64,000 nt of DNA, taken from Selenomonas sputigena. Its GTDB lineage: Bacteria > Bacillota > Negativicutes > Selenomonadales > Selenomonadaceae. The stretch spans positions 124,001 through 188,000 of the forward strand of contig NZ_CP110383.1 in assembly GCF_026015965.1 (NCBI RefSeq). The letters run 5' to 3'. The position numbers and the translations under genes are program-made. Of this stretch, positions 1 to 64,000 are shown in pieces. Under the pieces are notes generated by a model. The model was not told the DNA's origin. It did no database searches and saw only the letters and a program-made list of their open reading frames with translations. The first letter of the stretch is position 1. Every line of letters starts with the position of its first letter.

Positions 1-41
1 GTTCTACCTTGGCGACAACTTCACGTTATAGGAGCGTCCTT

Positions 42-1133
42 ATGCAGATACGACTTTTGGACAAATACATCTTTCGTGAGGTCTGCCTCGCCTTCTTCTT
101 CGGTATATGCGGCACGTCTGCCGTATTCGTTGGCTCAGGCACACTCTTTCGCATCGCACAGTACATTACGGAATACGGCGCATCGTTTGGCTCTGTCGTA
201 AAGATGTTCATCTTTAGCCTGCCCGCTATCGCCATCTATACATTTCCCATGTCGATGCTCTTGGCGGCACTCTTGACGTTCGGCAGGCTGTCGAGTTCGA
301 GCGAGATCACGGCGATGAAGTCGTGCGGCGTGAGCTTCTACCGCATCGCTGCGCCCGTCATTGTGCTCGGCGTCGTCGTCAGCATCTTTTCCATCCTCTT
401 CACGGAGCATGTCGTACCGCGAGCGAACAACGCCTATGAGAATGTCATCGCCTACGAGATTCAGGGAAACGCCGCACCCAAGTCGCAGGATCACATCGTT
501 ATCAAGGAGATCAAGGACGGCGAGATGCAGCGCCTCATGTATGCGCGTCGCTACGATGCTGCAACGGAAACGCTCGAAGGCGTGACGCTGCAGTCGTTCG
601 AGCAGGGTGAGACGAAGTACGTGCAGGATGCCGCTTATGCGAAGTGGGAGGGCACGCAGTGGACGATGTATAGGGGAGCGATCTACGAGGTTTCCGGCGG
701 CAAGTCGGAGCATACGATGCGCTTCGACAAGCAGGTGCTGCCCATCAACGCTGGTCCCGGGCGCATCGTGCGTGAGCAGAAGAAGCCGGAGGAGCTGACG
801 ATGAAGGAGCTGCGTCAGCAGATCGAACTCATGCGCACGCAGTTCGTCGATACGAAGAAATTGGAGACGGAGCTTTATCAGCGCATCACGATTCCGATGG
901 CGAGCCTCGTCTTCGCCATCATCGGCGTGCCGCTCGGCATCCAGCCGACGCGCAGCAGCTCCTCGCGCGGCATCGGCTTGAGCCTCTTGATCTTCTTTTG
1001 CTACTATGTTCTCATGACGCTCGCGGGGGCGCTCGGGCAGTCGGGCGCGCTGAACCCCGCCTATGCCGTCTGGCTGCCGAATGTCGCGGGTCTTCTCATC
1101 GGAGCGTACCTGATGCGCGAGGCGGCGCACTGA
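42..1133 (+). CDS. LptF/LptG-family permease (LPS transport)
   Basis: Inner-membrane subunit of the Lpt exporter that extracts LPS from the inner membrane and passes it to the periplasmic bridge. The 363-aa product shows the family plan: three N-terminal membrane segments (about residues 14-35, 58-78, 100-122), a polar periplasmic domain (about 125-265) and three C-terminal membrane segments (about 285-360). The start ATG at 42 is chosen because AGGAG lies 9 bases upstream; an in-frame TTG at 9 would add 11 residues but has no visible ribosome site. The gene may be preceded by other lpt genes outside the window. F and G paralogues cannot be told apart here, so no symbol is given. It is an early sign that the host has an LPS outer membrane. 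Confidence 0.9.
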   Translation: MQIRLLDKYIFREVCLAFFFGICGTSAVFVGSGTLFRIAQYITEYGASFGSVVKMFIFSLPAIAIYTFPMSMLLAALLTFGRLSSSSEITAMKSCGVSFYRIAAPVIVLGVVVSIFSILFTEHVVPRANNAYENVIAYEIQGNAAPKSQDHIVIKEIKDGEMQRLMYARRYDAATETLEGVTLQSFEQGETKYVQDAAYAKWEGTQWTMYRGAIYEVSGGKSEHTMRFDKQVLPINAGPGRIVREQKKPEELTMKELRQQIELMRTQFVDTKKLETELYQRITIPMASLVFAIIGVPLGIQPTRSSSSRGIGLSLLIFFCYYVLMTLAGALGQSGALNPAYAVWLPNVAGLLIGAYLMREAAH

Positions 1134-1199
1134 CAAGAAAGAGGCGGATTTTCCCGCCATAAAGGGGAAAACTCTCGGGAGAGAAAGGAGCATGTCTTG

Positions 1200-2435
1200 A
1201 TGTACGGGATCGTCTTGATACTCGTGCTGATCATCACGGGCGGCGCCATCGCCGTCATCGGCGACCGCGTGGGCACGAAGGTCGGCAAGAAGCGTCTGTC
1301 ACTCTTCGGCCTCAGGCCGCGTCATACGTCGACTATCGTCACCATCGTCACGGGCTTCGTCATCACGACGCTGACGTTCATCATCCTTGCCGCCGCTTCA
1401 GAAAACGTGCGCACGGCGCTCTTCGGCATGGAGCAGCTCAACCGCTCGATGCGGGAAACGGAGGAAAAGCTCAAGGATGCGTCGGCCGAACTTACGGCGG
1501 CGCGCGCCGAGCAGGCGGCGGCGGACAAGGCGCTTGCCGATCTCAAGGGCAGTGTACGCTCACTAGAAGAGGAAGCCGAAAAGCTTTCTGCGGGCAACCG
1601 TGCGCTCGCAGCGAAGAACGATGAGCTCGCAAAGGAAAACACTGCGCTCGATGGGGTGAACCGTACACTGGCGGCAGAAAACGATGCGCTCGGTGCGGCG
1701 AACGAAACGCTTGGCACGGAGAATGCGGCGCTTGCGACGAGCAACGCGCAGCTTGCCGGCGATAAGAAGGCGCTGGAAACGCGCACGCAGGAGCTGCGCC
1801 GCGGGCTTGAGATCATCCGCGAGGGCGACATCGTCTATCGCGCGGGCGAGGTCATCGCGGCGGGCGTCATCAAGGGCGGACGGCCCGAGGACGATGTGCG
1901 CGCCGATGTCGCTGCACTCGCACAGCTCGCGAGCCGCAACGTCTCAGCACACCTCGGCAAAGATCTGCCCGACGGCGAGATCTGGGTCTACTCGCCCGAG
2001 GTCGATGACGCCGTCGCACGCATAGCTAAAGGCCCGGGCGATATGGTCGTGCGCATCGTCGCAGCGGGCAATCTCGTGCGCGGCGAAGCCGTGCGCGCCG
2101 CCCTCGACTTGCATCCGAACAGCATCGTCTATCGGCAGGGAGAATTCATCCTCGCGCAATCGTACCGTCTGACGGGTACGGGCGGTGCGCAGGCATCACA
2201 GGAAGTCGTCATGGACTTCTTGAAGCGCGTGAATGCCGCTGCTTCGGCACACGGCATTCTGCCCGATCCGATCCGCGGCACGGTCGGCGTCATCGATGGT
2301 GAGCAGATGTATGGCATCATGCAGACACTCGAACCGCTTTACGGCATGATCCTCCTCTCCGCCTATGCGCGAGATGACACCGATGCACTCGGTCCTCTGC
2401 GGCTCAACATCAAGGTTGAGCGAGCAGCCGAATGA
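1200..2435 (+). CDS. DUF3084 membrane-anchored coiled-coil protein
   Basis: Protein of about 411 aa with two N-terminal membrane segments (about 3-20 and 46-67), then a long coiled coil (about 75-205) built of seven-residue units such as LAAKNDELAKENTAL, then a C-terminal alpha/beta domain. The arrangement matches the DUF3084 family, which has no established function. AAAGGAG lies about 9 bases before ATG 1200; a TTG at 1197 directly before it is an alternative. Its stop overlaps the next start by four bases (ATGA), so the two are probably translated together. It follows the Lpt-type permease by 66 bases, which suggests an envelope role, but this is inference. Confidence 0.75.
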   Translation: MYGIVLILVLIITGGAIAVIGDRVGTKVGKKRLSLFGLRPRHTSTIVTIVTGFVITTLTFIILAAASENVRTALFGMEQLNRSMRETEEKLKDASAELTAARAEQAAADKALADLKGSVRSLEEEAEKLSAGNRALAAKNDELAKENTALDGVNRTLAAENDALGAANETLGTENAALATSNAQLAGDKKALETRTQELRRGLEIIREGDIVYRAGEVIAAGVIKGGRPEDDVRADVAALAQLASRNVSAHLGKDLPDGEIWVYSPEVDDAVARIAKGPGDMVVRIVAAGNLVRGEAVRAALDLHPNSIVYRQGEFILAQSYRLTGTGGAQASQEVVMDFLKRVNAAASAHGILPDPIRGTVGVIDGEQMYGIMQTLEPLYGMILLSAYARDDTDALGPLRLNIKVERAAE

Positions 2436-2854
2436 TGGAGAACGGGACGCTCGCCGCCGTCGATCCCGGTCGCGAGAAGTGCGGGATTGCGGTTCTCGAT
2501 GTACACGGCGTGGTGCTTTTCCAAAAAGTGATCGAGACGCTTAATCTTGCGCGTGAAATCAACGATAAACATTCTAGGTATGCGTTTACTGTTCTTGTGC
2601 TTGGAAACGGCACGACGAGCAAGGAAGCGAAGGAACGCATAGAAGAGGCCGTGCCTGGTTTGCGCGTGGTGCTTGTCGACGAGTACCGTACGACGGACAT
2701 GGCGAAGCGGGCGTACTGGCAGGCACGTCCGCCGCGTGGCTGGCGGAGGCTTCTGCCCGCCTCGATGCTCGTGCCGCCCGAGCCTGTCGATGATTTTGTT
2801 GCCATCATCCTTGCACGGCGCTTTCTTGAAAAAGCGCCGTTAAGCGATGTTTGA
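2432..2854 (+). CDS. RuvC/YqgF-fold (RNase H-like) protein
   Basis: Small protein of 140 aa that opens with a strand carrying an acidic residue, AVDPGREKCGIAVLD (about residues 8-22), the signature of RNase H-like resolvase-fold proteins in the RuvC/YqgF group. A second acidic patch follows (VDEYRTTD, about 88-95) and a third near the C-terminus (PVDDFVA). These could be the metal-binding carboxylates. The family includes Holliday-junction resolvases and pre-16S rRNA nucleases, and the true substrate cannot be fixed here. It overlaps the DUF3084 gene by ATGA, a pairing that looks conserved in operon form. Confidence 0.6.
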   Translation: MMENGTLAAVDPGREKCGIAVLDVHGVVLFQKVIETLNLAREINDKHSRYAFTVLVLGNGTTSKEAKERIEEAVPGLRVVLVDEYRTTDMAKRAYWQARPPRGWRRLLPASMLVPPEPVDDFVAIILARRFLEKAPLSDV

Positions 2855-2944
2855 GAGCAGGAAACCTGGTTTCCGCAAATGTTAAAGATGTGTTGACGAA
2901 CCTTTGGGCAGCACAATCCTTCCACAATGAAAAGGAGAGTTCAC

Positions 2945-3481
2945 ATGGCAGAAAAAGAAGAAAACCTCGAGGTAGAAACGAAAGGCGCGAAGAAGACGGC
3001 GAAGGCAGCAAAGGCAGCAGAGGCAGTAGAGACTGCGGAAGCTGTCAAATCCGAAAAAGCCGCGAAGTTTGACGCGATGCTCAAGGAGCTTGACATTCAG
3101 GCGTTCCAGAAGCAGGAAGTCGGCGATGAGTACGGTACGGTGCTCTACCGCTCCTCGATGGAAATCAAGGGGCAGTTCCTGCCCGTCATCGTCATCCTTG
3201 ACGCCTCCATCTATGGGATTGTGCGCGTCATCGTCGGCAGCAAGGTCGTCAACGAGAAGAACGAGAGCGACCTCGCAGCATACATCAACGAGATGAACAG
3301 CCGCTACAAGGTGTTCAAGTACTACACGGTGGAAGACGGCAGCCTCGTCCTCGATGCCTGCCTGCCCGCCTCCGACGAGGGATTCGAGCCGGACATCGTG
3401 CGCACGATTCTCGACGTCATCCTGCAGCACCTCGATGAGACCTTCGGCGATACGATGAAGACCATCTGGGCGGACAACTGA
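2945..3481 (+). CDS. YbjN-like protein with Lys/Ala-rich N-terminus
   Basis: Cytosolic 178-aa protein. Residues 1-38 are a low-complexity Lys/Ala/Glu stretch. The remainder is a compact alpha/beta domain with an LPVIVILDASIYG strand pair and a C-terminal helix ending in MKTIWADN, which resembles YbjN-type domains related to type III secretion chaperones. The start ATG 2945 is chosen because AAAGGAG stands just upstream; the ATG at 2927 lies before that site. A strong terminator follows directly. The function is unknown, and the family assignment rests on visual similarity only. Confidence 0.55.
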   Translation: MAEKEENLEVETKGAKKTAKAAKAAEAVETAEAVKSEKAAKFDAMLKELDIQAFQKQEVGDEYGTVLYRSSMEIKGQFLPVIVILDASIYGIVRVIVGSKVVNEKNESDLAAYINEMNSRYKVFKYYTVEDGSLVLDACLPASDEGFEPDIVRTILDVILQHLDETFGDTMKTIWADN

Positions 3482-3493
3482 GAAACGAATCAA

Positions 3494-3545
3494 GAGGGGC
3501 TGCTCCGAAAAGCGAGATTTCGCTTCTTGGAGCAGCCCTCTTTGC
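3494..3545 (+). terminator. Intrinsic terminator after the YbjN-like gene
   Basis: A 13-base stem (GAGGGGCTGCTCC pairing with GGAGCAGCCCTC) is extended by an inner AAGCGA/TCGCTT helix and followed by TTTG. It lies 13 bases after the stop. Confidence 0.85.
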
Positions 3546-3558
3546 TTGGGAAACGCAT

Positions 3559-3600
3559 GAAAAAACTGCCGCAAGCCTTCTGGCTTGCGGCAGTTTTTTT
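3559..3600 (-). terminator. Intrinsic terminator for the DUF1858 gene (bidirectional)
   Basis: The stem ACTGCCGCAAGCC / GGCTTGCGGCAGT has a TTCT loop, is flanked by A-run and T-run on both sides, and lies just downstream of the minus-strand gene stop. It can work in both directions. Confidence 0.85.
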
Positions 3601-3608
3601 CGTGCAAA

Positions 3609-3809
3609 TCAGCCCGCGGTGACAGCTTCGTTCAGACCCTTCATCAAGGCGTCGATGTCGATGCCGTGCGCGAGTGCACCCTGCTCGATGTTCTCGAAGT
3701 GCGAGGCGGCGCAGCCGATGCAACCCATGCCGGCACTCATGAATACGGGAACGGTGGCGGGATATTTCTGGACAACCTCTCCGATGCCCATATCTTTCGT
3801 TATGGTCAT
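3609..3809 (-). CDS. DUF1858 (hybrid-cluster-associated redox disulfide) protein
   Basis: A 66-aa protein. MTITKDMGIGEVVQKYP followed by a C-x-x-C pair (GMGCIGCAASHFENIEQGA, Cys at about 30 and 33) is the DUF1858 pattern, a small disulfide-type domain found alone or fused to hybrid cluster proteins and redox enzymes. A good AGGAGG-type site precedes the ATG on the minus strand. It is a single-gene unit with its own promoter and terminator. The biochemical role is not established. Confidence 0.8.
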   Translation of the reverse strand: MTITKDMGIGEVVQKYPATVPVFMSAGMGCIGCAASHFENIEQGALAHGIDIDALMKGLNEAVTAG

Positions 3810-3928
3810 ACAAAAACCTCCTTTGTTACAGGGAAACTCCCAAGAAGCCGACAGAAGTCAGCCGGTTGATTGGTTCCATGTAAGGGCGAGTATACGGCAG
3901 AGCCGCATACGAAAAACACCTTACTACT

Positions 3929-3955
3929 GGCTAGATTATATCATGTTTCCTAGCC
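3929..3955 (-). promoter_or_regulatory. Promoter -10 with flanking inverted repeat, DUF1858 gene
   Basis: On the minus strand a perfect TATAAT (plus positions 3935-3940) lies about 125 bases before the DUF1858 start. It is bracketed by GGCTAG (3929-3934) and CTAGCC (3950-3955), an inverted repeat that could be an operator. No good -35 box is visible, so an activator or a short operator is possible. Confidence 0.45.
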
Positions 3956-4031
3956 GATAGCTAGAGGATATTTCGATTCTTGAGAATAGTTGCTGTCATG
4001 TTGCGTGGAACGCGGCGCATCTATCGGATGC

Positions 4032-4072
4032 AAAAAGGAGCTGTCATACATGCTTGCGACAGCTCCTTTTCG
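4032..4072 (-). terminator. Intrinsic terminator of the FlxA-like gene
   Basis: AAAAAGGAGCTGTC pairs with GACAGCTCCTTTT around a 12-base loop; read on the minus strand it ends in a U-run just after the stop of the upstream minus-strand gene. Confidence 0.8.
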
Positions 4073-4090
4073 TATTTTGCATTTCGTACG

Positions 4091-5056
4091 CTATGCCTGC
4101 CAGTAGTGGGCGTGCGACTGACGATAGGCAGCGGAATCCTTGCTCTTGATCTGTGCGTCCAACTGGCGCAGCTGCTGCTGAAGCGCCGCCTTCTCATCGG
4201 GTGAGGCTGCTTCGGCGAGCTGCGCCTGCATCTGCTGCTTCTTGGCCTTGAGCTTCTGAATCTCGTCGTCCACGTTCTTGTCGGAGGACATCGTCACCTC
4301 TTGGCCGTCCTCTGCGGCTTTCGCCGCAGGAGCCGCGCTCGCATTCGCATCTGCGTCCTCGGCAGGGGCAGGGGCGTCGGATGCCGGCGCGTTGGCTGCC
4401 TGGACTCCGTACGCCTGCGCGGCTCGCATCTGGTTGATGCCGAGCTGCAGTGAAGCGAGTTCCTTCTGCCTGTTTTGCATGGCCTCCGGATTCGTCAGCC
4501 GAAGCGCTTCTATGGGATGGTTTGTCGCATAGTCAAGCTCGCGCTCCATGCGCTGTGCTGCCGACTGCGCCTTTGCTGCGAACGCGCCGCTCTCTTTCGA
4601 CTGCTGCAGCGATGCTCCTGCAGAAAGCAGATCGGCGAGGCGTGCATCTTCTCGGCTCTTCTTGTCGACCTTTTTGTCCTGGACGCTCGCCGTGCCGAAG
4701 CGGTCACGAGCGCTGCCGGACGCATCGCTTTCGTCCTCGCTCTTCTTGTCCGCCCGCATCGCTTCCGCCATTTGCTTCTGCAAATCGGCAAGCTGCTGCA
4801 TCATCGTTTTCAGCAGGGCGTCCTTCGCCTCCGGGCGCATCTCGTCGTTGCCCTTGACTTCTTCGATGCGTGCCTGCAAGCGTGAAATGTTTTCCTCCAA
4901 GGGATTAGCTTTTTTCGAGCTGGCAGGATTTGCAGCAGGAGCGCCGTTGGACGACTGCACGAGATTTTCCGTTTTGTTCTGCATGGCTGCAGCAGTCATG
5001 CCGCCTGCAGCACGGCGATGCGGGACGGGCGACATCAAAAATCTGGATATCTGCAT
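4091..5056 (-). CDS. FlxA-like coiled-coil protein
   Basis: A protein of about 321 aa, rich in Ala, Gln, Lys and Glu, with three predicted coiled-coil stretches (about 40-95, 150-210, 265-305) separated by low-complexity linkers (PASDAPAPAEDADANASAAP). The pattern of short paired helices (ISRLQARIEEVKGN...MMQQLADLQKQM) resembles FlxA-like proteins, which in enterobacteria are tied to flagellar regulation. No signal peptide is seen. The start is the ATG at 5056 (MQISRFL), preceded by AGGAGGG; an ATG 15 bases earlier lies before that site. Monocistronic between a terminator and a plus-strand riboswitch. The family call is tentative. Confidence 0.5.
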   Translation of the reverse strand: MQISRFLMSPVPHRRAAGGMTAAAMQNKTENLVQSSNGAPAANPASSKKANPLEENISRLQARIEEVKGNDEMRPEAKDALLKTMMQQLADLQKQMAEAMRADKKSEDESDASGSARDRFGTASVQDKKVDKKSREDARLADLLSAGASLQQSKESGAFAAKAQSAAQRMERELDYATNHPIEALRLTNPEAMQNRQKELASLQLGINQMRAAQAYGVQAANAPASDAPAPAEDADANASAAPAAKAAEDGQEVTMSSDKNVDDEIQKLKAKKQQMQAQLAEAASPDEKAALQQQLRQLDAQIKSKDSAAYRQSHAHYWQA

Positions 5057-5157
5057 GATGACCCTCCTCATTAAAAAAAGATTAGACTTCTTCCCTTGAT
5101 TTATTCGTTTATTTGGGAGGAAAACTTAAGTGGCTGCTGCCTTAGGGCGAATTTTCC

Positions 5158-5185
5158 TTGCATTTTTCCACAACTGCGCTATAAT
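5158..5185 (+). promoter_or_regulatory. Promoter of the thi operon
   Basis: TTGCAT (5158-5163), a 16-base spacer and a perfect TATAAT (5180-5185). Transcription would begin just ahead of the TPP riboswitch. Confidence 0.75.
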
Positions 5186-5196
5186 GAATATTGCAA

Positions 5197-5276
5197 AAGG
5201 GGAGTCCACGAATGGGCTGAGAGGGAGCTTTTCGCTCCGACCCGAAACCTGATTTGGATCATGCCAACGTAGGGAA
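5197..5276 (+). ncRNA. TPP riboswitch (THI element)
   Basis: The conserved thi-box parts are present in order: GGGGAGTCC, then GGCTGAGAGGG, a variable P3-type hairpin (GGAGCTTTTCGCTCC), then CCCGAAACCTGATTTGG, ATCATGCCAACGTAGGGA. Thiamine pyrophosphate binding is known to switch off downstream thi genes through this RNA. Its position 60 bases before thiS and the following terminator fit transcription attenuation. Confidence 0.95.
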
Positions 5277-5291
5277 TAGAGGGCGATTTTG

Positions 5292-5330
5292 ACCGCATAC
5301 ACCACTTTGGCGTGTGCGGTTTTCTTTTTG
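5292..5330 (+). terminator. Attenuator of the TPP riboswitch
   Basis: ACCGCATACACC pairs with GGCGTGTGCGGT (with G-U pairs) and is followed by TTTCTTTTT. The U-run runs straight into the GGGAGGG ribosome site of thiS, so termination occurs just before the first gene. Confidence 0.85.
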
Positions 5331-5342
5331 GGAGGGATGAAG

Positions 5343-5537
5343 ATGGTGAAGGTCAATGGCGAGGATACTGCGGCGGACGGCAGGATGCTCTTGGACTATC
5401 TGCGAGAAGCCGGCTATGTGCCCGCACGCATCGCCGTCGAGAGAAACGGCGAGATCGTGCCGCGGGCGACGTATGAATCGGTGCGGCTTGCGGCAGGCGA
5501 TGTCGTGGAGATCGTGAGCTTCGTCGGCGGCGGCTGA
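5343..5537 (+). CDS. thiS: Sulfur carrier protein ThiS
   Basis: A 64-aa ubiquitin-like protein that carries sulfur as a C-terminal thiocarboxylate for thiazole formation. It starts MVKVNGEDTAADGR and ends VGGG, the Gly-Gly tail needed for activation. The preceding hydrophobic in-frame stretch is the attenuator hairpin and is not coding. ATG 5343 is six bases from GGGAGGG; ATG 5337 abuts the site directly. First gene of thiS-thiG-thiH-thiE under TPP control. No thiF adenylyltransferase lies in this cluster, so ThiS activation must depend on a gene elsewhere. Confidence 0.92.
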   Translation: MVKVNGEDTAADGRMLLDYLREAGYVPARIAVERNGEIVPRATYESVRLAAGDVVEIVSFVGGG

Positions 5538-5630
5538 GGCGATGCGGCGCGGGCGCACAGCATTTCTGCGTGGGTGCGCTGTTGATGGAGGGAAGGCTTC
5601 TCCCAAAGGGAGGGCGAAGGGGGAAATCGT

Positions 5631-6428
5631 ATGGAAAAGAAGCAAGGGGAAGACATGTTGAAGCTTGGCGGCAAAATGTTCCGCTCGCGCTTCATCCTCG
5701 GCTCGGGCAAGTATTCGCTCGAACTCATCCGCGCCGCCGTGGAAAATGCGGGCGCGGAGATGGTGACGCTCGCCGTGCGGCGCACGAATACGCGCGAAGG
5801 GCAGAGTATCCTCGATTACATTCCTGAGCATGTGACGCTCCTGCCGAACACGTCGGGCGCACGCACGGCAGAGGAGGCGGTGCGCATCGCACGCATGGCG
5901 CGCGAGCTTGGCTGCGGCGACTTCGTCAAGGTGGAAATCATGCGCGACGCGAAGTATCTTCTGCCGGACAACGAGGAGACGGTTCGCGCGACGAAATTGC
6001 TTGCCGCTGAGGGCTTTACCGTCCTGCCGTACATGTTTCCCGACCTCTATGCGGCGCGTGCCCTTGAGGCGGCGGGAGCGGCGGCAGTCATGCCGCTCGC
6101 CGCTCCCATCGGCTCGAATCAAGGGCTGCAGGCGAAAGCGTTCATCAAGATTCTCGTCGAGGAGATCGACGTGCCGATCATCGTCGATGCGGGCATCGGC
6201 AGGCCGTCGGAAGCGTGCGAGGCGATGGAACTCGGCGCTGCCGCCGTCATGGCGAATACGGCGATCGCGACGGCGGGCGACGTGGCGCGGATGGCGGGGG
6301 CGTTCAAGTCGGCGATCGAGGCAGGGCGCGCGGCGTATCTTGCGGGACTTGGGAGAGTCCTAGAGCGCGGCGCGGCCGCTTCCGATCCGCTGACGGGATT
6401 TCTGCACGAGGAAGAGGCGACGAGATGA
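5631..6428 (+). CDS. thiG: Thiazole synthase ThiG
   Basis: Forms the thiazole phosphate of thiamine from deoxyxylulose phosphate, dehydroglycine and ThiS-thiocarboxylate. The 265-aa product is a TIM-barrel with the ThiG hallmarks [15 protein letters not shown] (about 15-29), the DFVKVEIM strand with the Schiff-base lysine (about 102), [22 protein letters not shown] and [13 protein letters not shown]. An in-frame ATG at 5655 with its own AGGGGA site would give a 257-aa form, so the exact start is open. Overlaps thiH by ATGA. Confidence 0.95.
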
Positions 6429-7681
6429 GAGAAGATGCAAGCTACTTCATAGATTCGGCGCGCTTGAGCGGCACGGCGCTTGAAAGGAAGCATCGGCTGG
6501 AAAACGATCCGGCGAGCCGCACGGACGTCATGGCGTATGCGAGCGATATGGAGCGGATTGATTCCGATGTGCGCGAAAAGGTGCTTTCTGCGGCAGCGGA
6601 GTACGATCCTGCCGCTTACAGTGCCGCCGACGTCGAGCGTACTCTCGCGCACGAGCGGTGCAGCATCGAGGACTTCGCGGCGCTCCTTTCTCCTGCCGCC
6701 GCGCCCTTTTTGGAACGCATGGCGAGGCGTGCCCAGCGGGAGACGGGGCGTCACTTCGGCAACACGGTCTACGTCTTCACGCCGCTTTACATTGCGAATT
6801 ACTGCGACAATTACTGTATTTACTGCGGCTTCAATCGCTACAACGACATCGTGCGCCGAAGGCTCACGGAAGCGGAGATCGCGCGGGAGATGGAGGTCAT
6901 CGCGGCGTCGGGCATCGAGGAGATCTTGCTGTTGACGGGCGAAAGCCCCGCGATGAGCGACATCGCCTACATCGGCGAGGCGTGCCGTCTGGCGCGGCGG
7001 CATTTCCGCAATGTCGGACTCGAAATCTATCCCGTGAATACGGTGGACTATTGCTATCTGCACGAGTGCGGTGCGGACTATGTGACGGTGTTTCAGGAGA
7101 CGTATGACGCCGTGCGCTACGAGGAGCTTCACCTCGCGGGCCGAAAGCGCGTCTTTCCCTATCGTTTCGAGGCGCAGGAACGCGCCATCCTCGGCGGCAT
7201 GAGGGGCGTCGGCTTCTCAGCTCTTCTGGGACTCGCCGACTTTCGGCGCGACGCCTTGGCGACGGCGCTGCACGTCTACTTCCTGCAGCGCAAATATCCG
7301 CATGTCGAATACTCGCTCTCCTGTCCAAGGCTTCGCCCCATCGTCAACAATGCGGGAATCAACCCGCGCGACGTACACGAAAGGGAGCTTTGCCAAGTGC
7401 TATGCGCCTATCGCATCTTTCTGCCCTATGTCGGCATCACGGTTTCCTCGCGCGAATCGGCGAGCTTTCGCGACGGTATCGTGAAGATCGCGGCGACGAA
7501 GGTGTCGGCGGGCGTCTCGACGGGCATCGGCGACCACGAGGAGAAGTACGAGGGAAAGGAAGCGCGGGCGGCGGGTGACGAGCAGTTTGAAATCGCCGAC
7601 GCTCGCTCGCTCGCTGAGATGTACGCAGGACTCTCGCGCGGCGGTCTGCAGCCCGTGCTGAACGATTACGTCTATGTATAG
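6425..7681 (+). CDS. thiH: Tyrosine lyase ThiH (radical SAM)
   Basis: Cleaves tyrosine to dehydroglycine and p-cresol for thiazole synthesis under anaerobic conditions. The 418-aa protein has the radical SAM cluster motif CDNYCIYC with Cys 127, 131 and 134, followed by the BATS-type C-terminal half. Use of ThiH rather than glycine oxidase ThiO agrees with an anaerobic host. The ATG at 6425 overlaps the thiG stop (ATGA). Its end overlaps thiE by eight bases. Confidence 0.93.
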
Positions 7682-8333
7682 GGGAAGAATCATCGCATGC
7701 ATCACGAATCGCCGTCTGGTCGAGGGCGATTTCCTCGCGCAGATCGAGTGCGTCGCCGCGATGGAGCTGGTGGACTGGATCATCGTGCGCGAAAAGGACT
7801 TGAACGTGGAGGAGTATCGGATGCTTTTCGCAAAGGTCGCACGCATCGCGCATAAGGGCGGCAAGAAGTGTCTCGCGCACGGTCGGATTGCGCTCGGCGT
7901 GATGTCAGAACTCGGCGCGGACGGCATCCATCTGCCGCTCGATGCCTTGCGCGAATGGCGAGCGGCGAGCGGGCGGCGGTCAGCGCCGCAAGCGGGCGCT
8001 GTGCAGCTCGTTGGCGCATCGGCGCACTCCGCCTCCGAGCTTGCCGAAGCCGCCGCCCTTGGCGCAGACTACGCGACGCTCAGTCCCATCTTCGCCACGG
8101 CGTGCAAGCCGGGTGTTGCCCCTCTCGGCACGGCCGCCCTCGCCGCCGCCTGCAAGGCGTCGCCGCTCCCCGTATTCGCGCTCGGCGGCATCGGCATGGA
8201 CAAGCTCGACGCTTGCATCGAAGCCGGCGTGGCGGGCTGCTGCATGATGTCGGAGCTGATGCGGTGCATTTATTCGATCCGCGCTGTACCTTTAGGGCTT
8301 GAGTTCTTGAAGGTTCATGGTACAATAAAATAG
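7674..8333 (+). CDS. thiE: Thiamine phosphate synthase / TenI-like protein
   Basis: A 219-aa TIM-barrel of the ThiE/TenI family: WIIVREKDL (about 39-47), DGIHLPL (about 83-89), LVGASAHSASEL, YATLSPIFATACKPG and the phosphate-binding FALGGIG. ThiE couples the thiazole and pyrimidine halves into thiamine phosphate; TenI-type relatives are thiazole tautomerases. The motif SPIFATACKPG is shared by both, so the choice rests partly on operon position, last in thiSGHE with an eight-base overlap. No thiC, thiD or thiF is present in this window. Confidence 0.8.
   Translation: MYRGRIIACITNRRLVEGDFLAQIECVAAMELVDWIIVREKDLNVEEYRMLFAKVARIAHKGGKKCLAHGRIALGVMSELGADGIHLPLDALREWRAASGRRSAPQAGAVQLVGASAHSASELAEAAALGADYATLSPIFATACKPGVAPLGTAALAAACKASPLPVFALGGIGMDKLDACIEAGVAGCCMMSELMRCIYSIRAVPLGLEFLKVHGTIK
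8299..8326 (+). promoter_or_regulatory. Promoter of the flotillin gene
   Basis: TTGAGT (8299-8304), 16 bases, TACAAT (8321-8326), inside the 3' end of thiE. Sixteen bases across the -10 (TTCATGGTACAATAAA) are identical to the bamA promoter near 40363. Confidence 0.6.
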
Positions 8334-8336
8334 AAG

Positions 8337-8365
8337 GGCGGGAAAGGACGATGTCCTTTCCCGCC
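8337..8365 (+). terminator. Perfect 13-bp hairpin after thiE
   Basis: GGCGGGAAAGGAC and its exact complement with a GAT loop, followed by a weak tract ATATCCTTTT. It can end the thi operon, but it also lies inside the 5' leader of transcripts from the 8321 promoter. Confidence 0.7.
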
Positions 8366-8406
8366 ATATCCTTTTGTGCTGCTTTCAAGGAGGTGAAAGC
8401 GGCGCC

Positions 8407-9957
8407 TTGCCTGTGCGATGCGTCGCGAAGTGTATGGGAATCTTATTTATCGGAGGAATTGTTGGCGCCGTTGTGCTGGTCGTCGTGCTCTTGGCGATTT
8501 TAGCAGGCGGCTATGTGAAGGCTTCGCCGTCGACGGCACTCATTATTTCCGGCATCAAGAAGCGCCCGCGTATCCTCATCGGGCGGGGCGGAGCGCGCAT
8601 CCCTTTCTTTGAGCGCATGGACAAGCTTTTCCTCGGGCAGATTTCTGTGGACATCAAGACGGAGACACCCGTGCCGACGAACGATTACATCAATGTGAAT
8701 GTCGATGCTGTCGCCAAGGTCATGGTCGGGCGCGACGAGGAGAGCGTGCAGCTTGCAGCGCGGAACTTCCTGAACTTCACGGGAGAACAGATCGCGAAGG
8801 ATCTGCAGGATTCCCTTGAGGGCAACATGCGCGAGATCATCGGTACGTTAACGCTGGAAGCCATCAATACGGATCGTGACAGCTTCTCTGATCAAGTGGT
8901 CAACAAGGCGGCGCAGGATATGAAGAAGCTCGGCATCGAGATCATTTCCTGCAACATACAGAATGTCACGGACAACAATGGTCTCATCGTCGACCTCGGT
9001 GCGGACAACACGGCGCGAATCAAGAAACGCGCGGCCATCTCGCGCGCCGAGGCGGAGCGCGATGTCGCTGTGGCCAAGGCGCAGGCGCAGAAGGAAGCGA
9101 ACGATGCGCAGGTCGAGGCGGATCTTGAGATTGCCCAGAGGCAGACCGATCTTGCCATCCGGCAGGCGGAGCTTAAGCGGGCGTCCGATATCAAGCGTGC
9201 GGAGGCGGATGCAGCCTACGAAATTCAGGCGCAGGAGCAGCAGAAATCCGTTCAGGCCGCTACGGTCAACGCGCAGATCGCGAAGGCGGAGCGTGAGCAG
9301 GAGCTGAAGAAGCAGCAGGTGTCCGTGCGTGAGCAGGAGCTTGCGGCGCAGATTCAGAAGCAGGCGGACGCAGAAAAGTATGCCGTCGAGCAGAAGGCGG
9401 CTGCCGATCTTGCCAAGCGTCAGCGTGAAGCGGAAGCCGCGCTCTATGAAACGCAGCGCAAGGCGGAGGCGAAGAAGGCTGAGGCGGAGGCCTCGCGCTA
9501 TGCGGCAGAGCAGGAAGCGGCAGGAATCAAGGCGCAGGGCGAGGCTGAAGCTGCCGCAATTCAGGCGAAAGGCGAGGCGGAAGCCGCTGCGATGGATCGC
9601 AAGGCAGAAGCGCTGAAGAAATACGGCAAGGCGGCTATGGCGCAGATGATCGTTGAGATTCTGCCGCAGATCGCTTCGGAAGTGGCAAAGCCGCTTGAGC
9701 GCATCGGCAATGTATCCATCATCGGCGGCAGCAGTGCCTCTGCGGTCGAGCCGATGGCAGACAACGTGCCGCTCGTCATGGCGAAGACATTTCAGACAGT
9801 CAAGGCGGCGACGGGCATCGACCTCGCGGACATCGTGCGCGGCGAGAGCTACGAGGCGAAGGTCACGAAGAATGTTAACGTCACAGGGGCGGATGCTGAT
9901 GCTATAAAGGCGGCTGCCGTCAAGGCTGCAACGATAGCCAATGCGATTCGCGACTGA
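8407..9957 (+). CDS. Flotillin-like SPFH membrane protein
   Basis: A protein of about 516 aa with one N-terminal membrane segment (FIGGIVGAVVLVVVLLAILAGG), an SPFH/band-7 domain (about 35-200, with TPVPTNDYINVNVDAVAKVMVG) and a long Ala/Glu/Gln/Lys coiled coil (about 205-410), then a small C-terminal domain. Length and plan match FloT/YuaG flotillins, which organise membrane microdomains. The start TTG 8407 lies downstream of a strong AAGGAGGTGA; ATG 8434 without a clear site is the alternative. It has its own promoter, and a deacetylase gene follows by 11 bases. Confidence 0.85.
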   Translation: MPVRCVAKCMGILFIGGIVGAVVLVVVLLAILAGGYVKASPSTALIISGIKKRPRILIGRGGARIPFFERMDKLFLGQISVDIKTETPVPTNDYINVNVDAVAKVMVGRDEESVQLAARNFLNFTGEQIAKDLQDSLEGNMREIIGTLTLEAINTDRDSFSDQVVNKAAQDMKKLGIEIISCNIQNVTDNNGLIVDLGADNTARIKKRAAISRAEAERDVAVAKAQAQKEANDAQVEADLEIAQRQTDLAIRQAELKRASDIKRAEADAAYEIQAQEQQKSVQAATVNAQIAKAEREQELKKQQVSVREQELAAQIQKQADAEKYAVEQKAAADLAKRQREAEAALYETQRKAEAKKAEAEASRYAAEQEAAGIKAQGEAEAAAIQAKGEAEAAAMDRKAEALKKYGKAAMAQMIVEILPQIASEVAKPLERIGNVSIIGGSSASAVEPMADNVPLVMAKTFQTVKAATGIDLADIVRGESYEAKVTKNVNVTGADADAIKAAAVKAATIANAIRD

Positions 9958-9968
9958 GGAGGAAAGAG

Positions 9969-10775
9969 ATGACAAAATTTCTGCGGCGGTTTCTGCCGCT
10001 CTTCGTGCTGTTCTTTGCGCTGCTTATGGCGGCAGGTACGGGAGATCTTGATGCACGCATTTCGCAGGAGGTCGAGCAGGGGGCGAAGGTGCGCATTCTG
10101 AACTACCACATGGTCAACGACATGAATCATTCACTCGCCGTCGCACCGAAGGACTTTGATCGCCAGATGGCGTGGCTCAAGAAGAACGGCTTCCAGTCGA
10201 TCACGCCTGAAGAGCTTTACGGCGCATTGACGGGAGCAGGCGATTTGCCTGAAAAGCCCGTGATGATTACATTTGACGACGGCTATGTCGACAACTATGA
10301 GAAGGCGTACCCGATTCTCAAGAAGTACGGCTTCAAGGCGACGATTCTCGTCGTCACGGAGATGGTGGGAAAGAAGAAGGGCTATCTGACGTGGGAGCAG
10401 CTGCGCGAGATGGAACAGAACGGCTTTTCCATCGAGGGGCACACGATGACACACCGCGCCTTGACGAGCCTCACGGATGATGAAGTCAAGGAGGAGCTTT
10501 CCGCTTCGAAGCGCATGATCGAGGAGAAGCTTGGCAAGACGGTCACATGTTTCGCCTACCCGGGGGGCGCGTACAACCTGCACATCGCGAATCTCGTGAA
10601 GGAAGCGGGCTACAAGATGGCGTTCACCGTGCGCTACGGCAACGCGGATCGCGCGAGCAATCTCTATGCGATCGACCGCGTGCCGATCTTCCATACGGAA
10701 AATACGGAAGGATCGTTTCAGAAGCGTCTACGCTACTTGCCGATTTTCGAGAATTTCGGCTGGCAGAAGCGGTAG
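9969..10775 (+). CDS. Polysaccharide deacetylase (NodB domain), exported
   Basis: A 268-aa protein with a signal peptide or anchor (FLRRFLPLFVLFFALLMAA) followed by a NodB-type carbohydrate esterase 4 domain. Motif 1 is TFDDGY (Asp 103 and 104) and motif 2 is HTMTH (His 158 and 162), the metal-binding set; CFAYPGG is motif 3. Such enzymes remove acetyl groups from peptidoglycan or surface glycans. It follows the flotillin gene by 11 bases with a GAGGA ribosome site, so the two are probably co-transcribed. The substrate cannot be inferred. Confidence 0.88.
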   Translation: MTKFLRRFLPLFVLFFALLMAAGTGDLDARISQEVEQGAKVRILNYHMVNDMNHSLAVAPKDFDRQMAWLKKNGFQSITPEELYGALTGAGDLPEKPVMITFDDGYVDNYEKAYPILKKYGFKATILVVTEMVGKKKGYLTWEQLREMEQNGFSIEGHTMTHRALTSLTDDEVKEELSASKRMIEEKLGKTVTCFAYPGGAYNLHIANLVKEAGYKMAFTVRYGNADRASNLYAIDRVPIFHTENTEGSFQKRLRYLPIFENFGWQKR

Positions 10776-10822
10776 GGAAAAGCGCGGCTTCTTCTTGCCT
10801 AAAAAAGAAAATATGTTTGTGG

Positions 10823-10871
10823 GAAAGCAGTCCCTTGTCTTTGGTAAAGGGGGTGCTTTCTCTTTATTTTT
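10823..10871 (+). terminator. Intrinsic terminator after the deacetylase gene
   Basis: GAAAGCA pairs with TGCTTTC, with an inner CCCTT/AAGGG helix, followed by TCTTTATTTTT. It separates the flotillin unit from the dcw cluster. Confidence 0.7.
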
Positions 10872-10955
10872 GCGGCAAATGGGCGCATGATGAAAAAAAT
10901 GAAAGAGAGAGGCAGGAAAAAGAGGGGAAAGAAAGAATTAAAACTAGACAATGAA

Positions 10956-10987
10956 GTGGCGAAAAGTGGGGAAATGTGGTTTAATAT
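10956..10987 (+). promoter_or_regulatory. MraZ-type operator and dcw promoter region
   Basis: GTGG recurs at 10956, 10966 and 10976, an exact 10-base period (cores AAGTGG, AAGTGG, ATGTGG). This is the known design of MraZ operators, where an octameric MraZ binds tandem TGGG-like repeats. A -10-like TTTAAT/TAATAT (10980-10987) directly follows, so the repeats cover the -35 zone. mraZ starts 33 bases on. Confidence 0.65.
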
Positions 10988-11019
10988 AGAGAGCACTGGT
11001 GAAGGAGGTGGCAAGCGAG

Positions 11020-11451
11020 ATGTTGATGGGCGAATACACGCATACGATCGACGCGAAGGGGCGCGTGATCCTGCCTGTGGATTTTCGCCCGGAGCTCGGC
11101 AGCTCGTTTGTCATCACGAAGGGGCTTGACAACTGCCTCTTTCTCTACGGCGAGGAGGAATGGGAGCGGCTGTCGGCAAAGCTCAAGGCGCTGCCGATGT
11201 CGAAGCCCGAGGCTCGCGCCTTTGCCCGCTTCTTCTTTGCGGGCGCACGCAAGCTGGAATTGGACAGGCAAGGACGCTTCCTCGTGCCTGCGAACCTGCG
11301 CGCCTATGCGAGTCTCAAGAAGGACGTCGTCCTGAACGGCGTCATGACGCGCGCCGAAATCTGGAGCCGCACGGCTTGGGATGCTTATAACGCCGAGGTG
11401 AATCCGATGGTCACGAAGATCGCGGAGACGCTGACGGATCTCGGGATTTGA
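11020..11451 (+). CDS. mraZ: Transcriptional regulator MraZ
   Basis: A 143-aa protein with two AbrB-like repeats; both carry the DNA-binding turn: HTIDAKGRVILPVDFR (about 7-22) and ELDRQGRFLVPANLR (about 81-95). MraZ is the repressor of the dcw operon and binds repeats upstream of its own gene, which are visible here. ATG 11020 (MLMGEYTHTID) is the family's usual start, 11 bases from AGGAGG. First gene of the cluster; rsmH follows after nine bases. Confidence 0.95.
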   Translation: MLMGEYTHTIDAKGRVILPVDFRPELGSSFVITKGLDNCLFLYGEEEWERLSAKLKALPMSKPEARAFARFFFAGARKLELDRQGRFLVPANLRAYASLKKDVVLNGVMTRAEIWSRTAWDAYNAEVNPMVTKIAETLTDLGI

Positions 11452-11460
11452 GGTGAGTGC

Positions 11461-12396
11461 ATGGAGTTTCGCCATACGAGCGTGATGCCGGAGGAGACTC
11501 TGGCGGCTCTCGCCGTGAAGCCTGCGGGCACTTACGTCGACTGTACGCTGGGCGGCGCGGGTCACGCGCGGCGCATCGCTGACAGGCTCTCTCCCGCAGG
11601 ACGGCTCATCGGACTCGACCAGGATGAGGCGGCAATCCGCGCGGCGAAGAAGCGGCTTGCCAACGTCTCGTGCCGCGTCGACGTCGTGCGCTCGAATTTC
11701 CGTGCGCTCGACTCGGTTCTGCAAAGTCTCGGCGTCACCTCTGTCGACGGCGTGCTCTTCGACCTCGGCGTGTCGTCGCATCAGATCGATACGGCAGAGC
11801 GCGGCTTTTCCTACATGCAGGACGCACCGCTCGACATGCGCATGGACACGTCGCGTCTCCTGTCGGCGCACGAGGTTGTCAACGAATATGACGAGGCGGA
11901 GCTTTGGCGCATCTTCCGCGACTACGGCGAGGAGCGCTGGGCGAAGCGCATTGCCGCATTCATCGCAGCAGCGCGGCAGGAAAAGCCCATCGAGACGACG
12001 GGCGAACTCGTTGACATCGTCTGCCGCGCCGTGCCCAAGGGCGTGCGCCGCGCGGCGGGCGGCCATCCGGCGAAGCGCATCTTCCAGGCGATCCGCATCG
12101 AGGTGAACGACGAACTCGGCATCCTGCAGGCAAGCGTTGAGAATGCGGTGCACGCGCTCGCGCCCGGTGGCAGGATCGCCGTCCTCACGTTTCACTCGCT
12201 TGAAGACCGCATCGTCAAGCAGGCATTCAAGGAACTCGCACGCGGCTGTATCTGCCCGCCCGAGCTTCCCGTCTGCGTTTGCGGTCACGAGCCTAAGGTC
12301 AGGCTCTTGGGCAAGGCGCAGAAGCCGAGCGCCGCAGAGTCTGCAGAGAATCCGCGCGCCAAGAGCGCGAAATTGCGCGTGGCTGAGAAATTATAG
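11461..12396 (+). CDS. rsmH: 16S rRNA m4C1402 methyltransferase RsmH
   Basis: A 311-aa SAM-dependent methyltransferase acting on C1402 of 16S rRNA. The SAM site is VDCTLGGAGHARRI (about 22-35); further marks are GVLFDLGVSSHQID, AERGFSYMQDAPLDMRMD and FHSLEDRIVK. Length is normal for the family. It stands in its canonical position, second in the dcw operon after mraZ. Confidence 0.97.
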   Translation: MEFRHTSVMPEETLAALAVKPAGTYVDCTLGGAGHARRIADRLSPAGRLIGLDQDEAAIRAAKKRLANVSCRVDVVRSNFRALDSVLQSLGVTSVDGVLFDLGVSSHQIDTAERGFSYMQDAPLDMRMDTSRLLSAHEVVNEYDEAELWRIFRDYGEERWAKRIAAFIAAARQEKPIETTGELVDIVCRAVPKGVRRAAGGHPAKRIFQAIRIEVNDELGILQASVENAVHALAPGGRIAVLTFHSLEDRIVKQAFKELARGCICPPELPVCVCGHEPKVRLLGKAQKPSAAESAENPRAKSAKLRVAEKL

Positions 12397-12482
12397 GAAG
12401 CCGCTCTTCGGTAGAGGGCGTATGAGGAAGCAGGCGGAGGCCGCAGGAAGCGGCAGCACCGCTATCAAGGAGGGATCGACAG

Positions 12483-12854
12483 ATGCTCGCAAGACAAAGG
12501 GAGTATGAGTATTATGAGGAGGAGCTGCAGCCGCAGCGGATCGAGAAGCCCGCGCCGCCTCCTAAGCGGCGGCCGACGCTCAACACGCATCTGCGCTCCC
12601 GCTGCTTCTTGCTGCTCGCGCTGGTCTCTATCATGGCGATGGCGGTGACGATCCGAAGCGGCATCACGGCGAGCCGCGGCTACGATCTCGTGAAGATCCA
12701 ACAGCAGGCGGAAACGCTCGAAAAGGAAAATGAGCATCTGAAGATCGAGATCGCACAGATGAAATCGCCCGAGCGCGTGCGCCGCATCGCGACGGAAAAG
12801 CTCGGCATGAGCACGCCGAAGACGGTCTACTTTGCGACAGGTGCGAAGGAATAG
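12483..12854 (+). CDS. ftsL: Cell division protein FtsL
   Basis: A 123-aa bitopic protein: basic, Pro-rich cytosolic tail (about 1-38), one membrane segment (CFLLLALVSIMAMAVTI, about 41-57) and an extracytoplasmic coiled coil (VKIQQQAETLEKENEHLKIE) that ends in a conserved-type motif (RVRRIATEKLGM). FtsL pairs with DivIC/FtsB and FtsQ in the divisome. CAAGGAGGG stands before the ATG. Position between rsmH and murE is canonical, but the penicillin-binding protein gene that usually follows is absent. Confidence 0.88.
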   Translation: MLARQREYEYYEEELQPQRIEKPAPPPKRRPTLNTHLRSRCFLLLALVSIMAMAVTIRSGITASRGYDLVKIQQQAETLEKENEHLKIEIAQMKSPERVRRIATEKLGMSTPKTVYFATGAKE

Positions 12855-12882
12855 GTCCGATAAATTTCATGGAGGGATGGCA

Positions 12883-15783
12883 ATGAAGACGCTTGCCGAG
12901 TTGGCGGCGCTCGTCGAGGGCGCTGAAATCAAGGGAGATGCAGCTGCGAAGATCGCGGACATCGTGCACGATTCGCGCGAGGTGACGGAGGGGACGCTCT
13001 TCGTCGCCATCGAGGGGCTGCATGTCGACGGTCATTCCTTCATCGCGCAGGCGGTCGAGAAGGGCGCGTGCGCGATTCTGACGGAGCGCGGGATTGAGAT
13101 TCCCGAGGGTGCGGCGGCGGTTCTTCGCGTGCCGAATCTTGCGGCGGCGCTTGAGGTCATCGTGCCGTTTTTCCATGACTACCCGTCGCGAAAGATGCGC
13201 ATCATCGGCATCACGGGCACGAACGGCAAGACGACGACGAGTTACATGACGCGTGCCATCCTGCGCGAGGCGGGGTACAAGGTCGGAATCATTGGCACGA
13301 TTCAGATCCTCGTTGAGGATGAGGCTCTGCCGATTCACAATACGACGCCCGACGTCGTCGTCCTGGAGCGAACGCTCGCCTATATGGCGCGGCGTGGCAT
13401 GGATTTCGTCGTCATGGAGGTTTCTTCGCATGCGCTCGATCAGAACCGTGTGGCGGGCATCGAATTCGATACGGCGGTATTCACGAACCTCACGCAGGAT
13501 CATCTCGACTATCATAAGACGCTCGAAAACTACAAGCGCGCGAAAGCGCGCCTTTTCGACCTTGTGAGCCGCAAGGGTGCGAAGGAGGGTAAGACGGCTG
13601 TCGTCAATATCGACGATGCGGCGGGCGAAACAATGCTCGCCCATGCGAAGTGTGCGCATCTCACGTATGCCGTGAAGAAGGAAGCCGCCCTTCGCGCCGA
13701 GAACATCCGCGTCCATGCGCGGGGCATGGAACTGACGCTTGCAGGCGCTTTCGGCAGGATGGATCTTTCGCTCGGCGTCACGGGAATCTTCAACGTCTAC
13801 AACGTCATGAGCGCCGTCGGCGCGGCGCTCGCGGAAAGGATCGCGCCCGAGGCGATCAAGAGGGCGCTCGAAGCTTTCAAGAGCGTGCCCGGGCGCTTTG
13901 AGCTCGTCGATGCGGGGCAGGCGTTCTCCATCATCGTCGACTATGCGCATACGCCCGACGGCTTGGAGAACATCCTGAATACGGCGCGGGAGATTGCGGC
14001 GGGACGCATCCTCACGGTGTTCGGCTGCGGCGGCGACCGCGACCGCACGAAGCGGCCGATCATGGGGCGCATCGCGGCGGCTCTTTCTGACGTCGTACTC
14101 GTGACCTCGGACAATCCGCGCACGGAAGATCCCGCGCGCATCCTCGATGAGGTCGAGGTCGGCGTGCTTGAGAAGATCGGCGACAAGCGCCATGAAAAGA
14201 TCGCCGACCGCCGCACGGCGATCGTGCGTGCCGTGGCGCTCGCCGAAAAGGACGACATCGTCATCATCGCGGGCAAGGGGCACGAGAATTACCAGATCTT
14301 GAAGGACAAGACGATCCACTTCGACGACAAGGAAGTCGCCCGCGAGGCCGTCGCCGCGCGGGAGAAAAGCTATGCGATGCGCTTTTCGCTCGCCGATGTC
14401 GAGCGCGCGGCGGAGGCTGAAGCCGTGCGCACGGCGGCGGACATCGCATTTTCCGACATCGTGACGGATACGCGAAAGATTGCGGCGGGATCGCTCTTCG
14501 TCGCGCTTCGGGGCGAGCGCTTTGACGGCGCGGACTTCGCGGTGCAGGCGGTCGAAAAGGGCGCGGCGGGCGTGCTCGTAGCGGCTGATACGCCCGAGGC
14601 GAAGCTGCCGAAGACGGGCGTCGTGCTCAAGGCGAAGGACACCCTGCTCGCCTATCAGCAGATCGCCGCCGCGTGGCGCAGGAAGTTTTCCATCCCCGTC
14701 GTCGCCATCACAGGATCGAACGGCAAGACGACGACCAAAGACTTGACGGCCGCTGTGCTCGGCGCACGCCTTCTTGTGCAGAAGACGGCGGCGAACTATA
14801 ACAACGAGATCGGCCTGCCGCTGACGCTCCTTGGCCTTCGCACCGCGCACGAGGCGGCTGTCGTCGAGATCGGCATGAGAGGACTCGGGCAGATCGCCGC
14901 GCTCGCGCCGCTCGCCGCGCCGACCGTCGCCATCGTGACGAACGTCGGCGAGGTGCACATGGAGCTTCTCGGCTCGATCGAGAACATCGCGAGGGCGAAG
15001 GCGGAGCTTGTCGAGGCTGTGGAGCCGGGCGGCACGGTCATACTGAACGCCGACGATGCGCGCGTCCTAGCGATGCGCGAGAAGGCGAAGGCGGGCGTGC
15101 GCGTCGTGACCTTCGGGCTTTCGCGCGATGCCGATGTGCGTGCCGTCGCCGTCGGCAAGGCCGAGGGCGGCATGAGATTCATGCTGGAATGGAAAAACGA
15201 GCGCGGGCGACTGGAACGGCACGAGCTCTTCCTGCCGATGCCAGGGAGACACAATGTGTCGAATGCGCTCGCCGCCATCGCTGCGGCCCGCGTGCTCGGC
15301 CTTTCTCTCACGGATGTCCGGCGCGGACTCGCCGTGCCGCCTGCGCAGAAGATGCGCTTTGCCGTCGAGAAGTGCGGCGCATACACCTTCGTCAACGACG
15401 CTTACAATGCGAGTCCCGCATCGACACGCGCGTCCTTGAAGACGCTCGCTGAGATGTTCGCGGGCAGGAAGATCGCCGTTCTCGGCGACATGCTCGAACT
15501 CGGCAGCGCGTCGAAGAGCGGCCACGCGAGCGTGGGCGAGGAGGCGGCGCATCTGGGCTTTGCCGCCGTCCTCTCGCGCGGCGAGGAGAGCCGCTTCATC
15601 GTGGAGGCCGCAGAGGCGGGCGGCGTGCCGCTCGTCGAGCGCATGGCGTCGCACGAGGCGGCGGCGGCAAGGCTCAAAGAGATCCTGCAGCCGGGCGACG
15701 CCGTGCTCTTCAAAGGCTCGCGCGGCATGAAGATGGATGGGATCATCCCCCTGTTGAAGAAGGCGCTGGAGGCAGGCAAATGA
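12883..15783 (+). CDS. murE/murF: MurE-MurF fusion: UDP-MurNAc-tripeptide synthetase and D-Ala-D-Ala ligase
   Basis: One uninterrupted 966-aa frame holds two complete Mur ligases. MurE part (about 1-490): N-terminal domain with IVHDSREVTEGTLFVAIEG, P-loop GITGTNGKTTTS (about 110-121), and DNPRTEDP at about 410-417, the DNPR form that marks meso-diaminopimelate specificity. MurF part (about 499-966): a second N-terminal domain (TDTRKIAAGSLFVALRGE), P-loop GSNGKTTTK (about 610), NYNNEIGLPL and VNDAYNASPAST. The halves meet at a Met (residue 499, nt 14377) where a separate MurF would start. ATG 12883 is six bases from GGAGGG. It performs two successive cytosolic steps of lipid II synthesis. Confidence 0.95.
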   Translation: MKTLAELAALVEGAEIKGDAAAKIADIVHDSREVTEGTLFVAIEGLHVDGHSFIAQAVEKGACAILTERGIEIPEGAAAVLRVPNLAAALEVIVPFFHDYPSRKMRIIGITGTNGKTTTSYMTRAILREAGYKVGIIGTIQILVEDEALPIHNTTPDVVVLERTLAYMARRGMDFVVMEVSSHALDQNRVAGIEFDTAVFTNLTQDHLDYHKTLENYKRAKARLFDLVSRKGAKEGKTAVVNIDDAAGETMLAHAKCAHLTYAVKKEAALRAENIRVHARGMELTLAGAFGRMDLSLGVTGIFNVYNVMSAVGAALAERIAPEAIKRALEAFKSVPGRFELVDAGQAFSIIVDYAHTPDGLENILNTAREIAAGRILTVFGCGGDRDRTKRPIMGRIAAALSDVVLVTSDNPRTEDPARILDEVEVGVLEKIGDKRHEKIADRRTAIVRAVALAEKDDIVIIAGKGHENYQILKDKTIHFDDKEVAREAVAAREKSYAMRFSLADVERAAEAEAVRTAADIAFSDIVTDTRKIAAGSLFVALRGERFDGADFAVQAVEKGAAGVLVAADTPEAKLPKTGVVLKAKDTLLAYQQIAAAWRRKFSIPVVAITGSNGKTTTKDLTAAVLGARLLVQKTAANYNNEIGLPLTLLGLRTAHEAAVVEIGMRGLGQIAALAPLAAPTVAIVTNVGEVHMELLGSIENIARAKAELVEAVEPGGTVILNADDARVLAMREKAKAGVRVVTFGLSRDADVRAVAVGKAEGGMRFMLEWKNERGRLERHELFLPMPGRHNVSNALAAIAAARVLGLSLTDVRRGLAVPPAQKMRFAVEKCGAYTFVNDAYNASPASTRASLKTLAEMFAGRKIAVLGDMLELGSASKSGHASVGEEAAHLGFAAVLSRGEESRFIVEAAEAGGVPLVERMASHEAAAARLKEILQPGDAVLFKGSRGMKMDGIIPLLKKALEAGK

Positions 15784-16754
15784 TGGATGTGAATACGACG
15801 GCGCTTTCTCTTGCAGGAGCGGCGGCGCTCGCCGCCGTCCTCGTGCTCGCGGCCGGCCCCTTCGTGATTCCCGAGCTGCACAAGCTGAAGTTCGGGCAGA
15901 GCATACGCGAGGAAGGGCCGAAGAGCCATCAGGCGAAGAGCGGCACGCCGACGATGGGCGGCATCGTGATCATCGCCGCCATCACGCTCGCGACGCTTGC
16001 CGCCGTGCCCTTGACGGCGGGCGTATGGCTCGCGCTCTTCGTGATGCTCGGGCACTTCGCGCTCGGCTTCCTCGATGACTACATCAAGGTCGTGAAGAAG
16101 CGCAACCTTGGCCTCAAGGCGCGGCAGAAGCTCTTGGGGCAGATCGTCATCGCCGTCGTCGTCATTTTTTTCGCACAGCATGAACTCGGCATTGCGACGA
16201 CGGTCTGGCTGCCGCTCGTGCACGCGGAGCTTGACATCGGGCTCTTCTACTACCCGCTCGTGCTCTTCGTGCTCGTCGGCACGAGCAACGCCGTGAATCT
16301 CACGGACGGTCTCGACGGCCTCGCGGCGGGCACGGTCACGGTCGCCGCGCTCGCCTACATGGCGGTCGCGCTCGCTTTTGGCGCGACGGGGCTTGCCGTG
16401 TTCGCGGCGGCGATTGCGGGCGCTTCGTGCGCCTTTTTGCGCTTCAATCATCATCCGGCTCGCGTCTTCATGGGCGATACGGGATCCTTGGCGCTCGGCG
16501 GCGCGATCGCCGCGCTCGGCATTCTCACACATACGGAAATTTTGCTCGCCGTCATCGGCATCGTCTTTGTCGCCGAGGCGCTTTCCGTTATCATCCAGGT
16601 CATCTCCTTCAAGACGACGGGAAAGCGCGTCTTCCTCATGAGTCCGATTCATCACCACTTCGAGCTAAAGGGGTGGCAGGAGACGCGCGTCGTCCATACG
16701 TTCTGGCTCGTCGGTGCCGTCTTTGCGGCGCTCGGCGCATGGCTCGCATATTGA
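15780..16754 (+). CDS. mraY: Phospho-MurNAc-pentapeptide transferase MraY
   Basis: A 324-aa polytopic membrane enzyme that makes lipid I from UDP-MurNAc-pentapeptide and undecaprenyl phosphate. About ten membrane segments. Signature motifs are FLDDYIKVVKKRNLGL (catalytic Asp pair), NAVNLTDGLDGLAAG and the C-terminal HHHFELKGW. Its ATG overlaps the murE/F stop (ATGA), so it is translated with its substrate producer. Confidence 0.97.
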   Translation: MMDVNTTALSLAGAAALAAVLVLAAGPFVIPELHKLKFGQSIREEGPKSHQAKSGTPTMGGIVIIAAITLATLAAVPLTAGVWLALFVMLGHFALGFLDDYIKVVKKRNLGLKARQKLLGQIVIAVVVIFFAQHELGIATTVWLPLVHAELDIGLFYYPLVLFVLVGTSNAVNLTDGLDGLAAGTVTVAALAYMAVALAFGATGLAVFAAAIAGASCAFLRFNHHPARVFMGDTGSLALGGAIAALGILTHTEILLAVIGIVFVAEALSVIIQVISFKTTGKRVFLMSPIHHHFELKGWQETRVVHTFWLVGAVFAALGAWLAY

Positions 16755-16827
16755 CGCAGGCAGACGTTTGACATCTTGGGACGCCTCCCTCGGCTGCGGG
16801 GAAGAGATAAAGCGAGGAGGAAGCATA

Positions 16828-18210
16828 TTGCATCTCGATACGGATTTCAAAGGAAAGAAGGTTCTCGTCGTCGGCGCCGGGATCAGCGGCTTTGCGGCGG
16901 CGAAGGTTCTCAGGAGGCTCGGCGCGAAGGTCATGCTTTCCGATGCGAAGGACGAGGCGGCGATCAAAGAAGATGTCTCTGAGCTTCGCGAACTCGGCAT
17001 CGGGCTGATTTTCGGCGCACAGGAAGCCGCGCTCCTGGACAGCTGCGATCTTCTCGTGCTCTCGCCCGCCGTTCCCGTCGCCATCCCGCTCGCCGAGGAG
17101 GCGAAGCGGCGCGGCATCCGCATCACGAGCGAAGTGGAGTTGGCGGCGACGCTTGCCAAGTCGCCGATCTTCGCCGTGACGGGGACGAACGGCAAGACGA
17201 CGACGACGACGCTCCTGGGGCTGCTGCTCGCCGAGAAGTTCGGCAAGGAGAAGACGCGCGTCGGCGGCAACATCGGCTATCCGCTGTCGGAGGCGGTGCT
17301 GGAGGCGGGCGAGGGCGGCGCGGTTGCCGCCGAGATTTCGAGCTACCAGATGGAGGCGACGGAGCACTTCCGTCCGAAGGTAGCCGCCGTCCTCAACGTG
17401 ACGCCCGACCACATCAAGCGGCACGGCTCGATGGAAGTCTATCAGGCGATGAAGGAGCGGCTTTTCCGCGAGATGGCAACAGGCGATTGGCTCGTCCTGA
17501 ACTACGACGACGAGAGGACGCGCTCGATGCAGGCGCGTGCCGCGTGCCCCGTATTTTTCTTCAGCCGCAGGGAGGCGCTCGAAGAGGGCGCTTTGCTCTT
17601 AGGCGACAAGCTCGTCCTGCGCCAGGGCGGCGAGGAGATCGTGCTCGTGACGACGGCGGAGCTTGGCATCAAGGGGGCGCACAACGTTGAGAATGCGCTC
17701 GCGGCGGCGGCGATGGCGCACCTCGCGGGCGTTGAGGCTGAGGCGATCCGCCGCGTGCTGCGCTCCTTCAAGGGCGTTGAGCACCGCATCGAGCATTTTC
17801 TCGATCTCGCGGGCGTCGCCTGGTACAACGATTCCAAGGCGACGAATACGGACTCGGCGATCAAGGCGCTCGAATCCTTCTCGGACGGCATCGTGCTGAT
17901 TGCGGGCGGCGACGACAAGATGACGGATCTGACGGACTTCATGCATCTCGTCTCGGAGCGCTGCACGGAACTGATCCTCGTCGGCGACGCCGCTGTTCGC
18001 TTCGCCGAAGCGGCGCGCGCAGCGGGTTTTCCCGCCGCGCACATCCACGACGCCGCGTACTCGATGAAGACGGCGGTCTACATCGCGCGTCGTCTGGCGA
18101 AGCCGCCTGCCGTCGTGCTCTTGTCGCCCGCGTGCGCGAGCTTCGACATGTTCGACGGCTTCGAGGAGCGCGGCGAGGTGTTCAAGCGCTTGGCACGCGA
18201 GCTGGCATAG
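16828..18210 (+). CDS. murD: UDP-MurNAc-L-alanine:D-glutamate ligase MurD
   Basis: A 460-aa cytosolic Mur ligase that adds D-glutamate. Domain 1 starts KKVLVVGAGISGFAAAKVL; the P-loop is VTGTNGKTTTTTLLG (about 117-131); domain 3 holds YNDSKATNTDSAIKAL and LSPACASFDMFDGFEERG. The start is TTG 16828, seven bases after GAGGAGG; upstream in-frame codons overlap mraY and are not family-like. ftsW, which normally follows murD, is missing: murG comes 45 bases later. Confidence 0.96.
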   Translation: MHLDTDFKGKKVLVVGAGISGFAAAKVLRRLGAKVMLSDAKDEAAIKEDVSELRELGIGLIFGAQEAALLDSCDLLVLSPAVPVAIPLAEEAKRRGIRITSEVELAATLAKSPIFAVTGTNGKTTTTTLLGLLLAEKFGKEKTRVGGNIGYPLSEAVLEAGEGGAVAAEISSYQMEATEHFRPKVAAVLNVTPDHIKRHGSMEVYQAMKERLFREMATGDWLVLNYDDERTRSMQARAACPVFFFSRREALEEGALLLGDKLVLRQGGEEIVLVTTAELGIKGAHNVENALAAAAMAHLAGVEAEAIRRVLRSFKGVEHRIEHFLDLAGVAWYNDSKATNTDSAIKALESFSDGIVLIAGGDDKMTDLTDFMHLVSERCTELILVGDAAVRFAEAARAAGFPAAHIHDAAYSMKTAVYIARRLAKPPAVVLLSPACASFDMFDGFEERGEVFKRLARELA

Positions 18211-18255
18211 GAGTTTGCAGAAAAACGCAGAAATGGCAGGCAAAGGGGAACAGGC

Positions 18256-19365
18256 ATGAAGATCATCGTTTCGGGCGGCGGCACGGGTGGCCACATATAT
18301 CCGGCGCTGACGCTTGTGAGCGCTCTCGCCAAGAAGGAGCGCACGGCGGAATTTCTCTACGTCGGCACGCAGAAAGGCCTGGAAGCCGACATCATACCGA
18401 AGGAAGGCATCCCCTTTGAAACCGTCGATATCGAGGGGCTCAAGCGCAGTTTCTCGCCCGCGAACATCGTGCGGCTCGGACGCGCCATGCACGGCGTTGC
18501 AGAGGCGGCGGCCATCGTGCGCCGCTTCCGCCCCGACGTCGTGATCGGCACGGGCGGCTACGTCTGCGGGCCGATCCTCATGGCGGCGAGCCTCGCGCAT
18601 GTGCCGACGCTCATTCAGGAGCAGAACGTCGTGCCCGGCGTGACGAACAAGATCTTGTCGAAGTTCGTGACGAAGATCGCCGTCGGCACGGAAGAGGCTC
18701 TGTGCCGCTTCCCGCGCAAAAAGGCGGTCTTTACGGGAAATCCCATCCGCCGCGAGGTCATGACGGCGAGCCGCGAGAAGGCGCTCGAAACGTTCGGCTT
18801 CGATGCGGCAAAGCGCACGGTACTCGTCTCGGGCGGCAGCCGCGGCGCGAGGAGCATCGACCGCGCGATGGTCGGCGTCCTGCAGGCGGCGCAGAAGTAT
18901 CCCAAGGTGCAGTTCCTTCTCGTCACGGGAAGGGGCGAGTATGAGGACGTCATGCGCCGACTGGAGGAGGCGGGCGTGGATATTGCCGCCGCGCCGCACA
19001 TCAAGGTCGAGCCTTACCTCTACAATATGCCCGAGGCGATGGCGATGGCGGATCTCGCCGTCTTCCGCGCAGGTGCGACGGGACTTGCCGAGCTCACGGC
19101 ACGCGGCGTGCCCGCGATCTTGGTGCCGTATCCGTACGCGGCGGAGAACCATCAGGAGTACAATGCACGCGCCTTGGAGCGAGCGGGCGCGGCGCGCGTG
19201 ATCTTGGATCGCGATCTCACGGACAAGACGCTTTCGGCGCTGCTCGGCGAGCTTTTGTCAGAAGAAGGAAAGCTCCGCCGCATGGCAGAGAAGAGCCGTG
19301 CGCTCGGCCGCCCCGAGGCGGCCGATGAGATTGCCGATCTCGTGCTGGAGATTGCGAAGGATTAG
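18256..19365 (+). CDS. murG: UDP-GlcNAc transferase MurG
   Basis: A 369-aa peripheral membrane GT-B enzyme that converts lipid I to lipid II. The first glycine loop is VSGGGTGGHIYPALTL (about 5-20), the second is VSGGSRGARSID (about 192-203), and FRAGATGLAEL with PYPYAAENHQEYNA belongs to the nucleotide-sugar site. ATG with an AAAGGGGAA site. Lies between murD and murC. Confidence 0.97.
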   Translation: MKIIVSGGGTGGHIYPALTLVSALAKKERTAEFLYVGTQKGLEADIIPKEGIPFETVDIEGLKRSFSPANIVRLGRAMHGVAEAAAIVRRFRPDVVIGTGGYVCGPILMAASLAHVPTLIQEQNVVPGVTNKILSKFVTKIAVGTEEALCRFPRKKAVFTGNPIRREVMTASREKALETFGFDAAKRTVLVSGGSRGARSIDRAMVGVLQAAQKYPKVQFLLVTGRGEYEDVMRRLEEAGVDIAAAPHIKVEPYLYNMPEAMAMADLAVFRAGATGLAELTARGVPAILVPYPYAAENHQEYNARALERAGAARVILDRDLTDKTLSALLGELLSEEGKLRRMAEKSRALGRPEAADEIADLVLEIAKD

Positions 19366-19377
19366 GAGGAGAGAGAG

Positions 19378-20751
19378 TTGCTGAAGGACATCCATAAGAT
19401 ACATTTTGTCGGTATCGGCGGTGCGGGCATGAGTGCGCTCGCGCACATTCTGCTGGAAAAGGGCTATGAGGTGACAGGCTCCGACCTCGGCTCTTCCGCG
19501 CTGATCGAGCAGCTCAAGGGTCTCGGCGCGCACATCCATCACGGGCATCGCGCAGAGAACGTGCACGGGGCAGAAGCCATCGTCGTCTCGACGGCGATTC
19601 CTGAGACGAATCCCGAGATTGTCGAGGCAGCGCGGCTCGGCCTGCGTCGCTTCCATCGCTCGGACATCAATGCCGCGCTCCTCAATGCGGCGAAAGGCAT
19701 CGCCGTGGCGGGAGCGCACGGCAAGACGACGACGACCTCGATGCTCGGCGTCGCGCTCGACCATGCGGGCATCTCGCCGACGATCATCATCGGCGGAGAG
19801 GTCGATGTCCTCGGCGGCAACGCGAAGCTCGGCAAGGGCGAGTATCTCGTTTCCGAAGCTGATGAGAGTGACGGCTCGTTCCTGAAGCTCCGGCCGCACA
19901 TCGCCGTCGTCACGAACATCGAGGACGATCATCTCGATCACTACGGCACGCTCGCGAACATTCGCAAGGCATTTCGCGAATTTCTGGAAAACATCAAGCC
20001 CGGCGGCCACGCCGTCCTGTGCTTTGACAACGAGAACGTGCGAGACATCGCTCAGACGCTCGGCCGCAAGGTCATCTCCTACGCCATCGACCATGAGGCG
20101 GACTACCGCGCGGGCAAGATCGAGATGCACGGCGCGGGCGTTGATTTCTCCGTGCTGCACAAAGGAAAGGATCTCGGCCGCGTGCGCCTCAATCTGCCCG
20201 GCAGGCACAACGTGCTCGACGCACTCGCGACCGTCGTCACGGGCCTGTCCATCGGCTTGACGGTCGAGCAGATGGCGGCGGGACTGGCGCTCTTTCACGG
20301 CGCGAAACGGCGCTTCCAGACGAAGGGGCGCGTGCAGGACGTATGGGTCGTCGACGATTACGCGCATCATCCGACGGAGATCGCGACGACGCTCCTCGCG
20401 GCGCGTCAGACGAAGCCGCGCCGCATCATCTGCGCCTTTCAGCCGCATCGCTACTCGCGCACGAAGCTTCTTGCCGCTGAGTTCGGCGGCGCTTTTCGCG
20501 AGGCGGACGTGCTCATACTGACGGATATTTATTCGGCGGGAGAAGCGCCGATCGAGGGCGTGTCGGGGCGCACGATCCTCGACGCCGTGCGGCAGACGAC
20601 GGGACAGGACGTGGTCTATATTCCGCATCGGGAAGATATTGCCGCGCACCTCGCCGCCATCGCACAGTCCGGCGACATCATCCTCACGATGGGGGCGGGC
20701 GATATATGGAAAACGGGCGAGGAACTGGTCGCTCTTTTGGAGGGGAAATAA
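19378..20751 (+). CDS. murC: UDP-MurNAc:L-alanine ligase MurC
   Basis: A 457-aa Mur ligase that adds the first L-alanine. It shows IHFVGIGGAGMSALAHIL (about 8-25), P-loop AGAHGKTTTTSML (about 112-124), EADESDGSF (about 159-167), TNIEDDHLDHYG and DDYAHHPTEI. It starts at TTG 19378 after GAGGAGAGAG. The murB gene often found next to it is not present. Confidence 0.97.
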   Translation: MLKDIHKIHFVGIGGAGMSALAHILLEKGYEVTGSDLGSSALIEQLKGLGAHIHHGHRAENVHGAEAIVVSTAIPETNPEIVEAARLGLRRFHRSDINAALLNAAKGIAVAGAHGKTTTTSMLGVALDHAGISPTIIIGGEVDVLGGNAKLGKGEYLVSEADESDGSFLKLRPHIAVVTNIEDDHLDHYGTLANIRKAFREFLENIKPGGHAVLCFDNENVRDIAQTLGRKVISYAIDHEADYRAGKIEMHGAGVDFSVLHKGKDLGRVRLNLPGRHNVLDALATVVTGLSIGLTVEQMAAGLALFHGAKRRFQTKGRVQDVWVVDDYAHHPTEIATTLLAARQTKPRRIICAFQPHRYSRTKLLAAEFGGAFREADVLILTDIYSAGEAPIEGVSGRTILDAVRQTTGQDVVYIPHREDIAAHLAAIAQSGDIILTMGAGDIWKTGEELVALLEGK

Positions 20752-20755
20752 TTTC

Positions 20756-21694
20756 ATGAAGCAGGGAAAGATCGTCGTCGTCATGGGCGGGCCGTCGAGC
20801 GAGGCGGAAGTCTCGCGCCGCACGGGAGCCGCCATCGTCAGCGCCTTGGAGTCGAAGGGCTATGCAGTCGAGGGCATGGAACTCGATCCGCCGCACTTTG
20901 CCGAGGCGATAAGAAAGAGCGATTGCGCCATCGTCTTCAACGCGCTGCATGGCAGGTACGGCGAGGACGGCGTGCTGCAGGGCACGCTCGACATGCTCGG
21001 CATCCCCTATACGGGTTCGGGCGTCCTCGCCGCCGCCGTCACGATGGACAAGGTCATGTCAAAGCGCGTGTTCCTCGGCGCCGGCATCTCGACGCCGCGC
21101 TCCGAGACGTTTCATCGCTTTGAGTTTGACAGAGAGCTTCCCTCACGCATCCGAAAGGCTTTCTCCCTGCCCGTCGTCATCAAGGCGTCGTCGCAGGGAT
21201 CGAGCATCGGCGTTGCCATCGTCGAAAAGGAGGAGGAGCTTGAGGCGGCGCTCAAGAACGCCTTCCGCTACGACGAGGAAGTGCTCGTCGAGGAGTTCAT
21301 TCGCGGCAAGGAGCTGACCGTCGCCGTCTGGGGTGACGCGAGAGAAGCGCAGGCCTTTCCCGTCATTGAAATCACGACCGTTTCGGGACGCTACGACTAC
21401 GCGAGCAAGTACACGAAGGGCGCTTCGACGCACATCATTCCCGCACGCATCCCTTTAGATGTGACGGAGCGCGTGCAGCAGCTCGCCGTCGACGCTTTCC
21501 GCGCCTGCGGCTGCCGCGGCGTGGCGCGTGCCGACATGATGCTCGGCGAGGATATGACGCCCTATGTGATCGAGATCAACTCGATGCCCGGCATGACAGA
21601 GACCTCGCTCGTGCCCGATGCGGGACGCGCCATGGGCGTCGAGTTCCCCGAACTCTGCGAAAGGATTTTGGAAATGGCAGGGTACGAGAAGTAA
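20756..21694 (+). CDS. ddl: D-alanine:D-alanine ligase
   Basis: A 312-aa ATP-grasp enzyme that supplies D-Ala-D-Ala to the MurF domain encoded upstream. It starts KIVVVMGGPSSEAEVSRRTG; other marks are ALHGRYGEDGVLQGTLDMLG, YTGSGVLAAAVTMDK, VIKASSQGSSIGV, and the metal-binding EINSMPGMTETS near the C-terminus. ATG 20756 follows an AGGGGA site and begins four bases after murC ends. Confidence 0.96.
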   Translation: MKQGKIVVVMGGPSSEAEVSRRTGAAIVSALESKGYAVEGMELDPPHFAEAIRKSDCAIVFNALHGRYGEDGVLQGTLDMLGIPYTGSGVLAAAVTMDKVMSKRVFLGAGISTPRSETFHRFEFDRELPSRIRKAFSLPVVIKASSQGSSIGVAIVEKEEELEAALKNAFRYDEEVLVEEFIRGKELTVAVWGDAREAQAFPVIEITTVSGRYDYASKYTKGASTHIIPARIPLDVTERVQQLAVDAFRACGCRGVARADMMLGEDMTPYVIEINSMPGMTETSLVPDAGRAMGVEFPELCERILEMAGYEK

Positions 21695-21735
21695 GAAATG
21701 AGCGAAGGTACGGGATACGGAAAGGAGGCGGGACG

Positions 21736-22524
21736 ATGGCAGAGGAAAGGCAGGAGAATCTCGGCTTTACCGAGCCCGGCGCATTGCCGGGCGAGACGCA
21801 TATCGTGCGCCGCCGCAGCCCGCGCCGCGTCCTCAAGGGATTCCTGTTCCTCGTCGTCTCGGGCGCTCTCCTCGCCGTCGCCGTCTACTCGCCGCTCTTT
21901 TCCGTGCGCGATGTGCGCATCATCGGCAACCACTACATGCCAGCCGATGACATCCGCCGCGTCGCTGGCGTCTATCCGGGCGTGCCGCTCTTCCAGGTGA
22001 AGACGGCAGAGATGGCGCAGCTCCTGATGAAGGATCTGCGCGTCGAGCAGGCGAGCGTGCGGCGCTCCTTGCCCTCGACGCTTGAGATTCAGATCGTCGA
22101 GCGCCGCCCCGTCGCCACCGTCGACTGCGATTTCGGCTACGTCGATCTCGACCGCGAAGGCACGGTCATCGACGCCTACAAGACGCTGAAGAAGATGGCG
22201 ATTCCCATGGTCACGGGCATCAAGCTCAAGGACATCTACATCGGCGACAAAACGACGGATGAAAATCTCAAGGCGGCGCTCGTCTATCTCAATGCCCTGA
22301 AGCCTGAGACGAATGCGCAGATCTCCGAGGTGTCGCTGAAGAAGCCGGACGACGTCATGGCGTACACGACGGGCGGCGTGCAGATCCGCCTCGGTGCGCT
22401 CGACCGCTTGGAAGAAAAGGCGCATCTGACGGACAGTTTCATCGTCGATCAGGAGGTCAAGCAGCGTCCCGTCGAGTACGTCGATTTCAAGTACACGGCG
22501 CCGTTCATCAAGCTCAAGCAGTGA
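21736..22524 (+). CDS. ftsQ: Cell division protein FtsQ/DivIB
   Basis: A 262-aa bitopic protein: a basic cytosolic tail to about residue 35, one membrane segment (GFLFLVVSGALLAVAVYS), then a POTRA domain (FSVRDVRIIGNHYMPADDIR...) and a beta domain (ERRPVATVDCDFGYVDLDREGTVID). It acts with FtsL and FtsB in the divisome. ATG 21736 has GGAGGCGGG upstream. It is the last gene of the main dcw run before the GNAT pair. Confidence 0.9.
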   Translation: MAEERQENLGFTEPGALPGETHIVRRRSPRRVLKGFLFLVVSGALLAVAVYSPLFSVRDVRIIGNHYMPADDIRRVAGVYPGVPLFQVKTAEMAQLLMKDLRVEQASVRRSLPSTLEIQIVERRPVATVDCDFGYVDLDREGTVIDAYKTLKKMAIPMVTGIKLKDIYIGDKTTDENLKAALVYLNALKPETNAQISEVSLKKPDDVMAYTTGGVQIRLGALDRLEEKAHLTDSFIVDQEVKQRPVEYVDFKYTAPFIKLKQ

Positions 22525-22528
22525 TTCC

Positions 22529-22557
22529 TTTACATTCTCGAAACGCGGCAGTATAAT
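22529..22557 (+). promoter_or_regulatory. Promoter of the small-protein/GNAT pair
   Basis: TTTACA (22529-22534), 17 bases, TATAAT (22552-22557), starting five bases after the ftsQ stop. Confidence 0.8.
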
Positions 22558-22627
22558 AGCCTTGAAGACGTGTGGAATGGTACTTCGATGGAAGCCTTTT
22601 GCTGTCTGAATAGAAAGGGTGGCTGTC

Positions 22628-22804
22628 ATGGCGACAAAGAGTTTCTTGAAGAGCGTGAATATCAAAGAGGACAGGCAGATTCGGATATTTGCGAATGCCT
22701 TGGAAAAGGCGGAGCAATATCGTGCCAAGAATCTGGGGCAGCCTGTATATGAGGTTCCGCCGGAGAAGATGCACGTCTTGTTGTCGAAGTATCGAAATGC
22801 GTAG
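22628..22804 (+). CDS. Small protein, possible antitoxin-like partner of the GNAT protein
   Basis: A 58-aa protein (MATKSFLKSVNIKEDRQIR...) that is mostly helical and charged, ending HVLLSKYRNA. GAAAGGGTGG stands before the ATG; an in-frame GTG at 22619 would add three residues. Similar short proteins commonly precede GNAT acetyltransferase genes in Firmicutes and mobile elements, and the pair looks like a type II toxin-antitoxin arrangement, but neither activity is shown. It lies between ftsQ and the DUF881 gene behind its own promoter, and its base composition is more AT-rich than its neighbours. Confidence 0.55.
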   Translation: MATKSFLKSVNIKEDRQIRIFANALEKAEQYRAKNLGQPVYEVPPEKMHVLLSKYRNA

Positions 22805-22813
22805 GGCTTCATA

Positions 22814-23425
22814 ATGCTCGGTACACCGATTGTCAATTTGCTGGATTTGATCGAGGGCGGCGAAGAAGAGGCGCTCAACAACATCCTCGTGGAGTTTTCA
22901 TGTCCCTGCAATAAAGATGTGGAGAACTTTCTCAAGGAAAAGGCGGTTGCTTTTTCAAAGCAGAGAATAGCCGCCACATATCTTGTCTTTAAGCAATATA
23001 AAGGCGAAGATGTTGTGGTCGGCTATTTTTCTATCGCACAGAAGTATTTTCATATTGACTTGAAACGAGGGGCATTGAGCAAGACTTTGCGAAAAAGGAT
23101 CAACAAGTTTGCCGTATGGGAAGAGTCGCTGCATAGATATATCGTTTCCGCCATCTTGATCGGACAGCTAGGGAAGAATTATGCGCATGGTTACGATAGA
23201 CTGATTCGCGGCGATGAGCTTCTGGCGATCGCCTGTGACAAGGCGGCGCAGATTCAGCGTATATCCAGCGGAAAGGTCGTGTATTTGGAGTGTGAGGAAA
23301 AGCCTGCCCTCGTAGAATTTTATGAACGCAATGGGTTTCATGCTTTTGGCAGACGTATGCTCGACAGGGATGAGTCAGATGTTTTGGAAGGCGGCTGCCT
23401 GGTGCAGTTGTTTAGATATTTATGA
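22814..23425 (+). CDS. GNAT-family N-acetyltransferase, possible toxin
   Basis: A 203-aa protein with the GNAT core in the C-terminal half: a VVVGYFSIAQKYF strand, the acetyl-CoA region SAILIGQLGKNYAHG (about 112-126), then a helix and VVYLECEEKPALVEFYERNGFHAFG, the usual last strand-helix-strand. The N-terminal 60 residues are outside the core. Starts nine bases after the small gene with only a weak GTAGGG site, so translation may be coupled. GNAT toxins acetylate charged tRNAs; whether this one does is unknown. It has lower GC than the dcw genes, consistent with later insertion. Confidence 0.6.
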   Translation: MLGTPIVNLLDLIEGGEEEALNNILVEFSCPCNKDVENFLKEKAVAFSKQRIAATYLVFKQYKGEDVVVGYFSIAQKYFHIDLKRGALSKTLRKRINKFAVWEESLHRYIVSAILIGQLGKNYAHGYDRLIRGDELLAIACDKAAQIQRISSGKVVYLECEEKPALVEFYERNGFHAFGRRMLDRDESDVLEGGCLVQLFRYL

Positions 23426-23458
23426 TTTTCCGCATAGTAGAGCGGCGGGGATATTCTA

Positions 23459-23487
23459 TTGGCAGATAGGATCTTTTGCGTTATAAT
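23459..23487 (+). promoter_or_regulatory. Promoter before the DUF881-sbp-ftsZ segment
   Basis: TTGGCA (23459-23464), 17 bases, TATAAT (23482-23487). It can restart transcription of the distal dcw genes after the GNAT insertion. Confidence 0.8.
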
Positions 23488-23529
23488 TCCTTTATTATCT
23501 CATTTCAGCAACAGTTCGGGAGGCATTTT

Positions 23530-24231
23530 ATGATCAATTTCAAGCAGGGGCGGTGGTCCATCGCCTTTGTCTGCATGGTGCTGGGCTTCATGCTCGCCGT
23601 GCAGTTCCGTGCGACGGAGGACATGCGTCAGTCCGTATCGCAGCAGCGTGTGGAGGAACTTGCCACGCGTCTTCTGGAGACGGAGAAGGAGCGTGACCGT
23701 CTGCAGGAAGAACTGAAGGATACGAAAGACGCAGCGTCAGAGGGGCCAAGCAACGACTACCAGCGCATGAAGGGCGGCTTCACGGCGCTCGCGGGACCGG
23801 GCGTCATCGTCACGCTCGACGACAGCAAGGCGACGTCGAAGGCGGGCGAGAATCCGAACCTCTACCTCATTCATGACGACGATCTCCTGCGCGTCATCAA
23901 CGAACTGCGTGCCGCAGGGGCAGAGGCCGTGTCCATCAATGGGCAGAGGCTCACGGGCACGTCGGAGATCCGCTGCGCGGGGCCGACGCTCTCCGTCAAC
24001 AATGTGCGTTCGGCACCGCCCTACAAGATTCATGCCATCGGCGACCCCGACAGTTTGGAGAAGTCGATCAAGATGCGTGGCGGCGTCGAGGACACTCTGA
24101 AGGTCTGGGGCATACAGATCGACGTCAAGAAGGAAGAGCATGTCGAGGTGCCCGCCTACAAGGGCGCGGCGTCGTTCAAGTACGCGAAAGCCATCGAAAC
24201 GCTTTCGGATGAAAAGGAGGGAGCAAGATGA
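23530..24231 (+). CDS. DUF881 (YlxW-like) division-cluster protein
   Basis: A 233-aa protein: one membrane segment (SIAFVCMVLGFMLAVQF, about 9-25), a coiled coil (about 33-70) and the DUF881 domain (GPGVIVTLDDSK...LYLIHDDDLLRVINELRAAGAEAVSINGQR). The family is found beside ftsQ, sbp and ftsZ in many Firmicutes, and its role is not established. ATG 23530 has a CGGGAGG site. It overlaps the next gene by ATGA. Confidence 0.85.
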   Translation: MINFKQGRWSIAFVCMVLGFMLAVQFRATEDMRQSVSQQRVEELATRLLETEKERDRLQEELKDTKDAASEGPSNDYQRMKGGFTALAGPGVIVTLDDSKATSKAGENPNLYLIHDDDLLRVINELRAAGAEAVSINGQRLTGTSEIRCAGPTLSVNNVRSAPPYKIHAIGDPDSLEKSIKMRGGVEDTLKVWGIQIDVKKEEHVEVPAYKGAASFKYAKAIETLSDEKEGAR

Positions 24232-24563
24232 TCCTGCCCGTTCTCGGACTTCTCGTCGGCGTCGCCGTCGGCATGCTCTCGCCGATCACTGTGCCGCTCG
24301 CCTACGCGAAGCTTTCCTCCGTCGCCTTGCTCGCCTCGCTCGATTCCGTTTTCGGCGGCCTGCGGGCGGCGTCGGAAAACCACTTCGACAATGCCGTATT
24401 CATCTCGGGCTTCTTTATGAACGCTCTCATGGCCGCCTTTCTCGTCTACATCGGCGATCGGCTCGGCATCGACCTCTACTATGTGGCGCTCTTGGCGTTC
24501 GGCTTGCGTGTCTTCCAGAATCTGGCGATTCTGCGCCGTCATTTCTTCGAAAAGCATAATTAG
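24228..24563 (+). CDS. sbp: Small basic protein (DUF1290)
   Basis: A 111-aa membrane protein with three hydrophobic segments (about 2-30, 55-78, 80-98), with the family pattern GLLVGVAVGMLSPITVPLAYAKL and SVALLASLDSVFGGLRA. Sbp genes stand between ylxW and ftsA/ftsZ in Firmicutes. Here ftsA is absent and ftsZ follows after about 157 bases. Function is not established. Confidence 0.85.
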   Translation: MILPVLGLLVGVAVGMLSPITVPLAYAKLSSVALLASLDSVFGGLRAASENHFDNAVFISGFFMNALMAAFLVYIGDRLGIDLYYVALLAFGLRVFQNLAILRRHFFEKHN

Positions 24564-24720
24564 AGAGGCAAAAAGAGAAAAAAGCAAGCATTTTCATAAT
24601 TTTTTTATGGCGTACGTATTAAAATAATGATAGAATGGTAGGGAAACTTTTGAGGACGACTGCCGTACTCCCTCTGGTGGGACGAAAGGCGGACTATGCT
24701 ATATTTTGGGGGTTGCTATC

Positions 24721-25836
24721 GTGTTTGAATTGGATGATATGGGTTTGGACCAGTTCGCCAAGATCAAGGTCATTGGCGTGGGAGGCGGCGGCAGCAATGC
24801 TGTGAACCGCATGATTTCAGCGGGATTGCAGGGCGTGGAGTTTATCGCTGTCAACACGGACGCGCAGGCTCTTTTGCACGCGATGGCGCCGAAACGCATC
24901 CAGATCGGCGAGAAACTTACGCGCGGCCTCGGTGCGGGTGCGCGTCCTGAGATCGGCGAGCAGGCGGCGGAGGAGAGCCGCGATGACATCCTGCAGTCGC
25001 TGCAGGGCGCGGACATGGTCTTCGTGACCGCCGGCATGGGCGGCGGCACGGGCACGGGAGCGGCGCCCGTCGTCGCTGAGTGTGCGCGTGAGATCGGCGC
25101 TCTGACCGTCGGGGTCGTCACACGCCCCTTCACGTTTGAAGGACGTCTGCGCCAGAAGAAGGCGGAGGCGGGCATCGATAAGCTGCAGCAGCACGTCGAC
25201 ACGATCATCACGATTCCGAATGACCGCCTGCTGCAGGTCGTCGACAAGAAGACCTCGATCACGGATGCGTTCAGCTTCGCCGACGACGTCCTGCGCCAGG
25301 GCGTCAAGGGCATTTCCGACCTCATCGCTGTGCCGGGGCTGATCAACCTCGACTTCGCTGACGTCAAGTCCATCATGAGCAATGCAGGTTCGGCGCTCAT
25401 GGGCATCGGCGAGGCGACGGGCGAGAACGCCGCAGTCGCCGCCGCCAAGTACGCGATCGAGTCGCCGCTCTTGGAGACGAGCATCGAAGGGGCGCACGGC
25501 GTTCTCCTCAATATCTCCAGCTCGGCGGAGAACCTCAGCATGTACGAAGTCAACGAAGCCTCGTCGACGATTCAGGAGGCCGTCAACGTCGATGCGAACA
25601 TCATCTTCGGCGCTTCCCTCGACGAAACGCTCGGCGATACCGTGCGCGTGACCGTCATCGCGACGGGATTTGACAACGATACGGTAGGCATCCAGCGTCC
25701 CGCTGCGACGGCTGCCCAGGGAAAGCCCGCGCAGCCCGGCGCAAAGCCCGTCCCCCAGGCCGACACGCCGCTGCCGAAGGCGCCGAGCTTCAGCAACTTC
25801 GACATCCCCGAATGGATGAATCGAAAGCGCGACTGA
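24721..25836 (+). CDS. ftsZ: Cell division protein FtsZ
   Basis: A 371-aa tubulin-like GTPase that forms the division ring. It carries [17 protein letters not shown] (about 17-33), the tubulin signature [12 protein letters not shown] (about 104-115), and [16 protein letters not shown] variable Pro/Ala-rich linker leads to the conserved end [14 protein letters not shown], the docking peptide for FtsA, SepF and others. The start GTG 24721 lies after a GGGGGT site; ATG 24736 is another option. With no ftsA beside it, ring anchoring may rely on SepF or a distant ftsA. Confidence 0.96.
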
Positions 25837-25864
25837 GGACGTGCGGAGAAATAACGCGAAAAAC

Positions 25865-25903
25865 AACAGGCATCTTTCCGATGATGGAAGGATGCCTGTT
25901 TTG
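25865..25903 (+). terminator. Intrinsic terminator after ftsZ
   Basis: AACAGGCATCTTTCC pairs with GGAAGGATGCCTGTT around GATGAT, followed by TTTTG. It closes the dcw cluster. Confidence 0.88.
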
Positions 25904-25985
25904 CGTGTGCATGATGCGGCGCATGTTCCGTTCCTTCGTTAAAGGATTTTCAGTCAAAGATTTTCCACCGATTCGCTTGAATCCG

Positions 25986-25994
25986 TGCTATAAT
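25986..25994 (+). promoter_or_regulatory. Extended -10 promoter of the AMIN gene
   Basis: TGCTATAAT: a TATAAT with the TGN extension, 39 bases before the start codon. No good -35 is visible, as is common for extended -10 promoters. Confidence 0.55.
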
Positions 25995-26032
25995 AGTCTT
26001 CACTAGATGGATTTTGAGGGGATGGCGAGAGT

Positions 26033-27460
26033 ATGAGGAAGATGGCGCTGAGTCTGGCTTTGGCTCTGGCGGTGGCCTTGGGAACAGATGCCGTTTCTTT
26101 TGCGGCACTGCCGCAAACGCAGGCTCGTGTGCAGGTGCAGCAGCAAGCGGCGAAGACGCTGACGGGCGTGCGCTTTGGTACGAGCGACGAGCGTGAGCGC
26201 GTCGTCTTCGACTTGACGACGCTGCCCGCCTACGAAGTCCATACGGAAAACGACGGACAGAGGATCGTGCTTTTCCTTGCGGGCGCACGCAGTCAGGCCG
26301 TGCAGCCGGAGATTTCGGGCAGCATGGTCGAGAACGTGCGTGTATCGGCCGTGCCGCAGGGCGTCAAGGTCGTCATCGATCTTGCGGCGCCGGCATCTTA
26401 CGAGGTCAAGACGCTGGCGAACCCGACGCGCCTCTTCATCGATGTACAGAAAGAGTATGAGGTCGTTTCTGAGGAGACGCCTGCGCCCGGTTTGAAGCTC
26501 TCGACGCTCAAGAGGCTCGACGCTCGCGGCCGCCTGACGGGATGGGTGCTGGAGGCTGATCCTGCTCGCTACCGCGTTGTGCCTGTACTCGCCAAGGGAG
26601 CTGTGCCAGGACGCGCCACGGTCAGCGCGATGTCGGATATGGCAGAAGCCGCCGCGGCGATCAATGCATCCTACTTTGCACCGAGCGGCGAGATCCTTGG
26701 CCTTTTGAAGCTGGACGGCACGATCGTCGGCACGACGTACTTTCGGCGCAGCGCCGTGGGGTTTGCCGCTGACGGCAGGACATATTTCGGCCCTGTCGAT
26801 TACAGCGGAACGGTGACGCTCGGCAAGAGAAGCTGGCCCGTGGGCGGCGTCGATGCGGAGCGCGGCGAGGACAGTCTCGTGATTTACAATCATTACTATG
26901 GCTCGACGACGCGCACGAATGAATATGGACAGGAGTACATTGTTCGAGGCGGCAGGGTCGCTGCGGTCAACTTGTCGGACAGCCCAATTCCGAAAGACGG
27001 CCTCGTCATCTCAGTGCACGGCAAGGCGAAGGACGCCTTCGCCCAAGTGAAGGTCGGCGACGCCGTACGTGTGGAGGAGGCGATCGGTGCGCCTTGGGAG
27101 AGCCTGCCGACAGTCATTGGCGCAGGCCCGATGCTTGTCAAGGACGGCATCGCTCATGTGACGGCGGAGGAGGAGGAATTTCCGCCCGACATCGCACGCG
27201 GCCGTGCGCCGCGCACGGCGTTCGGCGTGACGGCGGCCGGGCATTACCTGCTCGCTGTCGTTGACGGACGCCAGTCGCACAGCATTGGCTGCACGCTGCA
27301 GGAGATGGCGGAGTTCATGCTGCAGTTCGGCGCCGTTCAGGCGATCAACTTCGATGGCGGCGGTTCGAGTGCGCTCGTCGTCGGTGGCGAACTCGAAAAC
27401 AGTCCGTCCGACGGGCAGGAGCGCGCCGTCGGCTCGGCGCTCGCGCTCTTGCCGCGCTGA
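26033..27460 (+). CDS. Exported AMIN-domain phosphodiester glycosidase-family protein
   Basis: A 475-aa secreted protein: signal peptide (about 1-25), a basic-hydrophobic AMIN domain (about 43-145, VRFGTSDERERVVFDL...TRLFIDVQKEY), then a NAGPA/DUF2233 phosphodiester glycosidase domain (about 160-475). Visible marks are AAINASYFAPSGE, VIGAGPMLVKDG, RAPRTAFGVT and NFDGGGSSALVV, the usual active-site loop. AMIN domains target proteins to peptidoglycan or the periplasm. Enzymes of this class cleave sugar phosphodiesters such as GlcNAc-1-phosphodiesters. The substrate here is unknown. Confidence 0.85.
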   Translation: MRKMALSLALALAVALGTDAVSFAALPQTQARVQVQQQAAKTLTGVRFGTSDERERVVFDLTTLPAYEVHTENDGQRIVLFLAGARSQAVQPEISGSMVENVRVSAVPQGVKVVIDLAAPASYEVKTLANPTRLFIDVQKEYEVVSEETPAPGLKLSTLKRLDARGRLTGWVLEADPARYRVVPVLAKGAVPGRATVSAMSDMAEAAAAINASYFAPSGEILGLLKLDGTIVGTTYFRRSAVGFAADGRTYFGPVDYSGTVTLGKRSWPVGGVDAERGEDSLVIYNHYYGSTTRTNEYGQEYIVRGGRVAAVNLSDSPIPKDGLVISVHGKAKDAFAQVKVGDAVRVEEAIGAPWESLPTVIGAGPMLVKDGIAHVTAEEEEFPPDIARGRAPRTAFGVTAAGHYLLAVVDGRQSHSIGCTLQEMAEFMLQFGAVQAINFDGGGSSALVVGGELENSPSDGQERAVGSALALLPR

Positions 27461-27483
27461 CGACGGTCTTCTTATAGTTTTTG

Positions 27484-27512
27484 TTGGCACATCAGAAAGA
27501 ATTCGATATAAT
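27484..27512 (+). promoter_or_regulatory. Promoter before the small biotinyl-like gene
   Basis: TTGGCA (27484-27489), 17 bases, TATAAT (27507-27512). The start codon is only 14 bases past the -10, so the leader is very short. Confidence 0.8.
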
Positions 27513-27525
27513 GGAGGAGATGTAA

Positions 27526-27825
27526 ATGAAAAAAATACTGGCATTAGGCCTTTTTCTTGGCGTTATGATATTTGCTGTCCATGCGCTGACGGCAGAGGCG
27601 GCAGTGGACGCAACGTCCGGTATTGCTGGAACAGTTACATGGCGGGCTGAGCCGGGAAGTATGCTTGCGGCGGGTGCGGAGATCGTGCGCGTGCGCACAT
27701 TGACGGGCGAGGTCGCGGCGGCGCGTGCCGAAGAGAATTGCAGCGTGAGTGAGATGCTCGTCTCCGTCGGTGATGACATCGCTGCGGGACAGGTCGTCGC
27801 GCGCCTGAAGAAACAAGATGAATGA
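27526..27825 (+). CDS. Small exported biotinyl/lipoyl-like domain protein
   Basis: A 99-aa protein with a clear signal peptide (MKKILALGLFLGVMIFAVHALTAEA, shown in part) and about 70 residues that read as a biotinyl/lipoyl-type beta hammerhead: GIAGTVTWRAEPGSMLAAGAEIV, a central turn, and VSVGDDIAAGQVVARLKK. The half containing the usual attachment Lys (MKM-type) is not seen, so it is probably not biotinylated. The same fold occurs in periplasmic adaptor proteins. GGAGGAG site before ATG. It precedes the S55 gene by 57 bases. Role unknown. Confidence 0.6.
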   Translation: MKKILALGLFLGVMIFAVHALTAEAAVDATSGIAGTVTWRAEPGSMLAAGAEIVRVRTLTGEVAAARAEENCSVSEMLVSVGDDIAAGQVVARLKKQDE

Positions 27826-27882
27826 TTGCGAGGGGAGGCTCCCTCTTTTGTGTTGCTCTCCAATCTGTACGAGGTGATATAT

Positions 27883-30249
27883 TTGCGTAATTTCAAAAAG
27901 AAGATGCTCGCGCTCGGTCTGTCCCTGTCTCTTTCCACGGGAGTGGCGGCAGCGGCTTCCCTGCCGCCGACGCTGCCGCTTTCGGAGGTATACCCGGGCA
28001 TGGAGGGGACGGCGTACACCGTGGTCGATGAGTCGGGCGAGATCGTGCCATTCCATGTTGATGTCGTCGGCACGTACGAGGAAGGATCGTCGACGAACCG
28101 CATCATGGCGAAGGCATCAGGCCCTGTCGTTGAACGCACAGGCGGCACGCTGCAGGGCATGAGCGGCAGCCCAGTCTATGTGGATGGGGCGCTTGTCGGG
28201 GCGCTTTCGGCAGGCATCAAGGGCATGAGCCTCTATACGTTTTTCATCACGCCGATCGATGAGATGCTGCCCATCTGGGATATGCCCGATTACAAGGCGG
28301 TTCATCTAAAGAAGGAAAAGAAGGAAAAGGCAGCGGACGCCGATGAGCCGATGGGCGAAGGCATGGGCGAGGGCATCGGTGAAGGCGCCGGCGAAGGCGG
28401 CGAAGGTGGGACGGAGCAGACGGCAGGAAAGCGTGCCAAGCTCGAAAAGGAAGAACTGCCTGAGCTAGCCGAGGGGACGGCGGAAAAGCCCGACAAGAAG
28501 CCAGCAGGAAAGCAGGGGAAAGATTCCGAAAAGAGAAAGAAAGCAGAGAAGGAAAAAGCTGCAGCTGCTGAAGAAAAGAAGACAAAGGCAGAGAAGAAAC
28601 CTGCGGCTGAGAAGGGAGAATCTGCAAAGGCAGAAAAGAAGCCTGCGGGAGAAAAGAAAAAGCCTGCAGAAGCGGAGAAGAGGCCTGCAGCGGAAAGAGA
28701 AAGATCCGAAGAAGCGAGGAAGAGGCCTGCCAAGGCGAAGGGAGATCCTGCTGAGACAGAGAAGCAACCCGCCGAGGCGATGAAAGAGCCAGTGAAGGAG
28801 ACGAAAGAACCGGCAGGAGCATCAAAGAAACCGGTGGAAGAGAAACCTGCGGAGAAGAAGCCCGTCGCTGAAGAAGGCGTGAAGCCCGCAGCGAAACAGC
28901 ACGAGACGCAGGCGAAGTCGGCGCTCTATCTCGCAGGCTTCGGCAGAAGCGGCTCCGCCTATATGGAGGAGAAGCTTTCCGCCCTCGGGTTCAAGGCGGG
29001 CGAGATGCCGGCCTTCGGCACGCCGACGCCAGGTGCGCATGTCGTCTATGATGCGGCTCTCGCGCCCGGGAGCGCCGTCGGCGTCGCCGTTTCCTACGGC
29101 GATTTTTCCGTCGGCGCGACGGGGACGGTGACGGCAGTCGACGGAAAGCGCGTGCTCGCCTTTGGTCATCCGTTCCTGCACAAGGGAAATGTCAATTACT
29201 TCATGACGGATGCCAGAGTCGTCGGCACGATCAGCGGTCCGACGGACGGCATGAAGATTGCGAGCATCGGCAACATCATCGGGCGCATCAATCAGGACCG
29301 AGAGGCGGGTGTCGCCGGCATCATCGGCGCATTTCCCGAGAGCGTGCCGATGCGCGTGCGCGTGAAGGACACGTCGCTCGGCTACGACAGGAAGTTTGCG
29401 GCGCAGATCGCCTATGACGAGGATTTTCTGCCGGTTCTCGTGCCTGGCATCGCTTACGCGGCGATGGGCAAGACGTCGGACACGCTCGGCGAGGCGACGG
29501 CGAACCTCAAGTTCACGATTCGCACGACGGCGGGCGAAGATGGCAAAATCGAGCGCTCGAACATGTACTATACAGCCTCGGACGTCGGACAGGCTTCCGT
29601 GGGCGAGTTGGCGCAGGTCATGACGCTCCTTTGTCAGAATGCGGAAGAGGAGGCCGACGTGACCTCTGTTGACGTCGACATCGAGATGGAAAGTACGCGC
29701 AAGACGGCCTCCTTGATTTCCGCTGTGCCCGAAAAGCCCTCGGCAAAACCGGGCGAGACGGTGAACTTCCGCACGACGATCAAGCCCTTCCGCAGGGAGA
29801 AGGAAGAGCTGCTGATTCCCTACCATGTGCCGGAGAGCCAAGCGCCGGGCGTCCTGAGCCTCGATGTGCGCGGCGGCAGTTTCATCCCCGTGACGGCGGC
29901 TCTTTTGCAGAACGCGCTCGGCATCGATACGAGCGCAGAGGAGGACAAGACGCAGACGACGGCGGACAAGCTCAAGCAGTTCCTGCAGCTCGGCAGGAAC
30001 AATGAGATCATCGTAGCGCCTGCGATCGCGCCCAAGCTGCCCCTTTCGGCGGAGGAGAAGAAGGAAGCGAAGAAGCGCCTGAAGAAGCAGGAGGGCGCAC
30101 CGCGTAAGAAGCAGGAGAAGCGCATTGACCTCCTCGGGCAGAAGGCGAAGAAGCAGGGTAATCCCTTTGAGGCGAGGTTTGAGACGGGGTATGTCATAGA
30201 CAATGTGATCCATGCCTCGTTGCTGATCGAGGAAGAGGACAAGAGATGA
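27883..30249 (+). CDS. SpoIVB-like S55 peptidase-family protein with large charged insertion
   Basis: A 788-aa exported protein. After a signal peptide (about 1-25) comes the first S55 half with GMSGSPVYVDGALVG (nucleophile Ser 96) and FITPIDEM. Residues about 140-345 form an extreme Lys/Glu/Ala/Pro-rich low-complexity tract. The second half (about 350-700) holds VLAFGHPFL (His 429), IGNIIGRINQDREAG and IIGAFPESVPM, also S55-like. A helical Lys-rich tail follows. The order Ser motif then His motif is opposite to SpoIVB itself. Start is TTG 27883, just after GAGGTGAT; the earlier frame has no site. It overlaps mlaE by ATGA, so a periplasmic role linked to phospholipid transport is possible. 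Confidence 0.75.
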   Translation: MRNFKKKMLALGLSLSLSTGVAAAASLPPTLPLSEVYPGMEGTAYTVVDESGEIVPFHVDVVGTYEEGSSTNRIMAKASGPVVERTGGTLQGMSGSPVYVDGALVGALSAGIKGMSLYTFFITPIDEMLPIWDMPDYKAVHLKKEKKEKAADADEPMGEGMGEGIGEGAGEGGEGGTEQTAGKRAKLEKEELPELAEGTAEKPDKKPAGKQGKDSEKRKKAEKEKAAAAEEKKTKAEKKPAAEKGESAKAEKKPAGEKKKPAEAEKRPAAERERSEEARKRPAKAKGDPAETEKQPAEAMKEPVKETKEPAGASKKPVEEKPAEKKPVAEEGVKPAAKQHETQAKSALYLAGFGRSGSAYMEEKLSALGFKAGEMPAFGTPTPGAHVVYDAALAPGSAVGVAVSYGDFSVGATGTVTAVDGKRVLAFGHPFLHKGNVNYFMTDARVVGTISGPTDGMKIASIGNIIGRINQDREAGVAGIIGAFPESVPMRVRVKDTSLGYDRKFAAQIAYDEDFLPVLVPGIAYAAMGKTSDTLGEATANLKFTIRTTAGEDGKIERSNMYYTASDVGQASVGELAQVMTLLCQNAEEEADVTSVDVDIEMESTRKTASLISAVPEKPSAKPGETVNFRTTIKPFRREKEELLIPYHVPESQAPGVLSLDVRGGSFIPVTAALLQNALGIDTSAEEDKTQTTADKLKQFLQLGRNNEIIVAPAIAPKLPLSAEEKKEAKKRLKKQEGAPRKKQEKRIDLLGQKAKKQGNPFEARFETGYVIDNVIHASLLIEEEDKR

Positions 30250-31016
30250 TGACGCGGCTGTTGGAGAAAATCGGTTCGTTCGTGCTCGAAAGATTCGAGT
30301 GGGTTGGCTCCGTCATTTTGCTCCTTGCCGCCGCCCTCAAAGAGATGCGCCGCCCCTTGCGCTTCCGACACGTCTTCGCGCAGATGTCGCATCTCGGCGT
30401 AGACTCACTCGCTATCGTCTCTCTGACGATGCTTTTCACGGGCATGGTCATGACCCTGCAGGTCGCGCATGAGTTCATCCGCTTCGGCGCGCAGTCGACG
30501 ATCGGCGGCGTCATAGCCATCGCCGTCGGGCGCGAACTTGGCCCCGTGCTCGTCGGCGTCGTCTGCGCAGGGCGCGTGGGGTCTGCCATCACGGCGGAGA
30601 TCAGCACGATGAAGGTCACGGAGCAGATCGACGCCCTGCGCGTCATGGCGACGAGTCCCATCGGCTACCTCGTCGTGCCGCGCATGATCGCGTGCATGTG
30701 CATGGTGCCGCTCCTGACGGTCTTCGGCGATGTCATCGGCGTCTTCGGCGGCTGGTTCGTCGCTGTGCACTATGCGGGCATCGCCTCCTATACCTTCACG
30801 AACTCCATCCATGTCTTTGCTGTGCCGCACGATGTCACGGGCGGACTCATCAAGGCGGCGGTGTTCGGCGTCGTCATCGCCGTCCTCGGCGCATGGTACG
30901 GGCTTCATGCGCCCGAAGGGGCGGAGGGCGTGGGACGCGCCACGACGAAGAGCGTCGTGGCGGCGATCGTCTGCATTTTCTTTTTGAATGTGTTCCTGTC
31001 GTTCTTGCTTTATTGA
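30246..31016 (+). CDS. mlaE: Phospholipid ABC transporter permease MlaE
   Basis: A 256-aa permease of the MlaE family with five or six membrane segments. It shows GRELGPVLVGVVCAGRVGSAITAEISTMKV in two conserved parts (GRELGPVL and RVGSAITAE) and EQIDALRVMATSP. It forms the inner-membrane core with MlaF and MlaD that moves phospholipids between inner and outer membranes. It overlaps the S55 gene by ATGA and is followed by mlaF. Confidence 0.94.
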   Translation: MMTRLLEKIGSFVLERFEWVGSVILLLAAALKEMRRPLRFRHVFAQMSHLGVDSLAIVSLTMLFTGMVMTLQVAHEFIRFGAQSTIGGVIAIAVGRELGPVLVGVVCAGRVGSAITAEISTMKVTEQIDALRVMATSPIGYLVVPRMIACMCMVPLLTVFGDVIGVFGGWFVAVHYAGIASYTFTNSIHVFAVPHDVTGGLIKAAVFGVVIAVLGAWYGLHAPEGAEGVGRATTKSVVAAIVCIFFLNVFLSFLLY

Positions 31017-31034
31017 CGGGCTGAGGTGGAAGAT

Positions 31035-31784
31035 ATGATACGGCTGGAAGGTGTGACGAAGAGCTTCGCTTCCCATGAGGTGCTGCACCCTCTCGATCTC
31101 TGCGTCAAAGACGGTGAGACGCTCGCCGTCATCGGCGGCTCGGGCTCGGGAAAGAGCACGCTCCTTCGGCTCATCATCGGGCTGATCCGCCCGACCTCGG
31201 GCAGGATTTGGATCGATGACGCCGAAATCTCACAGATGACGGAAAACGAGCTTGACCGGGTGCGCCTGAGGATGGGCATGGTCTTCCAGTATTCGGCGCT
31301 CTTCGACTCCATGACCGTAGGGGAGAACGTCGCCTTCGGGCTTCGCGAGCACAAGCGTCTCAAGGAGGCGGAGATCGTGCGCATTGTGCGCGAGAAGCTG
31401 CATCTCGTCGGTCTCGACGGCAGCGAGCGCATGATGCCGGGGGAACTGTCGGGCGGCATGAAGAAGCGCGTGAGCTTGGCGCGCGCCATCGCCATCGACC
31501 CGTCCATCATCCTCTACGATGAGCCGAGTTCGGGACTCGATCCCCTGACGTCGGCGAAGATCGACGACCTCATCATCGAGACGCAGAGGAAGCTTGGCGT
31601 GACGAGCGTCGTCGTGACGCATGACATGGCGAGCGCCTGCCGCATCGCCGACCGCATCGCCATGCTGCACAAGGGATCGCTCATTGCACTCGATACGGTC
31701 GAAGGGTTCAGAAAGCTCGAAGATCCGCGCGTCCGCGCGTTTTTTCGCGCGGTGGAGACGGAAGAGAAGGAGGCGGGTTTATGA
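31035..31784 (+). CDS. mlaF: Phospholipid ABC transporter ATPase MlaF
   Basis: A 249-aa ABC ATPase with Walker A GGSGSGKSTLLR (about 36-47), Q-loop FQYSALFDSMTVGENV, signature LSGGMKKRVSLARA (about 138-151) and Walker B ILYDEPSSGLDP. It powers MlaE. ATG 31035 has an AGGTGG site; GTG 31026 inside that site is less likely. It overlaps mlaD by ATGA. Confidence 0.95.
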   Translation: MIRLEGVTKSFASHEVLHPLDLCVKDGETLAVIGGSGSGKSTLLRLIIGLIRPTSGRIWIDDAEISQMTENELDRVRLRMGMVFQYSALFDSMTVGENVAFGLREHKRLKEAEIVRIVREKLHLVGLDGSERMMPGELSGGMKKRVSLARAIAIDPSIILYDEPSSGLDPLTSAKIDDLIIETQRKLGVTSVVVTHDMASACRIADRIAMLHKGSLIALDTVEGFRKLEDPRVRAFFRAVETEEKEAGL

Positions 31785-33064
31785 CGACGGAAGCGAAGGT
31801 GGGAGCGTTCACGCTTCTTGGCATCGCGATTTTGACGGCAGTGCTCCTGCAGCTTCAGGGATTTTCTTTTTCGACGAGCCGCAATTATACGATTTATGTA
31901 GGCTTCACGCAGGTCGTGGGGCTTGCCCCGGAAGCGGACGTGCGCTATGCGGGTGTGCCCGCGGGCAAGGTCAAATCCATTGAGCCGGAGGGGACGGGCG
32001 TGCGCGTGACGCTCTCCGTCTATCCTGACATTCAGATCCCGCGCGATGCGCGAATCTCTCTCTCGGCGAACAGCGTCCTCGGCGACAAGTTCGTTCTCAT
32101 CTCGCCGGCTGGCTCGAAGAGTACGGATTACTTGAAGGACGGCGACTTCGTCATCGGCACGGACGAGACGAGCGTCGATTCCGTGCTGGAGAACGTGAGC
32201 GAGGCGGTGTCCGATGTGCACGATCTCCTCGGTTCGTTGAACGACATCCTCGGCAATCCGCGCATGAAGGAGTCCGTTCTCGGCTCGGCGGAAAATGTGC
32301 GCGAGGTCACGGCGCACATCCGCGATCTCACGGCTGTGCTCGGGCGCGTCGCGCTGCAGAACGAGGGCAATATGCACGCGATGATGCAGGAGATGCGCAC
32401 AATCTTGGCGAATCTTGCCGCGACGACGGAGACGGTGCGCCAGATGGCGGCAGACGTCTCCGATGGCGGCGCGACGGCTGCCAATCTTCGCTTGACGCTA
32501 CTGAACGTCGCCAAGGCGAGCGAGAACATCCGGCAAGTGGCGGAGGAACTGCACGACGTCACGGGCGATCCCACGGTGCGCGAAGATCTCAAGGCGACGA
32601 TCCATCAGGCGCGCGCTGTCACGGAGAAGGCGAACGACACGCTCGATAACTTGAAGAGCATCGAGGCGCAGCCTTCGCTCGACGTCCTATACAGCGGCAA
32701 GGATCGCGACTGGATCACGAACTTCAATGTCGACGTTTCCAAGGAGGACAGGCCCGATCGCTTCCTGCGCGTCGGCGTCGAGGATATCGGCGAGGGGAAC
32801 GATTTGAATCTTGAGGTCGGCCGCACGAAGGGCAGGCTCGGCGCACGCGCGGGACTCATCGCGGGCGAGCCGGGCATCGGACTTGATGCGAATGTGGGAA
32901 ATCGCTGGTGCTTCTCCGCCGACGCCTACGACCCCAACGATTTCCGCCTGCGCCTTTCCGCGCAGTATCGTCTGCGTGAAGATACGTATCTGATGGGCCA
33001 ACTCAAAGATCTCAATCGCAGCGAGCGGCGCACCGCCTACTTCGGTCTGCACCAGTCATTTTAG
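31781..33064 (+). CDS. mlaD: MCE protein MlaD with long helix and C-terminal outer-membrane barrel
   Basis: A 427-aa protein. One N-terminal membrane segment (about 7-27), one MCE domain (about 36-112, VGLAPEADVRYAGVPAGKV, ARISLSANSVLGDKFVLI), a helical stretch of roughly 175 residues (about 125-300), then about 120 residues of alternating amphipathic strands (from DWITNFNVDVSK to YFGLHQSF) that end in Phe. A terminal aromatic residue after alternating strands is the mark of BamA-assembled barrels. The protein would therefore span the whole envelope. No mlaA or mlaC is nearby. This fits the bridge-type MlaD described for Veillonella, whereas proteobacterial MlaD is about 180 aa. Confidence 0.93.
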   Translation: MTTEAKVGAFTLLGIAILTAVLLQLQGFSFSTSRNYTIYVGFTQVVGLAPEADVRYAGVPAGKVKSIEPEGTGVRVTLSVYPDIQIPRDARISLSANSVLGDKFVLISPAGSKSTDYLKDGDFVIGTDETSVDSVLENVSEAVSDVHDLLGSLNDILGNPRMKESVLGSAENVREVTAHIRDLTAVLGRVALQNEGNMHAMMQEMRTILANLAATTETVRQMAADVSDGGATAANLRLTLLNVAKASENIRQVAEELHDVTGDPTVREDLKATIHQARAVTEKANDTLDNLKSIEAQPSLDVLYSGKDRDWITNFNVDVSKEDRPDRFLRVGVEDIGEGNDLNLEVGRTKGRLGARAGLIAGEPGIGLDANVGNRWCFSADAYDPNDFRLRLSAQYRLREDTYLMGQLKDLNRSERRTAYFGLHQSF

Positions 33065-33075
33065 GAGGAATCATT

Positions 33076-34647
33076 GTGAAGCAGTCAAAACATTTTTCCA
33101 AGAAGCTTGCGGCGCTCGTCGCGGGCGGGCTCTTCTCCCTGAGCTTCGCATCTGCGTCCGCAGCGGAGACGCGCTCTCTTGCACTCTCCGAGAGCGTGGA
33201 ACTGGCGCTTGAGAACAATCGCTCGATCAAGTCGTCCGTGACCGATGTGGATGCGGCGGACTGGGCATACCATGAGGCGCGCCGCACGGCAGGCCCGAAG
33301 CTCACGCTCTCGACGCAGGGCAACCGCGTCGGCGGCAAGGCATACAAGATGTACGACCACGACTATGCTTTTCGGAGCAGCGCGGCGCTTTCCTTCCCGC
33401 TCTACACGGGCGGCAGCATCGAGCGCGGCATCGAGGCGGCGCGCTACGGCGTGAACAATGCCGATCTCGCGCTCGAAGGCACGAAGCAGGCGGTGCGTTA
33501 CCAGACGACGGGACAATATTTCAAGGCGCTCGAATACCGCAATCTCATCAAGGTCGGCGAGATGTCCGTCGCCAATTTGAAGAGTCATCTGGCAAATGTC
33601 AACGCGCAATACAAGGTGGGCACGGTCGCGCGTTCCGATGTGCTCGCATCCCAGGTCTCGCTCGCGAATGCTGAGCAGAGTCTCGTGAACGTGACGAACA
33701 ACTACGACGTCGCCATCGCTGAACTCAATAAGATCATCGGCTTGCCGACGGACACGAAGCTCTCGTTGGCGGACGAACTCGCCTACAGAAAGTATGATCT
33801 GAGCCTTGAGGACTGCACGGAGTACGCGCTCGCGCACCGTGCGGACGGCATCGCGGCGGACTATGCCGTGCGTCAGGCGAACGCTGCCATGGAGGCGACG
33901 CGCGGCGCTTCGCTGCCGCAGGTCAGTGCAGCGGCATCCCGCACGGTCGGCGGCGACAGCCTCTTTTCCAACAACACGGATTCGGCGGACACTTGGTCGA
34001 TCGGCATACAGGCGAACTGGGCGGCCTTTGATAACAACGTGACGCAGGCGCAGGTGAACCAGAAGCGTGCGGCGGTGCACAAGCTGCAGCAGGCGGCGGA
34101 GGACACGCGCGAGCAGATTGCGCTCGACGTGCAGACGGCGTACCTGAGTCTTCTGGCGGCGGAGAAGAATATCGAGACGACAAGTGTCGCCGTCGAGCAT
34201 GCCATGGAGGACTTCAAGATCGCGCAGGTGCGCTACACGGCGGGCGTCGGCACGAACCTCGACGTGACGGACGCCGACGAAAAGCTTGTCGCGGCGCAGA
34301 CGAATTACTACGATGCGCTCTACAACTACAACCTCAGCAAGGCGGCGCTCGATCGGGCCATGGGCCTGCCCGTCGATCTCGACACCGTTTCCTACCGTGA
34401 GAAAGTCGACGGCAAGTACTATAAGGCGGCGAAGGAACAGGCCGAGACAGCGCTCTACCATACGGATGAGGCGGCGGAGAAGATGGCCGCTGAGCAGAAG
34501 CTGCTCGATGAGAAGAGCAGGAAGAGCCGCACGGCGAAGGACGATGCGATGATTCCCGTGACGCACGGCTCACCCGTCAAGACCGCACCTGTCAAGACCG
34601 CAGAGAAGGATGCGGCAGCTGAAGCGGCTGCAGCGGGGGAGATGTAA
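33076..34647 (+). CDS. tolC: TolC-family outer-membrane efflux protein
   Basis: A 523-aa protein with a signal peptide (about 1-30) and two outer-membrane-factor repeats, each with long helices and a barrel hairpin: LSESVELALENNRSIKSS, AALSFPLYTGGSIERGIEAAR, QYKVGTVARSDVLASQV and AQVRYTAGVGTNLDVTDAD. The final 70 residues are a charged, disordered tail. It forms the exit duct of efflux and type I secretion systems. Start is GTG 33076 after GGAGGA. It stands between mlaD and tamB, 11 bases after mlaD. Confidence 0.9.
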   Translation: MKQSKHFSKKLAALVAGGLFSLSFASASAAETRSLALSESVELALENNRSIKSSVTDVDAADWAYHEARRTAGPKLTLSTQGNRVGGKAYKMYDHDYAFRSSAALSFPLYTGGSIERGIEAARYGVNNADLALEGTKQAVRYQTTGQYFKALEYRNLIKVGEMSVANLKSHLANVNAQYKVGTVARSDVLASQVSLANAEQSLVNVTNNYDVAIAELNKIIGLPTDTKLSLADELAYRKYDLSLEDCTEYALAHRADGIAADYAVRQANAAMEATRGASLPQVSAAASRTVGGDSLFSNNTDSADTWSIGIQANWAAFDNNVTQAQVNQKRAAVHKLQQAAEDTREQIALDVQTAYLSLLAAEKNIETTSVAVEHAMEDFKIAQVRYTAGVGTNLDVTDADEKLVAAQTNYYDALYNYNLSKAALDRAMGLPVDLDTVSYREKVDGKYYKAAKEQAETALYHTDEAAEKMAAEQKLLDEKSRKSRTAKDDAMIPVTHGSPVKTAPVKTAEKDAAAEAAAAGEM

Positions 34648-34716
34648 AGCGCATCGAGCCGCGATGTCCTTTCGTGCCGCATAACTTGAAAAAGAGACAA
34701 CGAGGAGGAAGAGCCG

Positions 34717-37700
34717 ATGAAGAAGGGGTGCATTGTTTTCGCTGCAGTCGTCATCGCGCTCTTCCTTTTTGCGCTCGTTTGCGGCATGGCGGCTTACATC
34801 GCCCATACGGGCGCTTACGTTGAGGAGGCGGGCAGGACGCTTTCTGCAAAGGCGTCCGATTCGCTCGGCGTTCCCGTCGCCATCGACGCCGTGCGGGTCG
34901 AGTCTTGGCATACGCTTGCCCTTGACGGCATCGCGGTGCAGGATAGGGCGGGAGAGGAGATCCTGCGCGCTGCGCACGCCGAGGTGGAAATGAGTCTCTT
35001 TGCGGCTCTTTCCGCCTCGCCTGTTGCCGCGATTTCCCATGTGACGGTCATAGAGCCAGAGCTTTCCCTGCAGCAGCGCGCGGACGGAAGCTGGAACGTC
35101 GCCGACCTCGTGCAGCAGGAAGCAGGGGAAAATGATTTTTGCGGCAAGGTCAGCGTGAAGGAAGGAAAGGCGAACGTTGCCGTTTCGGGCAAGGAAATCG
35201 CCTTGGAAGATATCGGGGCGGAGCTTGACTTCGTGCACAAGTCTTCTGTCTCCGTTGAAGCTGAGGCCAGCTGCAAGGGCGCACCGCTCGCTGTCGAGGG
35301 AGAAGTCTCGAAAGAGCGGCAGGAACTGAAGCTCAAGGGGGAAAATATCAATGCGATGGATTATATCGCATTCCTACCCGAAGGCGTGCTTCCCGACGAG
35401 ATCGAGCTGCAGGCGCTGCACGTCGACGAGACGGCGCTGAAGCTCGTGCGCGAGGCGGATGACGTTTCGCTTGCGGGCGACGTGCGCCTTTCGGGTGCGA
35501 AGGCGCTCGTCCATGGCATGGAGGTTGAGGCGTCGCGTGGACTCGTCGTCTTTTCGGGCAAGGAGGCGCGCATCTTTTTGCGTGCTTCTGCCGAAGAGCA
35601 GCAAGCGTCCATTCATGGGAAGGTCGCTTGGCAGGAGGAAGTGCCGAGCTTCAACTTCGTCGTCGAGTCCGCGGCCTTTGATCCGTCGAAAATCTTGGCG
35701 CAGAGCCCTTTCCAAGGTTCGGTGCGCGTCCTCGCTTCCGTTTACGGCACGCCGCAGGACTGGAAGGTTGACGGAGAGTGCGAAGCCCCGGTCGCGACGC
35801 TCTACGGCACATCGCTTTCAGCGGTGAAGGCAAAGGGGCACTACGAGGACGGCCTTCTGACGGCGAGCGGCGAGGCAGGAGCCTTGGGAGGCACGTTCGA
35901 GGGCGGGGGGATGCTCCGCACGGCGGACGGCTCCTACAGCGCACACGTCGAAGCGAAGGGGCTTTCGGGCGAGGAAATCGCTGCCGTGCTGCCTGTGGAC
36001 GGTCTTTCCCTGACGGGGAAGTGCGCTGCGGACATCGCATTGAGCGGCAAGGGGACGGATTTGGCAGATCTTCTCGCTTACGGCACCTTTTCGGGCGAGG
36101 GCGCGTCCTTCGGCGGCGTTGCGGCCGAGAAGGTTTCCGCATCGTTCTTCAAGCAAGGGGAGCTTCTTCATTTTGATAACCTCAACGCGTCGTTTGCGGC
36201 GGGCGGCACGCTCGTTGTCGAGGGTGACGTGCGGGGCGGCACGGCGCTCGACCTGCGCTTTTACGGTACGGCGTTGCCGCTGGCGCTCGTCGATGCCTTT
36301 GTGCCAGAGGCCGAGGGCGCGGGCACGCTCGACATCGCGGGCGCCGTGCACGGCGTCGCGTCGAATCCTGCCATTGAGGCGGATTTCGAGGGAACGGCGG
36401 GAAGTCTCTTCCATCAGCCTTTCGACGCATTCCACGGCGCCGTGCACGGCAGCACCGACGGCATCGCCATTGACCGCTTCTCCGTGGAGCGTGCGGGCAA
36501 GGAGACGTGGATCGCCGAGGGCAGCGTCGGCCTTACGGGTGAGAGGCGCATCGACCTGCGCGTCGATTCCATTGGTGCGCGCATGGAGGACATCGCGGCT
36601 CTCGTCGCTCCCGACCAGCCGATCACGGGCAATGTCGACAATACGATCCGCTTCACGGGCACGCTCGACAATCCGTCGGCAGTCGGCTACATCCATCTCT
36701 ATCGCGGCAGCTACAACGGCTACATCCTCTCGGGCATGGACGGCGACTATTATCTGGAGAACGGCGTCGTGCGCCTGCAGGACTTCCATATCTTCTCCCC
36801 GCTCGTCGACGTCGACCTCAACGGCACGGTCACGCGCGACGGTGCGCTTGACCTCTATGCCGATGTGCACGATGTGAGCCTCGACCGCTTCGGCAGCAGA
36901 CTGCCGTATCCGGTCAGCGGCCACGGCACGTTTGCCGGGCATATCGCGGGTACGCTGCAATCGCCTGAATTCATCGGCGTGCTCGATGCAAAGACGCTTC
37001 GACTCAACGGACAGGCGATCGAGTCCGTGCACGGCGAGATCGTCTATGGCGCAGATGTGCTGCGCGCCGAGAATATCCGCTTCCAGCAGAACGGCGGCGC
37101 CTACGCGATGAAATGCACGGCGAATCTCGAAACGCAGGCGCTTGACGGCATCTTGAACGTCGAGAACGGTGACGTGCGCGCGCTCTTTGCGATTGCGAAC
37201 CTCAAGAATGACATTCTCGACGGAAGACTGAACGGCACGATCCGCCTTGGGGGCACTTTGGATAATCCCATGGCGGCGCTTGACGCCGTCGTCGTCGAGG
37301 GAAAGGCGGCAGGCTACGAGATTCGTGATATGGCGCTGGACATCAAGCTCGCCGACCACATCGTGACGATCGATGAACTGCACGGCAGGCAGGGCGACGG
37401 CGTATTCGCCGCCAAGGGACGCATTCCATTGGACGGTGCAGTGATGGATGCGCAGTTCGCTGCGAACGGTATCCCCGCCGGCATGGTTGCGAAGGCGGCG
37501 GGGGCAGACGCTGACGTGCGCGGCACGATCGATCTCGCCGTGCAGTTCGGCGGCACGCTGGAGAACCCGCAGGCAAACGCTTCCGTCGAAGTGAAGAACG
37601 GCGGCGTGGGCGCGTCGACCTTCGACGATATGACGGGCTTGGCGAGTCTCAAGGACAGCGTCATCAACATCGAGCAGCTTCGCGTGAAGAAGAAACTTGG

Positions 37701-39051
37701 TGAGCGCGAATACAGCGCGAGCGCCAAGGGTAAGATTCCCGTGAGAAGCCTGACGGCGGCCGCCGATGAAACGGTTGCGTCGTCCGAGCAGATCGATCTT
37801 TCGCTCGCGCTCGACGATGCCGATCTTTCGCTTCTGCCGATCCTCTCGCCCGCCGTCGAGTGGGCGATCGGTCCGACGAAGGGCAAGGTGCGCGTGACAG
37901 GGACGCTCGAAAGGCCGCAGTTCGCGGGTGAGGTCAGTCTCGCGGACGGAGCGCTGAAGTTTAAGGACGTCGCGACGCCCGTCACGGAGATGAAGGCGCG
38001 GCTGCGCTTCTTTGGCAGCAGCATCACGCTTGAGGACTGCACGGGCAAGATGGGCACGGGCTCTTACCGCATCGCGGGCAGGACGTCGTTCGGCGGCGGC
38101 AGGTGGCGCGATTATGCGCTCGATTTTAAGGCGGATGAGCTTTCTGTCGTCAGCAGTTTCTATGACGGCCCCTTGAGTGCAGACTTTCACATCGAAGAGG
38201 GTGAGATGTTCGGACGGAAGATGCCGAAAATCACGGGGGATGTCCGCATCCATCATGCGACGCTTTCCGTTCCCTCCCTTCCCGATGCCGAGAGCGCACT
38301 GCCCGAGATGATCTTGGACGTCGGCGTGACGCTCGGCGAGCGCGTGCGCTTCTACGATCCCGCACTCTACGACATGCGCCTTTCGGGCGCTTTCCGCTAC
38401 GGCGGTACGACGCAGCACGTCGAGCCTTCCGGCACGATCCTCGTCGAGCGCGGCACGATTACATACAACAAGACGCGCTTTACGATCCGAGACGGCGAGG
38501 CGTACTTCAATCAGATCGGTTCGTTCTTGCCGAGCCTCACGCTCGAAGCGGAGGCGCATGTCGGCAAGGTGCGCATCTTCCTGCACTCGAAAGGTCCCAT
38601 CGGGGCGATGGAAACGCACCTCAGTTCGATGCCCGAGATGAGTGAGACGGAGATCGTAAGTCTCCTGACCTTTCAGACGCCCGATTTGAAAAGTTCCCAG
38701 GCGCTCACATCGCTTTTGACCTTCGGCCTTTCCATGACGGTTCTCGGCGAATTCGAGACGAACGTGAAGAATGCGCTCGGCCTCGATGAATTCCGCATCG
38801 CGGGCGAGGACGTGACGACGACGGACAAGGACGTCATGAAGCCGGGTGAAACGGCGCACGGACTCGAATACATGCTGGAAGTGGGCAAGTACATCAACGA
38901 CAGGGTCATGCTGCGCTACAAGCAGGGCATCGGCAACAAGGTGCGCGAATTCGGTGTGCGCTACGACTTCAATGACCGCATGAGCATCTATTGGAATCGC
39001 GACGAGGACGCGAAATCTGTCGTTGGCATCGAAGCGCGCATCAAATTCTAA
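34717..39051 (+). CDS. tamB: TamB/AsmA-like envelope-spanning protein
   Basis: A very large protein of 1444 aa: one N-terminal membrane segment (about 6-28), then hundreds of residues of repeated beta-strand units with LDNPSAVGYIHLYRG, LDNPMAALDAVVVEG, LENPQANASVEVKNG type repeats, and a C-terminal TamB (DUF490) domain with GSFLPSLTLEAEAHVGK, ETEIVSLLTFQTPDL and a beta-rich end. TamB proteins form a hydrophobic groove for moving phospholipids to the outer membrane. Its position after mlaEFD-tolC and before bamA supports this. AGGAGGAAG before ATG. Confidence 0.92.
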   Translation: MKKGCIVFAAVVIALFLFALVCGMAAYIAHTGAYVEEAGRTLSAKASDSLGVPVAIDAVRVESWHTLALDGIAVQDRAGEEILRAAHAEVEMSLFAALSASPVAAISHVTVIEPELSLQQRADGSWNVADLVQQEAGENDFCGKVSVKEGKANVAVSGKEIALEDIGAELDFVHKSSVSVEAEASCKGAPLAVEGEVSKERQELKLKGENINAMDYIAFLPEGVLPDEIELQALHVDETALKLVREADDVSLAGDVRLSGAKALVHGMEVEASRGLVVFSGKEARIFLRASAEEQQASIHGKVAWQEEVPSFNFVVESAAFDPSKILAQSPFQGSVRVLASVYGTPQDWKVDGECEAPVATLYGTSLSAVKAKGHYEDGLLTASGEAGALGGTFEGGGMLRTADGSYSAHVEAKGLSGEEIAAVLPVDGLSLTGKCAADIALSGKGTDLADLLAYGTFSGEGASFGGVAAEKVSASFFKQGELLHFDNLNASFAAGGTLVVEGDVRGGTALDLRFYGTALPLALVDAFVPEAEGAGTLDIAGAVHGVASNPAIEADFEGTAGSLFHQPFDAFHGAVHGSTDGIAIDRFSVERAGKETWIAEGSVGLTGERRIDLRVDSIGARMEDIAALVAPDQPITGNVDNTIRFTGTLDNPSAVGYIHLYRGSYNGYILSGMDGDYYLENGVVRLQDFHIFSPLVDVDLNGTVTRDGALDLYADVHDVSLDRFGSRLPYPVSGHGTFAGHIAGTLQSPEFIGVLDAKTLRLNGQAIESVHGEIVYGADVLRAENIRFQQNGGAYAMKCTANLETQALDGILNVENGDVRALFAIANLKNDILDGRLNGTIRLGGTLDNPMAALDAVVVEGKAAGYEIRDMALDIKLADHIVTIDELHGRQGDGVFAAKGRIPLDGAVMDAQFAANGIPAGMVAKAAGADADVRGTIDLAVQFGGTLENPQANASVEVKNGGVGASTFDDMTGLASLKDSVINIEQLRVKKKLGEREYSASAKGKIPVRSLTAAADETVASSEQIDLSLALDDADLSLLPILSPAVEWAIGPTKGKVRVTGTLERPQFAGEVSLADGALKFKDVATPVTEMKARLRFFGSSITLEDCTGKMGTGSYRIAGRTSFGGGRWRDYALDFKADELSVVSSFYDGPLSADFHIEEGEMFGRKMPKITGDVRIHHATLSVPSLPDAESALPEMILDVGVTLGERVRFYDPALYDMRLSGAFRYGGTTQHVEPSGTILVERGTITYNKTRFTIRDGEAYFNQIGSFLPSLTLEAEAHVGKVRIFLHSKGPIGAMETHLSSMPEMSETEIVSLLTFQTPDLKSSQALTSLLTFGLSMTVLGEFETNVKNALGLDEFRIAGEDVTTTDKDVMKPGETAHGLEYMLEVGKYINDRVMLRYKQGIGNKVREFGVRYDFNDRMSIYWNRDEDAKSVVGIEARIKF

Positions 39052-39068
39052 GCGCGAGGAGGATTGTC

Positions 39069-39695
39069 ATGAGACTTGAGGAATATTTGCAGGAACTCGA
39101 AAAGGTCGAACTCCTTGCGCCCGAGGAAGAAACGTCCTTGTGGCAGGCCTTCAAAGAGCGTGGCGAGAGGGCGGCGAGGCAACGCCTGATCGAGTCGTAC
39201 CAGCCGCTCGTGTTCAAGACGGCGCTGCCGTGGCGCACGAGCGAGAGCATTATGGACATCATACAGGAAGGAACAGTTGGACTCATCGAGGCGGTGGAAA
39301 ATTTCGACTGGAAGCGCGGCGTTGCCTTCAGTCTCTTCGCCGTCCATCGCATACGCGGCAGGATGCTGAATTTCCTGCAGAAAGAAGGCAGACGCGATGT
39401 CACCTGCATGGATGCGCCTCGCGCCGATGGCAAGGTGCCTTGGGAACTTCTGCCCGACACGACGCCTTCCGTCGCTGAGCAAGCGGAACTGGGCTTCATG
39501 ACGCGGGAGCTTCATCGGGCGCTCGCACGGCTGCCGCAGAAGGAGCGCGTCGTCCTCGAAAGCGTGTACCTGAAGAGCGAAACGATTCCGAAGATCGCCG
39601 ATGTGCTCGACGTCAGCGCTTCGCACATCTACCGCTTGCAGAAGAATGGCATACGCCGCGTGCGCGGCATGCTCTCGCGCCTCATGCGCTTCTAG
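39069..39695 (+). CDS. Sigma-70 family RNA polymerase sigma factor
   Basis: A 208-aa protein with region 2 (LIESYQPLVFKTALPW...SIMDIIQEGTVGLIEAVENFDWKRG in pieces; FSLFAVHRIRGRMLNFL) and region 4 (LARLPQKERVVLESVYLKSETIPKIADVLDVSASHIYRLQKNGIRRVR). The linker is short and region 3 is not evident, so it is closer to small alternative factors than to RpoD. ATG 39069 has a GAGGAGG site and lies 17 bases after tamB. It is followed after 18 bases by a membrane-anchored protein that could be its regulator. Its target promoters are unknown. Confidence 0.85.
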   Translation: MRLEEYLQELEKVELLAPEEETSLWQAFKERGERAARQRLIESYQPLVFKTALPWRTSESIMDIIQEGTVGLIEAVENFDWKRGVAFSLFAVHRIRGRMLNFLQKEGRRDVTCMDAPRADGKVPWELLPDTTPSVAEQAELGFMTRELHRALARLPQKERVVLESVYLKSETIPKIADVLDVSASHIYRLQKNGIRRVRGMLSRLMRF

Positions 39696-39713
39696 GGGAG
39701 GAGGGAGAGGAAG

Positions 39714-40292
39714 ATGGCGGAGGAAAGAGAAAGGATCTGTGCGCACGTCAAGGCGGCGAAGGACTGGCTGGGGCGTGCAGAGTCCTCATTGGAGAAGGAA
39801 GAGGATGTCCGAGGCGGACTCAATCTCATGCTGGCGGAGGCGGAACTGCAGCGTGCGAGAGAGACGCGCAAAGGGAAGCGCTTCGCACGTTTCGTAGCGC
39901 CAGCGCTTGCCGTGCTCCTCGCCTTGGGCGGCATCACCCTGCAGAGGAGTGCAGAACCGACGGCGGCACCTGCCGAGAAAAGTCCTGCGCCGATCGTCGG
40001 ACAGGGGACGATGATTCACGAGGAGAAGGGAAGTGAGACTCTCGCCGAACGAATGGGATCTGCGGCGAATCTTTCGGAATCTCGTGAGATCGAGCTGCCC
40101 GTCATGCCTGTTCGGGTGCAGGAAAGCCCGATTGTACAGGCACAAGAACAGGCGCAGTCTACCGAGCCGCCGGAGCCGCAGCCTGCCTTGGAGCAGCAGA
40201 CGGAGAAGCCGAAGCAGATCTCTGCCGCTTCGCCGCCGACCGAAGACATGCAGAAGCTCATGGTCACTGCAGGGCGCGTGCTGCGCGAATGA
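39714..40292 (+). CDS. Single-pass membrane protein, candidate regulator of the sigma factor
   Basis: A 192-aa protein: a charged helical cytosolic part (about 1-58, with ARETRKGKRF just before the membrane), one membrane segment (ARFVAPALAVLLALGGITL, about 58-76), then a Pro/Glu/Gln-rich periplasmic part ending DMQKLMVTAGRVLRE. No known domain is recognised. Its topology and position directly after the sigma gene are those of an anti-sigma factor, but the cytosolic part lacks a visible zinc-binding H-x3-C-x2-C motif. The annotation is inference from context. GGGAGGAGGGAG precedes ATG. Confidence 0.5.
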   Translation: MAEERERICAHVKAAKDWLGRAESSLEKEEDVRGGLNLMLAEAELQRARETRKGKRFARFVAPALAVLLALGGITLQRSAEPTAAPAEKSPAPIVGQGTMIHEEKGSETLAERMGSAANLSESREIELPVMPVRVQESPIVQAQEQAQSTEPPEPQPALEQQTEKPKQISAASPPTEDMQKLMVTAGRVLRE

Positions 40293-40346
40293 TTCTTATT
40301 GATTCCTATAATTCGATGAGTCTGCTGTTAAGTCTTTGCGTCCCCC

Positions 40347-40374
40347 TTGACCTCGTGGGCATTCATGGTACAAT
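40347..40374 (+). promoter_or_regulatory. Promoter of the bamA operon
   Basis: TTGACC (40347-40352), 16 bases, TACAAT (40369-40374). The block TTCATGGTACAATAAA is identical to the flotillin promoter at 8315-8330. Confidence 0.75.
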
Positions 40375-40406
40375 AAAGGGGATGTGAAGCATAGGAGGTT
40401 GAAAAC

Positions 40407-42329
40407 TTGGATATGAAGAGAACGCGAATCCTCGCCGGGGCCGTCGCACTTGCTGCGGGCTTTGCCGGCTTTTCCGCAGACGCCTCTGCGGCCGTCGCCG
40501 TCGTGGGTACGATGCAAGGCGAACAGGAGATGAAGAACGCCGCTGCAGACGCCGAAGAAATCCGGCGCGTGGATGCGCAGACTGCTGCTGAGAGCGCTGC
40601 CGCTAAGACGCAGCTGAAGGATGCGCGTGTCGAGGCGTGGGAAGCCAAGCGCCCCGAGGAGCGCAAGATTGACGAGGAGGCGAAGATCGCCGACGGCAAG
40701 ACCATCGTCGACATCGTCATCGACGGCGCGGGCAAGGATACGATGGCGACGGCGCGCGCTGCCCTCGTGCAGCGCGTAGGTGATGTGTATGATGCGAAGA
40801 AGGCACAGGGCGATCGCTCTGCCATCTTCGATACGGGCTATTTTTACGACCTCTACCCATCGTGGGAGTATGTGCCTGAGGGCGTCGTTCTCACCTATCA
40901 CGTCTTGGAAAACCCTGTGCTTCATTCCGTGAAGATCGAGGGAAATACGGTCGAGACGACAGAAGACCTTGAGAAGCTCATCACGCTCGAGAAGGAGCGT
41001 GTGATGAACAGCCGCGAACTGCAGAAGAATGTTTCTGCCATACAGGAAAAATATAGGGCGGACGGCTTCATCCTCGCCAAGATCGAGGACATGAATATCG
41101 ACTCTTCGGGAGACCTCACGCTCAAAATCAATGAGGGAAAGCTTGAAGGATTCGCCGTCAAGGGCAATACGAAGACGAAGGATCGCGTCATCCTGCGCGA
41201 GATGCGCCTGAAGATTGGCGAACCGTTCGACGTGAAGAAGGCGCGCCGCAGCATGCAGCGCATCTATAATCTCGGCTTCTTCGAAGATGTGAACATGAAG
41301 CTCAATCCGGGTGAGGCATCGGGATCCGTCATTCTCGAAGCGGACGTCGTCGAAAAGCGCACGGGCAACTTCGGCATTGGCGCCGGCTACAGCTCGTCGG
41401 ACGGGCTCGTCGGCATGATCAATGTCGGCGATACGAACTTTCGCGGTACAGGAGATGCCGTGAGCCTGCTCTACGAGGTGAGTGGTGACGATACGGACGC
41501 ACACGGATTCGTCTTCTCCTATCGTCGTCCCTGGCTCGACAGCAAGGAAACGGCGGCCTCCTTGCGCATTTACAACCGTACCTACGAGTACGATGACTAT
41601 GACACGGACGGCAACTTGGAGGAAGAGTACATGCGCAAGTACTCGGGCGGTGAGATCACCTTGAGCCGTCCCGTCAACGAGTATGCGACGAACTCCATTA
41701 CGCTGCGCAACCGCAAGGACACTTACGAGAGTCACAAGAGCAGCGGCAACAAGGGAAATCGCAGCACGCCGGCGTGGAAGGCATGGCGCGATGCGAACTT
41801 TGGCACGACGCGCAGCATCACGCTGTCGCGCGTGAACGATACGCGCGACAACATCTACAATCCGACATCGGGCGGACGCATGAGCCTTGAGGCAGAATTT
41901 GCGGGCTTCGGCGGCGATTTCAACTACCAGAAGTTTACGGCTGAGGATAAGCGCTTCTTCAAGGTCGGCCGGTCGCAGACCGTCGCTGTGCGCGGACAGC
42001 TTGGCTACGCGCGCGGCTCAATTTCCGAATCGAACCTCTACAAGATCGGCGGACAGGACTCCCTGCGCGGCTACCGTGACGACCAGTTCCGCGGCACGCG
42101 CCTTCTGCTCGCGACGGTCGAGTACCGCTTCCCCATCGTGAAGAAGGTGCAGGGCGCCGTCTTCACCGACTGGGGAAATGCTTGGAGCAACGATCGCTGG
42201 CCGAATACGATCAAGGGCAGCGTCGGCGTGGGACTGCAGCTTGAGACGCCGATCGGCCCGATCCGCCTCGACTACGGACGCGGCTCGGACGGCGGGCGCG
42301 TGCACTTCAGCGTCGGCGGATCCTTCTGA
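40407..42329 (+). CDS. bamA: Outer-membrane barrel assembly protein BamA
   Basis: A 640-aa Omp85 protein. Signal peptide (about 1-28), a Glu/Ala/Lys-rich helix, then POTRA domains (TIVDIVIDGAGKDTMATARAAL, VLHSVKIEGNTVETTEDLEKLI in pieces, LEGFAVKGNTKTKDRVILREM) and a 16-strand barrel with the substrate-gate motif LRGYRDDQFRGT and terminal VHFSVGGSF. The final Phe is typical of barrel proteins. TTG 40407 is eight bases after AGGAGG; ATG 40413 two codons later is an alternative. It heads the skp-lpxD-acyltransferase group. Confidence 0.94.
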   Translation: MDMKRTRILAGAVALAAGFAGFSADASAAVAVVGTMQGEQEMKNAAADAEEIRRVDAQTAAESAAAKTQLKDARVEAWEAKRPEERKIDEEAKIADGKTIVDIVIDGAGKDTMATARAALVQRVGDVYDAKKAQGDRSAIFDTGYFYDLYPSWEYVPEGVVLTYHVLENPVLHSVKIEGNTVETTEDLEKLITLEKERVMNSRELQKNVSAIQEKYRADGFILAKIEDMNIDSSGDLTLKINEGKLEGFAVKGNTKTKDRVILREMRLKIGEPFDVKKARRSMQRIYNLGFFEDVNMKLNPGEASGSVILEADVVEKRTGNFGIGAGYSSSDGLVGMINVGDTNFRGTGDAVSLLYEVSGDDTDAHGFVFSYRRPWLDSKETAASLRIYNRTYEYDDYDTDGNLEEEYMRKYSGGEITLSRPVNEYATNSITLRNRKDTYESHKSSGNKGNRSTPAWKAWRDANFGTTRSITLSRVNDTRDNIYNPTSGGRMSLEAEFAGFGGDFNYQKFTAEDKRFFKVGRSQTVAVRGQLGYARGSISESNLYKIGGQDSLRGYRDDQFRGTRLLLATVEYRFPIVKKVQGAVFTDWGNAWSNDRWPNTIKGSVGVGLQLETPIGPIRLDYGRGSDGGRVHFSVGGSF

Positions 42330-43630
42330 TGCCGGGGCGAAGGGCAAGGGTGCGGGCGTTCTTCGCGCTCTTTGTCCTCGCGCTCCTTTGGATGGGGGGC
42401 GGATATGCCCTTGCTTCGGGTACGATCGCAGCGGTTCGCGCCGAGGTTGCAGCGGATGGCGAAGCCTTGCCGCCCACGGTCAAGGTGCGCATGGAAAAAA
42501 GCGTCGCGGCCATCTCCTCACAACTCATCGAGGGAAAACCGCTCTCTTCGTATGAAGAGCGCAGGGCGGCGGATGAGGCGACAATCCGTGAGGTATTCGA
42601 CAAGGTGCTCGTCGGCTACTCCGTTACGGCCGTTGCCATTGAGCCTGGCGAGGAAGCGCACGTCCGTGTGACTCTTGCGCCTTGGGCAGAGCGCGTCGAG
42701 GCGGTCGAGGTCGAAGTTTCGGTCGATGGCGTCTCACCTGTCATCGGGAAGATGGCGAAAGAAGACCTCAGAGGCGTTGAGACGGTGTTTCGACAGAGCT
42801 TGGAGGGGCTTCCATCTGCAGCTGTCGACTGGACGAACGGCGTCCTGAAGGAGAGTCTGAACGCCTATATGGCGGAGCATCTGCCCGAGTTTCGCGCCGA
42901 CTTCGATGTCGAGACGGCAAGGCGCACGCACGTCGCGCTGACGGTTTATCCGAAGATGCCTGTCGTGCGCACGATCGATCTCGCCATGCGTTCGGATACG
43001 ATCGCAAACTTCGCTCTGCTCGAAAAGCGCAGCGTTTTGCAGGCGAAGGCGGATGAAATGCTCGGTGTTCCCGTTGCATTCGTGGCACGCCACGAGAAGG
43101 AATTTGCTAGGGGAATGGAAGAAGTTCTCGACGCGTCAGGCGAGTTTCGCACGCTCGGTTTGAAGACACATGCGACGATCGCAGCGGGTGAGCAGACCTC
43201 GGTCATGAGTCGCAGCGATACTTCGCGCTATCGTCTGCGCCTTGAGGGATGGGGCGATGTCGGCAGACGATCTGCCGACGGCAATGACATAACGTTTCGC
43301 GCCCATGCGGGAGCGATGCTGTCGGCGGCGGATGAGATATTCGTACAGGCCGATGTGCTGCCGCAGGATTTCGACTGGGGTTGGGAAGCAGCCTACGAGA
43401 GACGCGTCTTCCCAGGAGTCTTTGCGAGTATTCGCTACGACATGCGCGAACATGCGTGGACGACGGGCGTGCGCACAGCCCCCCTGCCGCGCGTCGAAGT
43501 GCGCTGGGAGTACCGCCGTGCCGACCATACGGGCGAGGCGGGACTCAGCTACCGCCTGCACGATTTTCTGCGCGCCGAACTCGTGCGGGACTCTTCAGGG
43601 GGCTGGCTGCGCCTGATTGGCGATTTTTAA
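42329..43630 (+). CDS. Unknown outer-membrane barrel protein linked to bamA
   Basis: A 433-aa protein I do not recognise. An N-terminal hydrophobic segment (about 9-30) serves as signal peptide or anchor. Residues about 90-265 show two or three alpha/beta repeats resembling POTRA domains (AHVRVTLAPWAERVEAVEVEV). The last 150 residues alternate as eight to ten amphipathic strands (RYRLRLEGWGDV, DITFRAHAGAML, WGWEAAYERRV, VEVRWEYRRAD, AGLSYRLHD) and end WLRLIGDF with terminal Phe, as in barrel proteins. Its ATG overlaps the bamA stop by one base, so it is translated with BamA. A role in barrel biogenesis is inferred from context only. Confidence 0.6.
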   Translation: MPGRRARVRAFFALFVLALLWMGGGYALASGTIAAVRAEVAADGEALPPTVKVRMEKSVAAISSQLIEGKPLSSYEERRAADEATIREVFDKVLVGYSVTAVAIEPGEEAHVRVTLAPWAERVEAVEVEVSVDGVSPVIGKMAKEDLRGVETVFRQSLEGLPSAAVDWTNGVLKESLNAYMAEHLPEFRADFDVETARRTHVALTVYPKMPVVRTIDLAMRSDTIANFALLEKRSVLQAKADEMLGVPVAFVARHEKEFARGMEEVLDASGEFRTLGLKTHATIAAGEQTSVMSRSDTSRYRLRLEGWGDVGRRSADGNDITFRAHAGAMLSAADEIFVQADVLPQDFDWGWEAAYERRVFPGVFASIRYDMREHAWTTGVRTAPLPRVEVRWEYRRADHTGEAGLSYRLHDFLRAELVRDSSGGWLRLIGDF

Positions 43631-43652
43631 GAGCGTTTGCGCCCTCTTGGGC

Positions 43653-43681
43653 TTGAATCCCCGAAGAGAGTTTGCTATAAT
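43653..43681 (+). promoter_or_regulatory. Promoter of the skp group
   Basis: TTGAAT (43653-43658), 17 bases, TATAAT (43676-43681) preceded by a TGC extension. Confidence 0.75.
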
Positions 43682-43750
43682 GTTTATCGTTGGATATTTG
43701 AGGAAGAATCGCGATGCAGCGTTCTTCAAAAGGGTAAAGGAGACAAGGAA

Positions 43751-44212
43751 ATGGTAAAACTTCAAAAGACACAGGTCAAGATCTTTTGCGTGGCGCTTGC
43801 ACTCGTATTCATTGGATCGGTCGTGGCTCTCGGCCTTTCGCAGCTCGGCACGAGCACGGCGTCTGCAGCGTCGTCGTCCGTCGGCGTCGTCGATTACCGC
43901 AAGGTGATGATGAGTCATCCGGATTACGCTTCGGCTTCGAACGAGATGCAGAAGGCGATGCAGGAAGCACAGATGCGCTTCGAGGCGGACAACGCAAACA
44001 AGAGCGATGAGGAGAAGGCAAAGGCGATGCAGCAGGCGCAGATGGAGCTGCAGCAGAAGGAACAGGATCTCATCTCGGGCATCCAGAAGAAGATCGACGA
44101 TGCCGTCAAGCAGGTCGCTGAAGCCAAGGGGCTTTCCGTCGTCATCGACAAGAGCGCTGTCGTCTATGGCGGTCAGGACATCACGGACGATGTCATGAAG
44201 AAGTTCAAATAA
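43751..44212 (+). CDS. skp: Skp/OmpH periplasmic chaperone
   Basis: A 153-aa protein: an uncleaved anchor or signal segment (about 10-40), then SVGVVDYRKVMMSHPDY, a helical tentacle region (about 60-118) rich in Met, Gln and Glu, and the C-terminal strands LSVVIDKSAVVYGGQDITDDVMKKF. This is the Skp/OmpH layout. Skp keeps unfolded outer-membrane proteins soluble on their way to BamA. AAAGGAGACAAGG before ATG. First of three Skp-like genes in a row. Confidence 0.88.
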   Translation: MVKLQKTQVKIFCVALALVFIGSVVALGLSQLGTSTASAASSSVGVVDYRKVMMSHPDYASASNEMQKAMQEAQMRFEADNANKSDEEKAKAMQQAQMELQQKEQDLISGIQKKIDDAVKQVAEAKGLSVVIDKSAVVYGGQDITDDVMKKFK

Positions 44213-44245
44213 GAAAATACGGATATGAGCGCGCGAGCGCATGAT

Positions 44246-44277
44246 GTACCGGGCGGGCTTCCTGCCCGGTACTTTTA
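44246..44277 (+). terminator. Intrinsic terminator after the first skp gene
   Basis: GTACCGGGC pairs with GCCCGGTAC and is followed by TTTTAA. It separates the first skp copy from the next. Confidence 0.7.
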
Positions 44278-44307
44278 AATGTAGGGGCTTTTGGGGAGGT
44301 GGATGCG

Positions 44308-45360
44308 ATGCCGCAGGAAAAGGCGCAGGGCGGCGGCTTTTGGGAAAAGCGCCGGAAGGAAATTTGCGGCACTCTTGCTGTCCTGTTCTTGACGGCTCTT
44401 GGCGGCGCGTTCTTTTTCTTTCGAGATGCGCCGCCGCCCGCCGCTCCAACGAAGCAGGAAGAGGGCGGGATCGGCGTCATCGATGTGGCGCGAGCTGAGA
44501 AGGCGCATGAGGCGTATGTGCAGCTGGCGGATCTTGAAGCGCAGTATGCATCGCTCGCCACCGACATTGATCGACTGAGTCGTGCGCGCCGCACCCTGAA
44601 GCCGCCTGCGCTTGCAGATGAGCCGTTCCAGCTTGCAGCGAAAGAGAAGAATCTGCAGCAGCAGCGTCTCGCGGCGGAAGAGCAGGCGCGTGAGCGCCGC
44701 AAGGCGCTCGCTGCCTGGGAGGAAGACACGAAGGACGCCTTTCTCAAGGAAAAGAAGGCGCTAGAAGACGCCTATCAGAATCGCATCGTTAACATCGAGA
44801 TGAAGATTGACAACCGAGAAGCGATGTTCCTTTCGGAGGCTGATGTAAAAAGCCTGCTCGACGAACTCAAGGCTTTGCGCGAGGAGCGCGGCGAGCGCAT
44901 ACGGGCGCTCTTTGCCGCCCGCGACGAGGAGAAGCGAAAATATCTTGACGCGCTCATCGCGCGCGACGCAAAGAGGAAGACGCCTGCCGCAGCAAGTGCA
45001 CAGGAAGAAGCCGCACGCCAAAAGGCGGAAGCGGAAAGGCGCAACAGCGAGGCGCTCCTGCAGGCGATGCAGGGCGTCGAGATCGATGAGATCCTGCGCC
45101 GCAAGAGGGCGGCGCTCGCGGCAAAGGGCGAAGAAGTGCGCATCATTCGCGAGCACATCCGCAAGGATATTGAGAGCAAGGCGGCGAAGCTCGCGCTCCT
45201 CCATCATCTTTCCATCGTCGTTGCGAAGGAAACGGATGAAGCTGCAGATATGCGGCGAGAAGAGACAGACGCTCCCTCGCTTCGCTTTCCTGTCGTCGCT
45301 CCCGCCGCACTCGATCTGACAGAAGAATTGATTGCCGAGCTTGCGCCCGGAAATACTTAG
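44308..45360 (+). CDS. Membrane-anchored OmpH/Skp-like coiled-coil protein
   Basis: A 350-aa protein: membrane segment (CGTLAVLFLTALGGAFFFF, about 20-38), Pro linker, then GIGVIDVARAEKAHEAYVQL, which resembles the first strand and helix of OmpH, and a long charged coiled coil (about 75-310) before a short final domain. It is more than twice the length of Skp. It may be a tethered chaperone or a spacer protein. ATG 44308 lies nine bases after GGGGAGG. It is located between two genuine Skp-like genes, which supports the link, but no activity is known. Confidence 0.6.
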   Translation: MPQEKAQGGGFWEKRRKEICGTLAVLFLTALGGAFFFFRDAPPPAAPTKQEEGGIGVIDVARAEKAHEAYVQLADLEAQYASLATDIDRLSRARRTLKPPALADEPFQLAAKEKNLQQQRLAAEEQARERRKALAAWEEDTKDAFLKEKKALEDAYQNRIVNIEMKIDNREAMFLSEADVKSLLDELKALREERGERIRALFAARDEEKRKYLDALIARDAKRKTPAAASAQEEAARQKAEAERRNSEALLQAMQGVEIDEILRRKRAALAAKGEEVRIIREHIRKDIESKAAKLALLHHLSIVVAKETDEAADMRREETDAPSLRFPVVAPAALDLTEELIAELAPGNT

Positions 45361-45376
45361 AAAGAAGTGGAAAATC

Positions 45377-45820
45377 ATGAAGCAGAACAAGAAGCGCATG
45401 GCGATGCTCGCAGGCGCCTTTGCCGTCATGACGCTCGCCGCAGGCTGCGGCAAGGCAGAGATCGGCTATGTCGATCCGAGCCGCGTCGAGAAGGAAGCGC
45501 CGGCCATCGTGAATATTGACGCCGAGATGAAGTCGAAAATGGAAGAAGTGCAGAAGCAGGCACAAGAGGAGTTGAAGGCGAAGCAGGCGCAGGGTGCGCC
45601 GCCCGAGGAGATGCAGCAGGCGCAGCAGCAGGCGATGGGCAAGATGCAGCAGACGAGCAGCATTTACGACCAGCAGAAGACGATCAAACTGCAGACGGCC
45701 GTCGGCGAGATTGCACGCACGAAGAAGTTGGATGCTGTTCTCTTCAACGTGGATGAGCAGAAGCTCGTCCATCTCGGCGGTACGGACATCACGGACGATG
45801 TGATCAAAGCGCTTCAGTGA
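45377..45820 (+). CDS. Skp/OmpH-like lipoprotein
   Basis: A 147-aa protein with a lipoprotein signal ([19 protein letters not shown]; lipobox LAAGC, Cys at about 24), then [17 protein letters not shown], a Gln/Met/Lys-rich helical region and [30 protein letters not shown] in two strands. The ending [11 protein letters not shown] matches GGQDITDDVMK of the first skp gene, so the two are paralogues. The acyl anchor would hold the chaperone at a membrane. Weak ribosome site, 16 bases after the previous gene. Confidence 0.78.
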
Positions 45821-45834
45821 GACTGGGAGAGGAC

Positions 45835-46863
45835 ATGACGATGAAAAAGACGTTGGGGGAAATCGCCCGCTTCTTGGAAGGCCGGCTTGCAGGCGATGAA
45901 AGCATCGTCGTCACGGGCGCGACGAACATCGAGGCGGCGGGCAGGACGGAGATCACCTTTGCCGCCCCGCCCCATATCGAGGAGGCCAAGGCGTCGCGGG
46001 CGGCCGCCGTCCTCCTGCCCGAAGATGTGCAGGACTTTCCTCTGCCCGCCGTCCATGTGAAGGAGCCGCGTGCCGCCTTCGCGAAGCTTTTGGGGCTTTT
46101 CACGCCGCCGCTGCAGATTCCCGCGGGCATCAGCCCGCAGGCTTTCGTGGCGAAGACCGCCGAGGTGGAAGAGGGCGCCTCGATTCTTCCTTTTGCCGTC
46201 GTCGACGAGCACGCGAAGATCGCTGCGGGCGCCGTCATTTACCCGCACGTCTACGTCGGGCAGTACGCTGAAATCGGTGAAAAGAGCGTCCTCTACGCGA
46301 GCGTCACAGTGCGCGAGCGCTGCCGCATCGGCAAGTGCTGCGTGCTTCACGCAAACTCGGTCGTCGGCTCCGACGGCTTCGGCTTCACGACGTCGGGCGG
46401 CGTTCACACGAAGGTGCCGCAGGTCGGCAATGTTGTCCTCGAAGATGACGTCGAGATCGGCTCGCATGTCGGCATCGATCGCGCTACGACGGGATCGACC
46501 GTCATCGGACGCGGCACGAAGATCGACAATCTCGTCCACATCGGGCATAACTGCAAGATCGGCGAAGGAAATCTCATCGTCGCGCAGACGGGCATTTCCG
46601 GCTCGACGACGACAGGGCCGAATGTGACCTTCGGCGGGCAGGTCGGCACGGTCGGGCACATCCACATCGGCGGAAATTCCGTCTATGCAGCGCGTTCAGG
46701 CATCATCGGCGATATGCCCGAGGGCGTGTTCTGCGCGGGATTCCCTGTGCAGAGCCATCAGGAATGGCTGCGCATGCAGGCTGCTATGAAGCGTCTGCCC
46801 GATCTCGTCAAGAAGGTCAAGCAGCTGGAAAAGGCGCTCAAAGAGAGGGACGCGAAGGCATGA
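45835..46863 (+). CDS. lpxD: UDP-3-O-acylglucosamine N-acyltransferase LpxD
   Basis: A 342-aa enzyme of lipid A synthesis that adds the N-linked hydroxyacyl chain. The N-terminal uridine-binding domain ([28 protein letters not shown]) is followed by a hexapeptide left-handed beta helix (about 105-300) with [30 protein letters not shown] and the catalytic-type [13 protein letters not shown]. The C-terminal helix is coiled-coil-like. ATG 45835 sits just after GGGAGAGG; ATG 45841 is also possible. It overlaps the next gene by ATGA. lpxA and lpxC are not in the window. Confidence 0.95.
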
Positions 46864-47726
46864 CGTACTACCTCGTGCGCTTTTTGAGCCGCGTCGCCTG
46901 TCTTCTGCCCGGGCGCTTCTGCGATCGTCTGGGACGCGCCCTGGCGCTCGCCCTCTGGCCTTTTCTGCCCGCGCGCAGAAAGAAGCTCGCGGCCTCGCAG
47001 GTCGCCATGTGCCTGGGGACGGATGAGCGGGAGTCAGAGCGCATCGCCAAGGAGAGCGCCGTGCGTTTCGGCCCCATGCTCTTCGAGGTTCTGCGCTTTC
47101 CCGTCATCGTGCGCCGCATGGCAGACTACGTCGAGATCGAGGGAAGAGAGCATCTCGAAGGAGTCCTCGCCCAGGGCAAGGGAGCGGTCATCGCCACGGG
47201 ACATGCGGGCAACTGGGAACTTATGGGCGGAGCGCTGTCACAGGCGGGATTTCCACTCATCGGCGTCGCCATGCGCCAGAAGGATGCGGCGATGGATCGC
47301 TTCATCAACGAGTATCGGCGGCTCGTCGGTATGCACATCATCTACAAGAACGACGTGCGCGAGATGTTCCGCATGATGAAGGAAGGCTGGGTCGTCGGAC
47401 TTCTTGCCGATCAGGATACGAACCGGCACGACGGCATCGTGCTCGATTTCTTCGGCAAGCCGACGAATTGTGTGCCCGGCCCCGCTGCGATGGCACGTTC
47501 GGCAGGGATCGGCGTCATCCCCGGATTCATCACGCGCAAGGCGGACGGCACGCATAAGATCATCCTTTACGCGCCCGTCGAGGTGCCTCGCACGAAGGAC
47601 AAACGCGCCGACATCCGCACGGCCGAGCAGGCGGTCAACTGCGTCTTGGAGCAGCATATTCGCGAGCATCCCGAGGAGTGGTTCTGGCTGCACGATCGCT
47701 GGAAGTCGATGCGTGAGGAGTTTTAG
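46860..47726 (+). CDS. Lipid A acyltransferase (LpxL/HtrB family)
   Basis: A 288-aa inner-membrane acyltransferase that adds a secondary acyl chain to lipid A. It shows the H-x4-E catalytic motif in [13 protein letters not shown] (about 115-127), [37 protein letters not shown] and [12 protein letters not shown] near the end, as in LpxL/LpxM proteins. The N-terminal helix ([16 protein letters not shown]) anchors it. Overlap by ATGA with lpxD. The exact paralogue and acyl chain length cannot be told. Confidence 0.9.
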
Positions 47727-47735
47727 GGCTTCTGC

Positions 47736-47764
47736 TTGCGCGAAAATGAAAAAACCTTTATAAT
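47736..47764 (+). promoter_or_regulatory. Promoter of the yaaR-holB-ricT-rsmI run
   Basis: TTGCGC (47736-47741), 17 bases, TATAAT (47759-47764). Confidence 0.75.
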
Positions 47765-47809
47765 TCAAGGAGAGTCAAAAATTGCAGGCGGAAGGTGGCT
47801 TGTGAATTT

Positions 47810-48262
47810 ATGAAGATAGATGCCTTAAGCTCGCAGCGCTCTGCGCTGCAGACACTTGAGCGCGATGTAGCTGTGCAGGAACCCGTGCGCAGCGATGCGG
47901 ACTTCGGAACGGAACTCGCCGATCAGCATGCGGCGTTTTCCGATCGCCAGCTGCAGGAAATCCTGAAGAAAATTGACGAGCAGGGCGCACGCCTTACGAA
48001 TACGCCGACGTACGATGAGCTCAAGGCGTATCGCGATCTCGTCAAGGATTTCGTCGACGAGGCGGTCGGGCGCATGTATCAGCTTCATGTGCAGGCAGGT
48101 TGGGATCGCATGGGACGGCAGAAGGTCTACACGACGGTGCGCAAGATCGATCGGAAGCTCGAAGAGCTTGCGGAAAAGATTCGCACGGGTCAGACGGACG
48201 CCTTGGACATCGTGGCGAGTCACGATGCGATTCGCGGAATGCTCGTCGACCTCTATATGTGA
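47810..48262 (+). CDS. YaaR-like (DUF327) protein
   Basis: A 150-aa, all-helical protein with the DUF327 pattern: LQEILKKIDEQGARLTNTPT, YDELKAYRDLVKDFVDEAV and YTTVRKIDRKLEELAEKI, ending DIVASHDAIRGMLVDLYM. In Firmicutes yaaR stands beside holB and the PSP1 gene, as here. Its function is not established. ATG 47810 is about 12 bases after GGAAGGTGG. It overlaps holB by one base. Confidence 0.85.
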   Translation: MKIDALSSQRSALQTLERDVAVQEPVRSDADFGTELADQHAAFSDRQLQEILKKIDEQGARLTNTPTYDELKAYRDLVKDFVDEAVGRMYQLHVQAGWDRMGRQKVYTTVRKIDRKLEELAEKIRTGQTDALDIVASHDAIRGMLVDLYM

Positions 48263-49272
48263 TGGAGGAGGCGCTTTCCTGGAAGGACGTCCTCGGGCAC
48301 GAAGGGAATATCCATAGGCTGCGGACCATGCTGCGTGACGGTCGCCTGCCCCATGCGCTCCTCTTTTCGGGGATCTCCGGCGTGGGCAAGAAGAAGGTGG
48401 CGCGCCTCTTGGCCGCAGCTTTGCTGTGCGGCGGGGAGGATGCGCCTTGCGGCGTTTGTCCTTCGTGCCGCGCCTTCCTCGCAGGTACACATTCCGACTA
48501 CGTTGAGGCGGCGCCCGAGAGCCGCGGCAAGGGCGTGCGCGTCCTGCGCATCGACGCTGTGCGCGAGATTGAGAAGAAGGCCGCGCGAAAGCCACTGCTC
48601 TCGGGACGCTTCGTCGTCCTTGTGGACGATGCCGACGCGATGAATGAGGCGGCGGCGAACAGCCTTTTGAAGACTTTGGAAGAGCCGCAGGGCGCAGTCT
48701 TCTTCCTGCTCGTGACGGCGAAGCGCACAGCGATTCTGCCGACGATCCTCTCGCGCGTGCGCGACATGCACTTCGGTGCGCTCTCTCCCGAGGGAATTGA
48801 AGAGGCACTCCTTGCGCGCGGCGTGGAAAGCCGGAAGGCACATTCTCTCGCCATGGCGGCGGACGGCAGTCTCGGTCACGCACTGCTCCTGTTCGAAAGG
48901 GGCGGGCTGCAGCTCATGGAGGATGCGGCGCAGACGCTCTTTTCACTTTCCGCGCTCAATATGTTCAGTCTTTGGGCGAAAGCGGAAGAGCTCGGCAAAT
49001 TGCCGCGCGATCGTGCCGAGGAATGGCTGCTCGCGCTCTCTCGCCTTCTTCGTGACATGCTCGCGCTCCTTTCGGGGCGTGGTACGCTCTACCATGAGGA
49101 AAAGCGCGGGGCTTTGGCTCATGCTCTCGCGGATTTTCCCGAGACGCGCATCTTCGCCTGTCTCGCTCTCGTGCGCGAGACGCTCGGGAGGCTTCGGAGC
49201 AACGCAAGCGTTCAGCTCCTCTTTGAAGGGCTTCTGATGCGCCTGCGGGATGCACAGGAGTCGGAACGGTGA
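48262..49272 (+). CDS. holB: DNA polymerase III delta-prime subunit HolB
   Basis: A 336-aa clamp-loader AAA+ subunit. It shows LRDGRLPHALLFSGISGVGKK (Walker A region, about 23-43), a zinc module with four Cys (LLCGG...CGVCPSC), the VRVLRIDAVREIEK segment, and ANSLLKTLEEPQGAVFFLL with VTAKRTAILPTILSR, the sensor regions. The P-loop reads GVGKKK, so the usual Ser/Thr after the Lys is replaced by Lys, which is tolerable in delta-prime because the subunit need not hydrolyse ATP. One-base overlap with yaaR. Confidence 0.92.
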   Translation: MEEALSWKDVLGHEGNIHRLRTMLRDGRLPHALLFSGISGVGKKKVARLLAAALLCGGEDAPCGVCPSCRAFLAGTHSDYVEAAPESRGKGVRVLRIDAVREIEKKAARKPLLSGRFVVLVDDADAMNEAAANSLLKTLEEPQGAVFFLLVTAKRTAILPTILSRVRDMHFGALSPEGIEEALLARGVESRKAHSLAMAADGSLGHALLLFERGGLQLMEDAAQTLFSLSALNMFSLWAKAEELGKLPRDRAEEWLLALSRLLRDMLALLSGRGTLYHEEKRGALAHALADFPETRIFACLALVRETLGRLRSNASVQLLFEGLLMRLRDAQESER

Positions 49273-49320
49273 CGCCGGGCGCGAAAAGCCGCGCTCTCAA
49301 TAGATGAAGGAGGCAAGGGG

Positions 49321-50145
49321 TTGCAGACGATTGTGGGCGTCCGCTTCAAGAAAGCGGGCAAGATCTATTATTTCAGCCCGGGAAAATACGAACTCGTACT
49401 CGGCGACGATGTCATCGTTGAGACGGTGCGTGGCATGGAGTGCGGTCGCGTCGTCCTGGGGGTGCGAGAGGTGGAGGAAAACGGCTCTCAAGTCTTGAAG
49501 ACCGTACAGCGCAAGGCGACGGAGCAGGATCTTCGCAAGGTCGAGGAAAACCATCGCAAGGAAAAAGAGGCGTTCAAGGTTTGTGAGAAGAAGATCAAGC
49601 TGCATGGTCTGCCGATGAAACTCGTCGATGTCGAGTGCACGTTCGACTTGAATAAGATCATCTTCTACTTCACGGCGGACGGGCGCATTGACTTTCGCGA
49701 GCTCGTCAAAGATCTGGCCTCCGTGTTCCGCACGCGCATCGAGCTGCGGCAGATCGGTGTGCGCGACGAGGCGAAGCTCATGGGCGGCATGGGCTGCTGC
49801 GGCAGGCCTTTGTGCTGCTCGATGTTCCTCGGCGACTTCGAGCCGGTGTCCATCCGCATGGCGAAGGAGCAGAACCTCTCTTTGAATCCGACGAAGATCT
49901 CGGGCATCTGCGGCAGGCTCATGTGCTGCCTCAAATATGAGTGCTCGGATTACAAAAAGAGCTGCCCCAAGCGCCGTCCGAAGCCGCCGAAGCAGGGAAG
50001 CCGCGTCGCGTCGGCGGAAGGAGAGGGAAAGGTCATCTCCATCAATGCGCAGCGACGCACGGCGACGATCCTGCTCGACTCGCACAAGACACTCGTGACA
50101 GCGTGGGAGGACGTCATTGCCGTAGAAAAGGGAGACAAGGCGTAA
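49321..50145 (+). CDS. ricT: PSP1-domain protein RicT (YaaT)
   Basis: A 274-aa protein: PSP1 domain (about 1-85 and 95-130, with GMECGRVVLG and DLNKIIFYFTADGRIDFREL in parts) and a Cys-rich core MGCCGRPLCCSMF (about 157-169) plus GICGRLMCCLKYECSDY. In Bacillus the RicT-RicA-RicF complex binds Fe-S clusters through such cysteines and promotes RNase Y processing. The tail GSRVASAEGEGKVISINAQRR is an SH3-like domain. Start is TTG 49321 after AAGGAGG. Conserved order yaaR-holB-ricT-rsmI. Confidence 0.9.
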   Translation: MQTIVGVRFKKAGKIYYFSPGKYELVLGDDVIVETVRGMECGRVVLGVREVEENGSQVLKTVQRKATEQDLRKVEENHRKEKEAFKVCEKKIKLHGLPMKLVDVECTFDLNKIIFYFTADGRIDFRELVKDLASVFRTRIELRQIGVRDEAKLMGGMGCCGRPLCCSMFLGDFEPVSIRMAKEQNLSLNPTKISGICGRLMCCLKYECSDYKKSCPKRRPKPPKQGSRVASAEGEGKVISINAQRRTATILLDSHKTLVTAWEDVIAVEKGDKA

Positions 50146-50146
50146 G

Positions 50147-51031
50147 ATGGAGCGCACGGAAGGGGCGCAGGGATCGCCGCCAAAGGAAGCTCGGCATGCA
50201 AAGGGCACGCTCTACCTCGCGGCGACGCCCATCGGCAATCTTGAGGACATGACGCTGCGTGCCGTGCGGATTCTCAAGGAAGTGCCGTTGATTGCGGCCG
50301 AAGATACGCGCCACACGCGCAAGCTTCTCGCACGTTACGACATCCACACGCGCCTCCTTAGCTACCATGAGCACAACAAGTTTGAGAAGGGACCGCGCCT
50401 CGTGGAATTCCTGCTCGCAGGAAACGATCTCGTCTGTGTCAGTGATGCGGGACTTCCCGGCATCGCTGATCCCGGCAGCCACCTCGCTGCTCTGGCCATA
50501 GACGCAGGAGTCACCGTATCGCCCCTGCCCGGTGCGAACGCCGCACTCTCGGCACTCATCTGTTCGGGGCTAGACACGCGGCGCTTCACCTTTGTGGGCT
50601 TTTTGCCGCGCACGACGGCGAAGCGCGGCGATCTTCTCACCGAAGTCGCCGCGCGAAGGGAAACGCTCATCTTCTACGAAGCGCCACACCATCTGAAGGA
50701 TACGCTCAAGGCGCTCGTTGCTGTTTTCGGCGGAGCGCGGCCTGCGGCAGCTGCGCGTGAGCTTACGAAGCGCTACGAAGAGTTTCGGCGCGGTACGCTC
50801 GCCGATTTGCTCGCGCACTACAGCGCAGAAGAGCCGCGCGGCGAGTTTGTCCTCATCGTCGCGGGTACGGCAGATGGAGAGGTACAGGAGGCGACACCGC
50901 AGGAGACGCCGCAGGAACTCGTCGCACGCTTTATGCGAGAGGGCAGGTCGAAAAAGGAAGCCATGCGCGAAGCAGCGAAGCGACTGAACTTAAGTCGTCG
51001 CGACGTTTATCAGACCTTGCTGGAAGAATGA
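50147..51031 (+). CDS. rsmI: 16S rRNA 2'-O-ribose C1402 methyltransferase RsmI
   Basis: A 294-aa SAM-dependent methyltransferase that modifies the same nucleotide as RsmH. It carries LYLAATPIGNLEDMTLRAV (about 23-41), AEDTRHTRKLL, CVSDAGLPGIADPG, LPGANAALSALICSG and ELTKRYEEFRRG, all RsmI signatures. The C-terminal helix-turn-helix (SRRDVYQTLLEE) is complete. ATG one base after ricT. A terminator follows. Confidence 0.95.
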   Translation: MERTEGAQGSPPKEARHAKGTLYLAATPIGNLEDMTLRAVRILKEVPLIAAEDTRHTRKLLARYDIHTRLLSYHEHNKFEKGPRLVEFLLAGNDLVCVSDAGLPGIADPGSHLAALAIDAGVTVSPLPGANAALSALICSGLDTRRFTFVGFLPRTTAKRGDLLTEVAARRETLIFYEAPHHLKDTLKALVAVFGGARPAAAARELTKRYEEFRRGTLADLLAHYSAEEPRGEFVLIVAGTADGEVQEATPQETPQELVARFMREGRSKKEAMREAAKRLNLSRRDVYQTLLEE

Positions 51032-51071
51032 AAAGCCCGCCCACTCCCTTTGCGGGAATGGGCGGGTTTCT
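51032..51071 (+). terminator. Bidirectional terminator between rsmI and abrB
   Basis: AAGCCCGCCCA pairs with TGGGCGGGTTT, with an inner TCCC/GGGA helix and T/A runs. The two genes converge here. Confidence 0.85.
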
Positions 51072-51088
51072 GGATGTTTGCGCAAAAT

Positions 51089-51343
51089 CTATACGGCTTC
51101 CTTCTGCAGATCTCTCGCGCACTTTTTGCAGACGTTGCGCCCCTTGAAGAGCGACACGTCGTCTACACTGCCGCAGAAGATGCACGTGCAGGTCGGTTCG
51201 TACTTTCGCAGCACGATGCGATCCTCATCGGTGTAGATCTCCAAGGCATCGCGCTCTGCGATGCCGAGCGTGCGGCGCAGCTCGATCGGTATGACGACAC
51301 GACCGAGTTCGTCGACTTTTCTGACGATTCCTGTGGCTTTCAT
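51089..51343 (-). CDS. abrB: AbrB-family transition-state regulator
   Basis: An 84-aa protein with the AbrB swapped-hairpin DNA-binding domain (MKATGIVRKVDELGRVVIPIELRRTLGI in pieces; DELGRVVIPIELR is the core) and a C-terminal CIFCG...CKKC pair typical of Firmicutes AbrB with a zinc-type tail. It is a global repressor in Bacillus. The ATG at 51343 on the minus strand follows CTAAGGAGGA. It has a long upstream region with a palindrome-containing promoter. Confidence 0.9.
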   Translation of the reverse strand: MKATGIVRKVDELGRVVIPIELRRTLGIAERDALEIYTDEDRIVLRKYEPTCTCIFCGSVDDVSLFKGRNVCKKCARDLQKEAV

Positions 51344-51662
51344 AGCTATCTCCTCCTTAGAAGCAGGCCAGCCAACTGCGGGGAAATAGTCATTCAACGT
51401 GCAAAAGCAGGGTTGAGTGATTATTACATGTTTACAAGAAGCCTCGAGAAGTCAAGCCGAAGGCGCAGACTGATCGGTTAGACTCCTGTAAAGCGTGAGA
51501 ACATATGTACAACGTGCCTCTTTGATGATGCCATGCAGGAAACGGGAGAAAAAGCAATGCATGCCGCTTCGTGCGACGGCTGAATATATGTCCTGAAAGT
51601 TTACAACATTTACATGAAGAAACATTTTTTGACTAAAAATGTATACTTTTTCCTTTGCTTAC

Positions 51663-51691
51663 AGTATAGCATTTCCAAGGAAATGTTTCAA
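51663..51691 (-). promoter_or_regulatory. Minus-strand promoter with a perfect palindrome in its spacer
   Basis: On the minus strand TTGAAA (plus 51686-51691), 17 bases and TATACT (plus 51663-51668). The spacer holds CATTTCCAAGGAAATG (51670-51685), 7-base arms around two bases: a likely operator. It would drive abrB with a leader of about 310 bases. Confidence 0.65.
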
Positions 51692-51843
51692 GTGAAATAA
51701 TTAAGAAGAAATAATAAATCTATACAAGAAGGACATTGTGCTTTTGATGAAGGACATAGCGAGAGAGAAAGTATTTTGCTGCCAAATCTTCAAGCAATGA
51801 TTGAAATGATCGGCACTTTCTCGATGTGCGGAACTTGAAAATC

Positions 51844-51873
51844 TTGCATAGGAGGACAAATTTATTCTATAAT
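51844..51873 (+). promoter_or_regulatory. Promoter of metG
   Basis: TTGCAT (51844-51849), 18 bases, TATAAT (51868-51873). The leader contains a short hairpin CGGCAT/ATGCCG (51892-51904). Confidence 0.75.
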
Positions 51874-51920
51874 AGTGAGGATATATAAATGCGGCATCAT
51901 GCCGTTGAGGAGGCTTTTTG

Positions 51921-53885
51921 ATGACAAGGAAATCATTCTACATAACGACGCCGATCTACTACCCGAGCGCGAAGCTGCATATTGGACACGCGTACTGCAC
52001 GACGATTGCCGACGCTGTCGCACGTTTCAAGCGGCTGACCGATCACGATGTGTTCTTTCTCACGGGAAGCGACGAGCACGGGCAGAAGATCCAGCAGAAG
52101 GCAGAGGAGGAGGGCGTGACGCCCCTTGCCTACGTCGACAAGATCGTTGCGGGATTTCAGGGGCTTTGGCAGAAGCTCCACATCTCGAACGACGATTTCA
52201 TCCGCACGACTGAGGAGCGCCACCAGCGCGTTGTGCAGGAGGTCTTCCGCCGCATCTACGAGAAGGGTGACATCTACAAGGGCAAGTACAAGGGGCTTTA
52301 CTGCACGCCGTGCGAGAGCTATTGGACGGAGCGTCAGCTCATAGATGGCAAGTGCCCCGACTGCGGGCGCGAGGTGGCGGAGGTCGAAGAGGACGCCTAC
52401 TTCTTCAAGATGTCGCACTATGCCGACCGCGTCCTCGCGTACATTGAGGAACATCCCGACTTCATACAGCCCGTCTCGAGGCGCAACGAGATGATCAACT
52501 TCATCAAGCAGGGGCTTGAAGATCTGTGCATCTCGCGCACGTCGTTCGACTGGGGCATCCCCGTGCCGATCGCACCCGATCATGTCATCTACGTCTGGTT
52601 CGACGCCCTGACGAATTACCTGACGCCGATCGGCTTCTTGGACGATCCCGAGAAATTTGAGAAGTATTGGCCGGCCGACATCCATCTCGTCGGCAAGGAG
52701 ATCGTGCGCTTCCATTCGATCATCTGGCCGTGCATCCTCATGGCGCTCGATCTGCCGCTGCCGAAGATGGTCTACGGCCACGGCTGGCTGATCGTCGACG
52801 GGGACAAGATGTCGAAGTCGAAGGGCAACGTCATCGATCCCGTGCAGCTCATCGACGAGTTTGGCGCCGACGCCATCCGCTACTTCCTGCTGCGCGAGAT
52901 CAACCTCGGACAGGACGGCAACTTCTCGCGCGACGCTCTCATTACGCGCATCAACGCTGACCTTGCGAATGACCTTGGCAACCTCCTGCACCGCACGCTG
53001 AACATGATCGGCAAGTTCCAGGACGGCGTCGTGGAAGAGGCGCAGGGAGAGAGCGAGATCGACCGCGCCTTCCTTGCGGACGCGGAAAGTGCAATCGCCG
53101 CCTACGAGCGCGAGATGGAAGAGATGAAGCTGCAGAGCGCCATCAAGACGACGTGGGCGTTCATCAGCCGTGCGAACAAGTACATCGACGAGACGATGCC
53201 GTGGGCGCTCGCCAAGGATGCGGCGAAGAAGCAGGAACTGACGAATACGCTTTACAATCTCGCCGAGAGTCTGCGCCGCATCAGCGTCCTCATCGAGCCG
53301 TTCATGCCGGAGACGGCGGCGAAGATCTGGCATCAGCTCGGCCTTGAGGGAGACTTCTCTCGCGTGCGCTTTGTTGACGTGCGCACGTGGGGCGGCTTCC
53401 TAGCGGGAACGCATGTGGGAAGCCCCGAGCAGCTTTTCCCGCGCATCGAGGTCGAGGCAGAGGAAAAGCCTACGATGCAGGGGAGGAAAGGCTCTGCCGC
53501 AAAGTCCCAGGAGGCGCAGAAAAAGCAGGGGAAAGCGGAAAAGACGAACGCTGCTGCGCCTGCGGACGACGTCATCACGATCGACGATTTCAATCGCGTC
53601 GATCTGCGCGTCGCCGAGATTCAAAAGGCGGAGCGCGTGCCCGATACGGCGAAGCTTATGCGCCTTACCGTGAGCCTCGGCACGGAGGAGCGCGAGGTCG
53701 TCTCGGGCATCGCTGAGTTCTACGCGGCAGACGAGCTTGTCGGCAGGAAGGTCGTCCTCGTCGCGAACTTGAAGCCCGCGAAGATTCGTGGTATTCGCTC
53801 GCACGGCATGATCCTGTGCACGGCGGACGAGAGCGGACTGCGCCTCGTCGAGCCTGCCGCATCCGCAGGGAGCAAGGTGAAGTGA
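51921..53885 (+). CDS. metG: Methionyl-tRNA synthetase
   Basis: A 654-aa class I synthetase. HIGH motif at residues 20-23 in AKLHIGHAY, KMSKS near 296-300 in DKMSKSKGNVIDP, and a zinc-binding module CTPCESYW...CPDCGRE. The C-terminal 110 residues (TIDDFNRVDLRVAEIQKAERV...) are an EMAP/OB-fold tRNA-binding domain, joined by a Lys/Ala-rich linker. ATG 51921 has a GAGGAGG site nearby; a TTG codon stands right before it. It overlaps tatD by one base. Confidence 0.96.
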   Translation: MTRKSFYITTPIYYPSAKLHIGHAYCTTIADAVARFKRLTDHDVFFLTGSDEHGQKIQQKAEEEGVTPLAYVDKIVAGFQGLWQKLHISNDDFIRTTEERHQRVVQEVFRRIYEKGDIYKGKYKGLYCTPCESYWTERQLIDGKCPDCGREVAEVEEDAYFFKMSHYADRVLAYIEEHPDFIQPVSRRNEMINFIKQGLEDLCISRTSFDWGIPVPIAPDHVIYVWFDALTNYLTPIGFLDDPEKFEKYWPADIHLVGKEIVRFHSIIWPCILMALDLPLPKMVYGHGWLIVDGDKMSKSKGNVIDPVQLIDEFGADAIRYFLLREINLGQDGNFSRDALITRINADLANDLGNLLHRTLNMIGKFQDGVVEEAQGESEIDRAFLADAESAIAAYEREMEEMKLQSAIKTTWAFISRANKYIDETMPWALAKDAAKKQELTNTLYNLAESLRRISVLIEPFMPETAAKIWHQLGLEGDFSRVRFVDVRTWGGFLAGTHVGSPEQLFPRIEVEAEEKPTMQGRKGSAAKSQEAQKKQGKAEKTNAAAPADDVITIDDFNRVDLRVAEIQKAERVPDTAKLMRLTVSLGTEEREVVSGIAEFYAADELVGRKVVLVANLKPAKIRGIRSHGMILCTADESGLRLVEPAASAGSKVK

Positions 53886-54655
53886 TGGAGCTGATCGATT
53901 CTCATGCGCATCTCGACGGCGAGAAGTTCGCGGACGACTGCGCCGCTGTCGTTGAGCGTGCACTGGCAGCCGGCGTCGTGAAGATCATCACGATGGGCGA
54001 CAGCCTCGAGTCCTCGGCGCGGAGCGTCGCGCTCACGGAGGAGTTCGAGTCCGTCTATGCGGCAGTCGGCATCCATCCCGAGGAGGTGCAGCCGATGACG
54101 GCGGCGACGGACGACCAGCTTGCCGCCTGGGCGGCGCAGGAAAAGGTCGTCGCCATCGGCGAGATCGGGCTCGACTATTATTGGGAGAAGGACGAGGAAA
54201 AGCGTGCGCTGCAGCGTGCGATCTTCGTGCGCCAGCTCGATCTCGCGCGTCAGCTCAAGCTGCCCGTCTGCATCCACGACCGCGAGGCGCACGGCGACAT
54301 GATGAAGATTCTCAAGACGGAGGGCAGAGGGCTTCGCGGCGTGCTGCACTGCTACTCGGGAAGCTGGGAGATGGCGGCGGAACTCTTGAAGGGCGACTGG
54401 TACTTCGGCATCGACGGGCCTTTGACGTACAAGAACGCCGCGAAGCTGCCCGAAATCGTGCAGCGCCTGCCGGCGGAGCGCATTCTCGTTGAGACAGATT
54501 CCCCCTACCTTTCTCCCATGCCGTTTCGCGGCAAACGCAACGAGCCTGCTCATGTACTCTACGTCGCCAAGAAGGCGGCGGAACTGCGCGGCGAGAGCCT
54601 TGAAGCCTTCGCACGGGCGACGCGCGAGAATACGCGCGATCTGTACGGGATTTGA
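53885..54655 (+). CDS. tatD: TatD-family deoxyribonuclease
   Basis: A 256-aa metal-dependent hydrolase with a TIM-barrel. Metal ligands are seen in IDSHAHLD (about 4-11), AIGEIGLDYYW (about 92-102), PVCIHDREAHGD, VLHCYSGSWEMA and LVETDSPYLSPMPFRG. TatD/YcfH proteins are 3'-5' DNases. Overlaps the metG stop by one base, the standard metG-tatD order in Firmicutes. A terminator follows. Confidence 0.93.
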   Translation: MELIDSHAHLDGEKFADDCAAVVERALAAGVVKIITMGDSLESSARSVALTEEFESVYAAVGIHPEEVQPMTAATDDQLAAWAAQEKVVAIGEIGLDYYWEKDEEKRALQRAIFVRQLDLARQLKLPVCIHDREAHGDMMKILKTEGRGLRGVLHCYSGSWEMAAELLKGDWYFGIDGPLTYKNAAKLPEIVQRLPAERILVETDSPYLSPMPFRGKRNEPAHVLYVAKKAAELRGESLEAFARATRENTRDLYGI

Positions 54656-54686
54656 GAGAAAATTTAATTTAATATGGCACAAAGAA

Positions 54687-54737
54687 AGAAGTGGTGAAAG
54701 CCTGTCGTAAAAGGGCTTTCACCACTTCTCTTTTCCC
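54687..54737 (+). terminator. Intrinsic terminator after tatD
   Basis: AGAAGTGGTGAAAGCC pairs exactly with GGCTTTCACCACTTCT (16 bp) and is followed by CTTTTCCC. Confidence 0.9.
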
Positions 54738-54757
54738 TAAATATGGTGGTTAATTCT

Positions 54758-54804
54758 GTCAAAGTGGGGCATATCTTGACAAAGGGGGAAAAAGGTGCTA
54801 GAAT
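54758..54804 (+). promoter_or_regulatory. Promoter of the DUF348-3D gene with inverted repeat
   Basis: TTGACA (54776-54781), 17 bases, TAGAAT (54799-54804) preceded by TGC. TGTCAA at 54758-54763 mirrors the TTGACA box, so a repressor site may cover the -35. Confidence 0.75.
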
Positions 54805-54837
54805 AAGCCTGTCGTTAGATTTCTAAGGGGGGATTGA

Positions 54838-55599
54838 ATGACTTTAAGGAAACTAGCACTTTGCATGGTGTTGATCCTCGGAGTCGTATTCACGACAGGT
54901 TTTACGGACGCGATGCGCAATGTCAGCATCGACGTCGATGGCAAGACTTTGGAGGTAAGCACCCGATACTCGAGCCCGGAGCTGATCTTGCATCAGGCAG
55001 GCGTCGAGATTAGGCACAAGGATGAGTTTCAGTTAAAGAAATCGGACAAAGAAGAAAAAATTATTGTGCAACGTGCCGTGCCGGTCGTCATTGAGTTCGA
55101 GGGCGACAGGCAGAAGGTTTATACGACTCGCAGCAATGTGGGCGAGGTACTCAAGGACTACGGATACGTCGGCGACCGCTTCTCGGCGGAGCTGGACGGG
55201 GCAACACGACTTGAAAAAAATCTCAACATCAAGATACACGATTTGGTCGCAGAAAAAGAAAGAGAAGAAGAAGCAAGACGTGCCCAGTCTGTAGAAACAT
55301 CGCGCGGCGCTATGCGCTATGTGCGTGAGTACGATATGGAAGCGACGGCTTACCTGCCGACCGACGGCGGCGGCAGTGGCATCACGGCTTCTGGTATGCT
55401 CGCAGAGCGGGGCGTCGTAGCTGTGGATACGGATGTGATTCCCTTGGGAACGCGCCTCTACATCCCGGGCTACGGTGTGGCCATCGCAGGGGATACGGGC
55501 GGCGCCATCAATGGCGAGCGCATCGACCTGTGTATGGAATCCTACGGTGAGGCGATGGAATTCGGCCGCCGTTGGGTCAAGGTTTATGTCTTGGAATAA
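54838..55599 (+). CDS. Exported DUF348-3D domain protein (Rpf/YabE-like)
   Basis: A 253-aa secreted protein: signal peptide (about 1-24), two ubiquitin-like DUF348 repeats (MRNVSIDVDGKTLEV and VVIEFEGDRQKVYTT), a short charged linker and a C-terminal 3D domain (about 170-253) with MEATAYLPTDGGGSG, GVVAVDTDVIPLGTRLYIPGYG and DTGGAINGERIDL; the three Asp give the domain its name. Related YabE/YocH proteins are peptidoglycan hydrolases (lytic transglycosylase-like). No G5 domain is seen. The start is ATG 54838, six bases after GGGGGG. Confidence 0.85.
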   Translation: MTLRKLALCMVLILGVVFTTGFTDAMRNVSIDVDGKTLEVSTRYSSPELILHQAGVEIRHKDEFQLKKSDKEEKIIVQRAVPVVIEFEGDRQKVYTTRSNVGEVLKDYGYVGDRFSAELDGATRLEKNLNIKIHDLVAEKEREEEARRAQSVETSRGAMRYVREYDMEATAYLPTDGGGSGITASGMLAERGVVAVDTDVIPLGTRLYIPGYGVAIAGDTGGAINGERIDLCMESYGEAMEFGRRWVKVYVLE

Positions 55600-55605
55600 C
55601 GACAT

Positions 55606-55645
55606 AAAAAGAGGACTGTACGCGAAAGCGGCAGTCCTCTTTTCG
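55606..55645 (+). terminator. Bidirectional terminator
   Basis: AAAAGAGGACTG pairs with CAGTCCTCTTTT. It lies between the convergent 3D gene and the minus-strand gene ending at 55691. Confidence 0.85.
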
Positions 55646-55690
55646 TATGTGCATTACTTGCGAAAACGTATGACGTGTGCCTTCGCGCGG

Positions 55691-56107
55691 TCAGATCTTT
55701 TCGATATACGGCTCTTCGTGGAAGGCTTCGGCATGCTGTATGAGGCCCTTGAGGCGTTCGATGTTCTTCTTGTGCAGCACGATGGCGAACTCGATGCGCG
55801 TCCTCTCCTCGTCCGTGAAGTCGCCCGTTTCGTGCGATTCCTCGATGCGCTTCAAACGTTCCTCGACGTCGGCAAGTTCGTCGGCGAGGAGCTTTCGGTC
55901 GTGCATGGCAAGTCCGTAGACGGAGCGCAGCCCCTGGCGCACCTCGTGCGCATAGCCCGCCTCGTGCGTGACGGCTTCCAGCTCCTTGGCAATCTCGTAG
56001 ATGATGTCATAGGGACTGGCGGCGCTGTTGATCATGCCGAGCATCTTCATCTTGATGTTCTCAAAGAGCGTGTAGTCGATATTCTCGTGGTGGATTTCTT
56101 CTGCCAT
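55691..56107 (-). CDS. Conserved helical protein of unknown function
   Basis: A 138-aa soluble, highly charged helical protein (MAEEIHHENIDYTLFENIKMK, shown in part; later LADELADVEERLKRIEESHE and RIEFAIVLHKKNIERLKGL). I do not recognise a named family. No signal peptide, no membrane segment and no Cys motif. GGAAGGAGAGG precedes the minus-strand ATG, so it is a real gene. Its likely -10 (TGCTATACT on the minus strand near 56140) lies 35 bases upstream, divergent from the permease promoter. Confidence 0.65.
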   Translation of the reverse strand: MAEEIHHENIDYTLFENIKMKMLGMINSAASPYDIIYEIAKELEAVTHEAGYAHEVRQGLRSVYGLAMHDRKLLADELADVEERLKRIEESHETGDFTDEERTRIEFAIVLHKKNIERLKGLIQHAEAFHEEPYIEKI

Positions 56108-56163
56108 AGTTGCCTCTCCTTCCTCACTTCGGACTTCCCTAGTATAGCATCATTCCGTTTTTG

Positions 56164-56192
56164 TTTACAGAGTAGGATGCACAGTCTATAAT
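56164..56192 (+). promoter_or_regulatory. Promoter of the permease gene
   Basis: TTTACA (56164-56169), 17 bases, TATAAT (56187-56192). Transcription would start near 56199, giving a leader of about 130 bases. Confidence 0.8.
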
Positions 56193-56211
56193 AAAAAGAG
56201 TAATTTTCTAT

Positions 56212-56316
56212 AAAAGTCCAAGAAGTCAAGCCGAAGGCGCAGACGGATTGGGTAACTTTTGTTGAGAGCGGCGCACTTTTGTCCACAAAGTGGACGTTTG
56301 TGCGTGTAATTTTTTG
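56212..56316 (+). promoter_or_regulatory. Structured leader of the permease gene (candidate attenuator or riboswitch)
   Basis: AAAAGT-CCAA (56212-56221) can pair with TTGG-GTA-ACTTTT (56248-56260), closing a stem that holds the 24-base element shared with 51447. Next comes a strong hairpin, GCGCAC tttt GTCCAC aaa GTGGAC gttt GTGCGT (56271-56305), and TAATTTTTT, a terminator form, right before the GAGGTGAT ribosome site. No known riboswitch class fits by eye. Confidence 0.5.
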
Positions 56317-56331
56317 AGGTGATATGATACC

Positions 56332-57678
56332 ATGCAGAAACAAAAAGAAATGCGGCGCGGTCTGCAGAATCGCCATTTGCAGATGATCGCGCTCGGCGGT
56401 GCCATCGGCACGGGGCTTTTCTATGGCTCGGCGTCGACCATTAAGCTCGCGGGACCTTCCGTCATGCTCGCCTATTTGACGGGCGGCGTCGTCATCTTTC
56501 TCATCATGCGCATGCTCGGCGAGATGGCGGTCGAAGAGCCGGTGTCCGGCTCCTTCAGTCACTACGCCGCGAAGTATTGGGGCGCTTTTCCGGGTTTCCT
56601 CTCGGGCTGGAACTACTGGTTCAACTACGTCATCGTCAGCATGGCGGAGCTTTCCGTCATTGGCATCTACATGAACTACTGGCTGCCCGACCTGCCGCAG
56701 TGGCTCTCGGCGCTCGTCACGCTCGTCGTCATCACGGCGCTGAACCTCGCGGCTGTCAAGGCTTACGGCGAGATGGAATTTTGGCTTGCCATCGTCAAGG
56801 TCGCCGCCATCGTCTCGATGATCGTCCTCGGGCTGTATCTCGTCTTTTCACGCCCCGAGGCGTTCCCGCTGAACTTCGCCAACCTCTGGGTGCATGACGG
56901 CTTCTTTCCGAATGGCGTTTGGGGCATGCTGCTCTCGATCACCGTCGTCATGTTTTCTTTCGGCGGCATCGAGCTGATCGGTATCACGGCGGGAGAAGCC
57001 GCCGACCCTGATCGTTCGATTCCGCGCGCCATCAATCAGGTCATCTGGCGCATCCTCATCTTTTACGTCGGCGCCATGGCGGTGCTCATGGCGCTTTGGC
57101 CGTGGGACGAGGTCGGCATGGAGGCAAGCCCCTTCGTGCAGATCTTCTCGAACGTCGGCATCCCTGCCGCCGCGCACATCCTGAACTTCGTCGTCCTGAC
57201 CGCTGCGGTATCCGTCTACAACTCGGCGATCTACAGCAACTCGCGCATGCTCTACGGACTCGCTGCAGGCGGCGATGCGCCGAAAATTCTCGCGAGTCTG
57301 TCGCGTCAGGGCGTGCCCGTCGTCGGCATCCTCATCTCCTCGGGCGTGACGCTTCTCGCCGTACTCCTCAACTACCTGTTCCCCAGACAGGTATTCATGC
57401 TCTTTCTCTCCATCGCCATGGCGTCCGTCATCATCAGCTGGGGCACGATCGTCATCACGCATTTGAAATTCCGTCGCCTCTATGAGAGAGAAGGACGCAG
57501 GGCGAAGTTCCGTGCCCCCTTCTTTCCCGTTGTCAACTACATCTGCCTAGCGTTCCTCGTCATGATGTACGCTCTCATGACGCAGATACCCGACATGCAG
57601 TTCGCCGTCCTCGTCCTGCCCGTTTGGCTCTTTGTTCTGTGGCTCGGCTATCGCAGGAAGAAGCGCGGTATTTCCTAG
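56332..57678 (+). CDS. Amino-acid permease (APC superfamily, AAT type)
   Basis: A 448-aa transporter with about twelve membrane segments. The start is typical of the AroP/CycA/ProY group: RRGLQNRHLQMIALGGAIGTGLFYGS (shown in pieces; IALGGAIGTGLF is the motif), then GEMAVEEPVSGSFSHYAAKYWG, and FGGIELIGITAGEAADPDRSIP. The family takes up amino acids with protons; the substrate cannot be fixed, though aromatic, basic or small amino acids are all known for AAT members. The leader with a terminator hairpin suggests control by transcription attenuation. GAGGTGAT before ATG. Confidence 0.88.
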   Translation: MQKQKEMRRGLQNRHLQMIALGGAIGTGLFYGSASTIKLAGPSVMLAYLTGGVVIFLIMRMLGEMAVEEPVSGSFSHYAAKYWGAFPGFLSGWNYWFNYVIVSMAELSVIGIYMNYWLPDLPQWLSALVTLVVITALNLAAVKAYGEMEFWLAIVKVAAIVSMIVLGLYLVFSRPEAFPLNFANLWVHDGFFPNGVWGMLLSITVVMFSFGGIELIGITAGEAADPDRSIPRAINQVIWRILIFYVGAMAVLMALWPWDEVGMEASPFVQIFSNVGIPAAAHILNFVVLTAAVSVYNSAIYSNSRMLYGLAAGGDAPKILASLSRQGVPVVGILISSGVTLLAVLLNYLFPRQVFMLFLSIAMASVIISWGTIVITHLKFRRLYEREGRRAKFRAPFFPVVNYICLAFLVMMYALMTQIPDMQFAVLVLPVWLFVLWLGYRRKKRGIS

Positions 57679-57684
57679 AAAAAA

Positions 57685-57714
57685 TTGGTTTTTATCGCGT
57701 GTTTATGATATGAT
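57685..57714 (+). promoter_or_regulatory. Promoter of the glycosyltransferase pair
   Basis: TTGGTT (57685-57690), 18 bases, TATGAT (57709-57714). Confidence 0.5.
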
Positions 57715-57739
57715 GAGAAAAAGCGTTGGGGAGGAAGAC

Positions 57740-60340
57740 ATGCACCGTAAGACGAGCATCATCATCTTGAGCTGCAATACGTTGGAACTGCTGCAGCTTT
57801 GCATCGCGAGCATCCATGAGTACACGGAGGCGGGGACGTATGAGATCATCGTCGTCGATAATGCATCGGAGGATGGCTCTGCTGAGTGGTTGAAGGAGCA
57901 GAAGGATCTTCGCTGCATCTATAACGAAGAGAATCTAGGGTTTCCCAAGGGCTGCAATCAAGGCTTGGAGATCGCGACGGGAACGGAGCTTCTGCTTTTG
58001 AACAGTGATACCGTTGTCACAAAGAGCTGGCTCAAGAATCTCCGATGCGCTCTCTACAGCAGTCCGAAGGTTGGCGCCGTGAGCTGCGTGGCAAACTGCT
58101 GCCCGCACAATCAAATGATTGCTACGCACTATGAAAACCTTGAGGACATGCAGGATTTTGCTGCAGATTACAATAAGTCTAATCCTGAACTTTGGGAGAA
58201 GAGAACGACGCTGATTGGCTTTTGCCATCTTTTCAAGCGCGAGGTGCTTGAAAAGGTTGGATTTCTTGATGATCGGTTTAGTCCGGGCAATTACGAAGAT
58301 GACGACTACTCGCTGCGTATCCTGCAGGCGGGATACGATCTGCTTCTTTGCCAGGATACGTTCATCCATCATTTCGGGAAGGCAGCATTCAAGAAGAATC
58401 TCAGTACGCAGGACGCCGATGAAATGGCTCAGCGTTACAATTCCCTTTTGGAGAGAAACGGAAAACTCTTTGAAGAAAAGTGGCATGTGTCGAGGGATTG
58501 CTGGAAGATGGCTCCCGAGGAACTGTTGCCTTACCTGCGACAGCAGGTGGTGGAGAAAGAAGAGGGAAGTTCTGGCGCAGGGCTTGTGGCGCAGAAGATT
58601 GCCGTCCTTGTGCGTAAGACGCAGGAGAAGCGTTACGGCCTCTGCGTGGAGTCTTTACGCGCATCAAGGCTGCCCGCAGGATATGCGTTGGAAATCTTCT
58701 CGTTGGCTGCGAACAAGCCCTATGCGGCACAGGTGAACGAGATACTTTCCCAAACGGATGCGAAGATTAAGATTTTCATCAATGATGAGATCTGCCTTGT
58801 CTCGCCGTTGGCAATTGAGCAGATGCTGGAAATCTTCCGCAAGGAAAATATTGGCATGGTCGGCTTCATGGGCAGTCGCTCGCTGCCCGTGAGTGGCAAT
58901 TTCTTGGAGGCGCCCGATGTATGGGGCAGTGTCCATATGCCGATGAAGGGAAGCCTTGAGGAAATCCGCTTCGGCAAGGCAGCCACTCACGAATTCACGA
59001 CGGGCGTGCGATTCCTCTGCCCGTCCTTTTTTGCGACGCAGGTTGATATTCCTTGGAATGAAGACTATGAGAAGCAGTATTATGCCGTCCTTGCGCATTG
59101 CCGTGCTATGGAGGAGGGCGGACAGAAGATGGTCGTGCCGCTGCCGCGCGAGATTTGGTGCGCCTATCAGATGGAAAATATATCGTTTGACTCTGCCGAG
59201 GGAGATCGTCGGCGCTACTTTGCAGCCTATCATTCCAGACTGGATGATGTGCTGTCATCTGGGGCGCGATTGGCTCTCTATGCGTGCGGCAAGGATGCAC
59301 AAGTCGAAGGCTGGCAGAGTTTTTCTCATCCTGGGGGAATCGCCGTCGGCGCTCGGACGAGGATACATGAGACGGCGCTTTGCCGGCTGCTCTCGGACAA
59401 CTTCGTGGGCGAGCCGCGCATCTCTGTCGGCGACGACTGTGCGATTGACGCTTACAGCACTCTGACGGCACACAATCGCATCGTTCTTGAAAACCTTGTG
59501 ACTGTGGGTGCGAACGTTCAGATTAAGGACTACACTCGCGCAGAAGAGGATCTTGGCCTTGCCGCCGAGGATCGCGAGCTTCTCGGGCATGCATGCGGCA
59601 TCCGGATTGGCTGTGCGGCAGAGATCGGAGCGAACGTCGTCATCGAGGGTGCTGTGCAGATCGGCTGCGGCGCCCGCGTTCGTGCGGGAAGCGTCGTGAA
59701 GTGCGACGTTCCCGCCTACTGCATCGCCGAGGGCAATCCCGCGCGTATCGTCAAGGCCTTTTCATCGCGTGAAGGGAAATGGCTTGCGACACCCGATGAA
59801 GAGGTGCTCATGGGCCTCTTGGAAGAGCGGGAGAAGACGAATCCGCTCCTTACCTATGCTTTCATTACATATAATCGCAGCCGGTATCTGAGGAAGTCGC
59901 TCAGGAGTGTGCTGCAGCAGGTCGGAAATGATCCGCTTGTCGAGGTTCTCGTCTCGGACAACGCCTCGACGGATGAGACGCGAAGCCTTGTAGAGGAACA
60001 ACAAAAAAGGTTCAAGAACCTGCGCTATCACTGCAACGAGACGAATGTTGGTGCAGAGGGAAACATTCATTGCGCCATGCGGGCGAGCCGTGGTGAATAT
60101 GTGATTGTAGCGGGTGACGATGACTACATCCTCGATGGCGTCCTGCGTTCTGTGCTTTCCGCCATCGTCAAGCACCGTGGCGTCGCGCTGTTTTGCTTGA
60201 AAAAGGAGGCCGTGCCACGCTGGGTACGGCGAGGCACGGGAATATTGGAATATATCTCGTATGTAGGCTTCTTGATGACATGGATCAGCGGCATCATTAC
60301 GGTGAGGAGCCTTACTACGAAGAAGTCGTGGCGAAGATGA
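57740..60340 (+). CDS. Multidomain glycosyltransferase with hexapeptide domain, 3' end disrupted
   Basis: An 866-aa frame. Domain 1 is a GT2 (GT-A) glycosyltransferase (about 5-235) with [35 protein letters not shown] and [11 protein letters not shown]. Residues about 280-500 form a second alpha/beta part that I cannot name. A left-handed beta helix follows (about 530-675: [34 protein letters not shown]), then a second GT2 domain (about 700 on) with [30 protein letters not shown] and [14 protein letters not shown]. The end is abnormal: after MTWISGI the frame runs into 13 unrelated residues and stops, while the family's C-terminus is in another frame. GGGGAGG before ATG 57740. Surface-glycan or flagellin glycosylation is likely, but the acceptor is unknown. 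Confidence 0.75.
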
Positions 60341-60417
60341 AGGGAATATTAGAGGAAGCGGGAGATGCAGGAGATCAAGCGGACGCAGAAAAGAAAGATG
60401 CGGTGAACCAAAAATGA
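60292..60417 (+). pseudogene. Out-of-frame remnant of the glycosyltransferase C-terminus
   Basis: Read in another frame, 60292-60417 encodes [20 protein letters not shown] and a charged tail. This matches the end of the next gene ([16 protein letters not shown]), and its stop overlaps the next start as ATGA. It is the original end of the upstream gene, cut off by an internal deletion. Confidence 0.7.
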
Positions 60418-62312
60418 TAGAGAGACTCAGTATGACGGATTTCGCTCTTGCGGAGCAAAATATCTTCGAGGATGAGGAGAAGACGAAAAGGCTTGCTACA
60501 TTGGGACGGCGTTCGTACCTGGTGGATGGCAGCATGGAATACGGCAACTACGACTGTCACATTTTGATCGGTAAATACTGTGCTTTGGGACATCGGATCG
60601 TTTTTGAGATGGGACTCAATCATGACTATCATTGTGTCACGACGTATCCTTTTGAAGATGTGCTGCAAATCGATGAGGACACTTTGAATCATGCCAAGGG
60701 AGTCAATCACAATCAGATCATCATCGGCAACGACGTTTGGATCGGCTGTGATGTGACGTTGATGGGCGGCGTGCGTATCGGTAACGGTGCTGTCATCGGG
60801 GCGAGAACTGTTGTGGCGAAGGATGTGCCTCCGTATGCCGTCGTTGTGGGGAATCCGGCGCGCGTCATCAAGTATCGATTTCCAAAAGAAATCATTGAAA
60901 AGCTGCAGAAGATCAAGTGGTGGAACTGGCCCGAAGAAAAAATTCTGTCCTTATTGTCGGAACTGAAGGATGTGCGGCGCTTTGTCGATACATTTAGCGA
61001 AGACGTGAAAGAAGATGACGAGGATGCGGAACTGACAGCTTCGATGAAGGAACTGCAGTCGCAAGGCTATACGATCTGCTATTGCATCGCCGACTTTGAT
61101 GTGCAGGATCGGGTCTGGCAAAGGGTGTTTGAAAATTATCTGAAAGCGTATTGTTCGGCAGACAAGACGGCTTTGTTGTTTGGTATACGGCAAGAACCGG
61201 AAACGGCAGCTGCTTTATCGTACATGGAGGAGCGATTGGAAGCGATGGGAGAGGCGGCGCCGCTTGTCTTGACGCATCCTATGGGGACGAGGCTTTCCGT
61301 TCCCGTGCTGCGACAGGTGGATTGTCTCATTACGACGAAGTCGGATATTTCTTCCGAGGCCGTCGATTATGCGAGTGACGCAGGGCTTCGAATCGTCTAT
61401 GGTTTGGATGAGAGGGATAAGGTCTTTCCGCCCAAAATTCGTTTGACGATCGCCTTCATCACCTACAACCGCAGACAGTACCTTGCGGAGTCCCTGCCAC
61501 GCGTATTGGCGCAGGTCGGAGATGATGCGGCGGTCGATGTCCTCATCTCGGACAACGCTTCGACCGATGATACGCGCGTCTTCGTCGAAGAGTGGCAGGC
61601 GCGTTACAAGAATCTTCGCTATCATTGCAATGAGGAGAATGTCGGTGCGGAAGGAAACATCCATCGAGCCATGCAGGCGAGTCGCGGCGAATATGTTCTC
61701 ATCGCGGGCGATGATGATTATTTCTGCGACGGAGTGCTTCATATTCTGCTCGATACGATCGAAAAAAATCGTGGAGACGCCCTCTTCTATATGGCGCAAA
61801 ATCCTGCGCCGATGCATGTGTATCGCGGAGCGGGCGCCCTCGACTACATCGCGAAACTCGGTCATACCATGACGTGGCTGACGGCCATTACCATGAGGCG
61901 AGACCTCTACCTTGGCATAAAAGAGCCGCAAAAGTATGATGATACGCATATGCCGCAGGTCTACCTCCAACTGGAAATACTCAAACAGAAGGCAGATTTC
62001 ACGATTATCGAGGGGCCTTTTTTTGCCGATGGAACGGGAAATCATGATCCTGCCGGCTACAACTTCGCCGAGGTTTTTATCAAAAACTATCTCGATATCC
62101 TGACGGCATGCGTCGAGATTCCACCGGAGCAGATGACGATGGAAAAGAAGCGGCTGATGGAGCAGATGATTTTTCCTTGGTGCGAGAAGATCAAGAGGGA
62201 AAAACTCGATCTTTCCCTGGAAGGAATCTTCGACATCGTGCGTGATTATTACGGGAATGAATCATACTATGCACAGGTCGTTTCGATACTCAGAGACAAT
62301 ATATTGAAATGA
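60414..62312 (+). CDS. Hexapeptide acyltransferase-GT2 glycosyltransferase fusion
   Basis: A 632-aa protein. Residues about 20-165 form a CatB/streptogramin-acetyltransferase-like beta helix with [23 protein letters not shown] (parts), [34 protein letters not shown] (parts) and [14 protein letters not shown]. Residues about 195-340 are an unnamed middle part. A GT2 domain begins at about 343 ([48 protein letters not shown]) and runs to the C-terminus. It repeats the layout of the second half of the upstream protein, with a closely similar GT2 domain, so the genes arose by tandem duplication. The AT-rich composition suggests an accessory glycan locus. Confidence 0.8.
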
Positions 62313-62450
62313 TCCGAACATGTGATTTAAGCCTGCAAATAAAAAGTCAAGCCCTTAGATGAAAAAAGATGAGGAGTTGTGGCAAGTGGAATTTGAGCAA
62401 CACAAATAGGTCGCCGCAGGAGCGCCGACCAAAGGGACGGTAGTGAAATG
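62313..62450. other. Intergenic region and possible right end of the IS110 element
   Basis: It contains GGTCG/CGACC around 62408-62429, a short hairpin, and no gene. The downstream end of the transposon probably lies here, but no terminal repeat marks it. Confidence 0.35.
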
Positions 62451-63662
62451 CTATTCTTGTTCTTTGGAAAGGCTTGCCAAATACTCATTTACGCGCCCGT
62501 AGTAGATGCGCAGGAACTTATTCGCTCCTGCCGTCATATAGACGTAGTAAGGCTTTCCCTCGGAGCGTTTCTTGTCCATGAAGTTGTAGACTGCATCATC
62601 GGGAGAACGCATCAAGAGTCCTGAAACAATCTGAAACAGTGCCTTTCGAAGATGCGGAGAACCTGCCTTGGATGTCTTGTTGCTCTTTAACTGCATTGTC
62701 CCTGACTGTTTTGCCCCGGGATCAACGCCCGCGAAAGCAGTCAACGAGCCGCGCCGAGGAAAACGGGTGATGTCGCCGATCTCTGCGATCAGCTGGCTTG
62801 CAAGTGTCGGACCGACACCGTTCATGTCAATCACAACGGGGTATTCCGGCAGCTGCTCGGCAAGAGCGACCATCTGCGTGCGCAAGGCTTCTACTGTCTT
62901 AGACAGTACATTGAGCTGGGCGATGGAGGTCTGCACCAACATCTTCGTCGTCTTGTCCATCGGGAGCATCGCAATGAGATCCTTTGCCTTTTCCATGAGC
63001 AGCCTCGGTTTGTCCGGCTGGAAGTTGTAGCCGTGGCGATGACACCATTTGCGGTAACGCTCTGTAAAGGTACTGAGGCTCATAGAGCAGACATAATCGA
63101 CGTGCCAAAACGCACGTACATAATCCACCCATTTCTGCGAGCCATCCGCTCTGGCAGGGCTTTCAAAATAGGTGTTGGCACCGGGATAGACCTGATCGAT
63201 GAGCGCGATGAGATTGTTCTTGCAGGCAGTCTTCTGCTTCATGCAGAAGGCAAACTGTCGATTCAAGGTTTTGAGTTGTGTACGTGTGGTATCCATGCCT
63301 GTATGCTGACGCAAATCGCACCAATTGTCAAGGGCATACCGCGCAATCTTCTTGGCATCGGCTTTATCCGTCTTGACCTTGCGCAGCGTGTTATTCCCAA
63401 AGTCCTTGATGAGCTTAGGATTGACGGCGGTGACGAAAAGATCGGAGGCGGCAAGCCGTTGGAGCAGCGGCTCGTAGTAACGTCCTGTGTGCTCCATGAC
63501 GATGCGCGTATCTCCACCAAGAGTGTGGGCAAAGGAGATGAGTTCCTTAATGCCGCTCTTGGTGTGGAGCACCTCGAAGGGGCGAGCAAGGAGCTTTCCA
63601 CCGGGCTGGAGTGCAGCGACCATGCTTTTGCCCTTGGAGACATCAATACCGACAGCGTTCAT
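62451..63662 (-). CDS. IS110-family transposase
   Basis: A 403-aa DEDD transposase. N-terminal RuvC-like domain: GIDVSKGKSMVAAL (Asp 7), RIVMEHTGRYYEPLLQ (Glu, about 56), VNPKLIKDFGNNTLRKVKTDKADAKKIARYA (parts; D-x2-D near 101). C-terminal Tnp20-type domain: MNGVGPTLASQLIAEIGDITRF and FAGVDPGAKQSGT, where the Ser is the candidate nucleophile. The start is the ATG at 63662 on the minus strand, after TTGGAGGGA. The protein looks complete, with no stop or frameshift. Confidence 0.93.
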   Translation of the reverse strand: MNAVGIDVSKGKSMVAALQPGGKLLARPFEVLHTKSGIKELISFAHTLGGDTRIVMEHTGRYYEPLLQRLAASDLFVTAVNPKLIKDFGNNTLRKVKTDKADAKKIARYALDNWCDLRQHTGMDTTRTQLKTLNRQFAFCMKQKTACKNNLIALIDQVYPGANTYFESPARADGSQKWVDYVRAFWHVDYVCSMSLSTFTERYRKWCHRHGYNFQPDKPRLLMEKAKDLIAMLPMDKTTKMLVQTSIAQLNVLSKTVEALRTQMVALAEQLPEYPVVIDMNGVGPTLASQLIAEIGDITRFPRRGSLTAFAGVDPGAKQSGTMQLKSNKTSKAGSPHLRKALFQIVSGLLMRSPDDAVYNFMDKKRSEGKPYYVYMTAGANKFLRIYYGRVNEYLASLSKEQE

Positions 63663-64000
63663 GTGAATCCCTCCAAAACAATAGATTTGTAGCAATGGTA
63701 AACCAAACTCCTCATTGCCGATTCGATCTATTGAGGGTTGACACGAACGTGCAGAAGCGCAGTTCTACCTGCATAAAACGAACTGCTGGGAATGGGAGGA
63801 TGGATGACGGACTTAATTGCGGACGTAACGTTCCAGGAATCGCGCGTCAGACCAATGCACTCTCATTCTACAGCTTAGGTAATGAGGTAGACAAGGGGCG
63901 GTCGCGTACCGCTTCCCTGGTCTATAAATCTATTGTAATAGGAATCGAATACTCCCCGTACATCCTTTTTCGGCAGCGTATGGATGCGTTGCGCGGGATT
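63663..64000. other. Noncoding stretch at the window's right end
   Basis: A 338-base region with no gene of its own: the transposase ribosome site, the candidate guide-RNA region, and 60 bases beyond it that may be chromosomal flank. The window ends inside it. Confidence 0.5.
63678..63936 (-). ncRNA. Candidate IS110 bridge (seek) RNA region
   Basis: Upstream of the transposase on its own strand lie a -10-like TACAAT (plus 63932-63937) and then a structured stretch. CAGGGAAGCGGT/ACCGCCCCTTG forms a hairpin, CTCATT/AATGAG encloses a loop, and GGAACGTTACGTCC is near-palindromic. An exact 11-bp inverted repeat (63678-63688 and 63926-63936) brackets it. IS110 elements of this type are known to encode a guide RNA here. 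Confidence 0.45.

What the first reader, a model, noticed from the sequence alone, without database searches (positions are those of the whole stretch)
56199..56323. Permease leader with the features of an unnamed riboswitch or attenuator
From a strong promoter the leader forms a possible closing stem (AAAAGT-CCAA with TTGG-GTA-ACTTTT) around a conserved 24-base element, followed by a strong terminator hairpin with a U-run just before the ribosome site. ACTTTTGT occurs twice (56255 and 56275), so the first copy can compete for the terminator arm. No known class is recognised by eye.
Basis: partly seen in the sequence, partly recalled or inferred. Interest (0 to 1): 0.6.

Follow-up and report, generated by a model that had tools for sequence, protein, structure and literature searches.

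The report
Mobile structured repeat in permease leader
The supposed new riboswitch in front of an amino acid permease is one copy of a small, folded, apparently mobile DNA repeat scattered about a hundred times through this bacterium's genome, which here happens to sit where it can act as a transcription terminator.

Summary
The sequence features are real and at the stated coordinates, but the leader is not a permease riboswitch. Window 56201-56313 is one copy of a ~105-110 bp dispersed structured repeat: 118 covariance-model matches in this genome, 49 of them at 95 bits or more. Model matches occur in 69 of 151 genomes sampled from the family. Copies are mostly intergenic, in both orientations, next to unrelated genes, often in head-to-tail tandems, and present/absent or different in copy number between two congeners. 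Three filled/empty comparisons show insertion at a T-rich 5-base core with hybrid junctions. No Rfam family matches; 2 of 30 permease orthologue loci (the two congeners) carry it. At this site the copy fills nearly the whole 5' UTR and adjoins a T6 run; 82 other inspected copies have at most T4. So it plausibly works as a constitutive, partial terminator. Between congeners the focal copy stays paired in 5 of 6 changed pairs, against 12 of 33 elsewhere: weak evidence for local domestication. The mobilising enzyme is unknown.

The parts
56164..56192 (+). sigma-70-like promoter of the permease (TTTACA, 17 bp, TATAAT)
   Evidence: same sequence in the congener G001
56201..56313 (+). the dispersed structured repeat (focal copy), nearly the whole 5' UTR
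   Evidence: nhmmer model 4-117; CM R1 match 56196-56318, 120.6 bits
56210..56262 (+). module A: P1 (56210-56221 with 56248-56251 and 56255-56262), tandem G.A (56222-56223 / 56246-56247), P2 GTC/GAC (56225-56227 / 56242-56244), AA/GCA internal loop, P3 GCC-GAA-GGC (56230-56238)
   Evidence: fold; compensatory changes; the G.A pairs are inferred by eye
   Evidence: fold; pairing kept in the congener by G.U pairs; different sequence but still a hairpin in some other genera
56310..56315 (+). T6 run after module B, present in both congeners; longest run 4 in the 82 other copies inspected
56316..56321 (+). ribosome-binding site GAGGTG
   Evidence: by eye
56332..57678 (+). AAT-family amino acid permease (PF00324; best NCBIfam scores PheP and AroP, below their equivalog cut-offs, so substrate unknown)
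51422..51535 (+). second, diverged copy in the window (module A recognisable, module B not), about 390 bp upstream of an ORF that looks like metG (by eye)

Best explanation
The leader is a copy of a small non-coding, mobile, structured repeat of this bacterial family (tentatively Selenomonadaceae, recalled). It already lay between this permease's promoter and its ribosome-binding site in the common ancestor of the two congeners. It was not built as a sensor. Shown: high copy number, tandem arrays, mixed orientation, presence/absence between congeners, empty sites, conserved fold. Inferred: because module B here adjoins a T6 run, RNA polymerase starting at the permease promoter is partly terminated before the gene, so the insertion works as a fixed attenuator or insulator of permease expression, with no ligand. 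Also inferred: the repeat moves by insertion at T-rich sites, by an enzyme not identified here.
For: Copies: 53 by BLAST with 40 of 89 candidates scored, 118 by covariance model with 150 of 1083 candidates scored; 51 BLAST matches in the congener. Filled/empty sites: L078 vs L033 and L023 vs L104, and L038 inserted in a host repeat with 9 empty G001 paralogues aligned, 8 of which have TTTGT at the site. Tandem number differs at L013/L084, L020/L079 and L044/L088. Hybrid junction cores and target logo. Orientation to neighbours mixed: 18 / 17 / 7 / 6 of 48 clusters. The 10 sense-side downstream genes examined (of 24) are functionally unrelated. Permease orthologues: 2 of the 30 loci given have it. 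Rfam: nothing on the focal copy and nothing covering the other-genus copies scanned. Fold kept by compensation: 0 of 500 shuffles reach the covariation score. T6 run not seen in 82 other copies.
Against: No transcription or termination data exist here. The focal copy stays paired better than other copies between congeners (5 of 6 changed pairs versus 12 of 33; one-sided Fisher p = 0.046, two-sided 0.068; one-sided p = 0.09 without two doubtful pairs), which could hint at a regulated role. No mobilising gene was found, so 'mobile' rests on comparison of two congeners. The consensus terminator scan did not list the hairpin.
Confidence: 0.82

Rival explanations
1. Domesticated conditional attenuator: the inserted repeat was recruited at this site, and an RNA-binding protein or trans factor that recognises the conserved module A core modulates termination at module B in response to amino acid supply.
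For: Between congeners the focal copy stays paired in 5 of 6 changed pairs, and keeps the T6 run and RBS spacing. The core's unpaired bases (tandem G.A, AA/GCA, mostly GNA-type loop) recur in other genera. An excess of G.U over A.C (43 vs 29 cells in module A) suggests that the + strand RNA is what is selected.
Against: The statistics are weak. No antiterminator fold that excludes the terminator is predicted (both hairpins coexist). The duplicated ACTTTTGT is not conserved. I know of no such protein (not searched).
Confidence: 0.12
2. A new riboswitch class whose many copies regulate many genes.
For: Covariation across genera, compact conserved core, some copies 19-61 nt upstream of called gene starts in sense orientation.
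Against: Half the clusters have the downstream gene on the opposite strand (24 of 48), and in co-directional gaps antisense outnumbers sense 18 to 7. The 10 neighbouring genes examined share no pathway. Copies appear and disappear between congeners. Head-to-tail tandem arrays. Not found at 28 of 30 permease orthologue loci.
Confidence: 0.03
3. The repeat is a non-autonomous single-strand (HUH, IS200/IS605- or REP-type) element: on the minus strand it lies 3' of an RYAA tetramer, has a hairpin near each end, no inverted termini, and ends in GTAA.
For: Two subterminal hairpins, no terminal inverted repeats seen, junctions consistent with insertion beside a short fixed target and with tandem insertion at its own end (geometry read by eye).
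Against: No Y1 transposase match in G000, one contig rated 100% complete. No association in the family: 8 of 19 genomes with at least 10 model matches have Y1, against 59 of 132 others (counted). No GTAG at the 5' foot of either hairpin; GTAG occurs only on the 3' side of module B.
Confidence: 0.3
4. The repeat is moved by an IS110-type (bridge RNA) or serine recombinase through a circle whose junction resembles the target (shared TT dinucleotide core, hybrid flanks).
For: Hybrid cores at three filled/empty comparisons (cores read by eye); target logo resembles the element's own junction; tandem arrays.
Against: No IS110 match in some high-copy genomes (for example G020 and G027); no serine recombinase domain match in G020 and G060 of 10 genomes searched. 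In G049 the IS110 looks like a parasite guided into the repeat rather than its mover.
Confidence: 0.2

Closest known systems
BOX / RUP / SPRITE small interspersed repeats of Streptococcus pneumoniae (PMC3049150, abstract and outline read)
   Same: Small interspersed repeats with extensive secondary structure; per the abstract they are judged parasitic, insert slowly, and are likely to affect co-transcribed genes (one BOX forms a composite RNA with two T box riboswitches).
   Different: Not compared by sequence here. Per the abstract BOX, RUP and SPRITE are almost confined to S. pneumoniae and S. mitis; this model has matches in 16 of 30 genera sampled.
REP/BIME and RAYT (TnpA-REP) systems (PMC8266576 and PMC3733652, passages read)
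   Same: High-copy hairpin repeats; E. coli REP stems carry a conserved AA-GC mismatch (PMC8266576 passage), reminiscent of the AA/GCA internal loop here.
   Different: About 105 bp with two dissimilar hairpins, direct-orientation tandems, GTAG only on the 3' side of module B, no Y1 transposase match in G000.
bcr1-type repeats of Bacillus cereus (features recalled; only search listing seen)
   Same: Recalled: ~150 bp, ~80-90 copies, structured, mobile-element features.
   Different: Different host; sequences not compared.
Leader riboswitches and attenuators (Rfam 15)
   Same: Position between promoter and RBS, aptamer-like module followed by terminator-like hairpin.
   Different: No Rfam match; dispersed and apparently mobile; no shared gene function among the 10 neighbours examined.

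Membership tests
Riboswitch / cis-regulatory leader RNA class | matches a known class | tested here: not met
   no Rfam hit on the leader at gathering or at E up to 5
Riboswitch / cis-regulatory leader RNA class | sits in the 5' leader, same strand, of functionally related genes | tested here: not met
   24 of 48 clusters have the downstream gene on the same strand; unrelated functions in the 10 of 24 sense-side genes examined
Riboswitch / cis-regulatory leader RNA class | conserved upstream of orthologous permeases | tested here: not met
   2 of 30 orthologue loci, the two congeners only, at E up to 1 with default filters
Riboswitch / cis-regulatory leader RNA class | ligand binding and ligand-dependent termination | not testable with these tools
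   needs in-line probing and transcription assays
Intrinsic terminator / attenuator (function at this site) | stable hairpin directly followed by a U-run in the transcript | tested here: met
   hairpin 56268-56307, T6 at 56310-56315; T6 kept in G001; not listed by the simple scan
Small interspersed mobile repeat (BOX/REP-like, MITE-like) | many dispersed, mostly intergenic copies | tested here: met
   118 CM matches; by my simple gene of 48 clusters lie inside a called gene (one a weak hit, one probably a mis-called start) and 8 more overlap a neighbour by 2-92 bp
Small interspersed mobile repeat (BOX/REP-like, MITE-like) | presence/absence at orthologous sites | tested here: met
   empty/filled sites
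Small interspersed mobile repeat (BOX/REP-like, MITE-like) | identified mobilising transposase with matching ends | tested here: not met
   Y1, IS110 and serine recombinase searches gave no consistent partner; other transposase families not tested
REP/RAYT | GTAG tetranucleotide at the 5' foot of a single 20-40 bp palindrome; RAYT/Y1 gene in the genome | tested here: not met
   two hairpins in ~105 bp; GTAG is found only 3' of module B (alignment); no PF01797 match in G000
IS200/IS605-derived palindrome-associated element | subterminal hairpins, no terminal inverted repeats, insertion 3' of a short target without duplication | tested here: inconclusive
   geometry fits on the minus strand by eye, but junction cores are hybrid and no Y1 in G000
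SRP RNA-derived element | match to the bacterial SRP RNA model | tested here: not met
   RF00169 gives one match in G000 even at E up to 10, at 2276019-2276118, not a repeat copy; 150 of 163 candidates scored

The most novel reading that the evidence does not exclude
A family-wide class of mobile elements whose transposition substrate is a conserved folded nucleic acid core, and which integrates through a circular junction at junction-like sites by an enzyme unlike those tested. Its core (tandem G.A, AA/GCA loop, GNA-type loop) is reused in several repeat architectures. In this permease leader one copy has been domesticated into a protein- or structure-controlled terminator.
Probability: 0.12. 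Interest if true: 0.7.

Novelty: new member of a known kind. Interest (0 to 1): 0.4.

Why it matters
It removes a false riboswitch candidate and explains it: dispersed structured repeats can pass every by-eye criterion for a riboswitch. It describes what appears to be an unnamed, family-wide repeat (no Rfam 15 match; the rows listed by my paper searches, showed nothing on it) with clear covariation and readable empty sites, so its mobility can be studied directly. It also gives a concrete case of a repeat insertion that probably installs a terminator in front of a transporter gene.

Tried and rejected
Riboswitch class: rejected by copy number, orientation, gene context and orthologues.

Competing ACTTTTGT pairing: rejected because the orthologous leader does not keep it.

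Simple target-site duplication: not favoured, because empty sites show hybrid cores. Against this, left and right 5-mers of a copy match more often than shuffled (190 against 178.2 expected over 52 copies, 1 of 2000 shuffles as high), though the copies include orthologues and so are not independent.

Y1/RAYT, IS110 and serine recombinases as the obligatory mover: not supported. Reverse transcriptases, tyrosine recombinases and DDE transposases were not tested.

SRP-RNA origin (core resembles SRP helix 8 by eye, recalled): not supported.

Replication-strand orientation bias: counted by eye only from the positions, looked inconsistent between the two genomes, dropped.

Comparisons that failed and were not used: the L018/L135 and L015/L153 alignments were in the wrong orientation and are uninformative. 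L011/L139 lacks the element but with a different left breakpoint, so it is not counted as a clean empty site. Several other joined flanks were found in G001 as two pieces 63-129 bp apart (filled or partly filled) or as one piece only; they were not tabulated. In one search only 83 of the 127 hits passed my filters; the focal G000 copy is among those missed, and its T6 run is read. In one search only 14 of 50 G000 copies could be paired with a G001 copy. In one search one of the 22 joined flanks (L024) used the wrong right end.

Paper searches listed nothing on these repeats; PMC8632094 (passages) mentions two other Selenomonadales/Negativicutes motifs (gltD, ldh2), not this one.

Full report
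What was claimed and what is there. The window carries, upstream of an AAT-family amino acid permease (56332-57678; PF00324), a sigma-70-like promoter (56164-56192, 11 of 12 bases) and a 5' UTR that folds into two hairpins.

It is a genomic repeat. Searching the window's own genome (G000, 2,613,980 bp, one contig) with the leader gave 53 matches (40 of 89 candidates scored). Aligning 42 copies (46) gave a consensus close to TTTAC-YATGAAAGTCCAAGAAGTCAAGCCCGAAGGGCGCAGACTGATTGGGTAACTTTCATTAAGGGCGGCGCACAATGTCCACAAAGTGGACGTTTGTGCGTGTAG-TTTAC. A covariance model (R1) finds 118 matches in G000 at E <= 0.001 (150 of 1083 candidates scored); 49 of the 118 score 95 bits or more, and the focal copy is 37th. 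The weaker matches include partial copies of module A alone. Head-to-tail tandems share the TTTAC. The focal copy occupies 56201-56313, so from the expected transcription start (about 56199, inferred) it makes up nearly the whole leader. A second, diverged copy lies at 51422-51535.

The fold is real. On the 42-copy alignment 97.0% of cells pair, 10 pairs change on both sides in 71 cells, and no shuffle of 500 reaches the covariation score; sliding partners drops pairing to 24-43%. Nearly all of these two-sided changes are in module A; module B hardly varies within the genome. P1 alternates between AAAGT/ACTTT, AAGCC/GGCTT and AAACC/GGTTT. On 30 distinct rows (loci of other genomes of the family, plus two rows from a G000 locus; an alignment fitted to the model, which favours it) 94.5% pair and 27 of 31 pairs change on both sides, module B included. 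Module A keeps its unpaired bases (tandem G.A, AA/GCA, mostly GNA loop), while module B has a different sequence in some genera but stays a hairpin. At module A pairs G.U outnumbers A.C 43 to 29 (42 to 20 without one poorly conserved pair), a mild sign that the + strand RNA is what is selected. Within the genome, module-A-like hairpins are also the units of other arrays, for example 4.6 copies of a 118-bp unit with two such hairpins each.

It moves, or has moved. The congener G001 (contig 2,568,361 bp; I recall this as the size of Selenomonas sputigena ATCC 35185, not checked by a call) has 51 BLAST matches. Of the regions compared, G000 lacks the copy present at G001 L078, G001 lacks the pair present at G000 L023, and G000 L038 sits inside a different dispersed repeat, of which nine empty G001 paralogues were aligned. 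Tandem number differs at three further sites. Many other sites are filled in both genomes. In each of the three filled/empty comparisons the empty 5-mer (TTCAT, TCTAT, and TTTGT in 8 of the 9 paralogues) reads as a hybrid after insertion: the left copy ends in the element's AC and the right copy keeps the target's last bases (for example TTTGT becomes TTTAC...CTTGT). These cores were read by eye from the alignments, and later point changes cannot be excluded. Over unique free ends (57 left, 52 right) the target looks like ATTTT-R-Y and resembles the element's own junction. This is the pattern expected if a circle joins a target at a shared TT core; other routes that use short homology are not excluded.

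It is not a leader class. Among 48 clusters in fetched stretches (62 hits of at least 20 bits, my own simple gene calls), the flanking genes point <E< 18, <E> 17, >E> 7, >E< 6: the downstream gene is on the element's strand in 24 of 48. Ten of those 24 genes were scanned; they encode MATE proteins (2), a fumarase-type lyase, a lipase, a SIS protein, an L,D-transpeptidase, UvrC, an FtsA/PilM-like protein, a phosphoglycerate dehydrogenase and a PLP-dependent decarboxylase. Of the 30 loci given for the closest permease orthologues, only those of G000 and G001 hold the element. No Rfam family matches the leader, and none at E <= 1 covers the copies in 15 scanned loci.

Distribution. R1 matches occur in 69 of 151 genomes sampled from the family and in 16 of 30 genera. 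Of the 189 genomes held for the order, 60 match at E <= 1e-5 and all 60 belong to the family; the tally again names 30 genera, so the listing does not show whether other families were among the 189. In these large scans only 18-23 candidates per genome were scored, so copy numbers are floors, and some low-scoring genomes may hold only partial relatives.

What it does here. In the focal copy, module B is followed by TTTTTT and then the RBS; G001 keeps the T6 run. In the 82 other copies inspected the longest T run there is 4 (its 83 rows, of 127 hits, include G001's orthologue with T6 and miss the focal G000 copy for a pattern reason). The most likely consequence is a constitutive intrinsic terminator between promoter and gene. 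Between the congeners 5 of 6 changed pairs in the focal copy are paired in both (the sixth is paired only in G001), against 12 of 33 in 13 other orthologous copies (Fisher one-sided 0.046, two-sided 0.068; 5 of 13 and one-sided p = 0.09 without two doubtful pairs). This is suggestive of local constraint, not proof.

What moves it. Y1 transposase: no match in G000; among 19 genomes with at least 10 matches 8 have Y1, against 59 of the other 132. IS110: one match in G000 but none in several high-copy genomes. Serine recombinase domain: no match in G020 and G060, matches in the other 8 of 10 searched, G000 included. So none of the three is an obligatory present-day partner; mobilisation in trans by a lost enzyme is possible. 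In G049 an IS110 element abuts a repeat copy at CATAGTAAACT, and its own upstream non-coding region carries the same 11-mer. By analogy with IS621, which is guided into REP elements (PMC11208160, passages), that IS110 appears to be aimed at the repeat.

Place among known things. Functionally it is closest to pneumococcal BOX elements, which the authors judge parasitic, slow to move, and likely to affect co-transcribed genes (PMC3049150, abstract). It does not meet the REP definition: GTAG is only 3' of module B, and no Y1 gene was found in this genome. I file it as a new member of a known kind (small interspersed structured repeats).

Noticed in passing
window 51422-51535 (+): Second, diverged copy of the repeat upstream of an ORF that looks like metG (by eye); module A recognisable, module B not.
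   Followed up: partly
window 5188-5292 (+): TPP riboswitch, 59.6 bits.
   Followed up: no
window 62451-63662 (-): IS110-family recombinase ORF, the only PF01548 match in this genome.
   Followed up: no
L204:1704-3343 (G049): An IS110 element begins at a repeat junction (judged from where its homology to L205 starts), and its upstream non-coding region carries the same CATAGTAAACT 11-mer; two other IS110s (L205, L206) show similar flank/internal matches by eye, as expected for bridge-RNA target guides.
   Followed up: partly
L213:2862-3405 (G000): Tandem array of 4.6 copies of a 118-bp unit, each with two module-A-like hairpins; similar hairpins seen by eye in L214, L215 and L221.
   Followed up: partly
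L038 flanks; G001 L136-L152 (except L139): A second dispersed repeat family (~140 bp) with many copies in G001, into one G000 copy of which the focal repeat inserted.
   Followed up: no
L011 vs L139; L047 vs L157: Element-associated deletions or fusions between the congeners, suggesting recombination between neighbouring repeats.
   Followed up: no
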